Source of the DNA: Bacteriovoracaceae bacterium
GTDB taxonomy: Bacteria; Bdellovibrionota; Bacteriovoracia; Bacteriovoracales; Bacteriovoracaceae
Reading direction: 5' to 3'
NCBI GenBank assembly: GCA_018675575.1
Contig: JABGXW010000048.1
Coordinates: 1 to 64,000, forward strand
DNA: 64,000 bases
This document shows positions 1-64,000 of the stretch, one piece after another. Made by a program: the position numbers and the translations under genes. The notes beneath the pieces are model-generated. The model saw nothing but the letters and a program-made list of their open reading frames with translations, had not been told where the DNA came from and made no database searches. Each line of letters begins with the position of its first letter. The first letter of the stretch is position 1.

Positions 1-2163
1 CTCAAACAAATTAGAGAAAAAAAAACTTATATTGAGCAGCTTAAAAATGAAGATTCTTTTAATGAATCGGTAAAGGATCCCTACAGGCCAACAATAGATG
101 ATGAAACAGATGAAGACAGAAGAGTATTTGGAAAAATTGGACGTTTTTTAAAGTGGGATACGGAAAATACATTAACGCGAGCAAGATATTCGAATATTCT
201 AAACCTTTTTACCCAGCCATTTAAATTACCGCTCACAAATAGGGCATTAAGAAAAATGGAAGTCGGTGAAATATCATCATATAAATTAGATGGTTCAGTT
301 CAACTTGGTGCAACTGTTGGATTTTCTGGCCTAGAAATGGTTGGATTTAGCGATCTCACAGCAGGAGTAAGCCTAACTACCTATATCCATGGAAATTATA
401 AAATTTCTGTGATGAAAGAAAGTGCGACTCTGGTTCAGTTGAAATTATCAAGGGGAAGTCGTACAGGAGTTGCAAGAAGCCTTGGTGTAGGTGCTCCGGA
501 CCATGAAATTTTTGGAGGAGTTGTCATCTTGGGTTCGAATCTTGGAAGAATTAAAGAATCTGTTATTCCATTCAATCTTTCTGTTAATAGTTATCTGGCC
601 AAGGAATTTGATGTTGGCTATAGATATGACCTCACAAATCCAGAAGCTAAAGAGGCCTACTTTAAAGCAACATTTGGTTTTTTAAAGAGGTCTGAAGAAT
701 TAGCGTTAGCTAAAAATGGTGTCACAAAAATTTATACCAGAGAACAAAGAATAAGAGTGACTTCAAGAAACTACTCAATGAAGTTATCATTGATTTTACA
801 AAGAGGGCATGTCACCTCAACTTCTCAAACCAATGCTGTCATCACTATAAATGGAGAAGAGCATCACCTATTCAAATCAACAAATATTAACTCTGAAGGT
901 TACGATACAATTTGGGGAGACTCTGAAAATAAAAGGTATCAATTTACTTCTACAATAGATGGGGAAGTTTTTGCAACTGATTCAAACAAAGGAATTGCCT
1001 TAAGAGTTGAAGCGACAGTAGATGATAAGTTTACAACTGCAGATGAAATGAAACAGTATATTGCAGAAGTAGTGACAATGACAGGCATCAACGACTTACT
1101 AATTAAATTTCCTCAATTTGATCCTGAAATTAAATGTGAAAACTATGAACTTGTTAATTGGTCTAGAACAAGAGGAAGAAAAGATCCCAGAGGCAGAGTT
1201 AACAATCACTGCTTTAAAAGAAGGGATAAGGCCTATTTTGGAAAATCAAAGTTTTTCTATCGCTTAAGTTTTACTAGAAAGCAAATTGAACGGTTTGCTA
1301 ATTATGATGAAAAAAAGATGTGGAGCATATTAGAGATTGCGTTTGGCATAAACGAGGGTAATTGGTCAACAAGAAGGTCTCGCATTAATCGGTCTTTTAG
1401 TAATAGCTATTCAACATTATTAAATTTCCCTCTCTCTCTCTTAGATCTTAAATTAAAGTCTCCTATGAGATTAAAAACTGCTAAGAAATTTCTAAAGTAC
1501 TGGAAGTCGTTAAAGCATTTTGAAGATCTTCAAGAGCTTAGTAAAACTATTTCTAAACTTTTTAATACTGATCAATTTAGTTATGAGTTTTTAAAAGTAT
1601 TTAAACTAACGCTCGAAGGTGAGCAAGTTGCCTATTATGTAACGGCTGAAGCTCCGAAACTTTTTGGAACTATCACGAGAAATGGAAAAGTGCTCGAGAA
1701 CGTGGATACCATTTCAGGAAGAGCTTCTAGATTAATTGATTTTGATAGAATTGGTTCAAGAATAAACTTTAACGATAAAGCAGTTGTTAAGAATTTAAAA
1801 GTCAAACAAGCCACAAAGAGAGAAGTATCAATTGAATTTGAATTGCCAGAAAAACCTAAATATGTTTTTTTTCGTGCGGATAAAACAGCGAATTGGAGTT
1901 CCTTTAAAAACTTAGGAAAATTTGTACTATTAAATGAGAATGGGGAATTTATAAAAGGTAAAAATAAAATAGTTATAAGTCTCGATGCTGACGATAAATT
2001 ATCAAGGGAATTGGCACCAAAAGTCTTTATAAGTAAATATGTTACCTTTATGTTGGCCATTTCGTATGGTGAATCAGGATGGGGCAATATTTCTTCGAGT
2101 AGAATTAAGATTAAGAGAGAAATAGAAAAAAGAAGAAAGAAAAAAAAATTGAAAAGTAATTAA
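1..2163 (+). CDS. Large unknown protein, C-terminal part (5' end outside window)
   Basis: The reading frame is open from base 1, so the gene starts before the window; at least 720 codons are visible. I do not recognise a named family. The visible part looks beta-rich, with no obvious membrane segment, and ends in a very basic tail (KRRKKKKLK). Around residues 77-260 of the visible part it resembles the protein that begins at 62510: both have an RKME.GE / NRMEDGE motif, a GLE segment, a (L/K)ISVxK strand and a YDLTNPEAKEAYF / VDLKTEEGRKAYA segment in the same order. That makes them members of one family, probably exported or outer-surface proteins by analogy with the signal peptide of the second copy. 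It converges on the minus-strand gene that ends at 2168. Function unknown. Confidence 0.8.
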   Translation, partial: LKQIREKKTYIEQLKNEDSFNESVKDPYRPTIDDETDEDRRVFGKIGRFLKWDTENTLTRARYSNILNLFTQPFKLPLTNRALRKMEVGEISSYKLDGSVQLGATVGFSGLEMVGFSDLTAGVSLTTYIHGNYKISVMKESATLVQLKLSRGSRTGVARSLGVGAPDHEIFGGVVILGSNLGRIKESVIPFNLSVNSYLAKEFDVGYRYDLTNPEAKEAYFKATFGFLKRSEELALAKNGVTKIYTREQRIRVTSRNYSMKLSLILQRGHVTSTSQTNAVITINGEEHHLFKSTNINSEGYDTIWGDSENKRYQFTSTIDGEVFATDSNKGIALRVEATVDDKFTTADEMKQYIAEVVTMTGINDLLIKFPQFDPEIKCENYELVNWSRTRGRKDPRGRVNNHCFKRRDKAYFGKSKFFYRLSFTRKQIERFANYDEKKMWSILEIAFGINEGNWSTRRSRINRSFSNSYSTLLNFPLSLLDLKLKSPMRLKTAKKFLKYWKSLKHFEDLQELSKTISKLFNTDQFSYEFLKVFKLTLEGEQVAYYVTAEAPKLFGTITRNGKVLENVDTISGRASRLIDFDRIGSRINFNDKAVVKNLKVKQATKREVSIEFELPEKPKYVFFRADKTANWSSFKNLGKFVLLNENGEFIKGKNKIVISLDADDKLSRELAPKVFISKYVTFMLAISYGESGWGNISSSRIKIKREIEKRRKKKKLKSN

Positions 2164-2167
2164 ACCT

Positions 2168-2794
2168 TTACCACTCTCGAACACGTTCTTTTAATTGTTT
2201 GAAATCAACATCATCATAATCTTTGATACCATCTAATTCCCCATCAATTCCCCTCCAATCAATAGTTTTAGCTTTTCCATCACCAAACGTTTCACTTAGG
2301 CCTTCGTAGCTAACGCCTCTTTTATATTTCATGTTTCTAGATTCTTTTTTCTTTAGAAAATCGGCTTTATAAGTAGATTTAACAGGAGCATCTTCAGCTG
2401 TAGGATCTAATTTTGCTGCCTTTTTATAAGAATTAGCTAAAATGCCAATTGCCTTGGATTCATCACGAGTAAGCTTCACCTTGCTGGCTGCTTTGATAGT
2501 AATCACGGTATTAGTGACTAATGGTTTAGGGTTAAGAATTCGATAGAGAGACCAGACAGATCTTGTAGGCGAAACTCTTGAAACAACTCCCCTTGCAAAA
2601 TATCCGTCCACGGGATTAGAAATTTTTGCATGATCTCCAATTTTGACCCCTTCTTCTCTTCCTCTATTGATTAAGATTGTTTTCTTAGATGATGATACTG
2701 AAAGTATTCTTACTATCATTCGACGATCATCTTCTAAGCCCCATGCAGAACAAAACGTAATATAAATAAGAAAACCCAGCAAAGTTTTTTTCAT
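2168..2794 (-). CDS. Exported protein of unknown function
   Basis: 208 aa with a clear N-terminal signal peptide (MKKTLLGFLIYITFCSAWG), so probably periplasmic. Residues about 27-90 form a small beta-rich unit with the phrases TILINRGREEGVKIGD and ARGVVSRVSPTRSVWSLYRI; the GV..GD pattern recalls the short beta-barrel units found in secreted proteins, but I cannot name a family. The second half is charged and probably flexible. The start codon overlaps the stop of the upstream lipoprotein gene (TAATG at 2794), so the two are translationally coupled and probably act together. Confidence 0.75.
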   Translation of the reverse strand: MKKTLLGFLIYITFCSAWGLEDDRRMIVRILSVSSSKKTILINRGREEGVKIGDHAKISNPVDGYFARGVVSRVSPTRSVWSLYRILNPKPLVTNTVITIKAASKVKLTRDESKAIGILANSYKKAAKLDPTAEDAPVKSTYKADFLKKKESRNMKYKRGVSYEGLSETFGDGKAKTIDWRGIDGELDGIKDYDDVDFKQLKERVREW

Positions 2795-3234
2795 TATTTA
2801 ATACTTACAACTTTTCCAGCATAACCAGTAACTTTTACTTTTATAGATTTCCAAAATGGATTCCAATGACTTTCTTCAATAACGTATTGAGGAGAAATTA
2901 AAACATCTGCTTTTGACTGTCTAATTGCATTATAAGCGGCTGCTGCTTTAACTGATTCAACTTTACTTATAACTGCCAAAAATCCGGGGTTAGTTCCATT
3001 ATAAGAAATTCCATCAGAATATTTTCCATCACCATTAATTTTAAGCAAATTAAATAAATAGCCCCCGTAGGCATATCCAGTTAGCTTAGTTGTCATATCA
3101 ACATCAATTTGTGCTTTCATTTCATTTCTAATTGTAATATCAATGCCAGAATGCATATGACTTTTATTAATTGATGAACATGAAGAGGTGAAAAGAAGCG
3201 TGATGACTAGGTATATGTATTTAAAAAATCTCAT
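2794..3234 (-). CDS. Lipoprotein of unknown function
   Basis: 146 aa. The N-terminus is a lipoprotein signal with lipobox FTSSC, which would place the mature protein on a membrane from Cys19. The body has an AAAAYNAIRQSKADVLISPQY segment and a C-terminal VTGYAGKVVSI strand. This layout (alternating small strands, 'ADVLI.P.Y') resembles small bacterial lipoproteins of the DUF6567 type, but I treat that as a guess. It is the first gene of a two-gene minus-strand unit and its stop overlaps the start of the exported 208-aa protein. A GGAGGACTT ribosome-binding site precedes the start. Confidence 0.75.
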   Translation of the reverse strand: MRFFKYIYLVITLLFTSSCSSINKSHMHSGIDITIRNEMKAQIDVDMTTKLTGYAYGGYLFNLLKINGDGKYSDGISYNGTNPGFLAVISKVESVKAAAAYNAIRQSKADVLISPQYVIEESHWNPFWKSIKVKVTGYAGKVVSIK

Positions 3235-3441
3235 TAAGTCCTCCAGATAATATAAGTGTCTAAAATGACGATAAAACTGTCAACTATTCTGGAGCATCGC
3301 AATAGGAGACCCTTCTTGTCGGCTATTCGCAAATATCGCCTTAATTGACTACTGGCCCGTGTTTTTGACCACTTCGTTTCATTCTGGCCAGAGAAAAATA
3401 TTTATTCTATTTTGAAATTCAAACGAATTTAAGGATAAAAA

Positions 3442-4143
3442 TTGAAATTTCAAACTGAATTAATTGAGGGAACAATACTCAAAAGATATAAACGCTTTTT
3501 AGCAGATGTTGAATTACCGTCCGGCGAAGTCATTGTTGCCCATACAGCAAATACTGGAAGCATGAAAACCTGTTGGGAACCTGGATGGAAGGCACTTCTC
3601 AGTTATCATGTTAATCCAAAACGAAAATTAAAATATAGTTTAGAGATGACCCATAATAATGAAACGTGGATTGGAATTAATACAGGAGTTCCAAATAAGC
3701 TAGGATACGAGGCCATTAAAGACGGCACTATACAAGAACTTCAAGGTTATAAAAAAATTAAACCTGAAGTTAAAATAGGAAAATCAAGAATCGATTTACT
3801 CTTATCAGAATCCGAGGAGTTTCCTGATTGTTATGTTGAAATAAAAAATGTGACGCTTAAAGGAGAAGGAACAAAGGTATTATTCCCTGATGCTGTTACT
3901 GAACGAGGTCAAAAACATTTATTAGAATTAATGGAAATTGTTGAATCAGGTAAAAAAGCATGCATGCTCTATATTGTTCAACGAGAAGATGTGGATTCAT
4001 TCTCCCCCGCAGATCTCATCGATAAAAGATATGGTGAGCTTCTAAGGGAAGCTTCTCAAAAAGGTGTGAAAATTCTTTGTTATCAATGCCAATTAAATCC
4101 TAAAGAAATAAAAATCATTAGGTCAATCCCCGTGATTTTATGA
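3442..4143 (+). CDS. sfsA: SfsA-family nuclease
   Basis: 233 aa, the usual length of SfsA (sugar fermentation stimulation protein A), now regarded as a DNA/RNA nuclease of the PD-(D/E)XK type. The family signatures are visible: RYKRFLADVEL near the N-terminus, HTANTGSM (residues about 35-42), TGVPNKL, and a nuclease core with SRIDLLL followed by CYVEIKNVTL. The start is TTG, chosen because an AAGGA ribosome-binding site lies 6 bases upstream and no ATG fits. It is the first gene of a three-gene unit: its stop overlaps the ATG of the DUF692 gene by 4 bases. Co-transcription with a RiPP-type oxidase is unusual for sfsA and may only be convenience. Confidence 0.92.
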   Translation: MKFQTELIEGTILKRYKRFLADVELPSGEVIVAHTANTGSMKTCWEPGWKALLSYHVNPKRKLKYSLEMTHNNETWIGINTGVPNKLGYEAIKDGTIQELQGYKKIKPEVKIGKSRIDLLLSESEEFPDCYVEIKNVTLKGEGTKVLFPDAVTERGQKHLLELMEIVESGKKACMLYIVQREDVDSFSPADLIDKRYGELLREASQKGVKILCYQCQLNPKEIKIIRSIPVIL

Positions 4144-4979
4144 AAAAATCTCTTCCCAAAAAATCTATCGGACTTGGACTCAGAACTGAACATTATGGCC
4201 ATGTAGAGGAAAATCTCGATTCAATTGATCTCGATTGGTTTGAAGTTATTTCAGAAAATCATATGAATTCAAAAGGTCGGCCTATTGAGATCTTAGATAT
4301 AGTCTCACAAAAGATTCCCCTTAGTCTTCACGGAGTGTCTCTTTCGATCGCCAGTCACGAAGAATTAAATTTTGAATATTTAAATAAACTTAAAAACTTA
4401 AGAGACAAATATAACCCTATCATTATTTCTGATCATTTATGTTGGACAGGAATAAAAAAGTCTAACCTTCATAATTTACTTCCCTTTGCTTACAATCAAG
4501 AAAACCTTATTCATTTATGCAATAGAATAGATAAAGTTCAAAATTATCTAAAGCAGGAGATAGCTCTCGAAAACCTATCTGCTTACTTTAATTACAAGGC
4601 CAGTGCTATGGCGGAATGGGAGTTTATTAAAAAACTCTTAGACAAGTCTGGATGCAAATTATTATTAGATGTTAATAATGTTTATGTTAATTCTGTTAAT
4701 CATCAGTTTGATGCAAAAGAATATATAAATAATATTCCAAGTAATAAAATTAGCTATATCCATCTTGCAGGTTTTTCTGATTGTGAAGATTTCTTATTTG
4801 ATACCCATTCAAAACCTGTATATCCAGAAGTGTGGGATTTGTATGAGTACACCATTAAGTCAAAAGGTTCTAAACCCACGCTTATTGAATGGGACGAAGA
4901 TATTCCTGAGTTTTCCGTTTTATTAAAAGAAGCTCATAAAGCAAGAACTATTATGGAAAGGATAAGCGATGAAGTTTGA
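4140..4979 (+). CDS. DUF692 / MNIO-family multinuclear non-heme iron oxidase (BufB/TglH-like)
   Basis: 279 aa, a TIM-barrel enzyme of the DUF692 family now called MNIO (MbnB, TglH, BufB, ApyH). Known members oxidatively modify Cys or Asp residues of ribosomal peptides using two or three iron ions. All expected metal-site motifs are present: SLHGVSLS (H64), SDHLCWTG (D98, H99), ALENLSAY (E144), LLLDVNNVYVN (D177, N180) with NH (H188), YIHLAGF (H208), FDTHSKPV (D221, H223) and IEWDED (E250, D252), so it should be active. It overlaps sfsA upstream by 4 bases and the partner gene downstream by 11 bases. I see no precursor peptide gene beside it, so the substrate is unknown. Confidence 0.92.
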   Translation: MKKSLPKKSIGLGLRTEHYGHVEENLDSIDLDWFEVISENHMNSKGRPIEILDIVSQKIPLSLHGVSLSIASHEELNFEYLNKLKNLRDKYNPIIISDHLCWTGIKKSNLHNLLPFAYNQENLIHLCNRIDKVQNYLKQEIALENLSAYFNYKASAMAEWEFIKKLLDKSGCKLLLDVNNVYVNSVNHQFDAKEYINNIPSNKISYIHLAGFSDCEDFLFDTHSKPVYPEVWDLYEYTIKSKGSKPTLIEWDEDIPEFSVLLKEAHKARTIMERISDEV

Positions 4980-5742
4980 TCAAAACAAATTCCAACGCCA
5001 ATTTGTTAATGCAATTCCCTCTAATATTTTCCCAGAGCAATTGATTTCAGAAATAACTCCTGTTGGTTCACTCTCATGTGAAAAAGCTTTGAATACATAT
5101 CATAATGATTACAAAGCGAGGTTAACAGAAACTCTTGGTGAATTTTATGAAGCTGTCTGGATGGTGATTGGTGATGATGAGTTTTATAAGCTCTGTTATG
5201 AATATATACTCAATAACCCTTCGCAAAGCTTTGACCTAGGGGCCTATGGACAACTATTTCCAGAGTTTATTAAAAAGTCATCATTGTTGAGAGAGTTCCC
5301 TTTTTTGGAAGATTTAGCACTTCTTGAACAAGATTTTCTCAAGATATTTCATCAAAGAGTCCCAAAATCTATGACATTCACAGATGATATATTAAGAAAT
5401 ATAGAGCATTTGTGCTTTTCTTTTTCACCTTCTCTTAAATTAAATAAATCTTTTTATCCTGTTGTTTCTATTTGGAAATGTAAGAATGGTGTCATTCAAC
5501 AAGATAAAATTGATTTTGAATCTCTCGAATGGTTTTGCATCTACAAATCACAGCAAGGTACATTTATTGAATCATTATCAATGCCCCAGTATTTAACACT
5601 TTCTAACCTATTAGCCGGCGACACAATCCAGCAATCATTGGGAAAACTTGAAAAGATAAAATTTGAGAATGACCCAAGTTTGGATATTCAAGAATTATTT
5701 CAGTTCATCGTAAAGTCAGGAATCGTAGAAAATATAAACTAG
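4969..5742 (+). CDS. MNIO partner protein (DUF2063, HvfC/BufC-like)
   Basis: 257 aa. The N-terminal half matches the DUF2063 'putative DNA-binding' domain: ALNTYHNDYKARLTETL, then GDDEFYKLCYEYI, SFDLGAYGQLFPEFI and FLEDLALLEQDF. The C-terminal third (PQYLTLSNLLAGDTIQQSLG onward) looks like the winged-helix or RRE-like part that binds precursor peptides in MNIO systems. In established systems (BufB-BufC, MbnB-MbnC, TglH-TglI) the partner delivers the peptide to the oxidase. It overlaps the oxidase gene by 11 bases, so the two are made together. The name reflects the modern MNIO literature rather than any DNA binding. Confidence 0.88.
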   Translation: MKFDQNKFQRQFVNAIPSNIFPEQLISEITPVGSLSCEKALNTYHNDYKARLTETLGEFYEAVWMVIGDDEFYKLCYEYILNNPSQSFDLGAYGQLFPEFIKKSSLLREFPFLEDLALLEQDFLKIFHQRVPKSMTFTDDILRNIEHLCFSFSPSLKLNKSFYPVVSIWKCKNGVIQQDKIDFESLEWFCIYKSQQGTFIESLSMPQYLTLSNLLAGDTIQQSLGKLEKIKFENDPSLDIQELFQFIVKSGIVENIN

Positions 5743-5744
5743 CC

Positions 5745-5772
5745 AAGGAATATGCGCAGCAGTTCCTTTTTT
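5745..5772 (+). terminator. Probable terminator of the sfsA-MNIO operon
   Basis: AAGGAA (5745-5750) pairs with TTCCTT (5763-5768) around a 12-base loop that is itself partly self-complementary (TGCGCA), and the downstream arm runs into a row of T. It lies 2 bases after the stop of the MNIO partner gene. The stem is short, so strength is uncertain. Confidence 0.5.
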
Positions 5773-5848
5773 GCTTAATCTTAATCATTTAGGTAAATTA
5801 AATCGTTTAAATTAATCAATAATTCTGACTATTCAGACAAGGGAACCC

Positions 5849-7429
5849 ATGAAAACAATTCTTTTATTAATGATATCAATCATGCTTTCAACATCTCTGT
5901 CAGCAAAAACATTTGTTTACTGTTCCGAAGGAAGTCCAAGTGCCTTTAATCCACAAATCACTACAGATGGGACAAGCAACAATGCTTCAGCTCATACCGT
6001 CTACAATCGCCTAGTTGATTTTAAATACGGTACCACAGAAATAAAAGCTTCTTTGGCCACCTCATGGAAAGTGTCCAAGGATAAAAAAATATATCTTTTT
6101 AACCTAAGAAAAGGTGTTAAATTTCACACAACAAAGTATTTTGCTCCTACAAGAAATTTTAATGCAGATGATGTTCTCTTTTCATTTAATCGTCAGAAAG
6201 ATAAAAAACATGCTTATCATCTTGTTGGTGGTGGCCATTATGAGTATTTCAATGCAATGGACATGGGAAACCTCATAAAGGAAATTAAAAAAGTAAACGA
6301 CTTCCAAGTAAAAATAACTCTGACAAAGCCAGAGGCACCTTTCTTAGCAAACATGGCAATGAGTTTTATGGGAATTCTTTCAAAAGAATATGCTGACCAA
6401 CTTCAAAAAGAAAACAAAAAAGAAAGAATCGATAATTTTCCTGTAGGTACAGGTCCTTATATATTTAAGTCTTATAAAAAAGACACACTCATTCGTTTTA
6501 CTAAAAATAAAGATTATTTCGAGTCAAGACCAAAAATAGATAAGTTAGTTTTCTCTATCACACCTGATCCATCGGTTAGATATCAAAAACTAAAAACAGG
6601 TGAATGCCACCTTATTATCGAGCCGGCTCCGGCTGATGTTGCTAGTATGAAAAAAAATATCAAGCTTAAGGTCTTAGAAGGCGCAGGTCTTAACGTAGGT
6701 TATCTTGCTATGAACGTTAAGAAAAAACCTTTTGATAATGTAAACGTAAGAAAGGCCATTAACCTCGCGCTAAACAGACAAGCCTATATAGACGCCATTT
6801 ACCTAGGAAATGCAAAGATTGCAAAGAATCCACTTCCTCCTACAATCTGGTCGTATGATAAAAATATTAAACCATTTGAATTTAACGTTAAAAAAGCAAA
6901 GTCTCTTTTAACAAAAGCCGGTTTTGCTAATGGTTTTAAAACTGAGTTATGGACATTACCTGTAACTAGACCTTATAACCCAAATGGTAAGAAGATGGGC
7001 GAAATGATGCAAGCAGATCTTGCCAAAATTGGAATAAAGGTAAAGCTCATTTCTTATGACTGGCCAACATATTTAGCGAAATCCAGAAAAGGTGAGCACA
7101 CGATGATTCAGCTTGGATGGACAGGAGATAATGGAGATCCGGATAATTTCTTGAACGTTTTATTAGGCTGTACTTCCGTAAAAGCGGGCTCTAACGTCTC
7201 CAAATGGTGCAATAAAGATTTTAATAAACTTATTACACGGGCCAAAACTATTACAAGTCAAAAAGAGCGAACTAAACTATATAAGACAGCACAGCGTGTT
7301 TTTAGAAAAGAAGTTCCATGGGCACCAATTGCGCATTCTACTATCTACAGAGCGATGTCTAAGAATGTTATAGGTTATAAGATTGATCCTTTAGGTGGAG
7401 ATATCTTCAGAGCGGTAGATCTTAAGTAA
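5849..7429 (+). CDS. dppA: Dipeptide/peptide ABC transporter substrate-binding protein
   Basis: 526 aa, close to the 535 aa of E. coli DppA, which it resembles along its whole length. It starts with a signal peptide (MKTILLLMISIMLSTSLSAK) followed by the mature VYCSEGSPSAFNPQ segment. Other matching stretches are NADDVLFSFNRQ, PEAPFLANMAMSF, SKEYADQL, VFSITPDPSVRYQKL and GWTGDNGDPDNF. It should bind dipeptides, possibly including murein peptides, in the periplasm. The stop overlaps the ATG of dppB (TAATG). A GGGA ribosome-binding site precedes the start. Confidence 0.95.
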   Translation: MKTILLLMISIMLSTSLSAKTFVYCSEGSPSAFNPQITTDGTSNNASAHTVYNRLVDFKYGTTEIKASLATSWKVSKDKKIYLFNLRKGVKFHTTKYFAPTRNFNADDVLFSFNRQKDKKHAYHLVGGGHYEYFNAMDMGNLIKEIKKVNDFQVKITLTKPEAPFLANMAMSFMGILSKEYADQLQKENKKERIDNFPVGTGPYIFKSYKKDTLIRFTKNKDYFESRPKIDKLVFSITPDPSVRYQKLKTGECHLIIEPAPADVASMKKNIKLKVLEGAGLNVGYLAMNVKKKPFDNVNVRKAINLALNRQAYIDAIYLGNAKIAKNPLPPTIWSYDKNIKPFEFNVKKAKSLLTKAGFANGFKTELWTLPVTRPYNPNGKKMGEMMQADLAKIGIKVKLISYDWPTYLAKSRKGEHTMIQLGWTGDNGDPDNFLNVLLGCTSVKAGSNVSKWCNKDFNKLITRAKTITSQKERTKLYKTAQRVFRKEVPWAPIAHSTIYRAMSKNVIGYKIDPLGGDIFRAVDLK

Positions 7430-8448
7430 TGCTTAAAATTTTTTTGGGTAAATTATTAAATTTAATTCCGACTTTGATCGGCATATCAATATTATCATTT
7501 ATCTTAATTAGGTTAGTCCCAGGTGATCCCGTTTTGCTTTTATTAGGTGAACGAGGGGCTGACCCTGCAGTGTATGCAGAAATGCAAAAATCTTTAGGCT
7601 TAGATTTACCAATTCACCAACAATACTTTAATTTTGTTTACAATGTATTCCATGGAGATTTGGGGCAATCAATTATTTCAAAGAGACCTGTTGCAACAGA
7701 ATTCTTCGACAGATTTCCGGCAACATTAGAACTTGGATTTACGGCACTTCTCTTTGCCTTTACATGTGGAATACCGATAGGAATCTTTGCGGCAGTTAAG
7801 AGAAATAGCTTTTGGGATTACTTTCTTATGGGCGGCTCCTTGCTTGGCTATAGTATGCCCATATTTTGGTGGGGACTTGTCCTGATCCTCATATTCTCTG
7901 TTCAGCTAGGGCTAACGCCAGTTGCCGGTAGAATGTCAGTTCTCTTTGAAGTCGAAACCTGGTCAGGATTTTTGCTTATTGATTCCCTTAAACAAGAAGT
8001 TATAGCAGAAGATGGATTCGAACCTTTTCTCTCGGCCTTGAAGCATTTGATTCTCCCTTCAATAGCTATGGGAACAATTCCATTGGCCGTAATGGCAAGA
8101 ATGACAAGATCTTCAATGTTAGAGGTATTGGGAGAGGATTATATAAGAACAGCAAAAGCAAAAGGACTTTCTGAGTATCATGTCATCACTCGACATGCTC
8201 TTCGAAATGCTTTGATTCCTATTATAACAGTTGCAGGACTAATGTTTGGTTCCATCATCACTGGAGCAATCCTAACAGAAACTATATTCAGTTGGCCTGG
8301 AATTGGAAAGTGGCTCGTAGCTTCTATTAATGCAAGAGACTACCCCGTTATTCAAGGTGGAGTTCTATTTATTGCGACAATGATTGTACTTATCAATGCT
8401 ATTGTCGACGTACTTTATATTTACGCTAACCCAAAGCTAAGAACCTAG
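7429..8448 (+). CDS. dppB: Dipeptide ABC transporter permease
   Basis: 339 aa inner-membrane permease. It has the N-terminal LIPTLIGISILSFILIRLVPGDP segment typical of DppB/OppB, then GERGADP, HGDLGQSI, a GYSMPIFWWGL membrane segment, and the EAA loop with EDYIRTAKAKGLS (about residues 235-247) that contacts the ATPase subunits. It follows dppA with a one-base overlap and is 8 bases ahead of dppC. Confidence 0.95.
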   Translation: MLKIFLGKLLNLIPTLIGISILSFILIRLVPGDPVLLLLGERGADPAVYAEMQKSLGLDLPIHQQYFNFVYNVFHGDLGQSIISKRPVATEFFDRFPATLELGFTALLFAFTCGIPIGIFAAVKRNSFWDYFLMGGSLLGYSMPIFWWGLVLILIFSVQLGLTPVAGRMSVLFEVETWSGFLLIDSLKQEVIAEDGFEPFLSALKHLILPSIAMGTIPLAVMARMTRSSMLEVLGEDYIRTAKAKGLSEYHVITRHALRNALIPIITVAGLMFGSIITGAILTETIFSWPGIGKWLVASINARDYPVIQGGVLFIATMIVLINAIVDVLYIYANPKLRT

Positions 8449-8456
8449 GTTTTAAA

Positions 8457-9338
8457 ATGGCATATAAACCAGATCGTGGATTAATAATTGAGTTTTTTAA
8501 AGAACTTAAAAAAAATAAAGGAGCTGTTGCAGGCCTTTGTCTCATTTTATTTTTTTCAATCGTAGCCTTATTTGCTTCAGTCTTAGCTCCTCACTCTCCA
8601 TCAGAATTATTCGACAACGCCTTAAGACTACCTCCTATTTTCAGTGAGGCAGGTACAACAAAATTTCTTTTAGGTACAGATGATGTTGGAAGAGATATGT
8701 TAAGTAGACTCATTCATGGGGCACAAGTCTCAATGTTGATTGGCTTATCTGTTGTTTTCCTCGCTATGATTACTGGAACAATACTTGGTCTTGTTGCTGG
8801 TTTCTATGGTGGCCTAGCAGATAAAATGATCATGCGGGTAATTGATATTATAATGGCACTCCCCAGCATCTTATTGGCCATTGTGGTCGTTTCTGTACTT
8901 GGACCAGGACTAGAAAATGCTGTCATTGCTGTTTCAATAGTAGCTATTCCTGGATTTACAAGAGTTGTCCGTGCCTCTGTCATGTCTGAGAAAGAAAAAG
9001 ACTATGTCCAAGCATCAAAGTCTTTGGGTGCTTCCAACCTTAGAACCATGCTACGCGAGATTCTTCCAAACTGTATGGCCCCTTTAATTGTCCAAGGAAC
9101 ATTAGGATTTAGCGATGGGATACTCAATGCTGCTGCCCTTGGTTTTTTGGGATTAGGTGCGCAGGCACCAACTCCTGAATGGGGAATCATGCTTTCTGAT
9201 TCACGAGCTTTTATAGAAAGTTCTCCCTGGATGGTAACTCTTCCAGGTCTTTGTATTTTAATTGTTGTCCTGGCCTTCAATGTTTTTGGTGACGGACTTC
9301 GGGATGCATTGGATCCCCGTTTGAAAGGGCAAGGATAA
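8457..9338 (+). CDS. dppC: Dipeptide ABC transporter permease
   Basis: 293 aa permease matching DppC: KKNKGAVAGL at the N-terminus, LLGTDDVGRDMLSRLIHGA, FYGGLADKMIMRVIDIIMALPS, the EAA loop with KDYVQASKSLGAS, and the C-terminal FNVFGDGLRDALDPRLKG. It completes the membrane part of the importer. No dppD or dppF ATPase gene follows in this window, so the ATPases must be encoded elsewhere or shared with another Opp/Dpp system. Confidence 0.95.
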   Translation: MAYKPDRGLIIEFFKELKKNKGAVAGLCLILFFSIVALFASVLAPHSPSELFDNALRLPPIFSEAGTTKFLLGTDDVGRDMLSRLIHGAQVSMLIGLSVVFLAMITGTILGLVAGFYGGLADKMIMRVIDIIMALPSILLAIVVVSVLGPGLENAVIAVSIVAIPGFTRVVRASVMSEKEKDYVQASKSLGASNLRTMLREILPNCMAPLIVQGTLGFSDGILNAAALGFLGLGAQAPTPEWGIMLSDSRAFIESSPWMVTLPGLCILIVVLAFNVFGDGLRDALDPRLKGQG

Positions 9339-9515
9339 ATACATCTTTCACCCTATAAAAATTACACACTCAAAGAATCAAAATAATACATAATCTTACT
9401 TTTCGATGATTTTTATCTTAACTAGTTGTAAATAGGAAGAATCCTTCGATCACATTTTTGCCACATAGAAATTGTGATTGTAAAAAGTTCAAGTCTTATA
9501 CAAACGGAGAAATTA

Positions 9516-10010
9516 ATGAAAATGTTTTTGTTCACGTTAGTTCTATTAAGTTCACAAGCTATTATTGCAGGGGAATTTCTTCTCCTTAGCATTACTAATG
9601 AAGTTGATACTGAGATCACTAAATTTGTTCTTGTGACAGATGATGCCAATCAAGAAATACTAGCATTTTATAAAAAGACATACACTCAATCTGGAAACTT
9701 AATTACTGAAAATGTCCTCGCAGTAAATCAAATAGCAGCGACTACTGGAATTATTTTAGACAGAAGAGATAATCGAAATATTATCGTTTTAAGATCTGAA
9801 AACTTTGCAGCTCATCATGGTGGAGATCTAGAAATAGACACTCTTTATAATGGAATCACAAGATCACGAAAAACTTACCCCATAGATCTTCAAAGACATG
9901 GTGCTAATTGGAAAATTGAAAGGTATGGAAAAGTCATAACTCAAATGCATTTAGTTTCTAAGAAAATATTAGGTAAAGTAGTTGGAATAAAAGACATTAA
10001 AACAAAATAA
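9516..10010 (+). CDS. Small exported protein of unknown function
   Basis: 164 aa from the ATG at 9516, chosen over an upstream in-frame ATG at 9474 because a GGAG site lies just before it and because it begins a normal signal peptide (MKMFLFTLVLLSSQAIIAG). The mature protein is predicted mostly beta, with ITNEVDTEITKFVLVTDD and an ASN-free C-terminus ending GIKDIKTK. I do not recognise a family. It stands alone, followed by a strong hairpin. Confidence 0.7.
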   Translation: MKMFLFTLVLLSSQAIIAGEFLLLSITNEVDTEITKFVLVTDDANQEILAFYKKTYTQSGNLITENVLAVNQIAATTGIILDRRDNRNIIVLRSENFAAHHGGDLEIDTLYNGITRSRKTYPIDLQRHGANWKIERYGKVITQMHLVSKKILGKVVGIKDIKTK

Positions 10011-10021
10011 AGAAGAAACAT

Positions 10022-10060
10022 AGCAATTTCAAGCAGCCATTAGCTCTGTTTGAAATTGCT
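10022..10060 (+). terminator. Long perfect hairpin after the 9516 gene
   Basis: AGCAATTTCAA (10022-10032) is the exact complement of TTGAAATTGCT (10050-10060), an 11-bp stem with a 17-base loop, starting 11 bases after the stop codon. The following bases are T-rich (CTTCTACTTTT). It is most simply a rho-independent terminator, although the T-tract is imperfect. Confidence 0.5.
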
Positions 10061-10384
10061 CTTCTACTTTTATCACTATATTTTTAAAACAGCTCCCTTC
10101 CTTTTTATCAGTATACTCATAATTTATGAAACAAATATCTTCTTTTCAGATCTTCCTCTTTTTTATCATTTTAGTTTTATATAAGTTACTTGTAGCAAAA
10201 AATAGAAGTAAAAGTTTAGAAACACTAATAATAACTAGAGTTTAGATATTTAAATCACCTATTTTTTAAAATAGCTTAAATGGGAATTTTTGCTATTTAA
10301 TGGCCATAAATGATCTAAGTCTGCAAAATTTAATTGGTATGATAAAATAAGAATATATCAGTTCAAATATGAGGAAATGAATAA
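10061..10384. other. AT-rich intergenic region
   Basis: Very AT-rich spacer before the HD-GYP-like gene. It contains a 39-codon plus-strand frame (10126-10245) with one hydrophobic stretch but no ribosome-binding site, which I do not call a gene. The only other element I can support is the promoter-like sequence at 10335-10343. Confidence 0.5.
10335..10343 (+). promoter_or_regulatory. Extended -10 promoter-like sequence
   Basis: TGGTATGAT matches the extended -10 pattern TGnTATAAT with one mismatch and lies about 40 bases before the start of the HD-GYP-like gene; no good -35 box is visible, as is common for extended -10 promoters. A GAGGA ribosome-binding site follows at 10371. Confidence 0.35.
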
Positions 10385-11446
10385 ATGGGACAAGCTTTTT
10401 CAGCTTTAATGCAAAATTCAATGGGATTAAAATTAAGACCTATTTCTATCAGAGAACTTATCTATCTCGATATTTGCCCTTGTGATATTTATGGAATATC
10501 TCAGGGCCTATTTACCAGGCTCTTAAGTCAGAAATCCTCACTATCTACAGAAGTCTTGAGGGATCTCATTAGGGCCGGGCACGCTCAGTTATTTGTTTAC
10601 CACCAAGACAGACAATTAATTATCAAAGAGATTCAAACTAGTTTAGTTCAAGTAACTCGCTCTCTTTCAATTGGCGACCCATTTGAAAAATGTAAAAAGC
10701 AAATGAATTTGCTAACTATAAATATGGAATATTTATATCTTGACACAATAAACGACGATTTATTATCTCTTCAGGCACAATCTGTTAAGAATCTGTTTTT
10801 ATTTCTAATAAATAACTTAGAGATTCATGAGAAGCTATTTTATGATTACATAAATCAAAAACATCATTATATATTTGCACAACCTATGATCTCTTCATTG
10901 CTGCTTTGTGGGATTATGAAATCTGCAAAGTTATTTCCAGTAAGGGAAATGGAAGCATTATTCATCACTAGCTTTTTTAAAGATATTGGTATGTCGGCGA
11001 TACCGACAGAAAACTATGATAAGAAAGACTTGTCTGATTCTGACAAAATATTACTCTCAAATCATGCCCAACATTCAGTCGAAATATTGGATGGTAGATT
11101 GTCTTTCTCACCATCTTCTTTAAATGTGATAGCTCATCATCACGAATTTAGTATCATTAATAAAGAAATCCATTTCAAGTCTTCAAAATCATCACAAAAA
11201 ATAAAATCAAAATCGGGGGTTTTATTTGATACAGATGAGTCTTTTGAAGGATCATATATGATTGGTACAGAAACTGTGATGGTTTGTACATTAGACATTA
11301 TCGCAGCTATGATTACCCCACGTCCGTGGAGAGCGGCAGAGAAGCTTTTTGATGCCCTCGATCTCATCAGAATCCAAATAGGTGATGATTTTCCACAAGA
11401 ATTCAAATCCATTGTTTCCTACTTCAAGAAGTTCAAACCAAAATAA
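10385..11446 (+). CDS. Degenerate HD-GYP domain protein (possible c-di-GMP receptor)
   Basis: 353 aa, no signal peptide, so cytoplasmic. The C-terminal half is laid out like an HD-GYP phosphodiesterase: KHH (H160/H161), FFKDIGMSAIP (199-207), NHAQHSVEIL (H227), IAHHHE (251-254) and LDIIAAMITPRPWR near residue 310. However the HD pair reads KD (K199-D200), so a metal-binding His is missing, and there is no GYP motif; a lysine- and serine-rich stretch replaces it. It is therefore probably not an active c-di-GMP phosphodiesterase, but could still bind c-di-GMP or a GGDEF partner. The N-terminal half (about 1-140) matches nothing I know. Unconventional HD-GYP proteins are known from Bdellovibrio. 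Confidence 0.75.
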   Translation: MGQAFSALMQNSMGLKLRPISIRELIYLDICPCDIYGISQGLFTRLLSQKSSLSTEVLRDLIRAGHAQLFVYHQDRQLIIKEIQTSLVQVTRSLSIGDPFEKCKKQMNLLTINMEYLYLDTINDDLLSLQAQSVKNLFLFLINNLEIHEKLFYDYINQKHHYIFAQPMISSLLLCGIMKSAKLFPVREMEALFITSFFKDIGMSAIPTENYDKKDLSDSDKILLSNHAQHSVEILDGRLSFSPSSLNVIAHHHEFSIINKEIHFKSSKSSQKIKSKSGVLFDTDESFEGSYMIGTETVMVCTLDIIAAMITPRPWRAAEKLFDALDLIRIQIGDDFPQEFKSIVSYFKKFKPK

Positions 11447-11589
11447 CCGTTTATTTCAGTCTTTCAAGATTAGAAAAATTAAGAATTTTTAACTTTTCAA
11501 AGTATGTGTAATTAGAAACAATGATAAATAACTGGTAAAGCATGGAATGCGAAGATCAGATTTGAGCCACCATTTCTAGGGAGGGAAAT

Positions 11590-11808
11590 ATGGCACTACA
11601 AGAAGTCAGTCCACTTACAGGGATTATTGCTGAAGAAGATGTTGTTCTTGATTTTGGTGAGCATGAAGGTAAATCCGTTTTAGAAGTACAAGACACTCTA
11701 CCGGATTATTATGATTACCTCATCACAAAGAAGTCAGATGGACAATGTACAATCCGGCGTACCCGGGACAAATGTTTCAGACTCTACGTTAGTAGAACTT
11801 TGAATTAG
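11590..11808 (+). CDS. Small conserved protein with FGxHxGK motif
   Basis: 72 aa. The segment VLDFGEHEGKSVLEVQDTLP followed by DYYDYLITKK resembles the short domain in DUF3820-type proteins and in the C-terminal part of some exonuclease-like proteins (FGKHKGK..EV...YL.WL). No signal peptide. A strong GGGAGGG ribosome-binding site sits just before the ATG, which supports a real gene. It ends in front of a bidirectional terminator. Function not known; the family similarity is only motif-level. Confidence 0.7.
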   Translation: MALQEVSPLTGIIAEEDVVLDFGEHEGKSVLEVQDTLPDYYDYLITKKSDGQCTIRRTRDKCFRLYVSRTLN

Positions 11809-11811
11809 TTT

Positions 11812-11839
11812 AAAAAAGCCGGACTTGTCCGGCTTTTTT
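11812..11839. terminator. Bidirectional rho-independent terminator
   Basis: GCCGGA (11818-11823) pairs with TCCGGC (11828-11833) around loop CTTG, flanked by six A on the left and six T on the right. It separates the 72-aa gene from the converging pseudopilin gene and can serve both strands; it overlaps the last two bases of the pseudopilin gene. Confidence 0.9.
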
Positions 11840-12941
11840 ATTTATGTTGGGGGCATAACTGAATCGCGATTGTTTTATTAGCATCAGAATTGTTTACAAT
11901 ATCGGTATAACATTTAGCAGGAGTTAGATCCTGTGCTCTCGAACAAACTTTAAACATTTCAATACTCTCTTCATAGTTTCCTATTCTTTTAATCTCATTC
12001 ATGCACTTTAAAGGCATCATACTAGTTGCAGCACTACAGAGAATGGCCAAATAAGTATCGCTAGCAGAGTAAGATTTTTTTGCTTTTTTAAAACATTTTT
12101 GTGGAATTGAGTTTTTTGATTTTATACATGCGATTAATGATACATCTGTATCCATACCAAGTTCTTTTGTGAAATATTTGAAGCATTTAGAAGGGGCCAT
12201 GGACTCAGCGCCCTTGCAGAGAGCTAAACCCACAAGACGCTCATTAGAAGACTTTAAGAAATCTAAATAACATTTCGTTCTCGAGGGTACATCTACTTTT
12301 CTTCCATCAATTTCTACGACATTTGACTTTCCTGATCTTTTAGAACCTGTAGAGTTTACGTGAAAAATACCTAATCTCGCAGAGATTTCACTGTCACCAT
12401 TAGTATCAGTTAAGACGAGTTTAAACTCAGGTAAGTAGGCCCTCGAAATATATTTTTCTTCAGTTTCAATGGCAATAACGACTCTAAAATGATTTTTGCG
12501 TAATTCTTTAATATTTTTTAAGGTGATTAACTTGTTTCTATAATTCCATAATACGACTCTACAGGATTCAAATGAAGGTGGGCATTTCCATTTTTCTCCC
12601 TTTGGATCAATTTTTTTATCAATCTCAACAATTTCTTTTTCAGTAAAGCTGATTTTTGAAATCTCAGCACCGGGAGATTTAAAATAGTAAAGATTAAAAT
12701 TATTGCTGGGTTTGGGTACTTCTGATTCAGGATTTGAGATCCAAGAATCTACGTCTTCTAATATTTGATACATATTTTTCTTAACGGCCCTTGCCATTTC
12801 TTTTCTTTCAAAGCGAGTCTGCGATTTATTTATTTTGATTATGGCCTGGTTGATATACATAAAGACAGCGACTCCAATTGAGCCTGCGACCATGACCTCA
12901 ACAATAGTCATTCCTAATTGATTTTTTAATATCTTATTCAC
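11838..12941 (-). CDS. Pseudopilin-like protein with five two-cysteine repeats
   Basis: 367 aa. The N-terminus is a type IV prepilin leader: cleavage is expected after G10 and before MTIVEVMVAGS, with the conserved E15 at mature position 5, then a hydrophobic helix. This places it among minor pilins or type II secretion pseudopilins. The C-terminal 145 residues are a regular repeat: cysteines at 224/242, 253/272, 283/302, 313/333 and 344/363, i.e. five units of about 30 residues, each CF/CY...LC with a following A.SM.P.KC phrase. Such a disulfide or metal-binding repeat on a pilin is unusual. The start overlaps the GGT gene by 8 bases, so the two are co-translated. Confidence 0.85.
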   Translation of the reverse strand: MNKILKNQLGMTIVEVMVAGSIGVAVFMYINQAIIKINKSQTRFERKEMARAVKKNMYQILEDVDSWISNPESEVPKPSNNFNLYYFKSPGAEISKISFTEKEIVEIDKKIDPKGEKWKCPPSFESCRVVLWNYRNKLITLKNIKELRKNHFRVVIAIETEEKYISRAYLPEFKLVLTDTNGDSEISARLGIFHVNSTGSKRSGKSNVVEIDGRKVDVPSRTKCYLDFLKSSNERLVGLALCKGAESMAPSKCFKYFTKELGMDTDVSLIACIKSKNSIPQKCFKKAKKSYSASDTYLAILCSAATSMMPLKCMNEIKRIGNYEESIEMFKVCSRAQDLTPAKCYTDIVNNSDANKTIAIQLCPQHK

Positions 12942-14652
12942 CGTAACTCATTCCCTGCCCACGAGGATCACTAACACCATGTAGAAATCCATTTTCATAG
13001 ACAATTGCCTGTATGCTACAACCTAAGTTTTTTACGTTGATTTTATAACCTTTATTTTCTAATTCTTTTTTTACAGAGATAGGGAATCCTGGTTTATCAA
13101 CTCTTATTTCATCTGGAGACCATTGATGGTGATACCTAACAGCTGCGACAGCATCATACAGGGGCAATTCATGTTCTAAATAATTTAAAATAACAGAAGT
13201 AACACAAGTTAATATACGAGTTCCAGAGGGGGTTCCAAGGGCAAGTAAGGGTTGATTGTCCTTTAAAACAATTGTTGGCGACATACTAGATAAAGGTCTT
13301 TTCATTGGCGCTACTAAATTATTAGAACCTCCAATTGCACCAAATAAATTTGAAGCTCCAACCTTTGTAGCAAAATCATCCATCTCGTTATTTAATACAA
13401 TTCCAGTTCCGTCTGCCACAAGTCCTGAACCAAACCATCCATTGATAGTCTGAGTTGATACGACTACATTTCCCACGCTATCTGCTACAGAAAAATGAGT
13501 GGTTTCATCATGTTCCTTAAAAACACCTGCCTTCACTGACTTTATTTTTTTGGATTTATCGTTAATGCTTTCTCGAATCTTTTTTGCGTATTTTTTAGAA
13601 ATCAGATTACCTATTGGGACCCTTACAAAGTCGCTATCTCCCAAGTATCTCGCTCTATCAGCAAATGCTTGCTGCATCGCTGATGAAACCAGATGAACAG
13701 TCTTCGGATGATGGGGTCCATATTTCCCCAAGCCATCATTTTCAATAGTATTTAAGATTTGCACAACATGAACTCCTCCAGAACTTGGGGGGGCCATAGA
13801 ATAGATGACTTTGCCTTTGTACTCTCCCTTAATTGGCTTACGATTTACGACGTTATATTTTAGAAGATCATTTTTTCTTATTAGTCCTCCATATTTTTTA
13901 CTTGTCTTAACAATTTTCTTCGCCACCCATCCTTTATAAAATCCATCCAAACCTTTTTTAGCAATAGTTTCAAGTGTTTTTGCTAAATCTTTTTGAATTA
14001 GCAAGTCTCCTAATTTCATAACCTTATTATTTCTAAAGAATATTTTTTTGGTTGAAGGAAATAATTCCAATACTTTTTGCTTGGCCTTCAATGCTCTATC
14101 AAGCTCTGGATAAATCTTGAACCCCTTAGAGGCAAGTGTTATTGCTGGTTCCATAACAATATGAAGAGGAAGTTTTCCAAACTTTTTATGAGCTTGTAAA
14201 ACTCCAGCCACTAACCCCGGAGTTCCAACAGAAAAGATTCCATTGAGAGATTTATTTTTTATTATATTTTCATTTTTATCTAAGTACATCTTTGCATGGG
14301 CCTTAAGAGGTGCCTTCTCTCGAAAGTCTAGAGCAAGAGGTTCATCCATCGCCGGAGTTTTAATTAACATAAATCCGCCTCCTCCAATTCCCGTGGATTG
14401 AGGTCTTTCTACAGAAATAGAAAATGAAATTGCTGCTGCTGCATCTACAGCATTCCCACCAAGCTTAAACATTTTCTTACCAGCGGTTGTACTGTTTCTT
14501 CCTTGTGAAGCAATCATAAATTTTTCGCCAAAAGACTCATGTTCAGATTTAATTTCAGTAGGGGCAAGGGGGGCCAGAATAGTTGCTTGTTTGATTCCAC
14601 TGCAATTACTAAAGAAAATAAAACTGAAAATCATTATTTTTAATTTATGCAT
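12934..14652 (-). CDS. ggt: Gamma-glutamyltransferase (exported, likely lipoprotein)
   Basis: 572 aa, the usual length for GGT, which transfers or hydrolyses the gamma-glutamyl group of glutathione and related peptides. Signatures: GGNAVDAAAA and TGIGGGGFML near the N-terminus, the self-cleavage and nucleophile region ETTHFSVAD (large/small subunit border), NNEMDDFA, and RPLSSMSPTIV. The N-terminus (FFSNCSG) is a lipoprotein signal, so the enzyme is probably membrane-anchored facing the periplasm or surface. A GAGGAA site lies before the ATG. It is the first gene of a two-gene unit with the cysteine-repeat pseudopilin, a combination I have not seen described. Confidence 0.92.
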   Translation of the reverse strand: MHKLKIMIFSFIFFSNCSGIKQATILAPLAPTEIKSEHESFGEKFMIASQGRNSTTAGKKMFKLGGNAVDAAAAISFSISVERPQSTGIGGGGFMLIKTPAMDEPLALDFREKAPLKAHAKMYLDKNENIIKNKSLNGIFSVGTPGLVAGVLQAHKKFGKLPLHIVMEPAITLASKGFKIYPELDRALKAKQKVLELFPSTKKIFFRNNKVMKLGDLLIQKDLAKTLETIAKKGLDGFYKGWVAKKIVKTSKKYGGLIRKNDLLKYNVVNRKPIKGEYKGKVIYSMAPPSSGGVHVVQILNTIENDGLGKYGPHHPKTVHLVSSAMQQAFADRARYLGDSDFVRVPIGNLISKKYAKKIRESINDKSKKIKSVKAGVFKEHDETTHFSVADSVGNVVVSTQTINGWFGSGLVADGTGIVLNNEMDDFATKVGASNLFGAIGGSNNLVAPMKRPLSSMSPTIVLKDNQPLLALGTPSGTRILTCVTSVILNYLEHELPLYDAVAAVRYHHQWSPDEIRVDKPGFPISVKKELENKGYKINVKNLGCSIQAIVYENGFLHGVSDPRGQGMSYGE

Positions 14653-14847
14653 ACTAATATTTCCTCAATATATTCAATTATAGATATGCATTATTCTATC
14701 AGATTACATATATCCGTCATTAAGAATGATATCAGTTTTATATTACGCAAAGCACGAGAAAGATTAATTTATTATAAATTTAAGGAAGGATAAGTAGAGG
14801 TAATTTTGTTTGCCAGGAATAATTTTCATTTTCAATTACCGTAACTT

Positions 14848-15345
14848 TTAAACAGGAGATATCAACACCTTCTTTTCGCTCTTTGCTGTAAAGATCAGTC
14901 TCGTATTGTCTATATAAAGATCGTCTAAAATATAAAAAAGTTTTTTTGCTATGCCTCCTGTAATTTGAACGACTGAGTGTTCTCCTTTCTGTAGAATATC
15001 TACATCAAATGCTTTTCCAATATTTATTACTTTATTTATATGGCCTGCAAAATTTTTACTTTCCGTAAGCCGACATACCCGACCGTATTGGTCTGGCCCA
15101 AAAGACTCACCACAACCAAAAAATTTAACATTTATTACAAGACATATTTTATATTGATTCTTATCATTAAATATTTTAGGAAACATTCGAGATTTAGCGA
15201 GGAGTTTTAATGCTGCAGGCATTTTGAAGTGATTAACTTCAAATCCTTTCATGTGAACAGCCTCTTCTGATTCTCCCGCAGATACAGGAGCCATCTTAAG
15301 GACTAATGAGATAAAAACGAATGTTAAAACAAATGGATACTTCAT
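14848..15345 (-). CDS. Exported protein of unknown function
   Basis: 165 aa from the ATG at 15345; an in-frame ATG five codons upstream is less likely because the GAGGAG ribosome-binding site sits directly before the inner ATG and the signal peptide (MKYPFVLTFVFISLVLKMAPVSAG) starts there. The mature part contains CLVINVKFFGCG and a later cysteine (VCRL), so one disulfide is possible. No family recognised. It stands alone on the minus strand with a 194-base spacer to the GGT gene. Confidence 0.7.
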   Translation of the reverse strand: MKYPFVLTFVFISLVLKMAPVSAGESEEAVHMKGFEVNHFKMPAALKLLAKSRMFPKIFNDKNQYKICLVINVKFFGCGESFGPDQYGRVCRLTESKNFAGHINKVINIGKAFDVDILQKGEHSVVQITGGIAKKLFYILDDLYIDNTRLIFTAKSEKKVLISPV

Positions 15346-15592
15346 GGAACTCCTCGCCAATTCTTAAACATATTTAAACAGAAGCTACGGTCATCTATGT
15401 CGGCTCAATGTCAATTTTAAGTAAAAATGAAGACTCAACGTATATAGGCAGATAGCGTCCAGTTTGAAACTTCTCTCACCAATAACTTCACCGACGCTCT
15501 GAGTAGGGATAATTTCTCTATTTGCCAAGCAGAATCCTCTATATGACAATATTAACTTAAGCGACGAATAGTATTCGTAAAAGGAGTTATAA

Positions 15593-16111
15593 GTGAGCAT
15601 ATTTGATTATATTCAGCAGGGTGGAACCATCATGTACATTTTATTATTTTTAAATGTCATTGGATTCACAATTATGATTTCAAAATTTTTAATTTTTAAT
15701 AAAGAAACAAAAAATATATCTTCGACAATTTCCTCTCTAGAAAAAAGAATTGGCCATCATAAGAATGATAAAAGTCAAGAATCTATTGTGGAATTAGCCA
15801 AGCAAGAATTAAATTATGAAGTTTCAACTATGGAAAAAGGGCTTAATACTATAAAAATAATTGCAACAATCTCCCCCTTACTTGGTCTTCTTGGAACTGT
15901 TCTTGGAGTGCTTATAGCGTTTAGAGTTATGAGTCAGACAGGCCTAAATAACCCTGCAAGCTTTGCGAAAGGTATTTCCATGGCACTAATTACAACAGTA
16001 GGTGGAATGATTGTCGCGATTCCACATTATATTGGATATAATTATTTAATTGGAATGATTGATAGAATTGAAGTTAAACTTGAAAAAGAATTATTAGGAA
16101 AATTACTATAA
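15593..16111 (+). CDS. exbB: MotA/TolQ/ExbB proton-channel family protein
   Basis: 172 aa, three membrane segments (about 12-34, 88-115 and 130-155). The family core is clear: IATISPLLGLLGTVLGVL followed by ISMALITTVGGMIVAIP. It forms the inner-membrane proton channel with the ExbD protein encoded 4 bases downstream and would energise a TonB-type or Tol-type process. The start is GTG with AAGGAG 7 bases upstream. No tonB is next to it, so whether it serves TonB, Tol or another partner cannot be told. Confidence 0.9.
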   Translation: MSIFDYIQQGGTIMYILLFLNVIGFTIMISKFLIFNKETKNISSTISSLEKRIGHHKNDKSQESIVELAKQELNYEVSTMEKGLNTIKIIATISPLLGLLGTVLGVLIAFRVMSQTGLNNPASFAKGISMALITTVGGMIVAIPHYIGYNYLIGMIDRIEVKLEKELLGKLL

Positions 16112-16115
16112 TATT

Positions 16116-16505
16116 ATGAAGAAAAGAAGCAGAGAAAGCTTACTCCCAGACATGACTCCCCTAATCGATGTTGTATTTCTATTACTTATATTCTTTATGG
16201 TTTCATCAGTTTTTAAAAAAGACGAACTCACCTTACTCTTAAGTTTACCTAAGACAGAAAAAGGGGAAAAAACAGTTGATGCGAAAAAGCTTGTGGTTAT
16301 AGAGTTAAATACCAATCAGGTTGCACTTAATGGTGTAACAGAAACATTGGTAACATTAGGTTCAAAGTTATCACCAATTACCGATAAAACTACGCCAGTT
16401 GAACTTCGTATTGATAAAGAAGTAAAATATCAACGAGTAGTTACGTTATTAGATCTTTTGACAAAATATCAATTAACTAATTTATCCTTAATTACAGATA
16501 AGTAA
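16116..16505 (+). CDS. exbD: ExbD/TolR-family protein
   Basis: 129 aa. The N-terminal PDMTPLIDVVFLLLIFFMV segment is the ExbD/TolR signature, including the proton-carrying Asp in the single membrane helix; the rest is the periplasmic domain. It follows exbB by 4 bases and converges on the glycosyltransferase gene, whose stop lies one base beyond its own. Confidence 0.92.
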   Translation: MKKRSRESLLPDMTPLIDVVFLLLIFFMVSSVFKKDELTLLLSLPKTEKGEKTVDAKKLVVIELNTNQVALNGVTETLVTLGSKLSPITDKTTPVELRIDKEVKYQRVVTLLDLLTKYQLTNLSLITDK

Positions 16506-16506
16506 T

Positions 16507-17637
16507 TCAGAGAGACTCATAAAATGTCATCAACTTTTTGGATGTTTTCTCAAGATGAAAGTCTTTAACTTTCTCAAAGCCTTTTTCAACCATTTCTTCT
16601 TGCAAATTCTTTGATCCAAGTATTAACGTTATTGCATCTGCAATACTTGCAGGGTTGTTAGGATCGACATAACAGGCAGCATTTCCTCCCGCTTCAGGAA
16701 AAACTCCTCCCTCAGAAGTGATCACAGGAGTCCCTGAAAACATAGCTTCTACTATAGGTAATCCGAATCCCTCAAAGAATGAGGGGAAAACCATTAAGTC
16801 TGCATTTTGACAAAATAGCGGATTCTCATCATAGGGAATATCACTTAAAATTCGAACCCTGTCTTTTATACCGTACGATTCAATCAGAGTCAGAAGATTA
16901 TCTTTATAATTTCCACCTCTACCAATAATAATTAAATCATGATCAACTATATCTGCAATTGAAGCATAAGCTTTTAACAACCCTAAACTATTTTTTCTTT
17001 CTTCGAGTGCACCAATGTAAAGCATATAAGGACGTCGTATTTTATGATTTTCTCTATGTTCTTTTTTATCTGAATCGGAACAAAGATCATAAAATTGAGG
17101 ATGGCATGCTTGATAATGAACTTCTATTTTATCAGGATTAATATTAAAATAATTAACGATATCATCTTTTGTTTGATTACAAATTGCGATGATCTTATCT
17201 GCTTTCTTGCATGATTTTCTAAATTTAACATTATATATGTTTCTATCTATTGAAGAAAAGTATTGAGGAAATCGTAAATAGATTAAATCATGAATAGTAA
17301 CTACTGATTTAATATTAGTTTTCTCTATCCCTGGGGGTAATTCATGACTAAGCCCATGGTAGATATCTAATTCTTCTTTTTCCAAGTCACTAGTAAGTAG
17401 TAGCGATCTCCAAACAGAGGGGATTAACTGTAACAGTTTGTTTGAAGGAAAATGATAATTGAATGATGGATGCTGGGCCTTCCAATCTTCGAACAATTTA
17501 CTTTTAACTAATGGCGAATACAGATGAAATTCATGAGCGGGGATATACTTTTCTAAACCTAATAATAAAGTTCTACTAAAGTTTCCAAGCCCCCTGTGAT
17601 TATGAAGCGCTCTTTTTGCATCAAGTCCGATTTTCAT
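16507..17637 (-). CDS. GT4-family glycosyltransferase
   Basis: 376 aa, two-domain GT-B fold. The N-terminal part has GRGLGNF-type nucleotide approach (HRGLGNFSRTL) and IYHGLSHELPPG; the C-terminal part carries the GT4 donor-binding motif, LYIGALEERKN and FEGFGLPIVEAMFSGTPVI. It probably builds a surface polysaccharide or lipopolysaccharide, sugar unknown. It is 16 bases downstream of the lytic transglycosylase gene on the same strand and may be co-transcribed. Confidence 0.88.
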   Translation of the reverse strand: MKIGLDAKRALHNHRGLGNFSRTLLLGLEKYIPAHEFHLYSPLVKSKLFEDWKAQHPSFNYHFPSNKLLQLIPSVWRSLLLTSDLEKEELDIYHGLSHELPPGIEKTNIKSVVTIHDLIYLRFPQYFSSIDRNIYNVKFRKSCKKADKIIAICNQTKDDIVNYFNINPDKIEVHYQACHPQFYDLCSDSDKKEHRENHKIRRPYMLYIGALEERKNSLGLLKAYASIADIVDHDLIIIGRGGNYKDNLLTLIESYGIKDRVRILSDIPYDENPLFCQNADLMVFPSFFEGFGLPIVEAMFSGTPVITSEGGVFPEAGGNAACYVDPNNPASIADAITLILGSKNLQEEMVEKGFEKVKDFHLEKTSKKLMTFYESL

Positions 17638-17653
17638 TCTATACCGTGTTTGA

Positions 17654-19126
17654 TTATCCCTTGCTAGGTACTAAAATTCGTTGCCGAGGATATATTTTTC
17701 CCGATTTTAGACCATTTAAATTAAGAAGCTTAGAAATTGATGTCTTAAACTTTCTGGCAATAAAGGTTAAATTATCGCCTTTTCTTACAACATAAAAGTT
17801 ACCCATCAGCTTAGGGATTTTGATTCTTTGTCCAATATATATTTTCCCTTTTCTGTTGAGAGAATTTACATATTTTAAATCTCTTAAACTTACTCCAAAC
17901 TTCCTTGCAATATGCGTGAGATTATCGCCTCTTCTAACTCGGTAAGTTTTCTTTTTGCCAGGTTTTACAAAACGATGCCTTGATGAAGCTGTTATCCTAG
18001 AAACTTTAACATTTTTTATATTCAGAGCAACTCCTCCATTTAATTTTGGAAGTATCACACGCAAAGGATTTCTCCTTGTACCTCGAAGAGAAGTATAATT
18101 ATAATCAGGATTTAATTTTTTGATATCTGAATATCGGAGCCCCAAATCTCTAGATATTTTTTTGAGAGTTGTTTGGCCAAAAAGTGAATAAATTTTTGAC
18201 CGAGTAAAGTCTTTGTCTTCATTTTGAATTTGTTCATTTCTAACTTTCAATATTTTTTTATTTCTTGAAAGATGTCTCGCTGCCATTAACTTTGGAATGT
18301 AGTAGGCAGTTTCTTTAGGTAGTAACTTTTTTTGAACTAATTCATTATAATTTCTAGTTTTTCCTTTACGAATTGCTTTGATGATTCCATATTCACCTTT
18401 GTTATATGCACAGAGAGCAAGTTCCCACGAACCAAAGATATTATATAAATCTTTAAGATATTGAGCTGCGGCAAGTGTCGATTTATGTATATTTGTACGC
18501 TCATCTACAGATCTATTTATTTTAAGACCATAATTTTTAGCAGTCCCTTTCATAAACTGCCAATAACCTGTGGCCTTGGCCCTCGATTTAACTCTTGAGT
18601 TATAGCCAGACTCGATAAGGCCTACGTAGTAAAGCTCTTTTGGAAGACCTTGCTCTTTAAAAATGTTCATAACTAACTGTCTGTACTTTGCACCATTATT
18701 TAAATGACGAATAAATCTTTCTCTATCAAGCTTGGTAAAATATTTAATCCAGAAATCATAAAGTTTTTGATTATATTCTAGTTTAAATCCATCGATATCA
18801 TTCTTCTTTGAATTTACAATTTTAACAGGAGTTTCTTTATTTATTTTGATGATTTCTGTTTGCGGAATTAGGTCAACTTTCTTATCTTCTTTTTTTACTT
18901 TCTTTTCATCTTTAAAATATTTCTTAAGATGATTATATTTTTTATTCGGTTTCCTACCAACTTTTGTCATTAGAAGATTAGTTTTGTAGTCAAATTCTAC
19001 AGCTGAAAACTCAGGAGATGAATGATCGACTTCAACTTTTCTGCTATTTGACAAAGGATGTATAGATGAGCAATTGGCAACGTTTAGTGCAAGAGAGAGA
19101 GCGAGCGTTCTGGTCAGGTATTTCAA
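17654..19126 (-). CDS. MltD-like membrane-bound lytic transglycosylase with LysM domains
   Basis: 490 aa. A lipoprotein-type signal (ALNVANCSS) leads to an SLT domain with the catalytic Glu in YYVGLIESGYN (E172), then the family phrase ATGYWQFMKGTA. Two LysM peptidoglycan-binding domains close the protein (about 395-440 and 443-488; both contain GDNLT.IARKF); a divergent third one may lie near 310-355. It cuts peptidoglycan glycan strands in the periplasm, as MltD does. Arginines and lysines are unusually frequent in the linkers. Confidence 0.92.
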   Translation of the reverse strand: MKYLTRTLALSLALNVANCSSIHPLSNSRKVEVDHSSPEFSAVEFDYKTNLLMTKVGRKPNKKYNHLKKYFKDEKKVKKEDKKVDLIPQTEIIKINKETPVKIVNSKKNDIDGFKLEYNQKLYDFWIKYFTKLDRERFIRHLNNGAKYRQLVMNIFKEQGLPKELYYVGLIESGYNSRVKSRAKATGYWQFMKGTAKNYGLKINRSVDERTNIHKSTLAAAQYLKDLYNIFGSWELALCAYNKGEYGIIKAIRKGKTRNYNELVQKKLLPKETAYYIPKLMAARHLSRNKKILKVRNEQIQNEDKDFTRSKIYSLFGQTTLKKISRDLGLRYSDIKKLNPDYNYTSLRGTRRNPLRVILPKLNGGVALNIKNVKVSRITASSRHRFVKPGKKKTYRVRRGDNLTHIARKFGVSLRDLKYVNSLNRKGKIYIGQRIKIPKLMGNFYVVRKGDNLTFIARKFKTSISKLLNLNGLKSGKIYPRQRILVPSKG

Positions 19127-19226
19127 TTTTATTCCCCTAAATTATAAAAACTTATAATTTATAATACAGGGAACAATTTAAGAAACAATAAGAGGAATAT
19201 TTAAGGCATCTGCCCCTATTAATTAG

Positions 19227-20057
19227 CTAGAAGGGCGCTTTTAACCCTACGCTCATCCGAACAAAGCCATTAAGCTCTAATTCACCTTTAGGAATTCGAT
19301 CTATTTCAAACTTAACACCGACAATAAATTTTCTATTATTTTCCAAGATTCCTTTCCAATCGACATCATGTACATTTAAGTCTATACAAGTCCCCTTGCA
19401 AGAAACATTTGATTTTGATTTAGTCTTACTATAACTAAGAATCAGGATTCTTCCACTGGCTTCATCATCCTCTTCAGAGGTTTCATTATTTAACCCCCCC
19501 CTACTTCTATCTAAATCTCTAATAATCTGATCGTCAGTACCTAGAGAGTCTCCATTAATAGTTCCAGCTGCTAGATTATCTGTAGAATATATTCGATCTA
19601 CTTCATTAGGATCATCAGCAAATTTTAATACACTTACATAGACTTGAAGGTTTTTGATGAAATTTAGTTCTGTATTTTCTTCTTTTAATTTTTCCTTAAT
19701 TGTTAAATGAACCGCCAAAAGATTAACATTTTTAATATAATCAAAATCAACTTCATCTAACTCCGGAACATTAATAACCTGTGGAGATAAATTAACGGCC
19801 GTCCCATTCTCCTCCTCAATAGAAATATCTGCAAGAACATGGGCCAATCGTTGAAAAATGCTCCCGACGACAGGAATGTCACCTATATCATCAGCGAAAC
19901 GAGAAACTTCTAAATCTTGAATCGGATAGGTTACAACATAAGGTTTTCCACTTCGTTGTTCATTAAGAGTTTCAATTTCCCATAAAGGATCAATTGACTC
20001 TTCAGCACAAGAAACAAAGAAAAATATAAAAGAAAAAATAAATAAAGTTTTGACCAT
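19227..20057 (-). CDS. Lipoprotein of unknown function
   Basis: 276 aa. Lipobox FFVSC near residue 17 marks it as a lipoprotein. The mature part is acidic and beta-rich, with DFDYI-type strands around VNLLAVHLTIKEKL and a C-terminal RIPKGELELNGFVRMSVGL. No recognised domain. A 100-base spacer separates it from the MltD-like gene downstream, so it probably has its own promoter; its upstream region is shared with the plus-strand outer-membrane protein gene. Confidence 0.7.
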   Translation of the reverse strand: MVKTLFIFSFIFFFVSCAEESIDPLWEIETLNEQRSGKPYVVTYPIQDLEVSRFADDIGDIPVVGSIFQRLAHVLADISIEEENGTAVNLSPQVINVPELDEVDFDYIKNVNLLAVHLTIKEKLKEENTELNFIKNLQVYVSVLKFADDPNEVDRIYSTDNLAAGTINGDSLGTDDQIIRDLDRSRGGLNNETSEEDDEASGRILILSYSKTKSKSNVSCKGTCIDLNVHDVDWKGILENNRKFIVGVKFEIDRIPKGELELNGFVRMSVGLKAPF

Positions 20058-20276
20058 ATAGTACTAAAGACCAAACAATGTAAATTGCTTGATATACCTC
20101 CGGAAACAGTTTTATATATTAATAGATATCTTTCTATCGATTATTAATCTAAAAAACTTATAGCAAAATTAAACAAATTTTAATAGATACCCTGTAAATT
20201 AAACTGTTATTTTACAAAGCTATAAATCATGATCAAGGATGGATCATATATATAAAAGCTCTGTATCCTACTTTAT

Positions 20277-20311
20277 CTAAAAATAGGTATCTTTACCTAA
20301 AAACAGGTATC
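20277..20311 (+). promoter_or_regulatory. Tandem operator-like direct repeat
   Basis: CTAAAAATAGGTATC (20277-20291) and CTAAAAACAGGTATC (20297-20311) differ by one base and start exactly 20 bases apart, about two helix turns, so two identical protein units could bind on the same face. The site is about 115 bases before the outer-membrane protein gene. Inferred regulator site, regulator unknown. Confidence 0.5.
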
Positions 20312-20323
20312 CCCATGACCATA

Positions 20324-20343
20324 CAAGTATATTCAGCTACTTG
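20324..20343 (+). promoter_or_regulatory. Small inverted repeat near the tandem repeat
   Basis: CAAGTA (20324-20329) and TACTTG (20338-20343) are exact inverted copies separated by 8 bases, 13 bases downstream of the tandem repeat. It could be a second operator or part of the promoter of the outer-membrane protein gene. Confidence 0.3.
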
Positions 20344-20425
20344 TGTCCGCTCTTGATTTGTAATTCTTACTCACAGCTAAGAATTATATTCCAAATAAAG
20401 GGAGTATAGCTTAAGGTATTACGCA

Positions 20426-21673
20426 ATGCGCAAACTACTAAATAGCTCTATTATTACAATTTTAACCTTGATGCTTTTTTCTAAAATAGCGTCAGCTGAA
20501 TACTACAGCACACTTCCAAAAGGCGTGAGAAATTTTGTCTTTAAATATATAGGCATGGACTCTGTTAACTCTTCTTATGGCCCCTCGGGAAATGAATTTC
20601 AATACCTAATCCATCAGAATTTAAATGCTAAAATTCTTGAAGATATTTCCTCTTTTTCAAAAGTCTATTTTGATGAGTTAAAGAGAATTGCCCCTGAAGC
20701 ATATGATTCTTTTAGTTTTGGTGAATACTCCGGAAATGGTCAAGTCGATATAAATGTTAAAGGTTATGGATTTGCATATGGTTTAACAAAAAATATTACG
20801 GCCTATGTTTCAGTTCCTCATTTTACTGCGAGTGTAAATATGAATATTATCCGAACTAAAGGTAATAATCATCAAGAAGTGAGCTCTATACTTAATCAAC
20901 ATGGTGTTAATGATGACACAGCTTCATTATGGTCTCAACTTACAAATGAACTTCCCGATGCAAGCGGAGGATTATTCCAATCAGTAATTGTAAACTTACT
21001 TGGATATCAACCAATTGGAGCATGGAATGCCACAGGATTTGGTGATACTGATTTAGCTGCAATATTTCGTCTTACAGACATTAGAGATATGGGCATGGCC
21101 ATAACTTCTGGTATCACAATACCTACAGGCAGAATTGACGACCCGGATATATTACAAGATTTTGGTTTTGGAGATGGGCAGTTTGATGTCTTTTCTGAGA
21201 TTGGCGCAGGATTAAGTTTGTTCAACAGAGTCATTGATCTAGATTCTTCATTAAGATATACAGTCCAATTACCTTCCAATAAATTGCTTAGAGTTCCTGA
21301 CAGTGAGGACTTCACTATATCTGCTGATAAACAGAGTTTTTATGAAAAGCTTGGTAATAAGTTAGACTTTTCAATAAGGACCACACTTCATCCTACTGAT
21401 TGGATTTCAGCTTATGGTGAATTTCTATATAACCATATCGATCAAGCGAGTTATGATTCTTCAAACAAAGAAGCGAATAGAATTCTCGCAATTGGAACCG
21501 AAATTGAAACAGTTTTTTTAAAAGTAGGTGCAGAGTTATCAACAGTAAATTTGTATAACAGTGGAACAATGACAGTCCCTCTCGCCTTTGAATTAAGCGC
21601 ACAGACTATGATGAGAGGCCAAAATACTCCTAAATATACAAGGTATGATATTGGAGTAAAATTATATTTTTAG
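20426..21673 (+). CDS. Probable outer-membrane beta-barrel protein
   Basis: 415 aa with a signal peptide (ILTLMLFSKIASAEY). The rest alternates short amphipathic strands, e.g. GLTKNITAYVSVPHF, GMAITSGITIPTGRI and IDLDSSLRYTVQLP, and ends in the aromatic GVKLYF expected of a barrel recognised by BamA. The GITIPTGR turn resembles that of transporter-like barrels for hydrophobic compounds, but I cannot name a family. It has a long upstream region with operator-like repeats, so expression is probably controlled. Confidence 0.75.
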   Translation: MRKLLNSSIITILTLMLFSKIASAEYYSTLPKGVRNFVFKYIGMDSVNSSYGPSGNEFQYLIHQNLNAKILEDISSFSKVYFDELKRIAPEAYDSFSFGEYSGNGQVDINVKGYGFAYGLTKNITAYVSVPHFTASVNMNIIRTKGNNHQEVSSILNQHGVNDDTASLWSQLTNELPDASGGLFQSVIVNLLGYQPIGAWNATGFGDTDLAAIFRLTDIRDMGMAITSGITIPTGRIDDPDILQDFGFGDGQFDVFSEIGAGLSLFNRVIDLDSSLRYTVQLPSNKLLRVPDSEDFTISADKQSFYEKLGNKLDFSIRTTLHPTDWISAYGEFLYNHIDQASYDSSNKEANRILAIGTEIETVFLKVGAELSTVNLYNSGTMTVPLAFELSAQTMMRGQNTPKYTRYDIGVKLYF

Positions 21674-22674
21674 ATTAGACTTATTCTTCCATCTAACTCT
21701 GTGAGTAGGTTGAAAGGATCATTTTTCAATAACAAAAATCCATCCAAATCTATATAGTCCACATTTTCACCTAAGGCATAGGCAAAAGAGATTCCAAGAG
21801 AAGTTTCAATCATACAACCGAGCATCGTTTTTAAATTATTATCTTTTGCCGTTTTCAATTGTGACGTTGCGTTATTCAATGTTCCACTTTTCATCAATTT
21901 AATATTAACTCCATCGAAAAATTCAGCCAGACTTGCAATATTTTCGTTAGATGTAATAGATTCGTCTGCAATGAAAGGCACATCACATTTGCCTTTAATT
22001 TTCTTCATTTCTATATTTTTTAATGAAGATAAGGGTTGTTCTATAAATTCTATTCTAGATAAATCTTTTATAGAATCAAGAAAAAATAATACTTCATTGG
22101 CTGAGTGAAAGCCTTCATTAGCATCAATTCTAATTTTTCCATTATAGTGTTTTAACAATTGATTTAATAAAGATATTGATTCACTACCATTTATTTTTAA
22201 TTTCAAAAATGGTTTTTTTGATAAATTATTATCAATTAAAAACTTACTAACCTCATTTTTATCTATTATTGGAATAGAAAAAGAAGTTTGGAGACTTTGA
22301 GGTACACTTACACCGAGATAACAAGCAATATTACTATTCTTACTTTGTTTTATTTTTAAATTTACAAAAGCTTGATTAATCCCCATTTTCAAACTGTGAC
22401 AAAGTTCAGAGGTCTCATCTAACCATTTCAGACCATTATGATTAAATGGGTTCTTTTTACCAAAAAGATCACAAAAAAAAGTAAATCCGTCTAGTACCTT
22501 CTCTTTGGATTCATTATATCTAATATTAAATGCTACTTCTCCATGTCCAAAATTTCCAAACTCAGTATCTTCTACTTTAATAATAAAATTTTCTTTAAAT
22601 CTAGAAGTATTTCTTGATATCTTCCAATCAAATTTTAGCTCCAGCTTGATTATAGAAATAGTCCAATTTTGCAT
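21670..22674 (-). CDS. Dipeptide epimerase (enolase superfamily)
   Basis: 334 aa. The enolase-superfamily active site is complete: the KxK bases (K158, K160), metal ligands D184 (IRIDANEGF), E212 (IEQP) and D237 (IADES), the second base K259 (VNIKLMKSG), and the C-terminal DLDGF that in dipeptide epimerases binds the substrate amino group. Family members such as E. coli YcjG convert L-Ala-D-Glu to L-Ala-L-Glu during murein recycling, which would fit with DppABC and the peptidoglycan hydrolases in this window. It could be an epimerase for another dipeptide. Its tail overlaps the end of the outer-membrane protein gene by 4 bases. Confidence 0.88.
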   Translation of the reverse strand: MQNWTISIIKLELKFDWKISRNTSRFKENFIIKVEDTEFGNFGHGEVAFNIRYNESKEKVLDGFTFFCDLFGKKNPFNHNGLKWLDETSELCHSLKMGINQAFVNLKIKQSKNSNIACYLGVSVPQSLQTSFSIPIIDKNEVSKFLIDNNLSKKPFLKLKINGSESISLLNQLLKHYNGKIRIDANEGFHSANEVLFFLDSIKDLSRIEFIEQPLSSLKNIEMKKIKGKCDVPFIADESITSNENIASLAEFFDGVNIKLMKSGTLNNATSQLKTAKDNNLKTMLGCMIETSLGISFAYALGENVDYIDLDGFLLLKNDPFNLLTELDGRISLI

Positions 22675-22725
22675 GTTTTATCCTTAGTCTCAACAATGAT
22701 ACCATTGAATTATGATATCCTAAAA

Positions 22726-23835
22726 ATGGAGTTAATAATTAAGAGTTTATCATTCGATAACATCATCAATATCGTAGTTACAATTACATTAACTTATGTT
22801 CTTATAAGATATTTTGGTCCGTTGGCCATGGAGTTTTTTATTGAGAAAGTGACAGGGCAAAAGAAAAGACCTGAAGCAGATTTTGATAACTTAATAAAAA
22901 GAAAAGAGGAGATGCTAAGAAGAGGAGCATCTGGAGCAACAAATGCCAGTCAATACAAAAGTAATTCTCAAAAATATAAATCTAAAACCCACGAATTGTA
23001 CAACCTGGCATTTAAAAAATATTCTTCTGAAGGCGATAATAGTTTAAATTATAAAAAGGTCCTCGAACTTTTTGATAATTGCGAATGGGGAGAAGGTACA
23101 CTGATTAATGAAATAGGAGCAACAGTATCTTCTAAACTGTCTAGAAGACTCGACATAACAGAAATCACACCATATATTTCAAACATAATAAAAAGAGAAG
23201 TTTTATTAAATTTGTCTTCAGAAAAACTTCCTGGCTTTGAAGATGTAAAAGCTGCTTGTGAATCAAAGGTCTATCTCGAGAACTTAATTAAAGAAGTAAA
23301 AAATGGCGGTGGTTTATATTTAGACAAGATGAAGAAATTAAATAAAGTATCATCAAAGGTACTTATCCTCGCAATTAGTTATTTAATTTATAGAGAAACA
23401 AAAAAAGCATCAAAAGACTTACTTGAAACATTTATCAAAGCACACAGCCCTTTAGAATTTATCAATAAAATTAATTCGGTGGAAATGGAGCGAGGAATTA
23501 ACAAGCTTATTATTAGTGGAGATAATAAAAAGTTTAGGTCTATAAGTAGTCTCAATAAAATAATTTTCGATCTATCAAACTTAATGAATTCTTTAAGTCC
23601 TATCCCCCCATTAAAAAATAAAAAGGATCTCAAGGGGGCATTTGATATCATCCAAATCGATGGTATTGCGACAAAAGACAAAGTTAAAAAGTCCTATCAA
23701 AAGCTTGCAAGTATTAAACATCCCGATAAATTAGCTGCTAAAGGTATATCAAAAGAATTAGAAAAAGTTGCCACTTCAAATTTCACAATTATCCAAGAAG
23801 CCTATGATATTATTTTAGAAAGTTTAAAGGAGTAA
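22726..23835 (+). CDS. Membrane-anchored J-domain protein
   Basis: 369 aa if the ATG at 22726 is used; in-frame starts at 22669 and 22696 are possible, and the first would overlap the divergent epimerase gene. One membrane helix near the N-terminus (NIIVVTITLTYVLIRYF-like), then a long helical, charged middle of unknown type, and a C-terminal J domain (last 70 residues) with the HPD motif in SIKHPDKLA. It should recruit a DnaK-type chaperone to the membrane, as DjlA does, but the middle is not the TerB-like domain of DjlA. It is 2 bases ahead of the adenosine-deaminase-like gene, whose ribosome-binding site lies inside its last codons. Confidence 0.8.
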   Translation: MELIIKSLSFDNIINIVVTITLTYVLIRYFGPLAMEFFIEKVTGQKKRPEADFDNLIKRKEEMLRRGASGATNASQYKSNSQKYKSKTHELYNLAFKKYSSEGDNSLNYKKVLELFDNCEWGEGTLINEIGATVSSKLSRRLDITEITPYISNIIKREVLLNLSSEKLPGFEDVKAACESKVYLENLIKEVKNGGGLYLDKMKKLNKVSSKVLILAISYLIYRETKKASKDLLETFIKAHSPLEFINKINSVEMERGINKLIISGDNKKFRSISSLNKIIFDLSNLMNSLSPIPPLKNKKDLKGAFDIIQIDGIATKDKVKKSYQKLASIKHPDKLAAKGISKELEKVATSNFTIIQEAYDIILESLKE

Positions 23836-23837
23836 TT

Positions 23838-25475
23838 TTGCATATAAATCAAGATAAAATCATTAATACATTAAAAAACGAATTAATTCATATAATTAGT
23901 GAAACTAATGGAATATCCTTATATGATACATTAGAATTACTTTCTCACTCCCAAAAGTTAAACGGAAATCACAAGATTGCATTATTGATTAAAGAGTTTC
24001 TTACTTTAATTGGAGCTTTTCATAGTGAAGAAGCAAACATGGTATCGTTGTTGAATCATCCTGTGAGTGAAGCATTCTTTTTATTTTTTAAAAGTTTTCC
24101 TCTTCCTTATCATGAAGAACATATTCATCTTACAGGAAGTTTAAGTGCTGAGTTCATCTATCCTCGTATTTCAAAACTTCTTAAAGGAAAGAATAAAGCC
24201 ATTTATGAAAAGAAGATTAATGAAGTTTATGGAAAAGGCTCTCTTCCAATCAAATCGACAGAGGACGTTGATCAATTAGTGAAATTGAAGGATGGAGAAA
24301 TGTTCATGACCTATCTAAAAATTCTCTATCTCGCTAAATTAATACTAGTTGATAGAAAAGCACATGAAGACGCTGCTTATCATATGGCACATGACTTATA
24401 TTATAAATATAACGTTGGAAAAATAAGGTTAAAATTCACTCTTTCGAGAGTTTCAAAAGATAGTAAAGACCAAATCCCAGGCGTTGAGGGCCTATCTGAG
24501 GACGATGTCGTGATTGGGCTTTACAATGGTTTTAAAAAGTTTCAAAAAGAAGTTCCTATATTTGATTTTGTATTATCACCTTGCTTTAGAAAAGAAGAAA
24601 GCTTTTTTGATAGCGAAAACTTTGAAACAAAAGAAGACCATTTTTTATATCAAGTCAACTCTATTATTCTATTCAAAGAAAAACATCCAGAGATAGGTCA
24701 ATACATCACAGAAGTTGATACTGTTGGAGATGAAAAAGAACTCTATAGGAAAAAACATTTTTCGCAAATGAAAAATGGTTTAAGACGATTACAATACAAC
24801 GGTTTTAGAATACGATCACATCATGGTGAAACGTGGAAAAACTTAAGAACAGGAGTTCAATCTGTAGATAATGCAATGAATATTTGGCATATAAATACTT
24901 TAGAACATGGACTTAGTCTTGGAATAAATCCTAATTTTTATTTTCATAGATTATTCCAAAGAGTCATGGAGAAAAACCAACTTGGTAAAGCAATTACCAA
25001 GAAGAGTCCTGAATATTCAGAACTAAACGACATGGAATGGCATGATTCGATAGTAAAAGACAAAATTTTTAAAGGTGAATTACTTTCCTTAGAAGAAGAA
25101 AAAAGCTTTTTAAAGACAAAGTTTCACACAGCAAGGGAAATAGAACATTATCAACATGATGTTTTAAATAGAATGATAAATAAAAAGGTTTCTCTTGTTG
25201 CTCTTCCTAGTTCCAATTTAAAACTGACTGGATGCTTCCCCGATTATAAAGATCATCCATTTTCATGGTGGGAAAAGAAAGGAGTGTCGCTTGGAATAGG
25301 TACTGATAATTACATCACCTTGGACACTAATTTTATACAGGAACTTTTAATTTTACTATATTCAGATCCTTCCAATCTTAAAATCACAAAGTTATTAATG
25401 ATAGCAACTAAAGAAGAGAGAAGGCCATTTATGAGTCATCTACTATGGGAGATGAGAAAATCATCAACTCCTTAG
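23838..25475 (+). CDS. Adenosine/AMP deaminase-like metal-dependent hydrolase
   Basis: 545 aa, longer than a usual adenosine deaminase (about 330-350). The amidohydrolase metal site is present: HIHLTGS (H95, H97), SHHGET, TLEHGLSLG, and near the C-terminus the metal Asp in GIGTDN preceded by LPSSNLKLTG. No signal peptide. The start is TTG, chosen because AAGGAG sits 5 bases upstream and because it follows the J-domain gene by 2 bases. The extra length comes from an N-terminal helical part and a 240-residue middle, so the substrate may be a larger or unusual purine compound. It overlaps the converging GT9 gene by 12 bases. Confidence 0.8.
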   Translation: MHINQDKIINTLKNELIHIISETNGISLYDTLELLSHSQKLNGNHKIALLIKEFLTLIGAFHSEEANMVSLLNHPVSEAFFLFFKSFPLPYHEEHIHLTGSLSAEFIYPRISKLLKGKNKAIYEKKINEVYGKGSLPIKSTEDVDQLVKLKDGEMFMTYLKILYLAKLILVDRKAHEDAAYHMAHDLYYKYNVGKIRLKFTLSRVSKDSKDQIPGVEGLSEDDVVIGLYNGFKKFQKEVPIFDFVLSPCFRKEESFFDSENFETKEDHFLYQVNSIILFKEKHPEIGQYITEVDTVGDEKELYRKKHFSQMKNGLRRLQYNGFRIRSHHGETWKNLRTGVQSVDNAMNIWHINTLEHGLSLGINPNFYFHRLFQRVMEKNQLGKAITKKSPEYSELNDMEWHDSIVKDKIFKGELLSLEEEKSFLKTKFHTAREIEHYQHDVLNRMINKKVSLVALPSSNLKLTGCFPDYKDHPFSWWEKKGVSLGIGTDNYITLDTNFIQELLILLYSDPSNLKITKLLMIATKEERRPFMSHLLWEMRKSSTP

Positions 25476-26462
25476 AATGTTAATTGCTTGAACTTTAACT
25501 TTCTCAACAGAAATATTAACCATACATTCTTGATAAATATCTCTCTCACATTTCCCTCTTCCATCCTTCGAGCAAGGACGACAAGGGAGATCAAACTCTA
25601 ACGTTCTTATATTTTTATTTGTAGAAAAGCCAAATGCTGTTGGTCCTATTAAAGAGAGTCCGTTGACCCCTAAAAGATCTGCCACATGTATAATACCAGT
25701 ATCGGCTGACACTACTAATTTGGCCTTAGAAACGAGATAAGAACTCTCAATAAGATTTAATTTTCCAGCCACGTTGATAATATTTTTGTTATTTTTATCA
25801 ATTATTTCTTCGATAAAATTATCTTGAGGACCTCCTACGAAGTAAATGGGAAAGTCACCCAATTCATTAGCTAATTTCTTCCAATGATCAACTGGCCATC
25901 TTTTCATTTCCCAAGCTGCAGATGGCGCCATAACGATATAGTCATCATTATTTAAATATGTCTTTTCTTGTACATTTTTAATAGTTTTATCATTAAAATT
26001 CCAATCTTGGATCAAATCACTTGCACTATTAAGCTCTAAAGGTTCACAATAACTAATCATTCCTCGATATGGCCTTGGAAATTTATTTTTCTTAAAATTG
26101 AATAATAATACTCTCTTCCACCTCTCCTTAGATCTTGTGATTACTGATGACTTAGGATTAAAAGTTTTTACAATAATTTTGATAATAAATGATCTTAAAT
26201 TTGAATGAGCATCATATATTAAATCATAACTATTTGATCTGAGTTCAAATGAAAGTTTTAGAAGACCAAAAAGTCCATTTTTTTTATTTAAAGTAATTAT
26301 ATTATCGACATAAGGTGAATGAGCTGGAAGGTCACCGAACTCAGTCTTTGTAAGCCAGTCCAATACGGCATTAGGATACATCTCTTTAATATGCTTTGTA
26401 ACAGATAACGCCTGAACAATATCACCAAAACTAGAAAATCGAATAATTAAAATCTTTTTCAT
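25464..26462 (-). CDS. GT9-family heptosyltransferase-like glycosyltransferase
   Basis: 332 aa. It begins MKKILIIRFSSFGDIVQAL, the glycosyltransferase family 9 start, and has the C-terminal nucleotide-sugar site VVSADTGIIHVADLLG. Family members (WaaC, WaaF, WaaQ) add heptose to the LPS inner core in the cytoplasm. It has four cysteines near the C-terminus (PCRPCSKDGRGKC...C), which are common in GT9 proteins of this clade. Most likely an LPS core enzyme; donor and acceptor not provable from sequence. Confidence 0.88.
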   Translation of the reverse strand: MKKILIIRFSSFGDIVQALSVTKHIKEMYPNAVLDWLTKTEFGDLPAHSPYVDNIITLNKKNGLFGLLKLSFELRSNSYDLIYDAHSNLRSFIIKIIVKTFNPKSSVITRSKERWKRVLLFNFKKNKFPRPYRGMISYCEPLELNSASDLIQDWNFNDKTIKNVQEKTYLNNDDYIVMAPSAAWEMKRWPVDHWKKLANELGDFPIYFVGGPQDNFIEEIIDKNNKNIINVAGKLNLIESSYLVSKAKLVVSADTGIIHVADLLGVNGLSLIGPTAFGFSTNKNIRTLEFDLPCRPCSKDGRGKCERDIYQECMVNISVEKVKVQAINILRS

Positions 26463-26593
26463 AGCCTAAACTATAGCTTATCAATGATGTATATTGAAGT
26501 GCGCGCTATGCAACAACAAAAGTCTACTCTTTTACAAATTAACTTTTCAGGATATTATCATTATGTGAAGAATTAAATAAACTTTAGGATTCC

Positions 26594-27688
26594 ATGGCAT
26601 TTACTGTAAAGCATTTAAATAGTCTTACTGAAGTAGCAGTAAACCACTCAGCGTCAGACATTCATATCCGCACTGATGAACCTCCATGCCTACGTATTCG
26701 TGGAGATCTGGTTCCTATTCAAACAAAAGATTTTAAATTAAAGGATGTAGTAGATTTAGCCAAAATTTTATCAAAAATAGATGCTGAAGAGTCAGTTGAG
26801 TTAACTGATCTAAATGAAAAAGATGGCTCCTTCGAAATTGAAAATACCTGTAGACTAAGATTTAATATCTTCGTTTATAATCAACAGTTAGGAGTAATTC
26901 TTCGAATTATTAATTCCAAAGTACCTACCATTGAGTCCCTGGGGTTCTCTTCAATCATTAAAAAAATTGCTCTCCAACGCCGTGGTCTAATCTTGGTAAC
27001 AGGAGCTACTGGTTCAGGAAAATCCACCACTTTAGCAGCAATGATTAGTTATATTAATAGAAAAAGGCACACGCATATTATTACAATAGAAGACCCTGTA
27101 GAATATATCTATACACAAGACCAATCCCGAATAACACAAAGAGAAATTGGTATTGATACACCAAGTTTTGCATCAGCATTACGTGCGGCCCTTAGACAGG
27201 ACCCCGACATAATATTGATTGGAGAAATGAGAGATAAGGAAACTATCTCAATCGCTTTGAAAGCTGCTGAAACAGGACATGTTGTTCTTTCCACGGTTCA
27301 TACCACAGATGCTGTTCGGACTGTAGGTAGAATTATTTCGATGTTTCCCGAAGGCGAACAAGAAGATGTTCGAAAAAGACTAGCTGATAATTTATATGCA
27401 ACCATTAGTCAGAGAATGCTAAAAGGTATCAAGAAATCTACTCTCTGTATCGCTCAAGAAATCATGATTACAAGTCCTGGAGTCAAAGAATGTATTGAGG
27501 GAGTGCAAAATATTCACCGTTTGTCTACAATCATCTCTAAAGGTAGAGGAAAATCAGGCAATCAGTCTCAAACATTTGATCAGCACATAATGGATTTATA
27601 TCAAGCTGACAAGATCTCTAAAGAAGTAGCATTAGAAGCAGCAACAAGTGGAGCAGACTTTATTCAAAAGCTATTAGTTGAAGAGTAG
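26594..27688 (+). CDS. pilT: Type IV pilus retraction ATPase
   Basis: 364 aa. It has the PilT layout: N-terminal SDIHIRTDEPPCLRIRGDL, Walker A GATGSGKSTT (137-146), ITIEDPVEY, the AIRAALRQDPDIILIGEMRD walker B region and VLSTVHTTDA. PilT powers pilus retraction and twitching, and pili are required for prey entry in Bdellovibrio. PilU is a close alternative; the sequence alone does not decide. No pilB or pilC next to it. The end of the gene faces a coupled minus-strand unit. Confidence 0.92.
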   Translation: MAFTVKHLNSLTEVAVNHSASDIHIRTDEPPCLRIRGDLVPIQTKDFKLKDVVDLAKILSKIDAEESVELTDLNEKDGSFEIENTCRLRFNIFVYNQQLGVILRIINSKVPTIESLGFSSIIKKIALQRRGLILVTGATGSGKSTTLAAMISYINRKRHTHIITIEDPVEYIYTQDQSRITQREIGIDTPSFASALRAALRQDPDIILIGEMRDKETISIALKAAETGHVVLSTVHTTDAVRTVGRIISMFPEGEQEDVRKRLADNLYATISQRMLKGIKKSTLCIAQEIMITSPGVKECIEGVQNIHRLSTIISKGRGKSGNQSQTFDQHIMDLYQADKISKEVALEAATSGADFIQKLLVEE

Positions 27689-27774
27689 TCGTTTTTATTC
27701 TTTGCCGATAAATTATCATAAAGATTCCAGCAATGCTCACAACAACAGAACTAAGCTCCCATGTCTTGTCATTC

Positions 27775-28005
27775 TTATTGCACAAGATCCTTGATTTTCT
27801 TTATAACATCATCAAGCTTAGCTTTAAGCTCATCACATTCTTTTTTCCACACATCGTTATCAAGCGATTCATCTAAGTTAGTTATTTTTTTCCCTAAAGC
27901 AAGAGATGAATCATTTAGCTCTTTTAATAGTTCCACACCAAGTCGTTCATCTTCTAGATTCTCAAGAATATCTAATAACATCATGTGTTCACTATTATCA
28001 AACAT
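27775..28005 (-). CDS. Small acidic helical protein coupled to Prc
   Basis: 76 aa, almost all helix, with heptad-like repeats (LKAKLDDVIKKIKDLV), so probably a coiled coil. No signal peptide, no named family. Its ATG overlaps the stop of the protease gene (TAATG), so it is made together with the tail-specific protease; the likely role is to regulate or scaffold that enzyme, but this is inference and a cytoplasmic location would separate it from a periplasmic protease. Confidence 0.65.
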   Translation of the reverse strand: MFDNSEHMMLLDILENLEDERLGVELLKELNDSSLALGKKITNLDESLDNDVWKKECDELKAKLDDVIKKIKDLVQ

Positions 28006-30224
28006 TATTTTACCATGCTCAATTTTTTACCTTTATTGAGGTCGACCATGTCTTTGGCAATGAAAAGAGCTTCTTCAAGTCCGACATCTTTTCTTAAGCT
28101 TTCAAACCATTCCTCTTTACGCTTATCAAAATCTTCTTGCCAATGCTCCTCGTCTTCTTTTTTTATTTTTGTTTTATCACGCGATTCTTCATAATGACTA
28201 ATAAGTATATCCTTACTTTCTTTATCTAGTTTTAGTTGTTTTGTAAGTTTTGTATTTTTTTCATCTTCAGCTTGAACCACGGATTTATTTAAGGAAACTT
28301 TTGTATCTTCTCTTTTTTCAATTAAAAACTTAAGGCTTCTCTTTAATTTATCATATCTGTCATTACCCATAATCCTCTTAGAACTTCTTTTTTGCAACAA
28401 AGGGATATGCCCTATCTCTTTGTTCCATACCGTATAATTAAGTGCTTTGACTTGATCCCACTCTAGAGAGTTTTCTAGATCTTTTTCTCTACTTTTTGTA
28501 TAAGCAAATGGATCTGGAAGAATAATATCTGGAGTGACTCCTTTATATTGAGTTGACGCACCACTGACTCTGTAAAATTTCTGTATCGTTACCTTCAAAG
28601 CACCGATTCCAGCTCCGCCAACAAGAGCAGCAATTGGATTTCTATTTAAATCTAAAACTGCTTGGACAGTCCCTTTTCCATGTGAAAATTCACCTCCAAC
28701 AATCACAGCTCTCTTATAGTCTTGCAAAGCGCCTGCTAAGATTTCTGATGCAGATGCACTAAATCTATTGGTCATCACAATTAATGGCCCCTCATAAGTA
28801 ACATTACTATCCATGTCTCTTAAGATATCAATTTTTCCTTGATGATCTTTAATTTGAACAATAGGTCCTTTTTCAATAAAAAGGCCTGACATGAGTCTAG
28901 CATCTTCTAAAGCTCCTCCTCCGTTATTTCGAAGGTCTAAGATAATAGCATCGATATTATGTTTTTTAAGAGATTCAAGCTTCTTTTTGACATCATTTGA
29001 ACAATTTTTAGCACTATTTTGAAAGTCACGATAAAATTTTGGAACATATATATAACCTATCTTTAAATCTAGATTTTTATGCTTTACTATGCTTGATTTC
29101 GTTTTAGAGGCAGCTATTTGAATAATATCTCTTACGATAGGAACAACTTTTCTTGTTCCATCCACTTTTTTAACTGTTAAATTTACAATAGTATTTTTAG
29201 GCCCTCGGATATATCGAACAGCTTTATCGACTCCCATTCCTACTAAGTCGACACCTTCTTTTGCTTTAAACTTATCTCTAACCTCAAGAATTATATCATC
29301 TACCTCAAGACCTTTTTGTCTCCACGCCGCTCCACCAGGCACAATTCTGACAACTTTGATATATTCATCTTCCTCCTGGAGCACCGCGCCGATCCCCTCA
29401 AGGCTACCACTTATATCAATATCAAAATCTTCTTTTCTTTTCGGTGGGAAATACGATGTGTGAGGATCAAAAATAGTCGCAATTGAATTTACAAAGTTTT
29501 CCATATTATCGACATGCGTTTTCTCTATCATGCGCTTGAATATTTTTTTATATCTTTTAGACACTTTTTCATGCGCCTTCGAAATCATTTTTGAATTTGA
29601 AAGCTTCTTTTTTTTCTTTTTATTCTTTTTTTCTTTTTTTAACTTATTTCTTTTTGTTTTATCATCATTATCTTTATTCTCATCAATAAGTGAAAGGTAC
29701 CTTGATAAGGTAAAATGTTTAAATAGTTTCGTCCAATGATCTACAAATTCTTTGTCATTGCTAACCCAAGTTATTTTTTCAGGATCTAGCTCTAGAGTAT
29801 CTTTTCCATCAAATTTAAACTTCTTTTTGAACAGCTTAGCTCTCAGGGCCTCCGCTTGATTTACCCGCTTTTTAATAATTTTAGACGCCGCCTCTATAAT
29901 TGAATGTTTTCCTGATTGAAGTTCATCATCAAACTTATCATTATATTTTTTTAATTCTTCAACATCTGATTTATATAAAAATTGTTTTCCATAATCAATT
30001 TTCTTTATATATTCGTCAAAAGCTTTCAGTGAAACAGCATCATTAACCACAAGTGCTCTGTAATGATAATTTTCAAGAGCAGATTTTATCAAAGTACCAA
30101 TTAACTTATCTTTTTTAATGTCATTCGCTGTTCTTTTATTAGCACTCGTTTCAGCAACACTCGTGTTCATCATTGTCATTATGATGAATAAAAAAATGCC
30201 AAGTTGCTTGATTAAGTTTTTCAT
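28005..30224 (-). CDS. prc: Tail-specific / C-terminal processing protease, S41 family
   Basis: 739 aa with a signal peptide (MKNLIKQLGIFLFIIMTMMN), so periplasmic. It has the Prc layout: N-terminal helical part, a PDZ domain (about 270-370), then the S41 catalytic part with LDLRNNGGG and FSASASEI (S491) and the catalytic Lys in SHGKGTVQ (K517). The typical end after the protease is a helical C-terminal part, also present here. E. coli Prc cleaves the C-terminus of the PBP3 septal synthase and controls peptidoglycan hydrolases. Oddity: residues about 187-207 are nearly all Lys and Asn, likely a flexible insertion. Confidence 0.92.
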   Translation of the reverse strand: MKNLIKQLGIFLFIIMTMMNTSVAETSANKRTANDIKKDKLIGTLIKSALENYHYRALVVNDAVSLKAFDEYIKKIDYGKQFLYKSDVEELKKYNDKFDDELQSGKHSIIEAASKIIKKRVNQAEALRAKLFKKKFKFDGKDTLELDPEKITWVSNDKEFVDHWTKLFKHFTLSRYLSLIDENKDNDDKTKRNKLKKEKKNKKKKKKLSNSKMISKAHEKVSKRYKKIFKRMIEKTHVDNMENFVNSIATIFDPHTSYFPPKRKEDFDIDISGSLEGIGAVLQEEDEYIKVVRIVPGGAAWRQKGLEVDDIILEVRDKFKAKEGVDLVGMGVDKAVRYIRGPKNTIVNLTVKKVDGTRKVVPIVRDIIQIAASKTKSSIVKHKNLDLKIGYIYVPKFYRDFQNSAKNCSNDVKKKLESLKKHNIDAIILDLRNNGGGALEDARLMSGLFIEKGPIVQIKDHQGKIDILRDMDSNVTYEGPLIVMTNRFSASASEILAGALQDYKRAVIVGGEFSHGKGTVQAVLDLNRNPIAALVGGAGIGALKVTIQKFYRVSGASTQYKGVTPDIILPDPFAYTKSREKDLENSLEWDQVKALNYTVWNKEIGHIPLLQKRSSKRIMGNDRYDKLKRSLKFLIEKREDTKVSLNKSVVQAEDEKNTKLTKQLKLDKESKDILISHYEESRDKTKIKKEDEEHWQEDFDKRKEEWFESLRKDVGLEEALFIAKDMVDLNKGKKLSMVK

Positions 30225-30398
30225 TTATTCTCCACTTTATTAAAGTCTATATTAATATTGATAAATATATTGCCAACTTTCTAACCTATTCATTTTATTC
30301 TGTTTTTGATAGAGACAAAAGGGTAAAGTTAATGACTTAAAAAATCAAGTCAGACCAAAAAGCTTAGTCATTACTTATTAAGGGTTTACCTAGGTAGA

Positions 30399-31604
30399 TT
30401 ATGAGTTTTTACTAGGAATTAACTCTCCCCTGACGCTAAACATAATCTTTTCGGCCTTCTCAATAGCATCTTGAAGATCTTTTGCGTATTCGTTATTAGT
30501 ACAGTATTCTAACCAATATTTATTGTCAGGATGAATGACTGGGTGTTTTGGTGCGAATAAACTACAAGCGTCATCATGAGGAATGATAGATATATCATGC
30601 GTCCCTATTTCTTTAGATTTTATAATCGTTTCCATTTTGTTAAAGCCAATTAGTGGTCTTAAAACCGGACGAGATGTAATTGAATCGACCAGTGCTATAT
30701 TTCCTATTGTTTGGCTGCTTACCTGACCTAAGGCATCTCCAGTAAGCAAGGCCTTAGCACCAATCCTGCCTGCTAAAATGTTAGCACAATCTACCATATA
30801 TTTTCGAAATAACATTGTTCGATAATCTTCCTTGCAAGACTTTGCAATTTTCTTCTGTATATTTCCAAATGGTACGATATAAAGAGAGGTTTCTTTTTGA
30901 TAAGTTGCAAGAACTTCCATTAATTTAATTATTTTATCTTTTACTTCTTCTCCAACAAATGGATAAGCGTAGAAAAATGCAAAGGTTTGTCTACAACCAC
31001 GTTTTGACATCATATAACTTGCCACGGGAGAATCAAATCCTCCACTTAATAGAGTAACGAGGTGGCCGTTTGTGCCAACAGGTAAGCCACCCACTCCCAT
31101 ATATTTATGCGTCGATATAAAAAACTTATCAGGAAGAATCCGTAATTCTACGAAGAGCTCAGGAGTTTTAACATCTACTTTTATATTGTCAAAATCTTTA
31201 AGTATGAGATGCCCCATTTCTCGACTTACTTCCATACTATTTTTTTCAAAAGTCTTTAATGTTCTCTTAGTATTAACTTTAAAAGTTCTTGGGAGTTTGT
31301 CACCCCAAGACGTTAATTCTTCTTTTATTGAGGGGTATAAAAGTTCATAATCTAGCTCAATATCTCTAGTAGGGCTAAAGCTATGAATACCAGGAACTCT
31401 TTGAAGAGCTTGAAATACTTTCTCTTTAAAAGGCTCATCTGATCTTACGATCATTCTCTGGCTTTCATTTTTAACTTTAAATTTATAGGGATGAAAAGCT
31501 GCAACAACAGTTTCAATATGATTTTTAATGGCACGAAAATATTGGGGACGATTTTTTCCCTTTAACCATAACTCATCAACGTTTATCATTAACACTTTAT
31601 ACAT
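30399..31604 (-). CDS. thiI: tRNA 4-thiouridine synthase ThiI (no rhodanese domain)
   Basis: 401 aa. It has the N-terminal ferredoxin-like and THUMP parts, then the PP-loop ATPase motif SGGFDSPVASYM and the Cys in DDACSLFAPKHPV. E. coli ThiI has an extra rhodanese domain (482 aa); here it is absent, as in B. subtilis, where sulfur comes directly from a dedicated desulfurase. It makes s4U8 in tRNA and may feed thiamine synthesis. The desulfurase gene ends only 10 bases upstream, giving such a dedicated pair. Confidence 0.93.
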   Translation of the reverse strand: MYKVLMINVDELWLKGKNRPQYFRAIKNHIETVVAAFHPYKFKVKNESQRMIVRSDEPFKEKVFQALQRVPGIHSFSPTRDIELDYELLYPSIKEELTSWGDKLPRTFKVNTKRTLKTFEKNSMEVSREMGHLILKDFDNIKVDVKTPELFVELRILPDKFFISTHKYMGVGGLPVGTNGHLVTLLSGGFDSPVASYMMSKRGCRQTFAFFYAYPFVGEEVKDKIIKLMEVLATYQKETSLYIVPFGNIQKKIAKSCKEDYRTMLFRKYMVDCANILAGRIGAKALLTGDALGQVSSQTIGNIALVDSITSRPVLRPLIGFNKMETIIKSKEIGTHDISIIPHDDACSLFAPKHPVIHPDNKYWLEYCTNNEYAKDLQDAIEKAEKIMFSVRGELIPSKNS

Positions 31605-31614
31605 ATATTCTCTT

Positions 31615-32760
31615 TTATTTTTTTAATAAAAATTCTAAATCTAAAATTATCTCATTAAATAAATCGCAAAACTTATTTAACTCATCAATGGTGTTTGTCC
31701 AGCCTAAGGAAAGCCTTAGAATAGACTTGTGGTTTTCTTCTTCAATATTAAGAGCTAAGAAGACAGGACTAGCTCCTTTTAATTTAGATGAACAAGCAGA
31801 ACTCGATGATATATAAATTTCATTTTCTTCTAAATGTCTTAAAAGGATATCACTTGAAATGTCTTTAACATAAAAAGTTAATATCTTCGGACTAGTGTAA
31901 TCGAGATCAAATGGGAATACAGTACGTGGGCATTCTTTTTTGAGTCTTCTTCTTAGATGTATGTTCATTTCAATGTATTTCGCTAGGTCATCTTTAAAAG
32001 CCTCTGCTCTAGCAACATTAAAAGATTTAACCAAAGAAGTCGCCTCAGAACTAGATCGCAAGCCGTCTTGATGACCTCCGCCAATCAGAAGAGGTTGAAC
32101 TTTCAAATCTTTTTTAATGTAGAGACCAGCAATACCTTTAGGTGCAGATATTTTATGGCCAGAAATTGTAACAGAGTCTATGTTCCAAGTAGTTACTTCA
32201 ATATCTAACCATCCGTATGATTGAACTGCATCCACATGAAAATGGCAGTCAACATTATTATTTTTTATAATTTTTGAAATTTCTTCTAAGTTTTGAATAG
32301 AACCGTTGTGATTATTTACATGTGATAATGTGCATAGTTTAACATTTTTTGACATATTTTCTTCAAGCCAAATTAAATCAACAAGACCCTGCTTATTTAG
32401 TGGCGCCGCTTTGATCGAAACGCCTTTATTTATTAATGTTTTTATATTTTGTACTAAGCTTGGGTGATCCCCTTCACTATAGAGGGCAACATCTCCTGCC
32501 ACTAATTGTAGACCTTGGATGAGAGTTGTATTAGATTCTGTTGCTGATGAAGTAAAAATAAAACTGTCATTCAAAACTGATCTATCATCAGATAAGGATT
32601 TCAAAAACTCTATTTTTATTTTTAATAACGAAGCTTGTTGATATTTACCTAATTTATGGATTGCAGAAGGATTTGCAAAGTCATATTGTAAAGACTGCTG
32701 CATCTCATCAATAGTTTCTGTTCGAAGTGGAGAACTTGCTGCATGATCTAAATAAATCAT
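31615..32760 (-). CDS. Cysteine desulfurase of the NifS/IscS type
   Basis: 381 aa from the ATG at 32760, chosen because the protein then starts MIYLDHAASSPL, the usual beginning of these enzymes, and a GAAGGAAAA site lies upstream; the frame is open further but that part is not conserved. PLP-binding Lys is in SGHKISAPKG, and the catalytic Cys in SSACSSKLKG. It releases sulfur from cysteine as an enzyme-bound persulfide. With thiI next door it most resembles NifZ of B. subtilis and probably serves tRNA thiolation rather than general Fe-S assembly; no iscU or other iron-sulfur genes adjoin it. Confidence 0.9.
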   Translation of the reverse strand: MIYLDHAASSPLRTETIDEMQQSLQYDFANPSAIHKLGKYQQASLLKIKIEFLKSLSDDRSVLNDSFIFTSSATESNTTLIQGLQLVAGDVALYSEGDHPSLVQNIKTLINKGVSIKAAPLNKQGLVDLIWLEENMSKNVKLCTLSHVNNHNGSIQNLEEISKIIKNNNVDCHFHVDAVQSYGWLDIEVTTWNIDSVTISGHKISAPKGIAGLYIKKDLKVQPLLIGGGHQDGLRSSSEATSLVKSFNVARAEAFKDDLAKYIEMNIHLRRRLKKECPRTVFPFDLDYTSPKILTFYVKDISSDILLRHLEENEIYISSSSACSSKLKGASPVFLALNIEEENHKSILRLSLGWTNTIDELNKFCDLFNEIILDLEFLLKK

Positions 32761-32908
32761 TATTTTTCCTTCTTGCACTTTATTAATGTTAGAGACCAGA
32801 TTATGACCATAAAAACATGTCGCGTCACACCATATTCCTTTCAGAATAGTTGGCAAGTATTAAGATTCTTAATTACAATATTTTCTTATAAATAAAAAGG
32901 AAAACATC

Positions 32909-35900
32909 ATGGTCCAAAAAGGATATTTTAGCTCTCCAACATTACATAAGAATTGGTTATATTTCGTCACAGATGATGACCTTTTCAAGGTTGAGTTATC
33001 AGGCGGTGTCCCCAGACGGCTTACGTCGTCAACAGCTGTCTCATCACGTCCTCATCTCTCCCCTAATGGAAAGACTATACTCTTTATTTCTACTGAAAAA
33101 GGTCAACGAGACGCATACGTAATGGATTCTGAAGGCGGGGAAAAACAACGGTTAACTCATTTTGGTGATGTAAAGGTATCCGGATTTAAAGACAATAAAC
33201 ATATTGTGGTCATGTCTGCAGAAAACTCTTTTCACAGAGCACATATAATCCCTTATCTAATTAATATTGAGACTCTAGAGAGGAAACCTCTTAATGTTGG
33301 CCATGCTTGTGCTGTAGAGTATGCCCATGATGGCCCCGTTTTACTTGGAAGAAACTTGGGAGATCCGGCTCACTGGAAACGATACAGAGGTGGAACTCTT
33401 GGACGATTTTGGTTATCAAGAAATGGTAAGAATAACTATAAGGAACTACTAAAGAATATAAAAAGTCATCTCTCAAATCCAAAGTTCGTGGCAAATAGAG
33501 TTTATTTTATCTCTGATCACGAAGGAATTGGAAATATCTACTCATGTAATTTTTCTGGTAATAATATAAAAAGACATACTAACCAAAATGAATACTATGT
33601 AAGAAATTTTAATGTTTTTGAAGGCAGAATTGTTTATCAATGTGGAGCCGATATTTTTCAGTACGACATTACGTCAAATGAGTCTCGAAAAATAGATATT
33701 AACTATCACTCAAACCATCAACAATCGGCACCTCGATTTGAACCAAGTTATAAAAATCTTCAGGATATCAATATTAGTGAGAATAGTGAAGAGCTAGCTA
33801 TTGTAATCAGAGGACAATTATTCATTATGTCTCCTTGGGGAGGAGCTTCTATTAAATTACATCATAAAAATGCAATTAGGATTAAAAAACCGCATTTTAT
33901 AAAAAATAAAAGGTCTCAAGATGAAATCGTTTGTATTGCAATGAATGAAGATTCGGAAGAGGAGCTTATAATTTTCAATAGAGATGGTGGAGATTATAAA
34001 AAGCTAAAACTTTCTTTTGAGCTAGGAAAAGTTTTTCAAGTTTTACCACATCCAAAGAAGTATGAAGTAGTAATCTCAAATAATCGCACAGAAATTTGGC
34101 ATGTTAATTTGAAAACAGGAAAAGGGATATTAGTAGAAAAAAACAAGTTTGTTGAAGAACAATCTATGAATTGGTCTCCTTGTGGGACGTGGCTAGCTTA
34201 TAAAGGAGCTGATACTAAAGAAAAATCAGGGATAAAAGTTTGGAATTCAGTAACTAAGAAACAAAGGTTTTTACTCAGTCCTGTCTTACGAGATAAAAGT
34301 CCTGTCTTTGATCCAAATGGGGATTACCTTTATTTTATAGGTACGAGAGAATTTAATCCTGTCTACTGTGAAACTCATTTTGATATGAGTTTCCCTGCAG
34401 CAACCAAACCATACGCTGTTTGCCTTAGAAAAGATGTTATCTCTCCAATGGATAAATACTTAGACTTTGAAGTTGAAGAGGAAGAGGAAGAGGCAAAGGA
34501 AAATAATCAGAAAAAAACAAATCATCGTAAAAAGAAGTCAGCGAAGAAAAAGAAATCACAGGAAGAAGATGAAGACCTTGTCAAAATAGACTTCGATGGA
34601 ATTGATCAAAGAATATTATCTTTAGGCATTGAACTGGCAAATTATCATTCTCTATACGTAACTAAAGAAAATCTATTATTTATTAAGTCTTCAATATCTC
34701 CAATTAATCCCGATTCCCACTGGATGGATGATGAAGGAAGCTACGACCTTTGTCGATTTAATTTTAAATCAAAAAAAGTAAAAGTATTTCTTTCTGATGT
34801 CGAAGCAGTCGTTTTATCAAAATCTTTAAAGTATGTATTACTTGAAACAGATGGAGAATTACGCCTATTAGATGTCAATTCAAAACCAACAGAAGGCGAA
34901 TCAAATAATAACAAGGATGGATGGATTGATCTCAACCGAATCAAGATTAAAGTCACCCCAAGGCAAGAGTGGGCCCAAATGTATCGTGAAGCATGGGTTC
35001 TTCAACGAGAAAACTTTTGGACCAAGGACATGTCAAAGGTAGATTGGGTAAAAATTTACCATCGCTACCAAGTATTACTTCCTAAAGTAAATACTCGAAG
35101 TGAATTTTCTGATCTTATGTGGGAAATGCAAGGTGAACTTGGAACAAGTCATTGTTATGAATTTGGCGGAGATTACTACAAAGTTGATAAGAAAAATTTA
35201 AATGGCAAACTCGCCTCTCATTTACGGTGGAATAAGAATTCTAGATCCTATGCGATTGAACATATTTTAAATGGAGATTCATGGATTAAGAATCAGGACT
35301 CTCCTTTAAATGCTCCAGGAATCAATTTGATCAAGGGAGATGAAATCTATGCAGTGAATGGTGTTCCATTTGAAACAGCGAATTCCATGTACGCAGAACT
35401 TGATGGACTGGTTCAAAAAAAGACATCTCTTAAAATTAAAAGAAAAGGAAAAACTAAATTTGAAAATATTATTGTTAAACCATTAGAGAGTGCTGGAAAT
35501 ACGGCTTACAGGGAATGGGTTAAAAGTAATCAAGAGCATGTTCATAAAAAATCTAAAAACAAGGTGGGATATCTACACATTCCAGATATGAGTGTTAAAG
35601 GATTCTCAGAGTTTTATCGCCATTACTTAAGTGAATTTCGAAAAGAATCCATTATCATTGATGTTCGCTATAATGGTGGAGGAAATATCAGTCAGCTCAT
35701 TTTAAAAATGTTAAAGCAGAAAATCATTGGATATGACACTACAAGGCATTATGGTGACGATCCTTACCCTTTGTATGCCATTTCTGGAAATATTGTTTGT
35801 CTAACTAATGAGTTTGCGGGCTCAGATGGAGACATTTTTTCACATAGTTTCAAACTCATGAATTTGGGAAAGTTAATCGGTAAAAGAACCTGGGGCGGAG

Positions 35901-36181
35901 TGGTCGGTATCTGGCCAAGATTTGGTCTGGTTGATGGAACTTTCACTACCCAACCTGAATTTTCATTTTGGTTTCAAGATGTAGGATTTGGAGTTGAGAA
36001 TTATGGAACTGAGCCTGATATAGACGTTGAGATCTCTCCAGACGATTGGACAAAGGGAATTGATACCCAACTAGATCGTTCTATTGCTGAGGCGCTCAAG
36101 GGACTTAAAAAGACTAAGATTTTAAAAATTGACTTAAAATCTAAGCCAAGTTTAAAGCTTCCAAAGCTTCCAAAGACATAG
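32909..36181 (+). CDS. Tricorn-type protease (propeller plus S41 protease)
   Basis: 1090 aa, the tricorn layout: N-terminal beta-propellers (WD/TolB-like repeats, about 1-680), then a PDZ domain and a C-terminal S41-like protease with DVRYNGGGN, and NEFAGSDGDIFSHSFK (nucleophile Ser in GSDGD), plus LIGKRTWGGVVGI. Tricorn proteases degrade peptides released by other proteases. No signal peptide is visible, so it is probably cytoplasmic. Between the propellers is a low-complexity insertion (about residues 519-564): a row of Glu then a run of Lys, which is not typical. It starts divergently from the desulfurase gene. Confidence 0.9.
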   Translation: MVQKGYFSSPTLHKNWLYFVTDDDLFKVELSGGVPRRLTSSTAVSSRPHLSPNGKTILFISTEKGQRDAYVMDSEGGEKQRLTHFGDVKVSGFKDNKHIVVMSAENSFHRAHIIPYLINIETLERKPLNVGHACAVEYAHDGPVLLGRNLGDPAHWKRYRGGTLGRFWLSRNGKNNYKELLKNIKSHLSNPKFVANRVYFISDHEGIGNIYSCNFSGNNIKRHTNQNEYYVRNFNVFEGRIVYQCGADIFQYDITSNESRKIDINYHSNHQQSAPRFEPSYKNLQDINISENSEELAIVIRGQLFIMSPWGGASIKLHHKNAIRIKKPHFIKNKRSQDEIVCIAMNEDSEEELIIFNRDGGDYKKLKLSFELGKVFQVLPHPKKYEVVISNNRTEIWHVNLKTGKGILVEKNKFVEEQSMNWSPCGTWLAYKGADTKEKSGIKVWNSVTKKQRFLLSPVLRDKSPVFDPNGDYLYFIGTREFNPVYCETHFDMSFPAATKPYAVCLRKDVISPMDKYLDFEVEEEEEEAKENNQKKTNHRKKKSAKKKKSQEEDEDLVKIDFDGIDQRILSLGIELANYHSLYVTKENLLFIKSSISPINPDSHWMDDEGSYDLCRFNFKSKKVKVFLSDVEAVVLSKSLKYVLLETDGELRLLDVNSKPTEGESNNNKDGWIDLNRIKIKVTPRQEWAQMYREAWVLQRENFWTKDMSKVDWVKIYHRYQVLLPKVNTRSEFSDLMWEMQGELGTSHCYEFGGDYYKVDKKNLNGKLASHLRWNKNSRSYAIEHILNGDSWIKNQDSPLNAPGINLIKGDEIYAVNGVPFETANSMYAELDGLVQKKTSLKIKRKGKTKFENIIVKPLESAGNTAYREWVKSNQEHVHKKSKNKVGYLHIPDMSVKGFSEFYRHYLSEFRKESIIIDVRYNGGGNISQLILKMLKQKIIGYDTTRHYGDDPYPLYAISGNIVCLTNEFAGSDGDIFSHSFKLMNLGKLIGKRTWGGVVGIWPRFGLVDGTFTTQPEFSFWFQDVGFGVENYGTEPDIDVEISPDDWTKGIDTQLDRSIAEALKGLKKTKILKIDLKSKPSLKLPKLPKT

Positions 36182-36212
36182 TGGCTTGGATGAATACAGA
36201 AATGAACTTATT

Positions 36213-38876
36213 CTACTTTAAATTTCTTAAAACATATTGAAGAATTCCACCATTTTTAAAATAGCTTAATTCATCTTCAGTATCCACTCTGGAAACAACT
36301 TTTGTTGATGAAATCGTTCCATTTTGTTTTTTAATTATTAATTCAAATTCCATTTTAGGGCTTAAAACTCCTATGGCCTTTAAACTGATCATTTCAGAAC
36401 CATCGAGAGAAAATGTTTTTCTCGTTTCTCCATTTTGAAACTGAAGCGGTAAGACTCCCATTCCGATAAGATTCGATCTATGAATACGTTCAAAAGATTC
36501 CACGATAACAGCTTTAACACCCTGGAGATTTGTTCCTTTTGCAGCCCAATCTCTAGAAGAACCTGTTCCATATTCTTTTCCACCAAAAACAACAAGTTCT
36601 TTACCTTCAGAAATATACTTCATTGCTGCATCGTAAATTGATAATTGCTCTCCAGTAGGAATATATTTAGTGTATCCACCTTCAACTCCTGGAACCATTT
36701 CGTTTTTAATTCTGATATTTGCAAAAGTACCTCTCATCATGACTTCATGATTTCCTCTTCTTGAACCATAAGAATTCCAATCCTGTCTTTCAACATTATT
36801 TGCAGCTAGGTATTCGGCAGCAGGAGATCCCCCTGCAATAGAGCCTGCAGGAGAGATATGATCAGTCGTCACAGAGTCCCCAAGAACTGCGAGGCAAGAA
36901 GCATCATTAACGTCAAAGTTATCAATCACACCTTCTTTAATTTTTTCAAAGAAAGTAGGGTTTCTAATATAAGTTGAAGTCGGATCCCAATCGTACATTT
37001 CCCCCACAGAGGTTGAAACTTCCTGCCATTTCTTATCACCTTCAAAAACATTTGAATAACGCTTTTTATACATTTTACTTGAAATACTTTTACTCACAAC
37101 CTCTTCAATTTCTTCATTTGTTGGCCAAATATCTTTTAAATAGACATCTTTTCCATCTTTATCTTGTGCAATCACTCCAGTTAGCATTTCTTCATTCATG
37201 TTTCCTAGAATTGAATAAGCTACAACTAATGGAGGGGATGCGAGATAATTTGCTTTTACATCTGGAGAAATTCGACCTTCAAAATTTCTATTGCCTGATA
37301 AAACAGACGTCGCAAGAAGATCATTTTCATTAATACATTTTGAAATGGGTGCAGGAAGAGGCCCTGTATTGCCAATGCAAGTAGTACAACCATAACCTAC
37401 TAAATTAAATCCTAAGGCATCTAAATGTTCTTGTAAGCCTGCTTCTATTAAATAATCAGTAACAACTTTCGAGCCAGGGGCCAATGAAGTCTTAACCCAA
37501 GGTTTAGCTTTTAATCCCAGTGCATTTGCTTTTTTTGCAACTAGTCCAGCCGCAACTAGGACAGAGGGGTTTGATGTATTTGTACAAGAGGTAATGGCAG
37601 CGACAACAACATGACCATTTTTCATTTTAAATTCTTCACCTTCGACATCATATTCAGCAATAAGAGCATCTGGTCCATAATTAAATATATCTTTTGTAGC
37701 GACTTCAAAAGCGGCGGGTGCAGATTTAAGATCAATTCTATCTTGAGGACGTTTAGGTCCAGAAATCGCGGTTTCAACTCTTGAAACATCTAACTCTACA
37801 ACAGAGGTAAAAACAGGATCAGGTGAATTTGCGTCGGCCCAAAGTCCTTGCTCCCTAGCATAAGCTTCAACTAAAGCAATAGTTTCATCTTCACGACCTG
37901 AAAGCTTTAAGTAATCAATAGTTTTTTCATCTATTGGGAAAAACCCACAAGTCGCACCATACTCTGGTGCCATATTTGCGAGAGTTGCTCTATCTGCTAA
38001 GGATAGTGTTTTCATACCTGGTCCAAAAAATTCAACAAATTTTCCTACAACTCCATGCTTTCTTAATTCTTCAACCACTTTTAAAACTAAATCTGTTGCA
38101 GTCAATCCTTCAGCTAATTCACCTGTTAGTTTTAACCCTACTACTTCGGGGATTAGCATAGTCACAGGTTGACCAAGCATGGCCGCTTCTGCTTCAATTC
38201 CACCTACTCCCCAGCCCAAGACAGAAAGACCGTTAATCATTGTTGTATGGGAATCTGTTCCAACACAAGTATCAGGATAAGCAATTTCTTCACCAGCTTG
38301 CTCTTTGGTCCATACTACTTTTGCTAAATATTCTAGATTTACTTGATGAATAATTCCTGTACCAGGAGGTATTACTCTAAAGTTTTCAAATGCATTTTGT
38401 CCCCATTTCAAAAATTTATATCTTTCCATATTTCGCTGATACTCAATTTCAACATTTTTTTCATAGGCGTTGTTATCTCCAAAATGTTCCACTTGAACGG
38501 AATGATCGATCACTAAATCAACGGGAACTTGAGGATTAATTTTTTTAGGATCACCGTCAAGAACATTCATTGCTTCTCTCATAGCAGCCAAATCCACAAC
38601 CGCAGGAACTCCTGTAAAGTCCTGCATGACAACTCTTGCAGGATGATAGGCTATCTCATGATCTGATTTTTTAAAATCAACCCAATTATTTAAGGCCTCA
38701 ACATCCCCCCAATTAACGGCCGTTCCACCTTCATGTCGTAAAAGGTTTTCCATGAGTACTTTTAAGCTTCTTGGAAGTTTATCTATTTGAGCAAGGCCTT
38801 GATTTTTTGCCTCTTTCAATGAATAAATTACATAACTTCTACTACCCACTTTGAGACTTGTCTTAACCTTGCTCAT
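36213..38876 (-). CDS. acnA: Aconitate hydratase
   Basis: 887 aa, normal AcnA length. It has the iron-sulfur cysteines in AAITSCTNTSNP and GCTTCIGNTG, the substrate site SLAPGSKVVTDYL, and the C-terminal GKEYGTGSSRDWAAKG swivelling domain. It converts citrate to isocitrate in the TCA cycle. The gene stands alone on the minus strand. Conservation is high enough that no further ambiguity remains between AcnA and AcnB (the domain order is AcnA-type). Confidence 0.97.
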   Translation of the reverse strand: MSKVKTSLKVGSRSYVIYSLKEAKNQGLAQIDKLPRSLKVLMENLLRHEGGTAVNWGDVEALNNWVDFKKSDHEIAYHPARVVMQDFTGVPAVVDLAAMREAMNVLDGDPKKINPQVPVDLVIDHSVQVEHFGDNNAYEKNVEIEYQRNMERYKFLKWGQNAFENFRVIPPGTGIIHQVNLEYLAKVVWTKEQAGEEIAYPDTCVGTDSHTTMINGLSVLGWGVGGIEAEAAMLGQPVTMLIPEVVGLKLTGELAEGLTATDLVLKVVEELRKHGVVGKFVEFFGPGMKTLSLADRATLANMAPEYGATCGFFPIDEKTIDYLKLSGREDETIALVEAYAREQGLWADANSPDPVFTSVVELDVSRVETAISGPKRPQDRIDLKSAPAAFEVATKDIFNYGPDALIAEYDVEGEEFKMKNGHVVVAAITSCTNTSNPSVLVAAGLVAKKANALGLKAKPWVKTSLAPGSKVVTDYLIEAGLQEHLDALGFNLVGYGCTTCIGNTGPLPAPISKCINENDLLATSVLSGNRNFEGRISPDVKANYLASPPLVVAYSILGNMNEEMLTGVIAQDKDGKDVYLKDIWPTNEEIEEVVSKSISSKMYKKRYSNVFEGDKKWQEVSTSVGEMYDWDPTSTYIRNPTFFEKIKEGVIDNFDVNDASCLAVLGDSVTTDHISPAGSIAGGSPAAEYLAANNVERQDWNSYGSRRGNHEVMMRGTFANIRIKNEMVPGVEGGYTKYIPTGEQLSIYDAAMKYISEGKELVVFGGKEYGTGSSRDWAAKGTNLQGVKAVIVESFERIHRSNLIGMGVLPLQFQNGETRKTFSLDGSEMISLKAIGVLSPKMEFELIIKKQNGTISSTKVVSRVDTEDELSYFKNGGILQYVLRNLK

Positions 38877-38989
38877 GTCTACCTCTATAGTTTAACCTTT
38901 TAATATTGCTCAATAAGTTACTCTAAAACCTGATTTACGTCACTGCGAGGTGCTTCTTTGACCTACGCAGGAAGTCATGGCCTTAACGC

Positions 38990-39021
38990 TAGACAAAATA
39001 CCCAAAATGCAAATATATAAT
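38990..39021 (+). promoter_or_regulatory. Promoter-like sequence before cmoA
   Basis: TAGACA (38990-38995, one mismatch to TTGACA) lies ahead of overlapping TATATA/TATAAT boxes (39014-39021) with a spacing of 18-20 bases, and the cmoA ATG follows 14 bases later after a TTGAGG ribosome-binding site. The short leader makes this uncertain. Confidence 0.35.
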
Positions 39022-39034
39022 ACTTGAGGTTTTC

Positions 39035-39787
39035 ATGAGAAATAAAGATCAGGTTTATAAGCGACCAATAGATAAAATTCCCGGCTTTGAATTTAACGAA
39101 GATGTTGTTTCTGTTTTCGACGATATGATTAGTCGTTCAGTTCCCTTTTATGATGAAATTCACAGGATATTACTTGACGTTATTGACAGGACATTTACTG
39201 GCGAAGGACTTGTTTATGATTTAGGTTGTTCTACAGGAACGACTATCTCGCTTATTGACCAGCATGTAAAACTTCAAAATAAAAGTAACTCTACACAAAA
39301 GATTCAGCCTCGTTACGTCGGAATAGATAATTCAAAACCAATGCTCAAAAAATGTTTAGAAAAACTAAAAAGTAATAATGTCGAAAATGTTGAACTTAAG
39401 TGTCAAGACCTTCAGGATACGAAATTTAAAAAATCAAAACTTGTGATTATGAATTACACTCTTCAATTTATTCCAATAGAAGAGAGAGAAGAGCTTCTTG
39501 GTAAAATATATCATTCACTAGAGATAGGTGGAGCTTTTCTATTAGCTGAAAAACTTCACAGCCCTAATGCTGACATAGAAAATTTCATTACAGATCTTTA
39601 CTACGATTTTAAAAGAAGAAATGGATACAGCGAATTAGAAATTTCTCAGAAAAGAGAGGCCCTTGAAAATGTTCTCATTCCCTTGACTCCAAAAAATCAT
39701 ATGGAAATGCTTAATAAAGCAGGATTTTCAAAAGTTGAAATGATTTTTCGGTGGTATAATTTTGCATGTTATTTAGGTATTAAATAA
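39035..39787 (+). CDS. cmoA: Carboxy-S-adenosyl-L-methionine synthase
   Basis: 250 aa, a class I methyltransferase fold. VYDLGCSTGTTISLID is the cofactor-binding motif; YVGIDNSKPML follows it and MNYTLQFIPIEEREELL is a CmoA hallmark. It makes Cx-SAM from SAM and prephenate. Its stop overlaps the start of cmoB (TAATG), so the pair that modifies wobble U34 to cmo5U is co-translated. Confidence 0.95.
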   Translation: MRNKDQVYKRPIDKIPGFEFNEDVVSVFDDMISRSVPFYDEIHRILLDVIDRTFTGEGLVYDLGCSTGTTISLIDQHVKLQNKSNSTQKIQPRYVGIDNSKPMLKKCLEKLKSNNVENVELKCQDLQDTKFKKSKLVIMNYTLQFIPIEEREELLGKIYHSLEIGGAFLLAEKLHSPNADIENFITDLYYDFKRRNGYSELEISQKREALENVLIPLTPKNHMEMLNKAGFSKVEMIFRWYNFACYLGIK

Positions 39788-40773
39788 TGTCAGAGTTTGA
39801 TAAGACAAATTGGCTTAAATATTATCATAAACTAAATCATGCCTCTCTTCATTTAGAACGCTTGACTAATTTACGCTCAGACAATGAGATAAAGTTCACA
39901 CAAAAAAATCAAATTGAATTTATTGAAACACTCAATAGTTTACCGCAAATCAATACTGAAACAATAAATTTTAGCACCGACTCCATTATCATAGGCAAAG
40001 AAGAAGATTTGAAAGACAATCAAAAGGATATAATATTATCAAAAGCAAAAGAACTAATTCCATGGAGAAAAGGACCTTTCCAATTATTTGACCAACATAT
40101 TGATGCCGAATGGAGGTCTGATAAAAAATGGAAGAGACTGCTGCCTTCAATTCCAAACTTAAAAGATAAGCGAGTGCTCGATGTTGGATGCAATAATGGT
40201 TATTTCATGTTCAAAATGGCTGCTATGGAGCCGGAACTAGTTTTAGGAATTGATCCAATAGTTCTAAATTATGCTCAGTTTCAATTCATTAATCATTTCG
40301 CAAATAAAAAAAATCTTATTTTTGAATTATGGGGACAAGATGATCTTGTCAATTTTAAAGAAATGTTCGATGTCATTTTCTCTATGGGTGTCATCTATCA
40401 TCACAGGAACCCTATCCAACAATTATTAACTCTAAGAGATGCCCTTCGACCATCTGGAGAATTAATACTAGAAACAATTGGTATCCCTGGCAATACAAGC
40501 CATGCTCTCTTTCCAGAGGATCGTTATGCCAAGATGAGAAATGTTTGGTTCGTCCCCACTGTATCTTGTTTTATGAATTGGGTTAAAAAAGCAAAGTTTA
40601 AAGACGTTGAACTCATATCTGATTCAGAACTCAATTCAGATGAACAAAGACTCACAAAATGGTGTCCACCACCTAGACAATCTCTGGATGATTTTTTAGA
40701 TCCCAATGATAATTCGAAAACGATTGAAGGACATCTTGCACCCCGAAGGTTTTTGATTAAAGCAAGAAAATGA
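39787..40773 (+). CDS. cmoB: tRNA U34 carboxymethyltransferase
   Basis: 328 aa. The phrases WRKGPFQLFDQHIDAEWRSD, VLDVGCNNGYFMFKM and SMGVIYHHRNP are diagnostic of CmoB, which transfers the carboxymethyl group from Cx-SAM to hydroxyuridine at tRNA position 34. It directly follows cmoA with a one-base overlap. Confidence 0.96.
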   Translation: MSEFDKTNWLKYYHKLNHASLHLERLTNLRSDNEIKFTQKNQIEFIETLNSLPQINTETINFSTDSIIIGKEEDLKDNQKDIILSKAKELIPWRKGPFQLFDQHIDAEWRSDKKWKRLLPSIPNLKDKRVLDVGCNNGYFMFKMAAMEPELVLGIDPIVLNYAQFQFINHFANKKNLIFELWGQDDLVNFKEMFDVIFSMGVIYHHRNPIQQLLTLRDALRPSGELILETIGIPGNTSHALFPEDRYAKMRNVWFVPTVSCFMNWVKKAKFKDVELISDSELNSDEQRLTKWCPPPRQSLDDFLDPNDNSKTIEGHLAPRRFLIKARK

Positions 40774-40786
40774 ATGTATAGGAGCG

Positions 40787-41464
40787 CTAGGCTTCTGAAA
40801 ATCGAGAGGCTGAATACTTTTCCCCCTCTATAAAGCAATAATTTCGACCTAAGAATTTAACATCATCTCCATCAACGATAATTCCACTACCGTCTGAACT
40901 AGCAAAGATAGGGCGAGTCGTTTTCATCGATTCTTCTTCTAAGACTTTATTATACCTTTGAGAGTTTCTGTAATGTGGAAAGAATTCGAATTCGACTAAT
41001 CCAAGAGCGCTTAAATTTTTGACATTTTCTTCATTATCATCCTTGTCAAAACTAGGATAGCCAGCGGTTTTAACATCCGGAGTCATAAGGATTGCTCCTG
41101 CAGAGAGACCAGTCAGAACACCTCCTCGTTTAACAAATTTTTTTAATTTTTGAACGAGGCCATTTCTTCTTAGGTATTTCAAGAAGTAATAGGTATTTCC
41201 TCCGGAGAGATGGATAATATCCGAATCGAAGGCAATATTTTGTAATGCTTCATCAGATCTAAGGTCAACTGGAAAGCAGATTATCTTTCGAATTCCCAAA
41301 CGATAATAATGCTCTGCAAAATGCCTAAAATCTATTTCTGATTCAAAAGAACATGATGGTATATAAGTGACCTGTGGTGACTTCTTTCCTGTTAGTTTTA
41401 TTGCTTCTTTATCTAATTGGGTATTTTCTTCTTCAAAACCCCCTCCATAAAAAATGAGTTTCAC
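40787..41464 (-). CDS. Peptidase S51 family (PepE/cyanophycinase-like)
   Basis: 225 aa. The nucleophile elbow GLSAGAI (Ser in a flavodoxin-like fold) and HLSGGNTYYFLKYL are S51 signatures; EFEFFPHY near the C-terminus supplies further active-site residues. Members are aspartyl dipeptidases or cyanophycinase-like. No signal peptide. Its ATG overlaps the stop of the SelO-like gene by 4 bases, so the two form a coupled unit. Confidence 0.88.
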   Translation of the reverse strand: MKLIFYGGGFEEENTQLDKEAIKLTGKKSPQVTYIPSCSFESEIDFRHFAEHYYRLGIRKIICFPVDLRSDEALQNIAFDSDIIHLSGGNTYYFLKYLRRNGLVQKLKKFVKRGGVLTGLSAGAILMTPDVKTAGYPSFDKDDNEENVKNLSALGLVEFEFFPHYRNSQRYNKVLEEESMKTTRPIFASSDGSGIIVDGDDVKFLGRNYCFIEGEKYSASRFSEA

Positions 41465-43299
41465 AGCCCCTCTCTATACTCTTTTACAATCTTTAGAATT
41501 CCATTCATCAGTTTCGAATGCTTATGATCTCTTTTCTTATAATCTACTAAGTCTGGATCAAAAGTTTGATAATTACAAATTTCATGCATGAGATTAAACA
41601 CGTCTTCGGTATTTAATTTTGGTCTTTGCTTCATTACTTTATCAACTATACTCGTTATTGAATCCCCAGTAACACGATCATATTTATTAATAACTGATGA
41701 CCTCATAGTTGTTTCTAATAAAATTTTACTTAATGGTTTCTTTTTATAGACTGCAACTTCATTTAAGATCTTGACGTAGGCACCTTGAAATTGATTTATT
41801 TTCGTTAGTCTAGATGGGTAGATTGCAAGGTCTTCAGGCATTGCGTAGGATGACTTGCCAATCTCTATGAACTCTTCGGGAGAAATTGGTCCGTCTTTGA
41901 CCAGTATTAATTGAGGCAGTTCTCTCAGAATATCTCGCATACAAAAGACGGCTGACCAATTTATTCCATCTTCTACCTTTTGCTTGCCTTCCAGAGACTT
42001 TACTCTTTCAAAATAACTAAAAGGACTGTAGAGCTCTTTAACAAGATTTAATTTAGATTTAATTAAGTACTGACAAACATCCTTAGAGAAACCTAATTTT
42101 TGCACAAATAGGTCATATACTTCTTGTTCAAAAACCTTATCAAAATAGCTCAATATTGTGTCTTTTGAAAAGGACTGAACTGATTTCTTTTCACCAGTTT
42201 TGAGATAGTCAATCATTTGAATAAAACATTGTATTGTATATTTCGCCTTACTCTTTTGCTCTTTTATTGTGGTAGAAAATCTCGTGACATCATCAAATCT
42301 ATACTCATGATGAAACATTCCAAACTGCCTAATTGATCCATAGTCAATAATAGATCCGTCCATTAAGATATTGTCTCCATCCCAATCTAACCAACAAAAA
42401 ATATAATCAGATTCAAATTTTGCTGCCATTTTTGCAAAGATTTCAGATTCTCTTTTTAAAAAGTAATCTAATCTCTTTTTCCTAGAAGAAGGGACTTCTT
42501 TCCATCTCTTATTCTTTTCTTCACGATGGATGAAGTACTCTACAATATCTCCTAGCGCTTCAACATTACTCTGTCTCAAATGAGATAACATATGTGAAGG
42601 CCTAATTAGATTTTCATGTACACGAATATTAATGGCAAGACCCTTTTGAAATTCAATGATTCCTAATAGTCTTTCAGTATTTACTTTGTTCTTGTTGAAA
42701 ATTTCAGAAAAGAAAAATGTCGCTAATCCTTCGTCTACTTCACTATATCCACAACCATAAGAAATAGAAGGATCGCCAGTTTTAAAAAACTTATTATAGA
42801 TATGCGTCGCAGGAGAAAGGCAAGTGGCCCCTGTCCCACAACTTGAAATATCGTAAGTCTTACCATTCTTTTTAATTGTACCATTCCAAATAGATCGACC
42901 ATCTCCAGAGGTTTTACCTTGTTTATTGGGATGCTGAAGCTGAAGATATCTAGTGGCCATGTAGCTGTTTGGTTTAATGTCCTTCTCATTAAATTTTTTA
43001 TTACTTAATTCATCATATTCATTGATTATGACAAGAGAGAAAGTATCAAGTACTTTTTTACTAAGTCTTTTAGTCAATTTATTTGGGTGATCTTTCGGTA
43101 TTAGACCTATCTCACGAGCTAGTTCAAAGTTAAAGGCAGAAACCTTTCCCCCGTGTCTTTGTCTTGCTTTATAGCAAATTACTGAGTCTGGTGCAGATTT
43201 TTTTAAGGGATGCTGACCATTAATTTGATCAAATTTAGAATATCGATCTTCATCTGTTGAAGTATCTGGTAATTTCTGAATAGATTTTAATCGACTCAT
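41461..43299 (-). CDS. Divergent SelO/YdiU-like protein (pseudokinase fold)
   Basis: 612 aa, no signal peptide. It has the SelO arrangement at motif level: SGDGRS (131-136), DISSCGTGAT (150-159) where SelO has an LKGAGLT loop, IRVHENLIRPSHMLSHL (225-241) for the SelO RVAxSHLRFGHFE stretch, and LDWDGDN...IDYG (304-321) for the SelO NTDN...IDYG metal site. SelO transfers AMP to protein side chains using flipped ATP. Here the loop Lys aligns with C154, so the activity may differ. The S51 peptidase follows with a 4-base overlap. I give this family call moderate confidence. Confidence 0.65.
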   Translation of the reverse strand: MSRLKSIQKLPDTSTDEDRYSKFDQINGQHPLKKSAPDSVICYKARQRHGGKVSAFNFELAREIGLIPKDHPNKLTKRLSKKVLDTFSLVIINEYDELSNKKFNEKDIKPNSYMATRYLQLQHPNKQGKTSGDGRSIWNGTIKKNGKTYDISSCGTGATCLSPATHIYNKFFKTGDPSISYGCGYSEVDEGLATFFFSEIFNKNKVNTERLLGIIEFQKGLAINIRVHENLIRPSHMLSHLRQSNVEALGDIVEYFIHREEKNKRWKEVPSSRKKRLDYFLKRESEIFAKMAAKFESDYIFCWLDWDGDNILMDGSIIDYGSIRQFGMFHHEYRFDDVTRFSTTIKEQKSKAKYTIQCFIQMIDYLKTGEKKSVQSFSKDTILSYFDKVFEQEVYDLFVQKLGFSKDVCQYLIKSKLNLVKELYSPFSYFERVKSLEGKQKVEDGINWSAVFCMRDILRELPQLILVKDGPISPEEFIEIGKSSYAMPEDLAIYPSRLTKINQFQGAYVKILNEVAVYKKKPLSKILLETTMRSSVINKYDRVTGDSITSIVDKVMKQRPKLNTEDVFNLMHEICNYQTFDPDLVDYKKRDHKHSKLMNGILKIVKEYREGL

Positions 43300-43443
43300 C
43301 TAATTGATTATAACGCTTTTCTGGAATATTATTGAATTATTGGAGTTATTTGCCCTCCTGCATGACTATATCGACTTTAAAGATATTCAATTCAAATCAA
43401 AGATTATTAAAAGTTTTTTTAAATTCATTATTTTGATGACTTA

Positions 43444-43466
43444 CAAGTAAAAGACCTTTTTACTTG
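43444..43466 (-). terminator. Hairpin at the end of the SDR gene
   Basis: CAAGTAAAA (43444-43452) pairs exactly with TTTTACTTG (43458-43466) around a 5-base loop. It overlaps the stop codon of the minus-strand SDR gene and could end its transcript; there is no clear T-tract beyond it. Confidence 0.35.
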
Positions 43467-44302
43467 GTTAGCTGATTGTAAGAAAAATTTAGAACCCTAT
43501 AGTAAATAAAATCAGGTAATATCCTTCTCATAAGATGGGCAAAGATAGAATCAACACCTAAATAATATCTTCTTGATAGTCTTTTAGTCCTCATCATTTT
43601 TATTATCAGTCTAGAAATATTCTCTGATTTAGGAATTAAAAATATTTTAAATAGAGATGTGAGTATTTTATCTAATGATTTTATCTGTTGTTTATATGGT
43701 GACTTTTCTAAATCTTGCTCACTCCATTTTATAGCATCAATAAATCCAGTTCTATGTCCTCCTGGTAAAATACAACTGACTTGTACACCCAAAGGATTTA
43801 ATTCATAAGCAAGACCTTCAGAAAGTCCCTCTACTGCAAATTTTGATGCAGAATAAACAGAACCTAAAGGCATACAAAACTCACCCATTAGAGATGAAAT
43901 ATTAATTATTTTTCCTCGAGACTTCCTTAGCATAGGTAGAAAAACCTGAATCATCCTAGCAAGTCCAAAATAGTTTACTTCCATTTGATGTCGGATTTTA
44001 TCCATTGATATTTCTTCAAGAGGACCATACATTCCATATCCTGCATTATTTATCAAGCCATCAATTTTAATTTTCTCAGTATTCAATTCATTATAAAGAT
44101 TTTGTATTTGTTCAAAGTTAGTTACATCTAAATTTTTTATTGAGATATTTTTTTGGGTTTTAATATTTAAATCAGCAAACATATTTTTTCTTTGATCAGC
44201 ATTTCTCATTGTTGCAATGACTGAAAATCCTTTAGATGCAAGATCTTCACACATCTGTTTTCCAAATCCGGAGGAACATCCAGTAATTAAAATCGTTTTC
44301 AT
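43460..44302 (-). CDS. Short-chain dehydrogenase/reductase (SDR)
   Basis: 280 aa from the ATG at 44302, chosen because it is preceded by AGGAG and starts MKTILITGCSSGFGK, the NAD(P)-binding Rossmann motif (TGxxxGxG); an upstream frame extension is not conserved. NNAGYG, the catalytic Ser in INISSLMG and YSASK with Lys complete the classical SDR active site. Substrate unknown. It is divergent from the srkA gene, with an 80-base spacer. Confidence 0.88.
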   Translation of the reverse strand: MKTILITGCSSGFGKQMCEDLASKGFSVIATMRNADQRKNMFADLNIKTQKNISIKNLDVTNFEQIQNLYNELNTEKIKIDGLINNAGYGMYGPLEEISMDKIRHQMEVNYFGLARMIQVFLPMLRKSRGKIINISSLMGEFCMPLGSVYSASKFAVEGLSEGLAYELNPLGVQVSCILPGGHRTGFIDAIKWSEQDLEKSPYKQQIKSLDKILTSLFKIFLIPKSENISRLIIKMMRTKRLSRRYYLGVDSIFAHLMRRILPDFIYYRVLNFSYNQLTK

Positions 44303-44381
44303 GACAACTCCTAGTCCTAAGTAATTATATAGATATATTTTATGAAGACTATTAGAAAATAAATGTACTTTAAGATGCAAT

Positions 44382-45440
44382 ATGTTTACATTATGTGTAA
44401 TGAATGAATATGTCTGGGGAAACCAGGAAACTCAATATTTCTATGAATTAAACCCTATAATGGTGTTAGAGGCCATTGAGGCGGTTGGTCTTGCCACCAC
44501 CGGCCGATGCTTACCTCTCAATAGTATGGAAAATAGAGTTTACGAAATTGAATTAAACCAACCCCTTGGAAAAAATGATTCACCTAGTGATAGCTATGTT
44601 GTTGCAAAATTTTATCGTCCCGGCAGATGGAGCGAATCTCAAATTTTAGATGAACATCAATTTTTACTTGATTTAAATTCTAATGAAATTCCTGTCATCG
44701 CTCCATTAGTAATCAATGGTAAAACATTATTTAAAATAAAAGATCACGACCTTTTATATACCATTTTCCCCAAACAAGGTGGACGAAACCCTGATGAACT
44801 AGATGAAGAGCAATTAGAACAAATAGGACGACTGCTTGGGAGAATTCATTCTGTTGGAAAGTCAAAAGTATCTGATCATAGGATTACTATATCGCCACAT
44901 AGTTTTGGAACTCAAAATATAAGTTTTCTTGATAAATCAAATGCCATTCCTTCCCTGATTAATAATCAGTACCTCGATATGGCACATGAAATTGTAGAGT
45001 TGATGACTCCGCTTTTTGAAAATATTGATTATCACCGAATTCATGGTGACTGCCATGCGGGTAATATTTTACATAAAGATTCAGGATTCTTCTTTGTAGA
45101 TTTTGATGACATGCTTAATGGTCCCGCAGTACAGGATGTTTGGCTAATAATTCCAGGAGTAGATCACCGCTCTAAACAAGACCGATTAATTTTACTTGAA
45201 GCTTATGAAACTATGTGTGATTTTAACTACCAATCCTTAAAACTTATTGAGCCATTAAGAACATTAAGGTTTATCCACTTTTCTGCGTGGCTTACAAAGC
45301 GCTGGGAAGACCCATCTTTTAAAATTGCTTTCCCACACTTTGCATCTGATGATTATTGGAATATAGGTCTTAGAGATTTAATTGATCAAAAAATGCTGAT
45401 AGAAGATATTATCAACCCCTCACCTTATCGCGGTCATTAA
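44382..45440 (+). CDS. srkA: Stress response kinase A (YihE family)
   Basis: 352 aa, matching E. coli SrkA (YihE) over the full length: LNSMENRVYEI, VVAKFYRPGRWSESQILDEHQFLL, FPKQGGRNP, HRIHGDCHAGNIL (catalytic loop), VDFDDMLNGPAVQDVW and WLTKRWEDPSF. It is a Ser/Thr kinase that protects stressed cells. An alternative in-frame ATG at 44400 (MNEYVWG) is possible; neither start has a clear ribosome-binding site. Its end overlaps the DksA-like gene by 4 bases on the other strand. Confidence 0.94.
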   Translation: MFTLCVMNEYVWGNQETQYFYELNPIMVLEAIEAVGLATTGRCLPLNSMENRVYEIELNQPLGKNDSPSDSYVVAKFYRPGRWSESQILDEHQFLLDLNSNEIPVIAPLVINGKTLFKIKDHDLLYTIFPKQGGRNPDELDEEQLEQIGRLLGRIHSVGKSKVSDHRITISPHSFGTQNISFLDKSNAIPSLINNQYLDMAHEIVELMTPLFENIDYHRIHGDCHAGNILHKDSGFFFVDFDDMLNGPAVQDVWLIIPGVDHRSKQDRLILLEAYETMCDFNYQSLKLIEPLRTLRFIHFSAWLTKRWEDPSFKIAFPHFASDDYWNIGLRDLIDQKMLIEDIINPSPYRGH

Positions 45441-45772
45441 CTGGTTCTAGATGCACAAGAAATACATTGTGTGGCCTCAGGCATAACTTTCAATCTCTTT
45501 TCAGAAATATCTTCCTCACATATCAAACACTCTCCAAACTCACCATCTTTCAGTCTTTTTAAAGCTTGATTTAAAAGCAACAATCTCATTTCTAAGTTTC
45601 TTTGAGAGGCTTCGTTAATGCTCTTTTCATTCAAGGCCTCCATTCGAGAAAGTCTTCCAATGGCATTATCTGGAGAGATCGGCTTAGTTGTAGCTTTTAT
45701 ATTTATAATTTCTTGTGAAACTTCATCCATTGTTTTTTGAATAAGGTCTTTATAGAATTGTTCATTATTCAT
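45437..45772 (-). CDS. DksA/TraR-type zinc-finger protein
   Basis: 111 aa from the ATG at 45772 (an in-frame ATG at 45787 is also possible). A helical N-terminal part leads to a four-cysteine zinc finger with CLIC...CISC at the C-terminus. DksA proteins bind RNA polymerase and modulate transcription, for instance with ppGpp; this one is shorter than E. coli DksA (151 aa). The start lies within the end of the isomerase-like gene, so the two are translated together. Confidence 0.85.
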   Translation of the reverse strand: MNNEQFYKDLIQKTMDEVSQEIINIKATTKPISPDNAIGRLSRMEALNEKSINEASQRNLEMRLLLLNQALKRLKDGEFGECLICEEDISEKRLKVMPEATQCISCASRTS

Positions 45773-46424
45773 CTGTAGCTGCCCCATAATTCTTAACGAA
45801 AGAATTATATTTTTCCAAGTCTATTTTTTCCTTTCCCGATATAAATAAATCTAAATTCTCTATAGAGTCATTTCCCCAGAAAAGTTCATTTTCATAGATA
45901 AATGTAGGAACCCCAAAAACATCATTTTCTTGAGCATTTTTAACATTTAGTTTTAATGATTTTCTTATATCTTTTTCAGTCACTCGATTAATATATTGAG
46001 AACCATCTAACCCTTGTTCATTTAAAATATTTATTATGATATCGGGGTTCCCTATATCCCTCCCCTCTTCCCATCCTTTGCAAAAGATCGTATCAATAAT
46101 CGTAAACTGACTCTCTCCAGCATTTTCTATTAATGCACATCTTAATGCGTATAAGGAGTTGAATGGTAGCTCTTCCGGAGGATTAAAGAGAATATCATTT
46201 TTTAGCGAATATCTTAAGCAGTCTTTAAATAAATAATTTCTCTTCGATACAATTTCAGCTGGTCCCTTTGTTTCATGAAAATGAATTATCGTTGCTAATG
46301 ACACAGGTATATAAGTCATCTGTATATTTTGTTTCGTCCATTTATCGAGAAATGTTTTATGTTTCTGCCAGGAGAGATAAGAATAAGGAGAAAGAAAATC
46401 AAAGTAGTAATATAAGTTTTTCAT
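45765..46424 (-). CDS. DsbA-family protein, 2-hydroxychromene-2-carboxylate isomerase type
   Basis: 219 aa thioredoxin-fold protein without a CxxC motif. It starts YYYFDFLSPYSYL, where family members have the catalytic Ser that binds glutathione, and ends with FGVPTFIYENELFWGND, typical of HCCA isomerases and GST-kappa. No signal peptide, so cytoplasmic. Actual substrate unknown. It is co-translated with the DksA-like gene that follows. Confidence 0.82.
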   Translation of the reverse strand: MKNLYYYFDFLSPYSYLSWQKHKTFLDKWTKQNIQMTYIPVSLATIIHFHETKGPAEIVSKRNYLFKDCLRYSLKNDILFNPPEELPFNSLYALRCALIENAGESQFTIIDTIFCKGWEEGRDIGNPDIIINILNEQGLDGSQYINRVTEKDIRKSLKLNVKNAQENDVFGVPTFIYENELFWGNDSIENLDLFISGKEKIDLEKYNSFVKNYGAATDE

Positions 46425-46497
46425 ATGCTATCCATATATGTAAAAAATAGTTTGATTTGTATTTTAAAACTTCTTATCATTAACAAATGGAGAATAA

Positions 46498-46803
46498 ATG
46501 ACAAAAAGAAATCTTATTAAAATATTATTGCCTCTATGTTTAATCGCTTGCAACCAAAAAGAATATACTAAGGATATTTGTAATCAATTATCTTTTAGAG
46601 GCTTTAAAGGTTCACCGGCTGCTCTCAACGAATTAAATAAGAATTGTAAAAACATTAATTATAAATACACAAAAGACTATTGCCAAAAAATACTTACTCG
46701 CTTTATACTCACTGGAAATCAAAAATTAATTATCGCAGAGTTTGGATTGATGGCCCCTTCATGCTTAACAGAAAGTGACCTCAACAGATTTATTACTAAA
46801 TAA
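46498..46803 (+). CDS. Small lipoprotein of unknown function
   Basis: 101 aa. A clear lipobox (CLIAC) makes residue 18 the lipidated Cys. Four further cysteines (DIC, NC, YC and SC) could form two disulfides in the periplasm. A GGAG ribosome-binding site precedes the ATG. It ends one base before a converging gene. No family recognised. Confidence 0.72.
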   Translation: MTKRNLIKILLPLCLIACNQKEYTKDICNQLSFRGFKGSPAALNELNKNCKNINYKYTKDYCQKILTRFILTGNQKLIIAEFGLMAPSCLTESDLNRFITK

Positions 46804-46804
46804 A

Positions 46805-46999
46805 TTATTTATTTAGGCTCACAATAATGAACATGGCAGCAGCCAATGAAATTCCTATCACAAGGAAAATCTGAATCTTTCCTGATTTTCTATCTTCGTC
46901 GGAGAATTCACCCAAGCCTTTTGAGTTTCGTTTATTCTCTTTCTTTTTCTCTGTTCGTTTTTTGTCTTTTTGACGTCGTTTCTCAGATTTTTTAGACAT
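46805..46999 (-). CDS. Small basic protein with C-terminal membrane helix
   Basis: 64 aa: the first 40 residues are almost all charged (mostly Lys and Arg), followed by one membrane helix (IQIFLVIGISLAAAMFII). Such a tail-anchored layout places the basic part in the cytoplasm. Upstream is GGTGATCTC before ATG, a weak ribosome-binding site. It follows the 90-aa gene by 9 bases and is probably in the same transcript. Function unknown. Confidence 0.6.
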   Translation of the reverse strand: MSKKSEKRRQKDKKRTEKKKENKRNSKGLGEFSDEDRKSGKIQIFLVIGISLAAAMFIIVSLNK

Positions 47000-47008
47000 G
47001 AGATCACC

Positions 47009-47281
47009 CTAATGAATTGAATTTATAATATCTTCAAAGTATCTTTTAAATTTTGAACTTGTGACTATTTTAAAATCATCACTATCATTTAAAATCCAAT
47101 TTTTGTTTTCAACAAAGTCTTCTTCTTGAAGCAAAGTTTTTTCTTTATCAATCACTTCTCGGTTAAGACCAAAGCTAAGGTATAAATTATCTATCATTTT
47201 TTCATTTTGGAGAACTATTTCACGAGCACGTTTAACAGCATTTTGTGCTGGTCTTGTTCTCATTTCTATCTCTTGATTCAT
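47009..47281 (-). CDS. Small protein of unknown function
   Basis: 90 aa, helical and acidic, no signal peptide, no named family. The only prominent phrase is ARPAQNAVKRAREIVLQNEKMIDNLY-like start (RPAQNAVKRAREIV). It is divergent from the MtfA-like gene and shares an inverted-repeat region with it; it is 9 bases ahead of the membrane protein gene at 46805-46999. Confidence 0.6.
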   Translation of the reverse strand: MNQEIEMRTRPAQNAVKRAREIVLQNEKMIDNLYLSFGLNREVIDKEKTLLQEEDFVENKNWILNDSDDFKIVTSSKFKRYFEDIINSIH

Positions 47282-47296
47282 AGTTTTCCTTAAAAT

Positions 47297-47322
47297 AGTA
47301 TGTACTTATAAGTATACATACT
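47297..47322. promoter_or_regulatory. Palindromic element between divergent genes
   Basis: AGTATGTA (47297-47304) and TACATACT (47315-47322) are exact inverted copies, and CTTATAAG between them is itself palindromic although shifted by one base. It lies between the 90-aa gene (minus) and the MtfA-like gene (plus). A dimeric regulator could bind here. Inference only. Confidence 0.35.
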
Positions 47323-47395
47323 GTTTACTTAAATAATAGAGAAGAAACTTGCGCAAAGCATTCTAACTCAAGGAAAAAGTATTTTTGAAATTATT

Positions 47396-48046
47396 GTGTT
47401 TCCATTATTTGTTTTCTTTATGGCCATTTTAGGTATCCTCTTTTGGAAACTAGGCCCATGGAACAACCGGCAACGAATTCTTTCCTATGAATTTCCGGAA
47501 GGTTGGCAGGTAGAAATCGAGCAAACAATTTCCTCCTTCCATGAAATGACACCCACTCTTAAGAAAAAACTCCAGAAGGGAATACAAGTGCTGATGGCCG
47601 AAAAGCAATGGCACTCTGCAGAATCAGGAGAGCTGATACATCGCTACAAATTAAAGTCATTGATACTTGGGGCCTGGGTGGGGGCATGTAGCAAAGACCC
47701 CTATTTTAAAAATATTGAAAATATGGAACTTGGAGTTCTATCCTCTCATTACACATTATCGATTCAATATGATTCAAATGGAATTTACTCGCATAAATGG
47801 TTCCAACCAGAACTTGTAAAAGAGCTTGGAATTGATAATTTTTCATTTAAATACAGAGGGGTCTTAGCAGAATGGGCTGCAAACATGACTTATCAACAAA
47901 ATGTGTTTACAAACTGTCTCGACCACATTCATTTTGATCTCAGCCTATTTCCTCTATTATTTGAAGTTTACCTGACAGATTCTGAATCTTTAAAAAGCTC
48001 GCTGCCAAAATTAGTGGATTTTTACGATGATTTTTTGAGATTGTAG
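47396..48046 (+). CDS. MtfA-like protein without the zinc-protease motif
   Basis: 216 aa starting with GTG at 47396; a rare ATT at 47381 has a better-placed AGGAAA site upstream and would extend the N-terminal membrane helix (IFEIIVFPLFVFFMAI), so the true start is unsure. After the helix the sequence follows the plan of MtfA (Mlc titration factor, zinc peptidase): MTPTLKKKLQKGIQVLMAEKQW, and the C-terminal SESLKSSLPKLVDFYDDF that corresponds to the MtfA end. But the HExxH zinc site is replaced by LAEWAAN, so it cannot be a zinc peptidase of this kind. It may be a pseudoenzyme. Confidence 0.55.
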   Translation: MFPLFVFFMAILGILFWKLGPWNNRQRILSYEFPEGWQVEIEQTISSFHEMTPTLKKKLQKGIQVLMAEKQWHSAESGELIHRYKLKSLILGAWVGACSKDPYFKNIENMELGVLSSHYTLSIQYDSNGIYSHKWFQPELVKELGIDNFSFKYRGVLAEWAANMTYQQNVFTNCLDHIHFDLSLFPLLFEVYLTDSESLKSSLPKLVDFYDDFLRL

Positions 48047-48082
48047 AGGAAGTTGAGGCAACTGAGTCATACCCAATGTAAA

Positions 48083-49360
48083 TTATTTCTTCTTGCCCAC
48101 TAATATTTCTCTCCCATCAAGATAAGGTTTCAATACATCTGGAACAGTTACACTACCATCCTCATTCTGATGACATTCTAAGAAAGGAACCATAATTCTT
48201 GGTGTTGCTACAGCTGTATTATTTAACGTATGACAAAATTGGACCTTTCCATCTTTGTCACGGTATCTAATATTTGTTCTTCTCGCCTGCCAATCATGAA
48301 GAGATGAACAACTATGTGTCTCACGATATTTGTTTTCACTAGGAACCCAACATTCAATATCAAACATTTTAACTTTCCCTGTCCCCATATCACCAGTGCA
48401 ACATTCTATAACTCTATAAGGCAGTCCAAGCTCAGTTACAATTTCTTCAGAAGTATATAATAGTTTTTCATGCCATTCATTTGAAGCTCTGAGATCATTT
48501 GTACAAATGACATATTGTTCAGTTTTTTGAAATTGGTGAACTCTAATAAGACCACGTACATCTCGCCCATATGAGCCAGCCTCTCTTCTAAAACATGGAG
48601 AATATCCCGCATAAGTTATTGGCAAATCAGATTCGTTTAAAATTTCTCCGGCATGTAAAGAGTTTAGTTGAACTTCGGCGGTTCCTGAAAGATACAAATC
48701 ATCTTCGGGTAAATAATATACCTGATCTTTTCCTTTAGGAAAATGTCCCGTTCCTACCAATGCATGATCTCTTGCTAATGCAGGTGCAGATATTAATGTA
48801 AAACCCCTATCCAAAAGTTTTGCCATAGCAAACCTATGTAAGGCCATCTCTAAAAGAACCATTTCATTTCTCAGTGAATAAGATCTTGAACCGCATACTC
48901 TTGCAATTTGTTCGAATTCAGCCCAGTTATTTTTTTCTAATATCTCGACATGGTCGAGTGGCTTGAATGAGAAGCCAGGAAGAGTCCCCATCTTTTTAAC
49001 TTCAACATTATCGTCTTCATCTTTACCAATTGGTGTATTTTTATCGGGGATACTGGGTACTTGTAATAATAAAAGATAAAGTTGTTCCTCTTTATCTTTT
49101 AGTTCGGGTTCCAATTCTTTAATTGAATTTCCTATTTCTTTACCTTTAGCAATAAGAGCTGGTCTTTCTTCGTTGGAAGCCTTAGGTATTTGCTTACTTG
49201 TTTGGTTCTTTTCTGTGCTTAAGGCCTGTACTTCATTTTTAAGTTCGACCACATTCTTATCCAAACTTAACAATGCATCCAAATCTAAATTTTCATGTTT
49301 TACTTCAATTGCTTTTTTTACAGCTTCTACATTTTCTCTAATAAATTTAATATCTAACAT
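48083..49360 (-). CDS. serS: Seryl-tRNA synthetase
   Basis: 425 aa, normal length. The N-terminal coiled-coil arm (about 30-105) and the class II motifs are present: motif 2 with SPCFRREAGSYGRDVRGLIRVHQF and motif 3 with CHTLNNTAVATPRIMVPFLE. It charges tRNA(Ser). The gene is alone on the minus strand; the NADAR-domain gene ends 22 bases upstream on the same strand, so they may share a transcript. Confidence 0.98.
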   Translation of the reverse strand: MLDIKFIRENVEAVKKAIEVKHENLDLDALLSLDKNVVELKNEVQALSTEKNQTSKQIPKASNEERPALIAKGKEIGNSIKELEPELKDKEEQLYLLLLQVPSIPDKNTPIGKDEDDNVEVKKMGTLPGFSFKPLDHVEILEKNNWAEFEQIARVCGSRSYSLRNEMVLLEMALHRFAMAKLLDRGFTLISAPALARDHALVGTGHFPKGKDQVYYLPEDDLYLSGTAEVQLNSLHAGEILNESDLPITYAGYSPCFRREAGSYGRDVRGLIRVHQFQKTEQYVICTNDLRASNEWHEKLLYTSEEIVTELGLPYRVIECCTGDMGTGKVKMFDIECWVPSENKYRETHSCSSLHDWQARRTNIRYRDKDGKVQFCHTLNNTAVATPRIMVPFLECHQNEDGSVTVPDVLKPYLDGREILVGKKK

Positions 49361-49382
49361 TCTCTATCCGTTATTTGCTATT

Positions 49383-50036
49383 TTATAATTTTTTTAATTC
49401 TGCTCTTATCTCCATCCATATTATATTATATTTCCAAGCAGGAGGAGCATCTTTTTCCACTTTATGGTCAGGAATCAAGACTAAGCCTTTAGTTCTGAGA
49501 AGAATGTCTTTTACATTCTTGTTTTGCAAAACTTTTGCCCACATTATCTTCTTTATTAAATTATAATGCTCGCCTTTCTTATGAGTGTTATAAGTCATTC
49601 TTTTTCCCTTATAAGTCACCCAGTTGATATTATTTGCTTTCATTATTTTAGAGGCAAGTGAACCGGCTTTTTTAGCTTCATAGGCTATCATCTTTTCAAC
49701 TTCTAATCGGGTATGATCCCATTTGGTATTTTTTAAGAGAAATCGTTTATCTTGTCTGGTCTCAGGATATTTCATTGATTGCCATAGTCCCTCAACCGAT
49801 TGATAAGTCCGTCCTTCAAATTTAAAAGGAGTATGTGCAAAGTTTGATAATAAACCTAGTTGATTTCTTTTTGAAAGTACGACCTCTCCTGACTTTACGT
49901 CCTGGGGAAGTACTTCCCACCATTTTGCAGAAGTTTTATCTACAGATTTCCACCAGATGGCAGGGTAACCCTTCTCTGATGAAAGAGCTGAAAGACAAGC
50001 CCCAAGAAGTATGCTTAAAAGCAGTAACTTAGACAT
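49383..50036 (-). CDS. Exported NADAR-domain protein
   Basis: 217 aa from the ATG at 50036 (a TTG one codon earlier is also open; AGGAG fits the ATG). The body is a NADAR domain: LSNF (63-66) with F.FEGRTYQSVEGLWQSMK (73-89) and a C-terminal PPAWKYNIIWMEIR. NADAR enzymes act on ADP-ribose derivatives, e.g. removing ADP-ribose from guanine or acting on riboflavin-pathway intermediates, and normally stay in the cytoplasm. Here a signal sequence comes first (SKLLLLSILLGAC, a lipobox-like LGAC with Cys14; alternatively cleavage after LSALS), so the protein should be exported. That is unusual and suggests a target outside the cytoplasm. Confidence 0.8.
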   Translation of the reverse strand: MSKLLLLSILLGACLSALSSEKGYPAIWWKSVDKTSAKWWEVLPQDVKSGEVVLSKRNQLGLLSNFAHTPFKFEGRTYQSVEGLWQSMKYPETRQDKRFLLKNTKWDHTRLEVEKMIAYEAKKAGSLASKIMKANNINWVTYKGKRMTYNTHKKGEHYNLIKKIMWAKVLQNKNVKDILLRTKGLVLIPDHKVEKDAPPAWKYNIIWMEIRAELKKL

Positions 50037-50159
50037 CAATATCTCCTTTTAATGGATTATGCCCCAAGAAAGATCAATATAAAAGAGTTAGACACCTTGC
50101 CCTTTAGAAATCGTGATCTTTTAGGTATAGTGCAAAAAACTAAGACGGAGAGATGAATT

Positions 50160-50390
50160 ATGGCCGCTAAATGTAAGTTTTGTGGAAATGAAATTTTTTG
50201 GATGAAAGATGGACGCAAGAACGTGCCCCATGAACTTGATGGCGGAAAGCATAGTTGTGAAGAAATGCAAAAAGCAATAAAATCAACTGTCAGTATGTCA
50301 CCAAGTAGCTTATCCCCAGAAGAAATAGCAAAATACGAAGCTCAAATAAATGCTGCTGCGAACAAGGCAAAAAAGCAATCTGTAGAGTAG
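50160..50390 (+). CDS. Small zinc-ribbon-like protein
   Basis: 76 aa. The N-terminus has CKFC (residues 5-8) and the distant HSC near residue 31-33, as expected of a single zinc-binding site; FWMKDGRKNVPHELDG between them is a phrase I associate with small cytoplasmic zinc-ribbon proteins. The rest is Ala-, Ser- and Lys-rich. A GGAG site precedes the ATG. Function unknown. Confidence 0.65.
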   Translation: MAAKCKFCGNEIFWMKDGRKNVPHELDGGKHSCEEMQKAIKSTVSMSPSSLSPEEIAKYEAQINAAANKAKKQSVE

Positions 50391-50475
50391 AAAGGAGCTT
50401 CTTAATGCTGCAATTGATGACCAAATGTTCCACAAATGCTAAATTAACGGGAATTAAACTCATAAAGAGGTAGAA

Positions 50476-51381
50476 ATGATACGTACATTTCAATCAGAGC
50501 TTAAAAAATATAGACCCTGGAAAATTCTCAAGAAAGAACTTCTTAAGGATATGTTTCCCAACATCAAAATACATATTGGCCATCTCAGCTATTATGACCT
50601 TATATCGGTACTCGTTAATTCAGAAGGTGAACCTATAGCACTTAAAGACAATCAAGCTGATACAAAATCATTTATGGCATTTACTGAAGATAGCCTCCTC
50701 AATAGAATTGCCGATTCCTACTCTGAAGAAGAAATACTCAACGCCAATTATTCAGACCTCTGTCTTCCACAACATCACCTAAGAACTTTTATGGTTGGCG
50801 ATCTTATAAAATACCTTTCTACCAATACGAAAGTTAAAAGCATTAAGATAAATCCCGTTCTCTTTAGTTCAGACAATTTCGACAAGAATCTTTATTTTTG
50901 TGAAGATGTTATCTTTGCACCTATTTTCGACACTATCACGCAGAAATATATGATGACCGATCCTGACCAGGCACTAGCACTTCTTTCGATAAAGACAAAA
51001 GATATGGAAAGGTTTGGAATTGAAATAACCTTTCATGCCATAACAAATTCAGACCTTTCTGAAGAAAAGGAAAGTAGACAGGTCACTATTAAAGAAAAAA
51101 TTGAAGAATTGGCGTTCTGTGTTCCTCGATTACCAATTAAAAGAGGATCAGCTTCTATCTATTGTGTGATTCTAAATCTTGACAATGAAATGGAGGAGAC
51201 GGCATTCATCAGAGACTATAAAACTTTTGATAAACATTCCGACGTCATTTTTCTCAATTCAAACCTTGAAATTAAAACAGGTCAACTTGAACAAATTGTC
51301 TATGATGGTGAAATGATCGATACTATCTTCACTCCCATTATTGAATGGCAAAGAAAAAAGCATCAAGATCTTTGGAAGTAA
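50476..51381 (+). CDS. Protein of unknown function
   Basis: 301 aa, no signal peptide and no membrane helix, so cytoplasmic. Mixed alpha/beta, with the phrases YYDLISVLVNSEGEPIALK and DYKTFDKHSDVIFLNSN. I recognise no family or catalytic motif. A GAGGT-type ribosome-binding site precedes the ATG. It stands alone in plus orientation; the codon use is like its neighbours. Confidence 0.65.
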   Translation: MIRTFQSELKKYRPWKILKKELLKDMFPNIKIHIGHLSYYDLISVLVNSEGEPIALKDNQADTKSFMAFTEDSLLNRIADSYSEEEILNANYSDLCLPQHHLRTFMVGDLIKYLSTNTKVKSIKINPVLFSSDNFDKNLYFCEDVIFAPIFDTITQKYMMTDPDQALALLSIKTKDMERFGIEITFHAITNSDLSEEKESRQVTIKEKIEELAFCVPRLPIKRGSASIYCVILNLDNEMEETAFIRDYKTFDKHSDVIFLNSNLEIKTGQLEQIVYDGEMIDTIFTPIIEWQRKKHQDLWK

Positions 51382-51493
51382 GCGAGTTACTTAGCATTAC
51401 ATGAACCCATTTGTACCTCACTCGATCTTTTAACTTATTGAAATCATGAATTCACGATTGTTTTCCCACCTAAAAATTATGCTAAAAATACTG

Positions 51494-51499
51494 TATAAT
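51494..51499 (+). promoter_or_regulatory. -10 promoter box before the exported cysteine-rich protein
   Basis: Perfect TATAAT 57 bases before the ATG at 51556. No convincing -35 box at 16-18 bases. Between it and the start lies a GC-rich stretch with GGCG and CGCC that can pair, so the leader may fold. Confidence 0.4.
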
Positions 51500-51555
51500 A
51501 CTTGTAGGCTGCTTCTTGGGCGTTTTGGCACGCGCCTCTTATAAGGGAGGATTCC

Positions 51556-52218
51556 ATGAAGGTAGCGATGATAACGATGTTTTTTAATGCATGTCTTCTG
51601 ACTTCAGTAGCAGCGATTGAACTTGTAAATACTCATGAGCGGAATCCACAAATAGAGAAATGTCTTCAGGAAATACTGAGTTCAGACCTCATCAAACATA
51701 AGTTTCCAGAACTCTTAACTAATAAACATGATTCTTCAGGTTACTCCTTCTTAATGGAGGTTGATCAATATTGTATTTGTCATGCCAAGAATCTAAGTTT
51801 TGAAGTTGAATTGAAAAAGCGCGATCAGATCGCTTTCGAATTTAGAGATAAAAGTAAACGTCATTCAGTGATGGACCAATGCTCTTTAAATAATTTTTCT
51901 AAATATCATCTTGGAATATTTTTTGAAATGATGGTTTCAACTAGAGTTCGATACACAATTGAAAATAAACTTGAGGGCAGAATGATCGCGGGGGTAAAGC
52001 AATTAGCTTCTGAAAATTCAGTTAGAAATCGACTATTATGTTTAGAGTCTAAAATACTTCAACAATGTACTAAGATACAAAGTCTCCATTCCACCTTTCA
52101 ATGTGTAAGTAAATTTATCTCTAATTCAAACAGAATAGATTTTATTGGGAAGTCTTGTCCTAAATTCAAAGCATTCGGAGAAGAAGAGAATTTTCAAACA
52201 CTTGGCGAGGTCATTTAA
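51556..52218 (+). CDS. Exported cysteine-rich protein of unknown function
   Basis: 220 aa with a signal peptide (MKVAMITMFFNACLLTSVAA). The mature protein has eight cysteines, including a CIC near residue 73, which suggests disulfides in the periplasm or outside the cell. GGGAGG sits 8 bases before the ATG. No named family. It is followed by a 60-base spacer before msrA. Confidence 0.7.
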   Translation: MKVAMITMFFNACLLTSVAAIELVNTHERNPQIEKCLQEILSSDLIKHKFPELLTNKHDSSGYSFLMEVDQYCICHAKNLSFEVELKKRDQIAFEFRDKSKRHSVMDQCSLNNFSKYHLGIFFEMMVSTRVRYTIENKLEGRMIAGVKQLASENSVRNRLLCLESKILQQCTKIQSLHSTFQCVSKFISNSNRIDFIGKSCPKFKAFGEEENFQTLGEVI

Positions 52219-52279
52219 GTACAAATTAAGTTTCATTTTATGCTAAACTTTCTCGTAGAAAGTACCAATAGGAGAATTA

Positions 52280-52750
52280 ATGGAGATTGCTTATTTTGCT
52301 GCAGGCTGCTTTTGGGGAGTTGAAGATACGTTTATGAAAACCGAAGGTGTTTCTGCAACAGAAGTTGGATACATGAACGGTTCTGAACCCGATCCAAATT
52401 ATCGTACCGTCTGTGGTGGAAATACAGGCCATGCTGAAGCAGTCAAAGTAATATTTAATTCTGAAGTCATCAATTATAAAAGCCTCGTTATTTTATTTTT
52501 TGAAATTCATAACCCCACAACCATGAATCAACAAGGTCCTGACATTGGTTCACAATACAGATCAGGTATTTTTACTATTAGTAATGAACAATTTTCAACC
52601 AGTAATAATATCATGAACCAACTTGAGGCAGAGAACAGATTCACCGCCCCTATTGTTACAATAATAGAGCCCGCGAAAGAATTTTATAGAGCTGAGACCT
52701 ACCATCAACAATATTTAAAAAAAAATGGTGGTGGAACTTGTAAATTATAA
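52280..52750 (+). CDS. msrA: Peptide methionine (S)-sulfoxide reductase MsrA
   Basis: 156 aa. AAGCFWGVED carries the catalytic Cys in GCFWG, followed by GHAEAVKVIF and QGPDIGSQYRSGIF. It has no signal peptide, so cytoplasmic. It ends with TCKL, whose Cys can resolve the sulfenic acid. The exported MsrB is encoded at 57606, so the two stereoisomers of methionine sulfoxide are repaired in different compartments. The amidase gene follows closely. Confidence 0.95.
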   Translation: MEIAYFAAGCFWGVEDTFMKTEGVSATEVGYMNGSEPDPNYRTVCGGNTGHAEAVKVIFNSEVINYKSLVILFFEIHNPTTMNQQGPDIGSQYRSGIFTISNEQFSTSNNIMNQLEAENRFTAPIVTIIEPAKEFYRAETYHQQYLKKNGGGTCKL

Positions 52751-52798
52751 ATGATCTTAAATGGACAAAAATCCATACAAACCTTAAAATTATCTAAC

Positions 52799-53560
52799 AT
52801 GAATAAATTTTTAACTTATTTTGTATTTTTCTCATTATTATATGTTTCTTGTGCATCTGCTCAAGTCGTTTTAATTGATCCAGGCCACGGAGGAGAGGAT
52901 TGTGGTGCCATGGCATATCAGAAATATAAAAAGCAGAAAAAAGTTCAAGTTATTTGTGAAAAAGATATAGCTTTAATTATTGCTAAGAAAGTACAAAAGT
53001 ATCTTCGCCCTGATTTTAATGCCTATCTCACAAGAACTATTGACAGCACAGTTGGTCTAGAGAAACGTGCAAATATGGCGGATAAAATACGCGCTGATAT
53101 TTTCATCTCTATTCATTTAAATTCAAGTAAAATGAAAAATGGACAAGGATATGAAACTTTTTATCTTTCAAACCACAACGACAAAGCAGTAAAGAAAATA
53201 GAACAAGTAGAAAATAAAAATGCTAAGGGTGAGCAGGCAATTATCAATAAGATTTTAGCAGACCTTGTTATTGATCGCGTTGCTCCTCAATCAAAGAGAT
53301 TGGCGACTCTACTTCATAAAGAAATTTCAAAAAATATTAAGAAAAAATATAAATTAACAGATCGCGGAATAAAGCCGGCCCTATTTTATGTATTAGCTTT
53401 ATCAAAAAGACCATCGGTATTATTAGAAGCAGGCTTTGTTTCAAATGAAAGAGAAATTAAAAAAATTCTTAATAATGATTTTCAAAATAAATATGCATTG
53501 GCCGTAGCAAATGGAATCAGGAGATACTTCAAAAAGAATAAAGGTTTTCCATTCTTTTAA
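52799..53560 (+). CDS. N-acetylmuramoyl-L-alanine amidase (Amidase_3 / AmiC type)
   Basis: 253 aa from the ATG at 52799; a frame from 52751 is open, but only this start gives a signal peptide (MNKFLTYFVFFSLLYVSCASA). The zinc amidase signatures are present: VLIDPGHGGED (His), CEKDIALI (Glu), FISIHLNSS (His) and the C-terminal LLEAGFVSN with Glu. It cuts the bond between MurNAc and the peptide stem in the periplasm. It has no extra cell-wall-binding domain. Its stop codon region overlaps the converging M23 gene by 4 bases. Confidence 0.92.
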   Translation: MNKFLTYFVFFSLLYVSCASAQVVLIDPGHGGEDCGAMAYQKYKKQKKVQVICEKDIALIIAKKVQKYLRPDFNAYLTRTIDSTVGLEKRANMADKIRADIFISIHLNSSKMKNGQGYETFYLSNHNDKAVKKIEQVENKNAKGEQAIINKILADLVIDRVAPQSKRLATLLHKEISKNIKKKYKLTDRGIKPALFYVLALSKRPSVLLEAGFVSNEREIKKILNNDFQNKYALAVANGIRRYFKKNKGFPFF

Positions 53561-54456
53561 ATACCTTGCTTTATGAGCGAGAGACCATTGATCCAATTTT
53601 CAGCAACTTTTACTCCCCAATGAAGATGAGGAGCATTTGACCTTCCTGTATTTCCAGAAATTCCAACAATTGCACCTTTAGGCACTATTTCTCCAACCAA
53701 TGCATTTATCTTTGAAAGATGGCAATACATTGTAAAGATACCTAAACCATGATCGATAATAACTGTATTTCCATTAAAGAAAAGATGACCAGTAAAAGCG
53801 ATTTTTCCTCTATTTGAACTAGGAATTTCTGTAGGTGTTCTCGCCCTAAAATCAACACCAGAATGCCATGAATCTTTTTTATTGTTAAAGACTCTCCTCT
53901 TACCATAACTGCTAGTGATTTTAGATGGGAGAGGTCTTGCAAAAGGTTCTGTGAAAAGAGCTCGTTTTAGAATACTTGCTTCATAAACCTTCTTAAGCTC
54001 TAAAACTTCTTTCTTCCATCTTTCAATATCTTTTGTGGCCAAATCGACATGCTTTTTAGGAACCTTTAAAAACTCTTCTTGATAAGGATACTTTTTAACA
54101 TGTATTACTAAAATTTCTCTTTTAGAATAGCTTTTTGTTTCTAAAAAACATTTATATGTTTTTTCTTTGTGTTTATAGGGAACAGAGAAAAACACTCTAA
54201 TGCCAGAATTTGTTCTATCGAACCCTACTTTTTTTCCAAAGCAAGTGATATTTATCATTTCTACTTTTTCGTTTAGCTTGATGAATACTTTCTTTGCAAA
54301 TCCGTTATAAGCATCTACTTCTTGTAGCTTAATTGGTACATCAAGTTTCTCTTTTGTTACCGGAACAGGTTCAACTAGCTTTTCAATTTTCTTATTAAAA
54401 AAAGCGCATGAGGAACAAAATGCCATAATACATACTATTTTAAATATTTTTTTCAT
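53557..54456 (-). CDS. M23-family (LytM-like) peptidase, lipoprotein
   Basis: 299 aa from the ATG at 54456, chosen because it starts a lipoprotein signal (MKKIFKIVCIMAFCSSC, lipobox FCSSC). The C-terminal domain has the M23 zinc site HSGVDFRA (H and D) and the catalytic HLH in APHLHWGV, all present, so it should be active on peptide bridges. The middle is a lysine-rich linker. It faces the amidase gene and the two overlap by 4 bases at their ends. Confidence 0.9.
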   Translation of the reverse strand: MKKIFKIVCIMAFCSSCAFFNKKIEKLVEPVPVTKEKLDVPIKLQEVDAYNGFAKKVFIKLNEKVEMINITCFGKKVGFDRTNSGIRVFFSVPYKHKEKTYKCFLETKSYSKREILVIHVKKYPYQEEFLKVPKKHVDLATKDIERWKKEVLELKKVYEASILKRALFTEPFARPLPSKITSSYGKRRVFNNKKDSWHSGVDFRARTPTEIPSSNRGKIAFTGHLFFNGNTVIIDHGLGIFTMYCHLSKINALVGEIVPKGAIVGISGNTGRSNAPHLHWGVKVAENWINGLSLIKQGI

Positions 54457-54498
54457 GCTTATATTATGCGATGAGTGAGTATGAGTTGCAATCTTTGA

Positions 54499-54526
54499 CA
54501 AAAAAAAGCCTCTCATTAAGAGAGGC
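54499..54526 (-). terminator. Rho-independent terminator of the trypsin-like gene
   Basis: On the minus strand a 7-bp GC-rich stem GCCTCTC (54526-54520) pairs with GAGAGGC (54514-54508) around a 5-base loop and is followed by seven T (54507-54499 reads as A on the plus strand). It lies 27 bases downstream of the protease stop. Confidence 0.88.
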
Positions 54527-54553
54527 CTTCTTGACTAAATATTTTTATGCTTA

Positions 54554-55306
54554 TTATAGATTATCATTTTCCCATTGAAGACAAGCTTTAATAGCGGCCT
54601 GAGCTTTTTTATGAGCAGCTAAAAGAGTAGAACCATTTGCTCCACCTCTTCTTGAACAACCACCGTGAGTATGGATTGCAATAATTTTGCCTGTATTCTC
54701 ATGGATAATAGAAGATCCAGAGTTTCCACCCATAGTATCTGCTCTATGATTCATGACTGCACTTGATCTACTAAGCCTTTCGATTGGACCATTATGAGTT
54801 TGTTGAGCAAAGTTTCTTTCTCTATCTGCGCGATCTGCTCCATATCCAGTGATTCTTACCATGTCTCCTGTTTCTGGCATGTTGAATGAAACATCATAAT
54901 GACCTTGAAGATCACCAGCTAATTTGCCTGTGATAGCGTTTGCCTTTAATCTTAATACTGCGTAGTCATTACCCATCCCACCGTTTTTATAAACGAGAGT
55001 TGATTTGTCTACCATATAGATGTCTTCTTTGGGCGGATGTTGAATAGTCCCACCTGAAGATAATGGGGTATTAAATTCTGCTGCTTCAAATGTGGAAATA
55101 CAATGTCCTGCTGATATAGCGCATGTTCTTCCGATCATAGTAAGCGTACAACCTGCAGGTGCTCCTATCTTTAGAACTCTTGCTATTTTGGGATTAAAAG
55201 ATGGAACTCTGTCATCTTGTTGACCACAGATCGTCTTTTCATTACTTGCCAGTCCAACTGATAACCATCCTATGGCTACTAATATAATTAGTGATTTCCT
55301 TTTCAT
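54554..55306 (-). CDS. Exported trypsin-like serine protease (S1)
   Basis: 250 aa from the ATG at 55306, chosen over one four codons upstream because GGAGGA precedes it. A signal peptide (KSLIILVAIGWLSVGLAS) is followed by the S1 catalytic triad: ISAGHC (His), GNDYAVLRL (Asp), and GGNSGSSI (Ser). Paired cysteines (TLTM..CAIS and the CLQW end) fit a disulfide-bonded secreted enzyme. Trypsin-like proteases are abundant in Bdellovibrio relatives. It stands alone and ends at a strong terminator. Confidence 0.92.
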   Translation of the reverse strand: MKRKSLIILVAIGWLSVGLASNEKTICGQQDDRVPSFNPKIARVLKIGAPAGCTLTMIGRTCAISAGHCISTFEAAEFNTPLSSGGTIQHPPKEDIYMVDKSTLVYKNGGMGNDYAVLRLKANAITGKLAGDLQGHYDVSFNMPETGDMVRITGYGADRADRERNFAQQTHNGPIERLSRSSAVMNHRADTMGGNSGSSIIHENTGKIIAIHTHGGCSRRGGANGSTLLAAHKKAQAAIKACLQWENDNL

Positions 55307-55450
55307 GCATTCCTCCATGTGTTTTATCGAAAATATCTTAAGTAATTGGGAGTGAATACGTACACTAATAACTTCTTACAGCTTGCGATGCCGCGACGAG
55401 TCGACACATAAACACTTTAAATGACTTGTAAAAACACTTAGTATAATTAG

Positions 55451-56248
55451 ATGCAAAATAATTATTATATTCATAACATTAATCCTTTGGCGATTGAGAT
55501 CGGAACATTCACACTTCCATGGTATTGGCTCGTTTACTTTGTTGGACTGCTATGGACATTATTTATGGTCCATAGACTCAACAAAGAGCTAGATCTAGGC
55601 CTTTCCAGTAAGGATGTAGCTGATTATTTTCAATGGTCATGGATCTCTTTATTTTTTGGCGCCAGACTATTTTATATTCTTGTTTATAATTTAGATTTCT
55701 TTCTACAGCATCCACATATGATCCCCAAAATTTGGTTGGGTGGAATGAGTTTTCATGGGGCGCTGCTAGGCATAACGTTCTCACTTTACTTCACTGCTAA
55801 ATGGAAGAAACAAGACTTTCTCTTAATAGGAGATTGTATTGCAACAGTGGCACCCATGGTTTTGGGCTTTGGAAGAATTGCCAATTTTATTAATGGAGAG
55901 CTGGCAGGAAGAGCTGCTAGCGTACCTTGGGCGGTCATCTTTCCGCGCTATAAAGATGGAATACCTAGGCACCCCTCACAACTTTACCAAGCCATTCTGG
56001 AAGGCTTTATTTTATTTTTTATTTTACGGTATTCTAGAGGGAGAATTAAAAGTCATCGAGGCCATCAATCATCAATTTTTCTGATAGGTTATGGAATTGC
56101 CCGATTCGTAGTTGAATTTTTCAGAGAAGCAGATCCTCAGCTTGGTTATTATTTTCTGGGCCTAACTATGGGCCAACTACTCTGTCTAGCAATGATCCTT
56201 ACAGGGGCCTATCTGATTACTCGTTCCTCAAAGTCGAAGAGCACCTAA
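55451..56248 (+). CDS. lgt: Prolipoprotein diacylglyceryl transferase
   Basis: 265 aa integral membrane enzyme with seven hydrophobic segments. The Lgt signature is FGRIANFINGELAGR, together with the N-terminal LPWYWLVYFVGLLW and the LRPHPSQLYQ phrase (RHPSQLYQAILEG). It adds diacylglycerol to lipobox cysteines, the first step for every lipoprotein called in this window. A TATAAT box lies only 4 bases before the ATG, too close to be a normal promoter. Confidence 0.95.
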   Translation: MQNNYYIHNINPLAIEIGTFTLPWYWLVYFVGLLWTLFMVHRLNKELDLGLSSKDVADYFQWSWISLFFGARLFYILVYNLDFFLQHPHMIPKIWLGGMSFHGALLGITFSLYFTAKWKKQDFLLIGDCIATVAPMVLGFGRIANFINGELAGRAASVPWAVIFPRYKDGIPRHPSQLYQAILEGFILFFILRYSRGRIKSHRGHQSSIFLIGYGIARFVVEFFREADPQLGYYFLGLTMGQLLCLAMILTGAYLITRSSKSKST

Positions 56249-56338
56249 GCCACTGATTTCACAAGCGAAAGATGTGAAAAGCTCAAGTATTCGATAAACT
56301 TTTCCGACAAGTATACAGATTTTAAGGAGGCCAATATA

Positions 56339-56575
56339 ATGCTGATTTCTAATATTTCTGATGTTCTTGCGACTATTTCAGTTACAAGTACAAAACTAGG
56401 CCATATTGATAATCAAGAGGATAGAATTAATAAGAAAGTAAAAAATAATAAATTACTCACTCAGATAGAAGACAGCACTAATAAGATCAAAAGAGAAACG
56501 GCCTATATTGTTGAGACCAACCAGCTCCCTCCAGTTACTCCAGAGTTCATTAAGCACCTTAATATTTTGTATTAA
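56339..56575 (+). CDS. Small protein of unknown function
   Basis: 78 aa. The AAGGAGG ribosome-binding site 8 bases before the ATG is the best in this stretch and supports a real gene. Helical, charged, no signal peptide; the N-terminus SNISDVLATISVTSTKLG is amphipathic. No family recognised. It ends before the minus-strand operon at 56633. Confidence 0.6.
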   Translation: MLISNISDVLATISVTSTKLGHIDNQEDRINKKVKNNKLLTQIEDSTNKIKRETAYIVETNQLPPVTPEFIKHLNILY

Positions 56576-56632
56576 TTTGTCCTTAAATAAAGGAAAATGA
56601 TTAAAATAATAAATCAACTAATGCTTACAAAC

Positions 56633-56812
56633 TTAACTCTTAGATTTTTTATTTTTACTTTTTGTCTTGTTTTTAATCTTTTTGACATCTTTTATAACTT
56701 GTTCTGAAACTTCAGGAAGAATCATTTTCATAGGAACATTTCTAGTGTTCACAACAATTATTTTTTGGCTATTAACAATCCAAACTGCTTTTCCTATATG
56801 AGTTGCTTTCAT
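56633..56812 (-). CDS. 59-residue basic protein at the end of the fatty-acid-oxidation operon
   Basis: 59 aa, ending in a run of lysine, serine and threonine (KTKSKNKKSKS). An AAAGGAAG ribosome-binding site lies 6 bases upstream of the ATG, and the gene starts 12 bases after the enoyl-CoA hydratase stop. This spacing and the ribosome-binding site are my reason to call it real. The N-terminus is MKATHIGKAVWIVNSQK, then a short hydrophobic strand (IIVVNTRNVPM). Function unknown; RNA or nucleic-acid binding is possible but unproven. Confidence 0.6.
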   Translation of the reverse strand: MKATHIGKAVWIVNSQKIIVVNTRNVPMKMILPEVSEQVIKDVKKIKNKTKSKNKKSKS

Positions 56813-56824
56813 ATACTTCCTTTA

Positions 56825-57619
56825 TTATTGACCTTGATAATTAGGAGCTCTCTTCTCTAAGAAGGAGGTTAACCCTTCTTTAGCATCCTCAGTTTGAAAA
56901 ATATCTTTAAACCCATTTCGTTCTAAAGCTAAACCTTTTTCAATGGCCAAACATTCACCTTCATTCACTAGTTGCTTGCATTTTGAAACAGCGAGAGGTG
57001 AATTTCTTTTAATACTATTTATCGTTTTCATAGCTCCAAGAAGCATCTCTTCTTTGGTTTCAAAACATTGATTAACCAATCCTAGAGTTATTGCTTCCTC
57101 GGCTAAAATATTTTTTCCGGTATACACTAGCTCTCTGCATTTTGCTACTCCGATATAACGAGAGAGTCTTTGAGTTCCTCCAAAACCTGGAATCAATCCA
57201 ATTTTAACTTCAGGTTGTCCAAAAACAGCATTTGGGGTGCAGTACATAAAATCACAGCTCATTGCCATTTCGAGACCACCACCCAATGCAAAACCATTTA
57301 TACAAGCAATAACTGGAACAGTTAAACTTTCAAATAAAAGAGTGACATCTTGACCAAGTTTTCCAAATCGCATTGAGTCATCAGGTGTCATCGTAAGCAT
57401 GGCCTTAATATCAGCACCGGCAATAAATGCTTTCTCACCTTCTCCAGTAATTATGACTCCTCTCAGTTCACTCAGAGGTTGCTCATTGGCCTGGGCCAGA
57501 ATTGATCTCAGCTCAGTTAAGACTGTTTCACTTAAGGCATTTAACTTATCAGGTCTGTTGATAGTTATAGTTAATACAGAATCTTGAATATTAACTTTCA
57601 AAGTACTAGTGCTTTCCAT
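56825..57619 (-). CDS. Enoyl-CoA hydratase (crotonase)
   Basis: 264 aa. The family motif region is clear: [10 protein letters not shown] near residue 66-75, [18 protein letters not shown] with the catalytic Glu at GGGLEM, then [19 protein letters not shown] with the second Glu. It adds water to 2-enoyl-CoA in beta-oxidation. It starts 14 bases inside the end of msrB and is followed closely by the 59-aa gene. With the thiolase upstream it forms most of a degradation pathway, though no acyl-CoA dehydrogenase is here. Confidence 0.93.
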
Positions 57620-58157
57620 TTTTCTCTTCCTCTTTGAATAAACTTAATAAGTCTTCATATCCCTCAGTTTTCATTTTGTCTTTAGGAACAAATCTCATTG
57701 CTGCAGAATTTATACAATATCTCAAACCAGAAGGTTCTGGTCCATCTTTAAAGACATGTCCTAGATGAGAGTTTCCATTCTTTGATCTGATTTCAGTACG
57801 AGTCGAAAATAACTTTTTATCTATTTTTTCAACAATATTTTTTTTAGAAATTACTTCAAAAAATGATGGCCAACCTGTTCCCGATTTATATTTATGAGTT
57901 GAACTAAATAGTGGTTCACCAGATATAAGGTCTACATAAATCCCTTCTGATTTATTATCCCAATATTCATTTGAAAAAGGTCTTTCTGTTCCATCTTCTT
58001 GCGTGACTTTCCACTGTAGCTTGGTCAGCTTTTTCTTTATTTCATCATCAGACGGCCGAACGTATTTTATATTATTCATAGTTTTCTTCTTTTGTTGCGC
58101 AGAACTAATCTTCACATTAAAAATACATAAAGATAAAATTATACAGATTGCTTTCAT
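57606..58157 (-). CDS. msrB: Exported peptide methionine (R)-sulfoxide reductase MsrB
   Basis: 183 aa with a signal peptide ([21 protein letters not shown]), so periplasmic. MsrB signatures: [27 protein letters not shown] and [12 protein letters not shown] with the catalytic Cys. The two CxxC zinc pairs of many MsrBs are absent, so it is of the zinc-free type. It lies between the thiolase and the enoyl-CoA hydratase, overlapping the latter by 14 bases, an odd place for a periplasmic repair enzyme. Confidence 0.93.
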
Positions 58158-58165
58158 TTTATTTC

Positions 58166-59443
58166 CTAATTGTTTTTTTCTAAGATTGCCGTTACACCCA
58201 TACCACCGGCAGTGCAGATAGAGATCAGTCCTCTTCCTGATCCTGCTTGATTGAGCAGCTCAGCAAGCGTCGTTGTAATTCGGGCACCAGTGGCAGCAAA
58301 AGGATGACCTAAGGCTACCGATCCACCTTTTATATTTAATTTGCTTCTATCAATAGAACCTAATGCTCCATCTAATCCCAGCTTATTTTTACAAAAGTCA
58401 TCGCTTTCCCATGCTTTTAAAGTACAAAGAACCTGCGCCGCAAAGGCTTCGTGTATTTCGTAAAAGTCAAAGTCTTGTAAGGTCAGTCCATTTTTTTGGA
58501 GAAGCTTTGGAACAGCATAAGCAGGTGCCATTAAAAGTCCCTCACCTCCTTCAAAGTCTATCGCTGCAATTTGTGCATCAACAAAAGTTGCTAAGACAGA
58601 AAGGTTATTTTCTTCAGCATATTGTTCGCTGCAAAGTAAAACTGCAGCAGCTCCATCTGTTAATGGCGTCGAGTTCGCAGCAGTTAATGTTCCCTTCGGT
58701 CCACCATCAAAAACTGCTTTTAGGTTTGAAAGTTTTTCAACAGTCGTCCCCTCTCTCAATATAGTGTCTTGTTCTATTCCTTGATATGGAACAACTAAAT
58801 TTTTATGAAAACCTTCAGCATAAGCTTTGACTCCATTTTGATGAGAGGCTGCGGCTAATTCATCTTGTTCTTTTCTAGAAATATTCCACTCTTGGGCCAT
58901 CATCTCACAATGCTTGCCCATTGTTTTACCAGTTCGAGGTTCACCCGCTGTTGGAACTTTAGGAATAAAATCTGAGGGTCTTATTTTTGAAATGACTGCT
59001 AAACGATTAGCAAAACTTCTTACAGAATTAAAGTCCATGAGTTTTTTTGATAATGATTTTGATAATTCAAGAGGGGCATCTGAGTTAGAATCTGCGCCAG
59101 CAGCTATTCCCACATCGATTTGTCCTAATGCAATTTTATTAGCCAATTGTATAAATGCTGATAATGAAGTGCCACATGCTCTTTGTAAATCATATGCAGG
59201 TGTTTCTTTAGCAAGGCCGGAACTTAAGACTGATTCCCTGGCCATATTCCAATCATCTGCATGCTTCATCACTGCGCCCAAAGCGACTTCATCAACCCTT
59301 TTTCCTTGTAGTTTATACTTCTTAACCAAAGCTTGAAGAACATGTGTCAGCATATCTTTATTGCTAACATTTTTATATTTAGTGAAAGATTTTACAAAGG
59401 GAATTCTCACCCCACCAACAATAACAACTTTTCTGATCCCCAT
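58166..59443 (-). CDS. Acetyl-CoA acyltransferase (thiolase, FadI/FadA type)
   Basis: 425 aa from the ATG at 59443, chosen because an AGGAG site precedes it and the protein then starts with [15 protein letters not shown]; an upstream extension is not conserved. The nucleophile Cys is in [11 protein letters not shown], the His in [16 protein letters not shown] and the second Cys in [10 protein letters not shown]. The length (about 425) matches FadI. It opens an operon of thiolase, msrB, enoyl-CoA hydratase and a 59-aa gene. Confidence 0.93.
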
Positions 59444-59483
59444 ACCATCTCCTAGGCATTTATCCGATTTTGAGTAGATTATT

Positions 59484-60080
59484 TTAGACCTGATCTTTAA
59501 GCTTGTCCAAACGCTCCATGACATCTAATAACGCAACAGGCATTGGGAGTTTATTCCAATTTAAACTTAGTTTATTCTGCAATTCTTTATTTTTATTTAA
59601 TTCTAAGTCTGCCCAGTCCGCATCTCTTTGTTTTAAGAGCTCTATATCTGTTGTACAATTTTCTCCATCAGATACTTTTTTAAATCTGGCATTAAAAGCG
59701 AGGCAACCATAGGGCTTAATTTCTTTCTTAAGTAAGCATCCTAAAGCGCCATGGTTAAAAAAAGGACAAGTGTAAGTCCGTCTTAGCGGAACTCCTCTTG
59801 TGGTAGAAATTTCATAATCTAGACGGTATTTGGAAACACAATTCTTAAGCTCAGAGGTCATAGACTCATTCAAAATTTCTTCTGATTTTAACCAATCTAT
59901 AATTTCCATGGCCTCGATCGGAGAACATTGCATGGAGTTTGCTACGGATGTGCAGCACTTACCTGTACAAGAAGCGCAGTTAATATTATTTGATTCAAGT
60001 TGCTCCATCGCTTCTAACAAAAGTGATCTTCGTTCAAAAGATTTTGGATTATCTATTTTAAACATATGGTTTTTTAACAA
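59484..60080 (-). CDS. YkgJ-family cysteine-cluster protein (zinc/iron chelating)
   Basis: 198 aa. It has the family CxxCxGxCC cluster (CASCTGKCC near residue 35-43), then CPFF and GCL...YGCLAF later, so eight or more metal-binding cysteines. The start is TTG at 60080, supported by AAGGA 7 bases upstream; an ATG five codons later is the alternative. YkgJ proteins bind zinc or iron, but no reaction is known. It is 40 bases ahead of the thiolase and may be in the same transcript. Confidence 0.85.
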   Translation of the reverse strand: MLKNHMFKIDNPKSFERRSLLLEAMEQLESNNINCASCTGKCCTSVANSMQCSPIEAMEIIDWLKSEEILNESMTSELKNCVSKYRLDYEISTTRGVPLRRTYTCPFFNHGALGCLLKKEIKPYGCLAFNARFKKVSDGENCTTDIELLKQRDADWADLELNKNKELQNKLSLNWNKLPMPVALLDVMERLDKLKDQV

Positions 60081-60182
60081 AATTCAATCCTTATGACCAA
60101 ACAAATCTTTAAAATACAGTTACTTAGAATATTTAAATCCATGAAAATATTACAATTCCATAGATATCTAACCTGTATTTTA

Positions 60183-60188
60183 TATAAT
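60183..60188 (+). promoter_or_regulatory. -10 promoter box before bamA
   Basis: Perfect TATAAT about 37 bases before the TTG start of bamA, with no strong -35 box. A GGTGAGG ribosome-binding site follows at 60211-60217. Confidence 0.4.
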
Positions 60189-60224
60189 GCGAAGCGTTGA
60201 AACATTTTATTGGTGAGGTCGATT

Positions 60225-62501
60225 TTGAAAGAATCTCTTTCTATGTTTATTAAAATTATCTTTTGTACAGTCTTCTTGTCATTACAAACTGTGTTTGCAA
60301 TGGATTATGATATTACAGAGGTATTATTTTTAGATGATACAGATCAGTCTGTTGATATTTCAAAAGTTGAAAATAAAATAAAATCAAAGGTTGGCACTAA
60401 GCTCGACTCTGATCACTTAACTTTAGATATTCAACTTCTTATGAAGGAACTACCTCGATTTGAACATATTCAAGTTTCGATTGATCCAGGTACAACTGAG
60501 GAAGAAGTAAATTTAAGATTTACCTTTCAAAAGAAAAGAATCGCTAAAATGGTTCGAGTTATGGTCGAAAATGGCCATCAGGAATTAAATGCTCTTCTTG
60601 ATGAGTTGGCTACAAGAAAAGGCCGTGTTTTCCGAGCTGATGCATTAGAAAGAGACAAAGAATATCTGAGAAAAGCTTATGTAAGAGCAGGATTTCCAAA
60701 AGTCCAAGTGAGTCATGAACTCATTGCAAAAGAAGAAAAAGGTGATTTGGAAGTTCGATTTCATGTACATCCAAAATCTAAAAAAGTTCAAATAAAGAAG
60801 ATTTATATCTATGGAAATTATTCAATTGGCACTGACCGTTTAAAAGATGTCATGAAAACCAGAACGAGGTCTTGGTTTTTGTCCTCTAGACCTTCCCTTA
60901 ATGACTTTACTTTAAATGAAGATTTAGATGCACTCTATGCCTATTACAAAAACGATGGCTACCTAGACGTTAAGATAAGTCATGAGTTAGAACTTCAAGA
61001 TAATAAGTATGCATGGATCAGTATTTTCGTTCAAGAAGGCAGAAGATATCAAGTACGAGATTTAAAGTTGTATGGAGCAAAGTCATTGACTCCTAAATTA
61101 GTATTAGACAAGTCAGGCTTGAGACATATGAAAGGCTTTAGCGAAAAAAACTTAAGACTTGGACTTCAAAAGATCAGAGAATATTACGGTGAAGTCGGTT
61201 TTGCTTTAGTTCAAACATTATCAAATTATAATCCTACTGATGAATCTTTATCATTATACGTTCAAGAAGGTGAAGTCCAAACGATTTCAGGAGTTAAAAT
61301 CGAAGGATTGAAAAAGATGAAAGAAGAAGTTGCTCTTTATGATGTCAAAATAAAGAAAGGCGATAAAGTAAACACTCGTTTTATAAGAGAAACATTACAA
61401 AAAATGAAAGCAACTGGATATTATAGAGACGTCCTTGTTGATTATGTTCCTTCTGATGACCCTAAAAAGAAAAATCAGGGGGAATTACTTATCACAGTAA
61501 CAGAAGCAAATACCCAATATATTTCTTTTGGATTTGGCGCCTCCTCTTCTGGACCTCTAGGTCAATTTTCGTACGGGAATCAAAATTTATTTGGTTCGGG
61601 AAAAGGTCTATCAATTCAGGCCATGAAATCTAAAGAGCTGTCGAAACTGGGACTCATTTTCAATGATCCCCATTTATTCGGTTCTGATTATACAGCACAA
61701 GCTCGAGCTTCCTATGAAGATCGTCAAGGTCATGAATATGATGAGACGAGAATAAGAACTAGAATTATGATTCAAAAAGCTATTACTGAAAAACTTCAAT
61801 TTGGAATCGGTGCAAGGTTTGAGTTCGTTACTTTAGATAATATTGCAGAAGGAATTAATCAAACTACTTATAATATTAGAAAAAAAACAAAAATAATGGG
61901 GATGATCTCAACTCTTGTCTATAAAAATCAAGTTCGAGATACTGCAGGAGACGTAAAGAAAGGTCATTCAATAAGCTTAGCATTGATGCCAAGTTATTCT
62001 GATCAAGGCGCCTATATCAAGGCCTTTACACAAGTTACTGGCGCTTTATCTTTAGGACAAAATTCAAATGGTTCAAGTCATACTATTTCAGGAAGAATCA
62101 CATTAGGTTATGTTTCAGACAATGCTCCAGTTTTTGAGAAGTACTACGCTGGAGGAATTGGCTCCATAAGAGGTTTTGAAAGTCGATCTATTACTCCTCG
62201 TGGGAATGGTATCGGAGGAGGAGCTGTCATATCAGCTAACGTCGCCTACTCATTTCCTATTGTTTCTAATCGTGTAAAGGGAGTCATTTTTGTTGAAGGT
62301 GCAACTATAGGTGATAACTTTGAGTCCTTATCACAAGTCAGACTCGTTGGCGGTATTGGAGTAAGAACAAACTTGAGAGATACATTTTTAGGAACTAGTC
62401 TTGAGTTTGGATATGCTTTTCCTTTGTTGAAACAAGACGGGGATCAATTAAAACCATTTTACTTTATGTTCGGAGAATATGATCCGGCATATGATCTATA
62501 G
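60225..62501 (+). CDS. bamA: BamA outer-membrane assembly protein
   Basis: 758 aa from the TTG at 60225, chosen because GGTGAGG lies 7 bases upstream and the protein then starts with a signal peptide (SMFIKIIFCTVFLSLQTVFA). Five POTRA-type repeats span about residues 25-430, each ending before a KK.. or EG strand, followed by the Omp85 barrel with GSIRGFESR (the RGF lock motif). E. coli BamA has five POTRA domains and 810 aa; TamA has three, so this is BamA rather than TamA. It folds beta-barrels into the outer membrane. It is followed after 8 bases by the large protein gene at 62510. Confidence 0.92.
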   Translation: MKESLSMFIKIIFCTVFLSLQTVFAMDYDITEVLFLDDTDQSVDISKVENKIKSKVGTKLDSDHLTLDIQLLMKELPRFEHIQVSIDPGTTEEEVNLRFTFQKKRIAKMVRVMVENGHQELNALLDELATRKGRVFRADALERDKEYLRKAYVRAGFPKVQVSHELIAKEEKGDLEVRFHVHPKSKKVQIKKIYIYGNYSIGTDRLKDVMKTRTRSWFLSSRPSLNDFTLNEDLDALYAYYKNDGYLDVKISHELELQDNKYAWISIFVQEGRRYQVRDLKLYGAKSLTPKLVLDKSGLRHMKGFSEKNLRLGLQKIREYYGEVGFALVQTLSNYNPTDESLSLYVQEGEVQTISGVKIEGLKKMKEEVALYDVKIKKGDKVNTRFIRETLQKMKATGYYRDVLVDYVPSDDPKKKNQGELLITVTEANTQYISFGFGASSSGPLGQFSYGNQNLFGSGKGLSIQAMKSKELSKLGLIFNDPHLFGSDYTAQARASYEDRQGHEYDETRIRTRIMIQKAITEKLQFGIGARFEFVTLDNIAEGINQTTYNIRKKTKIMGMISTLVYKNQVRDTAGDVKKGHSISLALMPSYSDQGAYIKAFTQVTGALSLGQNSNGSSHTISGRITLGYVSDNAPVFEKYYAGGIGSIRGFESRSITPRGNGIGGGAVISANVAYSFPIVSNRVKGVIFVEGATIGDNFESLSQVRLVGGIGVRTNLRDTFLGTSLEFGYAFPLLKQDGDQLKPFYFMFGEYDPAYDL

Positions 62502-62509
62502 GATGATCT

Positions 62510-64000
62510 ATGATTTTGAAAACTAAATTAAGCATCTTTTTATTTGTAGGGATTTTGCTCAACTCAAATATAGTATTATCGCAACAGATAATTACCCCTG
62601 AGATTATTACAGAAAGTGAAACATCAGAGTCTTCTACGGAAGAAACAAAAATCGTCACAATTGAGCAACAAAGAGAAGAAGTTCATCAAGTAGAAATAGC
62701 AGAAATTGAACAAGATTTATTAAATCTTGAAGAAAAAATAATTCCTCGATTTGAAGAGTTTAGAGAACAACAAGACAATGAAGACTGGGTCAGATCACAA
62801 ACAGATATGGCATTAGCCGGAATTGTATATTCTAAAGGTTATCTCAATCCAAGAGTTTCTAGAAGAATAGTACCTGATATGAATGAAGGATGGTTAGCTG
62901 TTGATACCGTTACTTTAGGTCCAAGTCTCATCAGACAAGTAACTACACTTGCTGCAAATATTTTATTTAGTCATTATGTAATGCCATTGATTCAAGCTGG
63001 AACTATTAAAGAAAAAACTTTTGTTTCAACCAGACAATATAGAACTTACAAAGATGCATTAATGGCACCTCACTTTTCGTTTGAGAATGTCCCTTTAGAC
63101 CGGATGGGACTCAATAGAATGGAAGACGGAGAAATGTTTTCCACTGTGAGTACAGATGGAGTTTATATTCGACTAGGTGGCGGAATTGCAAATTTAATTG
63201 GATTAGAACTCCCTGCACATATTAATATTGGCCCAAAGATTAAAGTAAAAGTTCAGCATAGTTTAAAAATATCTGTTACGAAGTCGGAGTTAGACATTGC
63301 TTACATTTCAGTTGAAAAGGCAAAAGAATTAGGTAAAGGATTTGGAATTGGTTTTGGTATTTTCTTCGATGATATTATAGATATCCCAATTTCAGTTGGA
63401 ATCAATTCTCAAAATGGATACTCCCCTATTACTTTTAATATTAAAACGACAAATAGAAAATTTCGGTCTGTCATTTATAAGGTAGATCTTAAGACTGAAG
63501 AAGGTCGAAAAGCTTACGCTGCTTTTATGGCAAAAGATTTTACTACTTTAGATGAATTAGCTGCTGCAGATACAGAAGCTGTACATCTTGATTTAATTAA
63601 AACGGGAGATATTAGAGAAGATGAAATAAATGGTTCATTAGATCTTATTATTTGGAGAGCAGGATTTAGAAATATATTCAGTGAGGGTCTGTATACCACT
63701 CAAGCAAGAGGATCTGAACAGTTCAAATATAAGGAGATATCAAGACTATCAGTTAGAGACAGAAAATGGCTCTCAAATTACGAAACAATCTCTGACAAGT
63801 TTTCAGTCATAGTTCCAATAAATCATGAACAAAAATCATTCGTTCTAGACTCACATTTTTATTATTCAGATTCTAAAACTTACGGGTCAGAACTCCAAAA
63901 CCTTTCTCATGACTTAAAGGCCAGAGGCACTGGAATGGGACTACCTATAGAAATGAATGATGAGCATAATTATGGAAAATCGCAAGTTGATGTAAAAGTT
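62510..64000 (+). CDS. Large exported protein directly after bamA (3' end outside window)
   Basis: 497 codons visible, open to the right edge. It starts 8 bases after the bamA stop, so it is probably co-transcribed. A signal peptide (MILKTKLSIFLFVGILLNSN) is followed by a short helical acidic region, then a beta-rich part. From about residue 195 it shares the order of motifs with the protein at the left edge of the window: NRMEDGE, GLE, LKISVTK, then a VDLKTEEGRKAYA segment. I recognise no named family. The context with bamA suggests a role in the envelope, perhaps at the surface, but that is inference. Confidence 0.85.
   Translation, partial: MILKTKLSIFLFVGILLNSNIVLSQQIITPEIITESETSESSTEETKIVTIEQQREEVHQVEIAEIEQDLLNLEEKIIPRFEEFREQQDNEDWVRSQTDMALAGIVYSKGYLNPRVSRRIVPDMNEGWLAVDTVTLGPSLIRQVTTLAANILFSHYVMPLIQAGTIKEKTFVSTRQYRTYKDALMAPHFSFENVPLDRMGLNRMEDGEMFSTVSTDGVYIRLGGGIANLIGLELPAHINIGPKIKVKVQHSLKISVTKSELDIAYISVEKAKELGKGFGIGFGIFFDDIIDIPISVGINSQNGYSPITFNIKTTNRKFRSVIYKVDLKTEEGRKAYAAFMAKDFTTLDELAAADTEAVHLDLIKTGDIREDEINGSLDLIIWRAGFRNIFSEGLYTTQARGSEQFKYKEISRLSVRDRKWLSNYETISDKFSVIVPINHEQKSFVLDSHFYYSDSKTYGSELQNLSHDLKARGTGMGLPIEMNDEHNYGKSQVDVKV

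Follow-up and report, generated by a model that had tools for sequence, protein, structure and literature searches.

The window, that is, the whole stretch of 64,000 nucleotides analysed here, encodes a protein of the NADAR family which is predicted to be exported as a lipoprotein. Its role is best read, with about an even chance of being right, as that of an extracytoplasmic (ADP-)ribosyl N-glycosidase acting in nucleic-acid breakdown. The NADARs covered by the papers found are considered intracellular enzymes which erase either ADP-ribose from guanine or soluble ADPr signals. No exported, secreted or periplasmic NADAR was found by exact-phrase search of the open literature or by term search of the two main NADAR papers. 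The fold and the chemistry are of a known kind, and what appears to be new, as far as the searched open literature shows, is an exported branch with a mixed Asp and His active site, a private extension and a linkage to nucleases.

The open reading frame was found where the initial annotation had placed it, on the minus strand at 49383..50036. It runs from an ATG at 50036 to a stop codon ending at 49383 and was defined, from the sequence and its homologues, as a coding sequence of 217 amino acids. An AGGAG Shine-Dalgarno sequence is located 6 nt 5' of the ATG (50043..50047, minus strand). A TTG at 50039 is an alternative start which would add one residue; as it lies only 3 nt from the ATG, the choice of start leaves the signal unchanged.

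The N-terminus reads MSKLLLLSILLGAC-LSALSSEKGYP and displays Lys3, an uncharged h-region (residues 4-13) and the lipobox L11-G12-A13-C14 (LGAC; 49995-50006, minus strand). The n-region charge, the h-region and the lipobox with its cysteine, all features of bacterial lipoproteins, are present, and the segment is predicted to be a textbook type II signal peptide (residues 1-13, followed by Cys14; 49995..50036, minus strand). The lipobox type is kept in the near relatives L004, L005, L006, L007, L009, L011 and L012. A gene for an Lgt-like prolipoprotein diacylglyceryl transferase was recognised by sequence elsewhere in the window (55451-56248, plus strand). Lgt is the enzyme which lipidates lipobox cysteines, suggesting that the organism processes lipoproteins.

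Conservation of the signal was investigated by genome comparison. In a first search the family was present in 35 of 97 genomes (41 copies), and a signal peptide ending just before the motif YPxxWW was seen in all 40 readable N-termini. Among GTDB contigs 159 relatives were confirmed, and 80 of these were fetched for comparison; signal peptides were again detected in nearly all of them, in many cases with a linker that separates the lipobox cysteine from the domain. With a simple hydrophobicity rule, which was also positive for 50% of the neighbouring ORFs, a signal-peptide-like segment was scored directly before YPxxWW in 104 of the 106 readable distinct N-termini, roughly half of which include a lipobox. 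Given this background the rule alone is weak, and the weight rests on the uniform position and the charge pattern of the segment. The type of signal varies between lipoprotein and SPase I across several phyla, while export is kept. Cysteine makes up 0.16% of the mature domains and is absent from 81 of 106; the corresponding values are 1.19% for soluble proteins encoded nearby and 2.07% for the cytosolic phage protein gp30.3. In the AlphaFold model the pLDDT is 73 and 64 within residues 1-20, rises to 89 in residues 21-30 and is about 96-99 beyond, which places the hydrophobic stretch outside the confidently folded domain. The initial annotation had proposed a secretion signal with a possible lipobox at Cys14, and had named two findings that would make export unlikely: relatives starting downstream of the hydrophobic stretch, or a stretch belonging to the folded domain. 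The opposite was seen in both cases, as the relatives start upstream of the stretch and the stretch precedes the fold. Together with the exported nucleases which adjoin the gene in relatives, these data speak well for the proposed extracytoplasmic action of the protein. Export of the family is well supported, and the window protein would be a lipoprotein anchored in the membrane, with its NADAR-fold domain active in the periplasm or extracellularly.

Searches with curated models placed the window protein below the respective cut-offs. The best Pfam match was PF08010 (Phage_30_3; E 3e-7, 30.8 bits against a cut-off of 36, which some relatives reach), and weaker scores were obtained with PF08719 (NADAR; E 6.5e-5, 23.7 bits against 35.1) and with TIGR02464 (riboflavin N-glycosidase; 2.1e-6, 28 bits against 73.7). 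PHROG 652 matched at 8e-12, whereas the model of the anti-phage defence NADARs (DS32_2, NF053876) scored 14.3 of 240 bits. Membership of the NADARs rests on the predicted fold and on profile comparisons. An AlphaFold2 model (m08bb6b90daa2) built from 39 family members reached a mean pLDDT of 94.4. The only confident Foldseek matches in the PDB were E. coli YbiA (2b3w, ranked first, E 3.5e-5) and the Phytophthora NADAR-ADP-ribose structure (8bau, E 1.4e-3), both with a probability of 1.00. The matches in the viral library were headed by proteins of phages and giant viruses, many of them named NADAR. Profile-profile comparison (hhalign) over the core gave E 6e-14 with YbiA-type NADARs and E 1.5e-17 (probability 98.9) with gp30.3. 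Taken together, the model, Foldseek and hhalign define a NADAR/YbiA core at about residues 58-211 (49404..49865, minus strand), and the protein is predicted to represent a divergent branch remote from known NADARs. The NADAR domain named in the initial annotation thus holds at the level of fold and profile, whereas the curated Pfam cut-offs are not reached, so that automatic annotation may miss members of the family.

Active-site residues were assigned by alignment to the published catalytic map of NADARs (E43/E88, K50/K95 and a last-strand acid at the place of E125; PMC11543638). Glu82 (codon 49791..49793, minus strand) is the equivalent of the catalytic E43 of P. nicotianae and E88 of the E. 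coli C7 NADAR, and is present in 107 of 107 family domains. Lys89 (49770..49772, minus strand) corresponds to the phosphate-binding K50/K95, of which K95 is essential to guanine-ADPr hydrolysis by the E. coli C7 NADAR (PMC11543638). The motifs LSNF (63-66) and YQSVEGLWQSMK (78-89) are intact in the window copy, as had been claimed, but this does not extend to the whole family: Lys89 is kept in 78 of the 107 domains and replaced in 29, by Leu in 24. Asp190-His191 (49464..49469, minus strand) occupy the place of the last-strand catalytic acid, where YbiA has Glu, BC4488 has Asp and phage NADARs have His. Asp190 is invariant (107/107) and His191 nearly so (104/107), the three exceptions being L087 and the first, apparently degenerate domains of the tandem fusions L106 and L111. 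The predicted active site is thus strongly constrained, while the lysine essential to antitoxin NADARs is optional. Its loss suggests that ADP-ribose may not be the ligand of all members, and a substrate shift within the family may have occurred. In the mature protein the core is preceded by an N-terminal extension which is specific to the family (about residues 22-57; 49866..49973, minus strand), with the pattern YPxxWW...WE(I/V)xP...VxLSKR. In the alignment of 107 domains it is conserved as strongly as the active site, with W28, W40, E41, S55 and K56 present in all.

A maximum-likelihood tree separated the 102 exported members from YbiA-type and phage proteins by one branch (90/93). In IMG/VR, 63 pattern matches were obtained, none of which was confirmed as a family member, and tblastn against INPHARED gave only remote gp30.3/YbiA-like matches, none covering 80% of the query. 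On the basis of these two viral collections, a phage origin of the family was rejected.

Relatives in the GTDB contigs come from many Bdellovibrionota and, sporadically, from other groups (Acidobacteriota, Planctomycetota, Verrucomicrobiota, Ignavibacteria and Sumerlaeota); a few belong to MAGs with odd labels. The family was found in 90 of 291 sampled Bdellovibrionota genomes (87 strong matches), representing 50 of 162 genera. Only 3 of 199 sampled Acidobacteriota genomes matched, one of them weakly and one being the genome on which the sample was centred. One matching chromosome of 3,782,950 bp is presumably that of Bdellovibrio bacteriovorus HD100. Its copy is located at 1944545-1945318 on the minus strand and codes for a predicted lipoprotein of 258 aa with the N-terminus MAKTTFVSLFVLLTAFLVSC. 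Two other matching genomes were taken as those of Halobacteriovorax marinus SJ (3,435,933 bp; PMC5760749) and B. bacteriovorus Tiberius (3,988,594 bp; PMC3539863). The link to predation raised by the initial annotation does exist, though not as an exclusive one: the host belongs to the Bdellovibrionota and cultured predators carry the gene, but members in Acidobacteriota, Planctomycetota, Verrucomicrobiota and Ignavibacteria show that the family is not exclusive to predators.

At the window locus the NADAR gene ends 22 bp before serS. This arrangement is absent from the congeners G001 and G002, where an FtsH-like gene adjoins NADAR instead, and the serS operon was dropped as a functional clue. 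Divergent from the NADAR gene are a small Zn-ribbon-like gene (50160-50390, plus strand) and a gene for a 301-aa protein (50476-51381, plus strand); the larger one is kept in both sampled congeners and the smaller one in one of them (L065 has both, L068 the larger only). There is no nuclease gene adjoining the window copy. By sequence, the source genome also exports S1/P1 and EEP nucleases, encoded away from the NADAR locus.

A linkage to nucleases was found in relatives. Operon-like neighbours, defined as genes on the same strand and within 60 bp, were tallied by Pfam (62 neighbours). The commonest family was that of the Exo_endo_phos (EEP) nucleases, encoded immediately upstream of the NADAR gene at 8 loci, and Phosphodiest/nucleotide pyrophosphatases (NPP) accounted for 5 of the 62, immediately downstream. 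Both displayed export signals by sequence. An S1/P1 nuclease, a Na+-nucleoside transporter and a ureide permease were single cases. As all EEP and NPP cases are confined to one clade of the tree, they were counted as one conserved operon; the window copy belongs to another clade.

Three further links are independent of this operon. In L099, the gene of an exported S1/P1 nuclease overlaps the start of NADAR. Two acidobacterial loci (L106:6027-8618 and L111:6009-8600, both plus strand) encode an exported protein in which an S1/P1-like domain is joined to two NADAR domains; Lys89 and His191 are both missing from the first NADAR domain. Upstream of the L106 fusion there is a gene for a ureide permease. 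The label 'S1/P1-like' is based only on motif order (W..H, D, H, HxxxDxxxxxH, H) and on a sub-threshold Pfam match (E 0.005), and the AlphaFold pLDDT of this domain is 33. Finally, proteins of the UDG superfamily adjoin NADAR at 9 loci dispersed across the tree; judged by sequence, those at 8 loci carry a signal peptide and that of L120 does not. PF03167 was above its cut-off in L071, and the nearest PDB entry was 5gn2 (Blr0248; E 0.018), which we take to be the structure of BdiUng from B. diazoefficiens. The BdiUng enzyme has been described (PMC8307549). An exported DNA-glycosylase-like protein is unusual in itself. In Bdellovibrionota, exported UDG-superfamily proteins of 600-900 aa with the motif KILFxGQD(G/A)THxA recur beside the exported NADAR; UDG-like genes are located at L071:7711-10113 (-), L073:7688-10405 (+), L099:4380-6944 (+), L063:6887-9484 (-) and L102:5279-7753 (-). 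No relative of this protein was found in the source genome. Other exported NADAR fusions were also observed: in L057:331-1860 (+) the domain is followed by some 300 residues of unknown type, in L132:853-2076 (+) it is preceded by an unknown exported domain, and L142:8001-9011 (+) has an extra C-terminal domain.

The shared theme of these neighbours points to nucleic-acid and nucleotide breakdown outside the cytoplasm. From fold, active site and neighbourhood we infer both the catalytic activity and the substrate of the exported NADAR: it would hydrolyse an N-glycosidic bond in nucleic-acid-derived material, probably that of (ADP-)ribosyl-guanine, and free ADP-ribose (or ribosyl-phosphate) from a base such as guanine. 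This hydrolysis would be one step in extracytoplasmic nucleic-acid breakdown and salvage. In relatives, the exported nucleases would cut the polymer, and the nucleotide pyrophosphatases would split ADP-ribose into AMP and ribose-5-phosphate. The window copy, with no nuclease beside it, would do the same job as its nuclease-linked relatives. Nuclease export by Bdellovibrio is known and the recycling of prey nucleic acids has been proposed (PMC3593177, PMC7925074, PMC12546842). A bolder and more speculative proposal, which we regard as possible although rather doubtful, is that bacteria including predators have a dedicated extracytoplasmic pathway for ADP-ribosylated or base-modified nucleic acid, made up of three exported enzymes, a nuclease, the NADAR base-glycosidase and a nucleotide pyrophosphatase, with exported UDG-like proteins. 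In that case ADP-ribosylated nucleic acid would be a real extracellular or prey-derived substrate. The presence of the family in the model predator B. bacteriovorus and its linkage in relatives to exported nucleases raise two directly testable questions: whether ADP-ribosylated or base-modified nucleic acid occurs outside the cytoplasm, and whether predators include a base-processing step in their recycling of prey nucleic acid.

The same data allow other explanations. In the periplasm the enzyme could act not on nucleic acids but on NAD itself or a small soluble derivative of it, such as ADP-ribose or cyclic ADP-ribose, for salvage or for signal destruction. NADARs have been predicted to be active on soluble ADPr derivatives (PMC9503650), and the downstream NPP-type pyrophosphatase at 5 loci would suit the breakdown of ADP-ribose or NAD; however, the genes which recur beside the family encode nucleases and UDG-like proteins rather than NAD enzymes, and the phosphate-binding Lys is not conserved, which makes this explanation unlikely. 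ADP-ribose would not be the substrate at all if the protein acted as an N-glycosidase on another nucleotide or on a riboflavin intermediate, like the RibX-type YbiA of plants and bacteria. The below-cut-off match to TIGR02464 and the fact that a quarter of the family lacks Lys89 would fit with this, but riboflavin intermediates are cytosolic and out of reach of an exported protein, and we consider it improbable. Equally to be weighed is a defensive role, in which a surface or periplasmic eraser would shield the producer or the prey compartment against secreted toxins of the ADP-ribosyltransferase type: NADARs of the cytosol serve as antitoxins against DarT1 and YarT (PMC11543638, PMC11125620), and secreted guanine ARTs are known (ScARP and Scabin; PMC11125620). 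The DNA of the producer is cytoplasmic, though, no ART was among the commonest neighbour families and PADLOC gave no match, so that such a role seems quite improbable. A cytoplasmic enzyme, whose N-terminal segment would be a cytoplasm-facing anchor only or a mis-called start, is highly improbable: start misassignment is possible and the hydrophobicity rule has a high background, but the conservation across phyla, the n-region charge, the placement of lipobox or AxA and the next in-frame ATG, GTG or TTG, which falls within the conserved domain in the window copy and most relatives, speak against it, and the mis-called start was ruled out by the signal conservation in relatives and the cysteine depletion.

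Compared with known NADARs, the exported family is closest in Pfam to gp30.3 (PF08010), a cytosolic protein of T4-like phages. Both share the last-strand His and the SNF and EG(F/L)xQ motifs, and gp30.3 of an E. coli phage hydrolyses guanine-ADPr in vitro (PMC11125620). Unlike the exported family, gp30.3 has no signal peptide and no WW/WE extension, displays K or T at the place of Asp190 and is cysteine-rich. The DarT1-associated NADAR antitoxins (BC4488 subfamily) resemble the exported family in the Asp at the last-strand catalytic place and, by description, in an N-terminal extension before the core (PMC11543638), but differ in that the present family is exported. No DarT adjoins the window gene and none is among the families shown for the 62 operon-like neighbours of relatives; a DarT-type toxin-antitoxin system was ruled out, as there is no ART beside the gene or among the commonest neighbour families. 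YbiA/RibX-type NADARs (PF08719, TIGR02464) have the fold and the active-site Glu and Lys in common with the exported family, and the EHT of YbiA aligns to its DH; they differ in the last-strand Glu, which is Asp here, in the export and in the scores below cut-off. The source genome has a second NADAR of this Glu-containing YbiA type (G000:C120:6208-6615 (-); L064:6166-6741 (-)), with a hydrophobic N-terminus ending in Cys, MLQKFSIYIVIGIMMLVTSNC, in which the Asn at -1 is atypical. Its orthologues L168-L174 carry clear lipoboxes or signal peptides. These exported YbiA-type lipoproteins of Bacteriovoracaceae (L001, L168-L174) are thus like the window protein in combining a NADAR domain with a signal peptide or lipobox, but form a separate branch of the tree (99/96) with a Glu-type active site. 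From these sequences, export of NADARs appears to be found in two separate branches.
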